Below, in pieces: positions 1 through 6,388 of a stretch of DNA of 6,388 bases. The position numbers and the translations under genes were made by a program. Positions within the stretch are counted from its first letter, which is position 1, and each line of letters begins with the position of its first letter. The notes under the pieces were generated by a model. It was not told where the DNA came from and did no database searches. It saw only the letters and a list, made by a program, of their open reading frames with translations. This DNA is from Pseudomonadota bacterium (GTDB lineage: Bacteria; Pseudomonadota; Gammaproteobacteria; Pseudomonadales; UBA5518). The stretch is from assembly GCA_022705125.1 (NCBI GenBank), contig JAKJFB010000173.1:1-6388 (forward strand). Direction: 5' to 3'.

Positions 1-107
1 TTTTCGCGCAGCGCGCCTTGGCTCGCTCGCAAATCGACGGTCTCGCGACGGCCGTCGAAAGATTCACAGGCTCTGAGTCGCGCGCCCCGTGCATTTTCCC
101 CTTTGCC

Positions 108-136
108 TTGACAGGCGGGGGGCGACCGCGAATAAT
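108..136 (+). promoter_or_regulatory. sigma-70 promoter of rpsT
   Basis: A perfect -35 box TTGACA (108-113) and a -10 box AATAAT (131-136, five of six consensus bases) are separated by exactly 17 nt. Transcription should start near 143, giving a leader of about 35 nt before the GTG start of rpsT. The bases just after the -10 (CCGCCG) are GC-rich, as is known for stringently controlled ribosomal promoters. That regulation is inferred, not shown. Confidence 0.85.
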
Positions 137-177
137 CCGCCGTCTTTTTTCCCGGTCAGAATTTTCGAGGATTCAAC

Positions 178-453
178 GTGGCAAACACTGTGCAGGCAAA
201 GAAGCGCGCGCGCCAGGCCGAGAAGCAGCGCCAGCATAACGCCAGCTTCCGTTCGATGGTCCGCACCTCCATCAAGCGCGTGATCGCGGCCATCAAGGAA
301 GGCGATGCGGCGAAGGCACAGGCTGCGTACACGGCAGCCGTGCCGGTCATCGACCGCCTGGCCGACAAGGGCATCATCCACAAGAACAAGGCCGCGCGGC
401 ACAAGAGCCGCCTGAACGGCCAGATCAAGGCACTGGCCCAGCAAGCCGCCTGA
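178..453 (+). CDS. rpsT: 30S ribosomal protein S20
   Basis: This 91-residue protein is the small-subunit ribosomal protein S20, a primary 16S rRNA binder that helps assemble and stabilise the 30S body. The sequence has the family pattern: start [13 protein letters not shown], a very basic N-terminal helix, [13 protein letters not shown] near residues 22-34, and the C-terminal signature [16 protein letters not shown] near residues 64-79. Its length is typical (about 87-92 residues). The start is GTG, supported by a GAGG ribosome binding site at 167-170, 7 nt upstream; non-ATG starts are known for rpsT. It is a single-gene unit with its own strong promoter and a hairpin terminator. Identification is secure. 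Confidence 0.98.
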
Positions 454-458
454 TCCCC

Positions 459-493
459 GATCGTCGCGCTCCCCCCGCGGGAGCGCGTCGATT
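459..493 (+). terminator. hairpin terminator after rpsT
   Basis: Starting six bases after the rpsT stop, a 9-bp perfect stem CGCGCTCCC / GGGAGCGCG (465-473 with 479-487) closes a 5-nt loop. Beyond a T-T mismatch, the stem continues with GATCG / CGATT (one G-T pair). The downstream tract TTGTGTCTGT is T-rich but interrupted, so this is an imperfect intrinsic terminator. Confidence 0.65.
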
Positions 494-499
494 GTGTCT

Positions 500-612
500 G
501 TCGGCATGACTGCCGACTCACACACCCCGTAGGTCGCCATTGATGGCGACAGCAGCATTGGACATGGCACCTGTCCGCATGAATGCGGACCCACGGAAGC
601 CGAACCCACGGG
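500..612. repeat. REP (GTAG hairpin) cluster between rpsT and dgkA
   Basis: Three hairpin units and one half unit fill the gap between the convergent ends of rpsT and dgkA. Unit 1 (500-517) is inverted, arms GTCGGCA / TGCCGAC, loop TGAC. Unit 2 (529-550) is direct: GTAG, arm GTCGCCAT, loop TG, arm ATGGCGAC. Unit 3 (573-594) is inverted: arm GTCCGCAT, loop GA, arm ATGCGGAC, then CCAC (GTGG on the other strand). A right-half unit, GAAGCCGAACCCACGG, follows at 597-612 and ends one base before the dgkA stop. This placement fits known REP/BIME elements. I see no protein-coding gene here. Confidence 0.85.
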
Positions 613-613
613 A

Positions 614-988
614 TCAACCGCGCAGGTTGGCCCAGCCGATCGGCAGCCAGACCACCAGGAACAGCATCATCGCGATGAACACCCCGGCCGATCCCAGGTC
701 CTTGGCCTGGCCGGAGAGCGGGTGGATGTCGGTGCTCACGCGGTCCACCAGCCGTTCGATCGCCGAGTTGAACATCTCGGCCATCAGCACCAGGCCGCAG
801 GCAGCGAGCAGCAGCGACAACTCCACGGCGCTGCGCGCGATCAGGAAGGCGAGCGGCACCAGCGGCACCAGCAGCGCGCATTGCAGGCGGAAGGCCGTCT
901 CGTGCACCCACGCTGCGCGCAATCCCTTCATCGAGTACACAAAGGCATCCGCGACGTGCATCACGCCGCGGCGGCCCTGCTTGTGCAT
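614..988 (-). CDS. dgkA: diacylglycerol kinase (prokaryotic DgkA type)
   Basis: This 124-residue integral inner-membrane enzyme phosphorylates diacylglycerol to phosphatidic acid using ATP. In enterics it recycles diacylglycerol left from membrane-derived oligosaccharide synthesis. It aligns end to end with E. coli DgkA (122 residues): KGLRAAWVHETAFR at 21-34, the family signature EMFNSAIERLVD at 71-82, and AKDLGSAGVFIA at 95-106. The catalytic residues E30, E71, N74, E78, K96 and D97 are all present. Three hydrophobic helices lie near 36-52, 56-75 and 100-120. ATG at 988 matches the E. coli length; ATG at 961 is the alternative, and neither has a good ribosome binding site (AGG abuts the first). 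The gene follows the deacylase by 18 nt and is probably co-transcribed with it. REP sequence begins directly after its stop. Confidence 0.95.
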   Translation of the reverse strand: MHKQGRRGVMHVADAFVYSMKGLRAAWVHETAFRLQCALLVPLVPLAFLIARSAVELSLLLAACGLVLMAEMFNSAIERLVDRVSTDIHPLSGQAKDLGSAGVFIAMMLFLVVWLPIGWANLRG

Positions 989-1006
989 CCTGGCGTCGAT
1001 GGCGGC

Positions 1007-2721
1007 TTATCCTAGGGTGACGGTGTCGCGGCCCGAGCGCAGGATCCTGCCGCCCGGCGTACCCGTGTAGGCGCCGTGGCGCACGATCTCGCGTCCGTTC
1101 ACGATCACGTGCGCGACACCCAGCGCTTCCGCGTACAGGCGGCCCACGCCGCCGGGCAGGTCGAAGCGCGTGTGCGTCGGACCGCTTGCGATGGTGTCGG
1201 CGTCGAACACCACCACGTCGGCGCAGAAGCCCTCGCCAGCCGGCCGCGATCACCGAGCCCGACCATGCGCGCCGGCACCTCGGTGAGCTGGTGCACGGCC
1301 TGCTCCAGGCTGATCAGGCCGCGCTTGCGCACGCCGTGCTCGAGTACCTGCGTCGAGAAGGCGAAGGTGTCGATCATGTCCAGGTGCGCGCCGGCATCGG
1401 AGGCGCCGATCACGGTGCGCGGGTCGGTCCAGACCTCGCCGCGCAGGCGCCAGGATTCGTCGTCGTCGCCGAATATCGGCGGCACGAAGGAGGTGCGCAG
1501 GTCCTCGGACAGCGAGAGATCGAGCAGTGCGTCCAACGGCGTCTTGCCCTGCGCGGCGGCGAGCTCGCCGACCGTCTTGCCCTGCCATGCCTTGTTGGCC
1601 GCGACGAAAACCTCGTCGATGGTCCACGAAAGCCAGTTCGCCAGCGCCGCGAACACCCCGGCCTCGGGTGAGCGGGCGCCCGCTTCGAGCCTGGCGCGCA
1701 CCGCGGGATCGGCGAACGCCGCCTTGCGCTCGGGCAGCGGCTTGCCGATCACCTCGGCCCAGCCCGGCAGCGCGTCGAAGATGAAGCCGCTGACCAGGTT
1801 CAGGCGGATCGTCATCGGCTGCGGCAGCGTGAGCGCCACCACGGTGGCGCCGCGCGCGGCCGCGTGGTCGCTGGCGGCGAGCTGGGCCTTGTGCATGTCG
1901 GGCATCAGGGAGCTGGGGTTCAGCAGGTTCCAGTTGACGGTGCGCTCGCCGGCGAGCGCGAACTTCGTCATGCGCTCCTTCTCGTCGTCGCTGAAGCTGC
2001 CCACGCCCGGCAGCAGTTCCAGCAACGTGCCGGGAAATTCCTTGACCACGCTGGCGAGCGCGAACAACTCCTCGTCGGTGGCGTGGCGCGAGGGCACCGG
2101 CTTGCCGTCGCCGTCGTTGTGGGTCTGCGACACGGTGCTCGAGAAACCCAGCCCGCCGGCGGCGATCGATTCGCGCAGCAGTTCCTGCATGGCGGCGATC
2201 TCGGCCCCGGTGGCGTGGCTGCCGACCGCGCGCGCGCCCATCACGTGGCGGCGCAACGCGGAGTGCCCGACCATGAAGCCGGCGTTGATCGCGAGCTTCC
2301 CGTCGAGCGCGTCGAGGTACTCGCCGAAGCTGCGCCAGTTCCACGGCACGCCCTCGCGCAGGCTCTCCAGTGGCATGCCCTCGACGCGCGCCAGCATGCG
2401 CATCAGGTACTCGCTGTCCTCGGGCTTGCCGTTGAGCGGCGCGATGCTGAAGCCGCAGTTGCCCGCGATCACGGTGGTCACGCCGTGATAGCACGAGGGG
2501 CTCAGCGTGCGGTCCCAGAAAGCCTGCGCGTCGTAATGCGTGTGCACGTCGACGAAGCCCGGCGCGACCGTGAGGCCCGTGGCGTCGATTTCCTCGCGCG
2601 CCGCCTCCGTCACGGTGCCGATCGCGGCGATGCGTCCGCCGCGGATGCCTACGTCGGCGAGGCGCGCGGGCGCTCCGCTGCCGTCGATGACGCTGCCGCC
2701 CCTGATGATCATGTCCAGCAT
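1007..2721 (-). CDS. N-acyl-D-amino-acid deacylase / D-aminoacylase family amidohydrolase, frameshifted
   Basis: This cytoplasmic metal-dependent amidohydrolase belongs to the D-aminoacylase family, which releases D-amino acids from N-acyl-D-amino acids; the exact substrate here is unknown. The N-terminal beta-sandwich (RGGSVIDGSGAPARLADVGI) leads into a TIM barrel with metal ligands H60 and H62 (HTHYDAQ) and the family cysteine C89 (GNCGFSIAP). The catalytic aspartate is probably D442 in SDAGAHLD. The frame holds through GLGDRGRLA (residue 496). The family sequence then resumes one frame over as EGFCADVVVFDADT and runs to TAA at 1007, so one base is missing near 1234-1237. Read uninterrupted, the first frame ends at 1105 with 42 nonsense residues. 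Restored length is about 571 residues, normal for the longer members. ATG 2721 has GGAGA 9 nt upstream. The break may be a sequencing error or a real inactivation. It is divergent from the TetR gene. Confidence 0.88.
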
Positions 2722-2845
2722 GCTGTGGGTTCTCCGTCGGGTACTCTTGTCGGGCGCCCATCTTTTCCCCCCGCCCTGGCCAAGTCAATCAAGCGAACAT
2801 GACAGTTGATCAAGAAAGGGTATGGGCTAGTGGTCGTTAGTCGGG

Positions 2846-2854
2846 TGCTATACT
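2846..2854 (+). promoter_or_regulatory. extended -10 promoter of the TetR-phosphatase operon
   Basis: TG (2846-2847), one base, then TATACT (2849-2854, five of six consensus bases) forms an extended -10 element. No convincing -35 box lies 16-18 nt upstream, which is usual for this promoter class. Transcription would begin near 2861, about 33 nt before the TetR start. An 8-bp palindrome TTGATCAA (2806-2813) lies upstream and could be part of an operator. Confidence 0.55.
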
Positions 2855-2893
2855 CGCGCCGCTTCAACGATCCGGGCTGCGCGAGGTGCCTCG

Positions 2894-3511
2894 ATGAAAA
2901 CAACGGCCGAGCGCGTGCTCGACGTGGCAGAAGACCTGTTCGCGGAGAAGGGCTACCAGGCGGCATCGCTCGGCGACGTGGCGGAGCGCGTCGGCATCCG
3001 TTCGCCCAGCCTGTACAACCACTTCCGCAACAAGGAGGCGCTCTATCACGCGGTGCTCGCGCGGCTGCTGGAGAAGTTCAACGCACCGCTGCGCGAGCTG
3101 CAGGAGGGCGCGATCACGCCCGAGCGCATTCGCGGCTGGCAGGCGCGGCTGGTGCGCATGCACATCGATAACCCCAACCTCGCGCGTCTGCTGCAGCACG
3201 AGGCGCTCTCCGGAGGCCCCGGTTCGGAGCTGATCATCGAGCAGCTGTTCAAGCCGCTGATCGAGAGCAGCTCGAGCGCGATGGATCCCGGTGTCGCGCA
3301 GAGCCCCAGCGCCTCGCGCCTGCGCCCGTGGATCGTGATGGGCTTCAACAATATCGTGATGTCCTACGTCACCATGGCGCCGCTGTACCGCGGACTCCTG
3401 GGCATCGACCCGCTGGGCGCCGAGGCCGCGGAACGGCAGGTCGAATTCATCACGCGGCTGACCGATGCATTCTGGATGAGCGGACTGGGCAAGGAAATCT
3501 GGAGACCATGA
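2894..3511 (+). CDS. TetR/AcrR-family transcriptional regulator
   Basis: This 205-residue protein has the TetR architecture: an N-terminal DNA-binding domain (about residues 5-51) and a helical ligand/dimerisation domain. The helix-turn-helix is SLGDVAERVGIRSPSLYNHF at 25-44, followed by the typical RNKEALYHAVL. The C-terminal half (LARLLQHEALSGG, PWIVMGFNNIVMSYVTMAPLYRG) is of the type common in uncharacterised TetR regulators, and its ligand cannot be predicted. The start ATG has GAGG at 2883-2886, 7 nt upstream. The stop TGA overlaps the ATG of the phosphatase gene (ATGA), so the two are translationally coupled. By family habit it probably represses its own operon, and possibly the divergent deacylase gene; this is inferred from position only. 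Confidence 0.93.
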   Translation: MKTTAERVLDVAEDLFAEKGYQAASLGDVAERVGIRSPSLYNHFRNKEALYHAVLARLLEKFNAPLRELQEGAITPERIRGWQARLVRMHIDNPNLARLLQHEALSGGPGSELIIEQLFKPLIESSSSAMDPGVAQSPSASRLRPWIVMGFNNIVMSYVTMAPLYRGLLGIDPLGAEAAERQVEFITRLTDAFWMSGLGKEIWRP

Positions 3512-4512
3512 GCAAGGCATTTCCGATACACGTGGAGCAGACTCCCGAGGGCGACTACCTCCTGAGCTGGACCGAGGAGTTCAGCGACGCGGGCGTGGAA
3601 GTCCGCGCCCACGCCGCGCCCGATGCGGCGCCCGGGGCCGAGCCGGTGGCGCGCGCGGCGCGTCGCGGCGTGCGCATCTCGGGGCTCGAGGGGCCGCGGC
3701 ATTATTTCCACCTGCAGCCCGAGCAGGGCGAGGGCGTCACCGCCGCGCAACGCAACGTGCCGCTGCAAGCCGGCACCAATTTCCGCGACATGGGCGGCTA
3801 CCGCGGCGCCGATGGCCGGCGCGTGCGCTGGGGCCGGCTGTTCCGCTCCGGGCACACGGCGGCCCTGAGCGAGCGCGACCGGGAAGTCGTGGCGGCGCTG
3901 GACATCCGTGTCTGCTGCGATTTCCGCCGCGAAGACGAGCACGTGATCGAGCCGACGCGGCTGCCGCCCTCGACGCGCATCGTGGGGCTCACCGTCGATC
4001 CGGGCAGCACCAGCTCGTTCTTCCAGCAGGTCGCCGAGCGCGGCGCCGGACCCGCCGACATGGCGGCGTTCATGGAAGAGATCAACCGCGAGTTCGTGCG
4101 CCACCACGCGCCGCAGTTCCGCCGCATGCTGGGCGAGCTGCTGGCGCTGGAGGACGGCGGCTTCATGATCAACTGCGCCGCCGGCAAGGACCGCACCGGT
4201 TTCGGCGCGGCGATGATCCTGGCGGCGCTGGGTGTGGCCGAGGACGATATCGTGGCCGATTACCTGCTGTCGGGCCGCTATTTCCCGATCGACCGCGAGA
4301 TGGACCGCGTGCTGCGCAAGTACGGCGGCGAGGCCGGCGGGCGCCTCGATCCGCAGCTGATCCGCCCGATGATGGAGACGCGCCGCGAGTACATCGAAGC
4401 CGCGCTGGAGGCGATCCGGCGCGACTACGGCTCGCTGGAGCGTTTCCTCGACGAGGCGATGGGCGTGGGCCCCGCGGAGCGGCGCGAGCTGCGCGAGCGC
4501 TTTACCGCGTAG
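3508..4512 (+). CDS. tyrosine-protein / lipid phosphatase, MptpB-like (Y_phosphatase3 family)
   Basis: This 334-residue protein is a cysteine-dependent phosphatase of the family that includes mycobacterial PtpB, whose members remove phosphate from phosphotyrosine, phosphoserine/threonine or phosphoinositides. The N-terminal 85 or so residues look like a small beta domain. The family motifs follow: NFRDMGGY at 91-98, RWGRLFRSG ending at 115, and the P-loop CAAGKDRTG at 223-231, with C223 as nucleophile and R229 as phosphate-binding arginine. The residue before the cysteine is N222 instead of the usual histidine. No signal peptide is visible, so it is probably cytoplasmic. The ATG overlaps the TetR stop, with GGAGA 3-7 nt upstream, so I chose it over a longer open frame from 3328. 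The TAG stop lies within a REP unit. The true substrate is unknown. Confidence 0.9.
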   Translation: MSKAFPIHVEQTPEGDYLLSWTEEFSDAGVEVRAHAAPDAAPGAEPVARAARRGVRISGLEGPRHYFHLQPEQGEGVTAAQRNVPLQAGTNFRDMGGYRGADGRRVRWGRLFRSGHTAALSERDREVVAALDIRVCCDFRREDEHVIEPTRLPPSTRIVGLTVDPGSTSSFFQQVAERGAGPADMAAFMEEINREFVRHHAPQFRRMLGELLALEDGGFMINCAAGKDRTGFGAAMILAALGVAEDDIVADYLLSGRYFPIDREMDRVLRKYGGEAGGRLDPQLIRPMMETRREYIEAALEAIRRDYGSLERFLDEAMGVGPAERRELRERFTA

Positions 4513-4592
4513 GTCGCCATTCATGGCGACAACAACCCCGTAGGTCGCCATTCATGGCGACAACAACCCCGTAGGTCGCCATTCATGGCGAC
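4509..4592 (+). repeat. tandem REP array, three 22-bp GTAG hairpins at 31-bp period
   Basis: Three identical direct units start at 4509, 4540 and 4571. Each is GTAG, arm GTCGCCAT, loop TC, arm ATGGCGAC. The 9-nt spacers are both AACAACCCC, so the tandem period is exactly 31 bp. The TAG of the first GTAG is the stop codon of the phosphatase gene. The head motif and perfect stem match REP sequences recognised by RAYT (TnpA-REP) transposases. Confidence 0.93.
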
Positions 4593-4599
4593 TGGGATT

Positions 4600-4980
4600 T
4601 CATCGGGGCTGCTGTCGGCATGAATGCCGCCCCCTATCGCGAATGCCGTTCCACGGCGTGATGATGCCGATCACGCCGAGCGGGCGGTACACGATGCGCA
4701 GCTGCTTCGCGATGCCCATCAGGCCGTGCACGCGCTCCTTGCGCGTCCTGAGGAGCTTCCGCGCGTTCTTCGCGTAGTCGCACAGCGAATCCGCGGCGGC
4801 GAAGATCTCCATGCTCATCGCGTCCGAGCGCGCCTTGCCGGTTTCGCGCACCACGGTGTCGACGATCTCGTCCTGCCGCGCCAGCAGCACCTTCAGCGCG
4901 CGGTTCATGTATTCGGCGCGCTCGGCGAAGCTCTTCGCGGCCCAGCCGGGCTGCGCGGCGCGTGCGCGGCAGCAATTTAC
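4600..4980 (-). pseudogene. aldehyde dehydrogenase remnant (N-terminal fragment)
   Basis: About 110 codons of an NAD(P)+-dependent aldehyde dehydrogenase survive. In the minus frame, ARAAQPGWAAKSFAERAEY precedes an internal ATG at 4908. Then come the helix VVRETGKARSDAMSMEIF, the segment KQLRIVYRPLGVIGIITP and WNG, the end of the TPWN motif at the cofactor site. Homology stops at about 4645, where non-homologous codons run through a REP unit to TGA at 4600. The family enzyme has roughly 480 residues, so the catalytic glutamate and cysteine regions and most of the fold are missing. On the other side an in-frame stop (4987-4989) precedes any start, so the first 40-60 residues are also missing. 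A 102-residue product from ATG 4908 could be called by gene finders but cannot be an active dehydrogenase. The original substrate cannot be deduced. Confidence 0.85.
4614..4631 (-). repeat. inverted REP unit at the edge of the aldehyde dehydrogenase remnant
   Basis: Arm GTCGGCAT, loop GA and arm ATGCCGCC form a REP hairpin with one mismatch in the inverted orientation. Read on the minus strand, the head before it is ATAG instead of GTAG. It lies 14 bp beyond the point where recognisable aldehyde dehydrogenase coding sequence stops. Confidence 0.7.
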
Positions 4981-5020
4981 GGAGAATTAACGCACTCGCG
5001 CGACGCGCGGAAATTGCCGG

Positions 5021-5272
5021 TCAGGCTTGCCCGCGACCGTTGCGGCGCCTGGCGAGGGCGGCGGCCTTGCCCGCCGGCGCCGGGCCGCGCTCCTCGCCGT
5101 CGGCGCGCGTCGATCCGCCCGTGACAGTCTGTTGCGGGTTGGGATAGGGGTAGAAGGCGGCGATGTGCTGCGCGAAGGGCGCGGCGTTCGTTGGCGCCGC
5201 ATGGGCACGCCGGCGCCGCGGCGCTTCGGGCGTAGCGCCGGCGTCGATTGCGGTCGTCAATGCATCGGACAT
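5021..5272 (-). CDS. small hypothetical protein
   Basis: This 83-residue ORF (87 if started at ATG 5284) is not a family I recognise. It begins MSDALTTAIDAG, continues with a basic stretch EAPRRRRAHAA, a more ordered-looking middle AAPFAQHIAAFYPYPNPQQ (about residues 32-50), and a disordered, Gly/Ala/Arg-rich basic C-terminus. It has no signal peptide or membrane helix. Codon third positions are strongly G/C, like the neighbouring genes, which favours real coding. A plausible promoter lies just upstream (5301-5328), giving a very short leader without a ribosome binding site; leaderless or weak initiation is possible. The open frame continues upstream into REP sequence as far as 5425, which I consider non-coding. 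It could instead be a degraded gene. Confidence 0.45.
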   Translation of the reverse strand: MSDALTTAIDAGATPEAPRRRRAHAAPTNAAPFAQHIAAFYPYPNPQQTVTGGSTRADGEERGPAPAGKAAALARRRNGRGQA

Positions 5273-5300
5273 GAGTGGCTGCATCGTTTGGTGTGGCAGC

Positions 5301-5328
5301 AGTATATGCGGACGGACATTACCGGCAA
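5301..5328 (-). promoter_or_regulatory. candidate sigma-70 promoter of the small ORF
   Basis: On the minus strand, TTGCCG (5328 to 5323) and TATACT (5306 to 5301) are 16 nt apart. The -10 matches five of six consensus bases and the -35 four of six. Transcription would start near 5294, 9-22 nt before the two candidate ATGs. The -10 overlaps the last base of a lone REP arm, GTCCGCAT (minus strand, 5313 to 5306). Confidence 0.45.
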
Positions 5329-5336
5329 AACACGCT

Positions 5337-5425
5337 GTCCGGATCAATCCGGACCCACGTGGGTCCGCATTTATGCGGACGAGTGCGACGGCAAAAAAAC
5401 CTTGTCCGGATGAATCCGGACCCAC
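5337..5425. repeat. REP cluster downstream of pcm (BIME-like)
   Basis: Three hairpin units alternate in orientation. The first, inverted (5337-5358), has arms GTCCGGAT / ATCCGGAC, loop CA, then CCAC. The second, direct (5359-5380), has head GTGG, arms GTCCGCAT / ATGCGGAC, loop TT. The third, inverted (5404-5425), has arms GTCCGGAT / ATCCGGAC, loop GA, then CCAC. The first two abut head to head, so their heads form the palindrome GGACCCACGTGGGTCC. Alternating inverted pairs are the hallmark of bacterial interspersed mosaic elements. The cluster begins 11 bp after the pcm stop. Confidence 0.88.
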
Positions 5426-5432
5426 GCCGTCG
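5386..5432 (-). terminator. probable pcm terminator built from a REP unit
   Basis: On the minus strand, directly after pcm, the REP stem GTCCGGAT / ATCCGGAC is followed by AAGG and then seven T residues (5399 to 5393). A second 7-bp inverted repeat, CGACGGC (5386-5392) with GCCGTCG (5426-5432), encloses both the hairpin and the T run. The four bases between stem and T run make it slightly off the classical intrinsic pattern. Confidence 0.55.
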
Positions 5433-5435
5433 ATC

Positions 5436-6089
5436 TCAATGTTTTCCCGTCAACGGCACGAAGCGCACCGGGATCACGTGGCGCGTGCGGAAACTCTTCT
5501 CGCCGGTGCGTTCGATCACATCGAGATTCTGCCAGCCGGCCTCGTCCTCGACCGGCAGCACCAGCTTGCCGCCGATGCGTAGCTGCTGCTTCAGCGGCTC
5601 AGGCACGCCCGCGCCCGCGGCCGTGACCACGATGCCGTCGAAGGGCGCGTGCTCCGGCCAGCCGTGCCAGCCGTCGCCGGCTTTCACGGTGACGTTGGCG
5701 TAACCGAGCTCGCGCAGCACGTCGGCGGCCCGGCGCGCGAGCGCGGGCACGATCTCGATGCCGTACACCTCGCTCACCAGCTCGGCCAGTATCGCGGCCT
5801 GGTAACCGGAGCCGCTGCCCACCTCGAGCACGCGGTGCCCGGGCTGCGGGTCGATCAGTTCGGTCATCAGCGCCACGATGTACGGCTGCGAGATGGTCTG
5901 CCCGTGCCCGATCGGCAGCGGCGAGTCGCTGAAGGCAAAACGCTCCTCGCCCGGGGGCACGAAGCGCGCGCGCGGCACCTTGCGCAGCGCCGCGATGAGG
6001 CGCGGCGACAACTCGTCGCGGCCGATTTCCGCCGCCGTATCGCGCACGTGCTGCTCGATGGTGCGGACCATGTCTTCCTGCATCTGCAT
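5436..6089 (-). CDS. pcm: protein-L-isoaspartate O-methyltransferase
   Basis: This 217-residue cytoplasmic repair enzyme transfers a methyl group from S-adenosylmethionine to L-isoaspartyl residues that form as proteins age, starting their return to normal aspartate. Family motifs are clear: RARFVPPGEERFAFSDSP at 40-57, PLPIGHGQTISQP at 57-69, SAM motif I VLEVGSGSGYQAA at 87-99, GIEI at 110-113, and GDGWHGWPEHAPFDGIVVTAA near 140-160. Length is normal for the family. The open frame reaches 6188, but the extra 33 residues are translated REP sequence; ATG 6089 has GGAGG 8 nt upstream and matches family length. pcm often sits with surE, nlpD and rpoS in gammaproteobacteria; here it stands alone between two REP clusters, with a divergent gene upstream. 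Confidence 0.96.
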   Translation of the reverse strand: MQMQEDMVRTIEQHVRDTAAEIGRDELSPRLIAALRKVPRARFVPPGEERFAFSDSPLPIGHGQTISQPYIVALMTELIDPQPGHRVLEVGSGSGYQAAILAELVSEVYGIEIVPALARRAADVLRELGYANVTVKAGDGWHGWPEHAPFDGIVVTAAGAGVPEPLKQQLRIGGKLVLPVEDEAGWQNLDVIERTGEKSFRTRHVIPVRFVPLTGKH

Positions 6090-6097
6090 CGCGACAT

Positions 6098-6102
6098 CCT
6101 CC
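6098..6102 (-). promoter_or_regulatory. ribosome binding site that fixes the pcm start
   Basis: GGAGG on the minus strand lies 8 nt before ATG 6089. It rules out the longer open frame beginning at 6188, whose first codons are REP repeats with no binding site. Confidence 0.85.
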
Positions 6103-6114
6103 GGGAGAATCCCC

Positions 6115-6224
6115 GTAGGTCCGCATTCATGCGGACGATTACCCCGTAGGTCCGCATTCATGCGGACGATTACCCCGTAGGTCCGCATTCATGCGGACAT
6201 TTGTCCGGCTGAAGCCGGACCCAC
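6115..6224. repeat. REP array upstream of pcm: three direct units at 31-bp period plus one inverted unit
   Basis: Direct units start at 6115, 6146 and 6177. Each is GTAG, arm GTCCGCAT, loop TC, arm ATGCGGAC. The 9-nt spacers are both GATTACCCC, so the period is again 31 bp. A fourth, inverted unit (6203-6224) has arms GTCCGGCT / AGCCGGAC, loop GA, then CCAC. The array lies 12 bp from the pcm ribosome binding site, in the region shared by the divergent pcm and right-edge genes. Beyond it, 6225-6312 shows nothing beyond weak promoter-like matches. Confidence 0.93.
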
Positions 6225-6289
6225 GGCAGGCAGACTGCCCCCGGCCATCGCCAGCCGCATTGATCTGGTGCAATGAAGCGGCGCGAATC

Positions 6290-6317
6290 CTGCCGATGCG
6301 CATCGCTGTAGTATGCT
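6290..6317 (+). promoter_or_regulatory. weak candidate promoter of the right-edge gene
   Basis: CTGCCG (6290-6295) and TATGCT (6312-6317) are 16 nt apart. Matches to consensus are only three and four of six, so this is a suggestion based mainly on position; transcription would start near 6324. Confidence 0.25.
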
Positions 6318-6336
6318 TCGGGCAGTAACACGCAGG

Positions 6337-6388
6337 ATGATGTCAGCTGTGACGACCGGTCTTTTCACGCACGAGGATTGCACCCGCC
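6337..6388 (+). CDS. probable histone-deacetylase-family protein (5' end only, runs off the window)
   Basis: Only 17 codons are visible: MMSAVTTGLFTHEDCTR. The string TGLFTHEDC resembles the N-terminus of bacterial histone-deacetylase-like / acetylpolyamine amidohydrolase proteins, which open with a strand followed by TH..C and later a conserved GHPE motif. Those are zinc-dependent deacetylases of small amines or acetyl-lysine. GCAGG just before the tandem ATG codons (6337 and 6340) could serve the second ATG at 3-nt spacing; an upstream in-frame ATG (6313) and a GTG at 6349 are also possible starts. The gene is divergent from pcm. With so little sequence, the family call is tentative and the substrate cannot be named. 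Confidence 0.6.
   Translation, partial: MMSAVTTGLFTHEDCTR

What the first reader, a model, noticed from the sequence alone, without database searches (positions are those of the whole stretch)
4509..6198. Two three-unit arrays with the same 31-bp period but paired changes in the stem
Array A (4509-4592) has arms GTCGCCAT / ATGGCGAC; array B (6115-6198) has GTCCGCAT / ATGCGGAC. The two differ by a GC-to-CG swap in one arm matched by the complementary swap in the other, so pairing is kept while sequence changes. Both have exactly three units, 9-nt spacers ending ACCCC, and the same loop. Within each array the spacers are identical, implying recent local amplification of each subtype. The stem may encode recognition specificity, as if different transposase or protein partners read different arms. 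Other units carry further paired variants (GTCCGGAT, GTCCGGCT, GTCGGCAT).
Basis: partly seen in the sequence, partly recalled or inferred. Interest (0 to 1): 0.7.

Follow-up and report, generated by a model that had tools for sequence, protein, structure and literature searches.

The report
Tandem mobile hairpin repeats between genes
The two three-copy arrays are new members of a known class of small bacterial DNA hairpins (REP elements); their stems do change in matched pairs, but the evidence points to a two-armed element whose arms differ rather than to a code read by different enzymes.

Summary
Arrays A (4509-4592) and B (6115-6198) each hold three GTAG-headed hairpins, period 31, whose stems differ by paired swaps. 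They belong to the known GTAG superfamily of REP elements. The window's genome is not held, but relatives are: G323 is syntenic (S20 96%, PCM 80% identical) and G458 has 264 matches. A stem subtype thus marks an arm. Three units is not special (runs of 1-7). No RAYT flanked by this class was found, and one RAYT in the family is flanked by two stem types, so 'different enzymes read different arms' is not supported. Array A's head is its neighbour gene's stop codon; in G323 that stop carries another REP class in the same layout. Paired subtypes, tandem arrays, stop-codon use and class replacement are all published. New member of a known kind.

The parts
4509..4592 (+). Array A: three GTAG-headed REP units, stem GTCGCCAT/ATGGCGAC, period 31, spacers AACAACCCC
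4510..4512 (+). TAG of the first GTAG head of array A = stop codon of the tyrosine phosphatase gene (3508-4512)
4614..4631 (-). Decayed inverted partner of array A, stem GTCGGCA (outer pair and head mutated)
   Evidence: by eye
6115..6198 (+). Array B: three GTAG-headed REP units, stem GTCCGCAT/ATGCGGAC, period 31, spacers GATTACCCC
6203..6224 (-). Inverted partner of array B, GTGG head, stem GTCCGGCT
529..550 (+). GTAG-headed REP, stem GTCGCCAT, left arm of an inverted pair with a 22-bp inner gap
573..594 (-). GTGG-headed REP, stem GTCCGCAT, right arm of the same pair
500..521 (-). REP unit with GTGA head, stem GTCGGCA
5337..5358 (-). GTGG-headed REP, stem GTCCGGAT, abutting the next unit head to head (gap 0)
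5359..5380 (+). GTGG-headed REP, stem GTCCGCAT, left arm of an inverted pair (inner gap 23)
5404..5425 (-). GTGG-headed REP, stem GTCCGGAT, right arm of that pair; followed by a T run, terminator-like just after pcm

Best explanation
The arrays are GTAG-superfamily REP elements built as REPIN/BIME-like units: a GTAG- or GTGG-headed hairpin on one strand and an inverted hairpin with a different stem on the other. Shown here: paired stems, unequal arms, and head-to-tail multiplication of one arm together with its adjoining spacer. Inferred: the elements spread, or once spread, through a RAYT transposase acting on folded single-stranded DNA, which needs head, loop and an intact helix but tolerates base-pair swaps in the stem. 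Stem subtypes would then arise as paired changes, spread as copies, and stay unequal between the two arms, perhaps because equal arms are lost more readily (a published suggestion, PMC3733652). Arrays A and B are two such elements whose left arm was triplicated.
For: Head, loop and stem layout. On 38 distinct units 98.5% of cells pair, 0 of 500 shuffles as high; three of seven pairs covary and four never vary. With the inner three pairs left free in the choice of units, 11/11 (window), 144/153 (G458) and 8/8 (G323) are fully paired; reversed-sequence control 0. Unequal arms: 72 of 73 inverted pairs within 100 bp in G323; in G458, of 44, 27 are GTCGCC/GTCGGC, 7 GTCAGC/GTCCGA, 8 other unequal, 2 equal; all four in the window, two of them found by eye. 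Tandem neighbours share the stem in 57 of 59 (G323) and 30 of 41 (G458) cases. Of arrays of three or more units, 7 of 9 in G458 and 8 of 11 in G323 have an inverted partner within 110 bp. G458 L087 9757-9884 has the window's layout: three units, period 31, then an inverted partner. G458 has 264 pattern matches against 0 for the reversed pattern.
Against: No RAYT flanked by this class was found: the Y1 transposase genes seen in G458 and G323 are not flanked by it. G458's gene starts 413 bases from a contig end, completeness of these drafts is not told, and the window's genome is not held. 11 of 41 tandem neighbours in G458 differ in stem; 9 of 153 G458 units have an unpaired inner position. Folded as single-stranded DNA, neighbouring same-stem units of arrays A and B also pair with each other, and the unequal pair at 5355-5430 still folds as one long hairpin, so unequal arms do not plainly prevent joint folding. 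3 of 20 long arrays... more exactly 5 of 20 (2 of 9 and 3 of 11) show no inverted partner.
Confidence: 0.8

Rival explanations
1. One reading: each stem subtype is a recognition code read by its own RAYT or other protein.
For: Species with several GTAG families have family-specific REPtrons (PMC3733652, section 16 read), and orthologous RAYTs can be flanked by different REPs (PMC3686654, sections 6 and 8 read). Subtypes mostly keep to one stem within an array.
Against: Different subtypes form the two arms of one element. In G412 one RAYT is flanked by two stem types with one head and loop. G458 has seven paired inner-stem types, one a singleton, but only one gene at the RAYT model's cut-off (80.4 bits against 80; 78.7 as an ORF). 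In vitro, stem base swaps had smaller effects than loop changes or mismatches (PMC8266576).
Confidence: 0.12
2. The hairpins are kept mainly as RNA or DNA signals for neighbouring genes (terminator, mRNA end protection, protein-binding site), and pairing is selected by that role.
For: Array A begins at the phosphatase stop codon; in G323, 66 of 94 testable GTAG heads are in frame as the upstream ORF's stop. The unit at 5404-5421 ends in a T run behind pcm.
Against: Only 2 of the window's 14 units score as terminator-like, and the scan's total of 3 is no more than the shuffle mean of 3.5. Array B lies upstream of pcm (start 6095) with the next gene, read by eye, on the + strand, so it is not at a gene end. 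No Rfam family reaches its threshold.
Confidence: 0.15
3. The paired changes are chance differences between two unrelated palindromes.
For: None beyond short length.
Against: Thirteen hairpins against 0.34 in shuffles; same loop, head and period; the same class in hundreds of copies in G458.
Confidence: 0.01

Closest known systems
GTAG-superfamily REP elements (Di Nocera et al. 2013, PMC3733652; sections 5, 14, 15, 16 and first part of 17 read)
   Same: GTAG or GTGG head, short stem and loop, subfamilies with complementary stem residues, inverted dimers often with unequal stems, clusters, TAG of the head used as stop codon.
   Different: The figure with the 24 consensus sequences is not held, so whether this class is one of them was not tested. 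[quoted passage not shown]
REPINs / BIMEs (Bertels and Rainey 2011, PMC3116915; passages seen)
   Same: Two inverted REPs as the unit; tandem clusters that include flanking DNA.
   Different: Here one arm alone is often multiplied, and the cognate RAYT was not found.
SMAG repeats of Stenotrophomonas maltophilia (PMC2613905; passages seen)
   Same: GTAG-headed palindromes; monomers or dimers repeated in tandem with flanking DNA; unit number varying by strain; one locus where an element of another GTAG family replaced a SMAG dimer.
   Different: Different stem and loop; different hosts.

Membership tests
GTAG-superfamily REP | Conserved GTAG (or GTGG) tetranucleotide next to a short palindrome | tested here: met
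   Of 14 window units 7 are headed GTAG, 5 GTGG, 1 GTGA and 1 is decayed
GTAG-superfamily REP | Many copies in the genome, mostly between genes | tested here: inconclusive
   Window genome not held. Relative G458: 264 matches. No window unit lies inside the Pfam-matched part of a gene.
GTAG-superfamily REP | Alternative complementary stem residues within a family | tested here: met
GTAG-superfamily REP | A RAYT gene flanked by the same REP class | tested here: inconclusive
   Not found in the G458 and G323 drafts; window genome not held. RAYTs flanked by another REP class are present in G412, G385 and G282.
REPIN / BIME | Two inverted REPs at short distance as a common unit | tested here: met
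   Window inner gaps 22, 21, 23 and 4 (for array A the script's 19 used a start two bases early); G458 30 of 44 inverted pairs at 22 bp
REPIN / BIME | Excision or copying as a doublet by RAYT | not testable with these tools
   needs strains or population sequencing

The most novel reading that the evidence does not exclude
REP sites in this family are lasting addresses whose occupant class is rewritten in place: at the phosphatase stop codon the window has ATTCAT-loop units and G323 has TGT/CGT-loop units in the same layout (three or two GTAG-headed direct units, period 31, then an inverted partner with another stem), while three other relatives have a TGA stop without a REP. A RAYT that prefers an existing REP, or its stop-codon junction, as target could swap whole classes in situ.
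Probability: 0.12. Interest if true: 0.6.

Novelty: new member of a known kind. Interest (0 to 1): 0.3.

Why it matters
It adds a REP class from a family with few held genomes. It gives a clear case in which stem variation follows the arm of a two-armed element rather than separate enzymes, which makes the unexplained preference for unequal arms testable. The array A stop codon, without a REP in three relatives and filled by different REP classes in two genomes, is a natural place to ask whether REP classes replace each other in place.

Tried and rejected
Phosphatase scan of genome contigs: no relative. Exact tandem pattern in viral contigs and genome contigs: 0 matches. Plasmid searches gave only protein matches under 60% identity and weak DNA matches of E 0.1 or more, many in Pantoea, not followed. 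Class-wide search for this REP: 1 of 369 genomes, one copy. I first took the Y1 transposase beside gltB (gltB named from recalled likeness, not from a call) for the cognate RAYT; the Y1 loci L065-L068 of four relatives carry a perfect inverted repeat around GGGGTCAGA and similar motifs lie near the genes of G323 and G458, as in the TIRYT genes of PMC3733652, so I dropped that reading. In-place class replacement as the main reading: rejected, because at 6 of 7 shared gene ends the REPs of G458 and G323 lie at different distances from the stop; the seventh is the same class in both. A helical-phase meaning of 31 bp: rejected, since spacings from 30 to 93 occur. Coordinates 4612-4629 for the decayed partner in my scripts' lists and notes are two bases early; the printed sequence gives 4614-4631. 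Literature: searches and an exact-string search for one unit (0 papers) in the held library only. PMC3733652: outline, sections 5, 14, 15, 16, first part of 17, and passages. PMC8266576: outline, sections 3, 17, 20, first part of 23. PMC3686654: outline, sections 6 and 8. PMC2613905 and PMC3116915: passages. Others: listings only.
Full report
Observation. The window's + strand holds 13 GTC...GAC hairpins with seven intact pairs, against a mean of 0.34 and a maximum of 3 in 200 shuffles counted with one mismatch allowed. A decayed fourteenth unit lies at 4614-4631 (sequence).

Where the window belongs. No genome is held for it. From an E. coli handle, S20 was searched in 274 class genomes (best identity 75%, G008), and the pattern GTRGGTCSSCATTNATGSSGAC in 293 genomes drawn from G008's order: 3 of 293 match, G458 with 264, G323 with 5, G444 with 1; the reversed pattern gives 0. 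G458's family has 6 held genomes, 2 of them with matches. The window's phosphatase finds G323 at 70%, G436 and G412 at 60%, G282 at 58%, and the rest of the 88 matching genomes (of 293) at 48% or less; G458 has no phosphatase match and G385, also of the family, is not among the 88. G323 is syntenic: S20 96%, DAGK 75%, phosphatase 70%, aldehyde dehydrogenase fragment 83%, PCM 80%. In a class-wide draw the REP is nearly absent: 1 of 369 genomes, one copy (this draw overlaps that).

Do stems covary? I selected units by head, outer stem GTC/GAC and loop, leaving the three inner pairs free. All three are paired in 11 of 11 units in the window, 144 of 153 in 439,665 bases of G458 and 8 of 8 in 1,273,799 bases of G323; reversed sequence gives 0. 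Over 171 units (slightly narrower loop pattern) the inner pairs are intact in 165, 169 and 170, against shuffle means of 96.9, 100.5 and 140.4. On the 38 distinct units (A1) 98.5% of cells pair (shuffle mean 82.4, 0 of 500 as high), with 31 double-change cells against 8.6; three of seven pairs covary, four never vary and say nothing. The number of pairs with a change on both sides, 3, is not above its shuffles (402 of 500 reach it). Cells count sequences, not events: the subtypes have spread as copies.

What the subtypes mean. In G458 the common unit is an inverted pair with a 22-bp inner gap whose arms differ: GTCGGC with GTCGCC, or GTCCGA with GTCAGC. Of 44 inverted pairs within 100 bp, 27 and 7 are these, 8 are other unequal pairs and 2 are equal. 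In G323, with another class (stems GTCCGGGC and GTTCGGCC, loop mostly TGT or TGC), 72 of 73 are unequal. The window has four, all unequal, with inner gaps 22, 21, 23 and 4; two are counted by the script, the partners of arrays A and B were added by eye. The pair at 529-594 has G458's 22-bp gap and similar spacer ends. So a stem subtype marks an arm of an element. Unequal arms and the lack of an obvious reason for them are published (PMC3733652, section 14).

Folding. As single-stranded DNA, arrays A and B fold better than shuffles (z -7.55 and -6.03), with the first two units paired to each other; the unequal pair at 5355-5430 folds as one long hairpin (z -5.20), that at 525-598 weakly (z -2.76). 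Unequal arms thus do not plainly stop joint folding.

Arrays. Head-to-tail neighbours share a stem in 57 of 59 cases (G323) and 30 of 41 (G458); spacings peak at 31-33 in G323 and at 44 in G458; same-strand runs are 1:107, 2:13, 3:4, 4:4, 7:1 in G458 and 1:143, 2:24, 3:4, 4:3, 5:3 in G323. Three units is not special. Consecutive spacers inside arrays are 89% (n=17) and 78% (n=20) identical, against 34% and 24% between arrays; 7 of 9 and 8 of 11 arrays of three or more have an inverted partner within 110 bp. G458 L087 9757-9884 repeats the window's layout. Tandem REP arrays varying in number by strain are published for S. maltophilia (PMC2613905).

Transposases. The Pfam Y1 model finds one or two genes in each of the 6 family genomes; the NCBI RAYT model scores 126-127 bits in G412, G385 and G282, 87.6 in G436, 80.4 in G458 and 71.2 in G323 (cut-off 80; as ORFs 78.7 and 70.3). 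The genes of G458 and G323 lie beside the same neighbour, which looks like gltB (recalled), and are not flanked by this REP class; G458's upstream flank is cut by a contig end after 413 bases. G323's gene has a tandem cluster of its own GTTCGGCC units about 110 bases upstream, so a REPtron of that class is not excluded. The three strong RAYTs are flanked by a GTAGGA-headed class; in G412 both GCGGGC and GCGCGC stems flank the one gene. This, and published assays (PMC8266576), speak against one enzyme per stem.

The array A site. In the window the phosphatase ends GCG TAG, where TAG lies in the head of array A. In G323 the same gene ends GCG TAG with two direct units of another class 31 bp apart and an inverted partner; in G412, G282 and G436 it ends GCC TGA and no REP is seen in the printed stretch (only 62 bases for G436). 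In G323 the head's TAG is in the longest upstream open frame in 66 of 94 GTAG first-of-array units with an open stretch of at least 100 codons (18 and 10 in the other frames; 13 of 107 without such a stretch; p 3.5e-13 against one third); for 33 units with other heads the frames are 7, 9 and 10, 7 without. REP stop codons are published (PMC3733652, section 15). Because such junctions are frequent, two independent insertions at one stop are plausible; in orthologue pairs some REP stops sit exactly at the relative's stop and others codons away. Across G458 and G323, of 58 gene ends 50 are testable: 7 have REPs in both, 6 only in G458, 6 only in G323, 31 in neither (Fisher p 0.023; 0.047 without the one same-class pair). 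This is weak: some intergenic regions count twice, and gap length and operon structure are not controlled. By intergenic region the counts are 4, 3, 1 and 26 of 34. At 6 of the 7 shared ends the distances from the stop differ, which argues against rewriting in place. Array B has no counterpart in G323.

Verdict. A new member of the known GTAG REP kind. The paired-stem observation is right, the enzyme-code interpretation is not supported, and class turnover at a shared stop codon is the most interesting open point.

Noticed in passing
window 4512-4908: The aldehyde dehydrogenase gene is cut down to a fragment: 133 bp separate its matched part from the phosphatase stop, against 1282 bp in G323, with array A and its partner at the junction, as if a deletion ended in the REP cluster.
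   Followed up: partly
window 1007-2721: The amidohydrolase frame matches three relatives over residues 1-495 of 538 and its end seems to continue in another frame (by eye); a frameshift or an assembly error is possible.
   Followed up: no
L083 (G458) 6547-6682: Tandem array of period 57 whose spacer contains a GTAGGA-GCGGGC-CAT hairpin like the class seen in G412, so two REP classes seem to have been amplified together.
   Followed up: no
L078 414-1202 (G458) and L070 1165-1866 (G323): A Y1 transposase gene near the RAYT model cut-off sits beside the same neighbour gene in both genomes.
   Followed up: partly
window 5404-5421, - strand: One REP behind pcm is followed by a T run and looks like an intrinsic terminator.
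   Followed up: no
window 6096-6332: Array B lies upstream of pcm and, by eye, before a gene on the + strand, that is between divergent starts, unlike most REPs; the region is short and REP-free in G323.
   Followed up: partly
plasmid records H26-H30, H38-H40: Several Pantoea plasmids hold short matches to the array A region at E 0.1 or more, perhaps another palindromic repeat of similar sequence.
   Followed up: no
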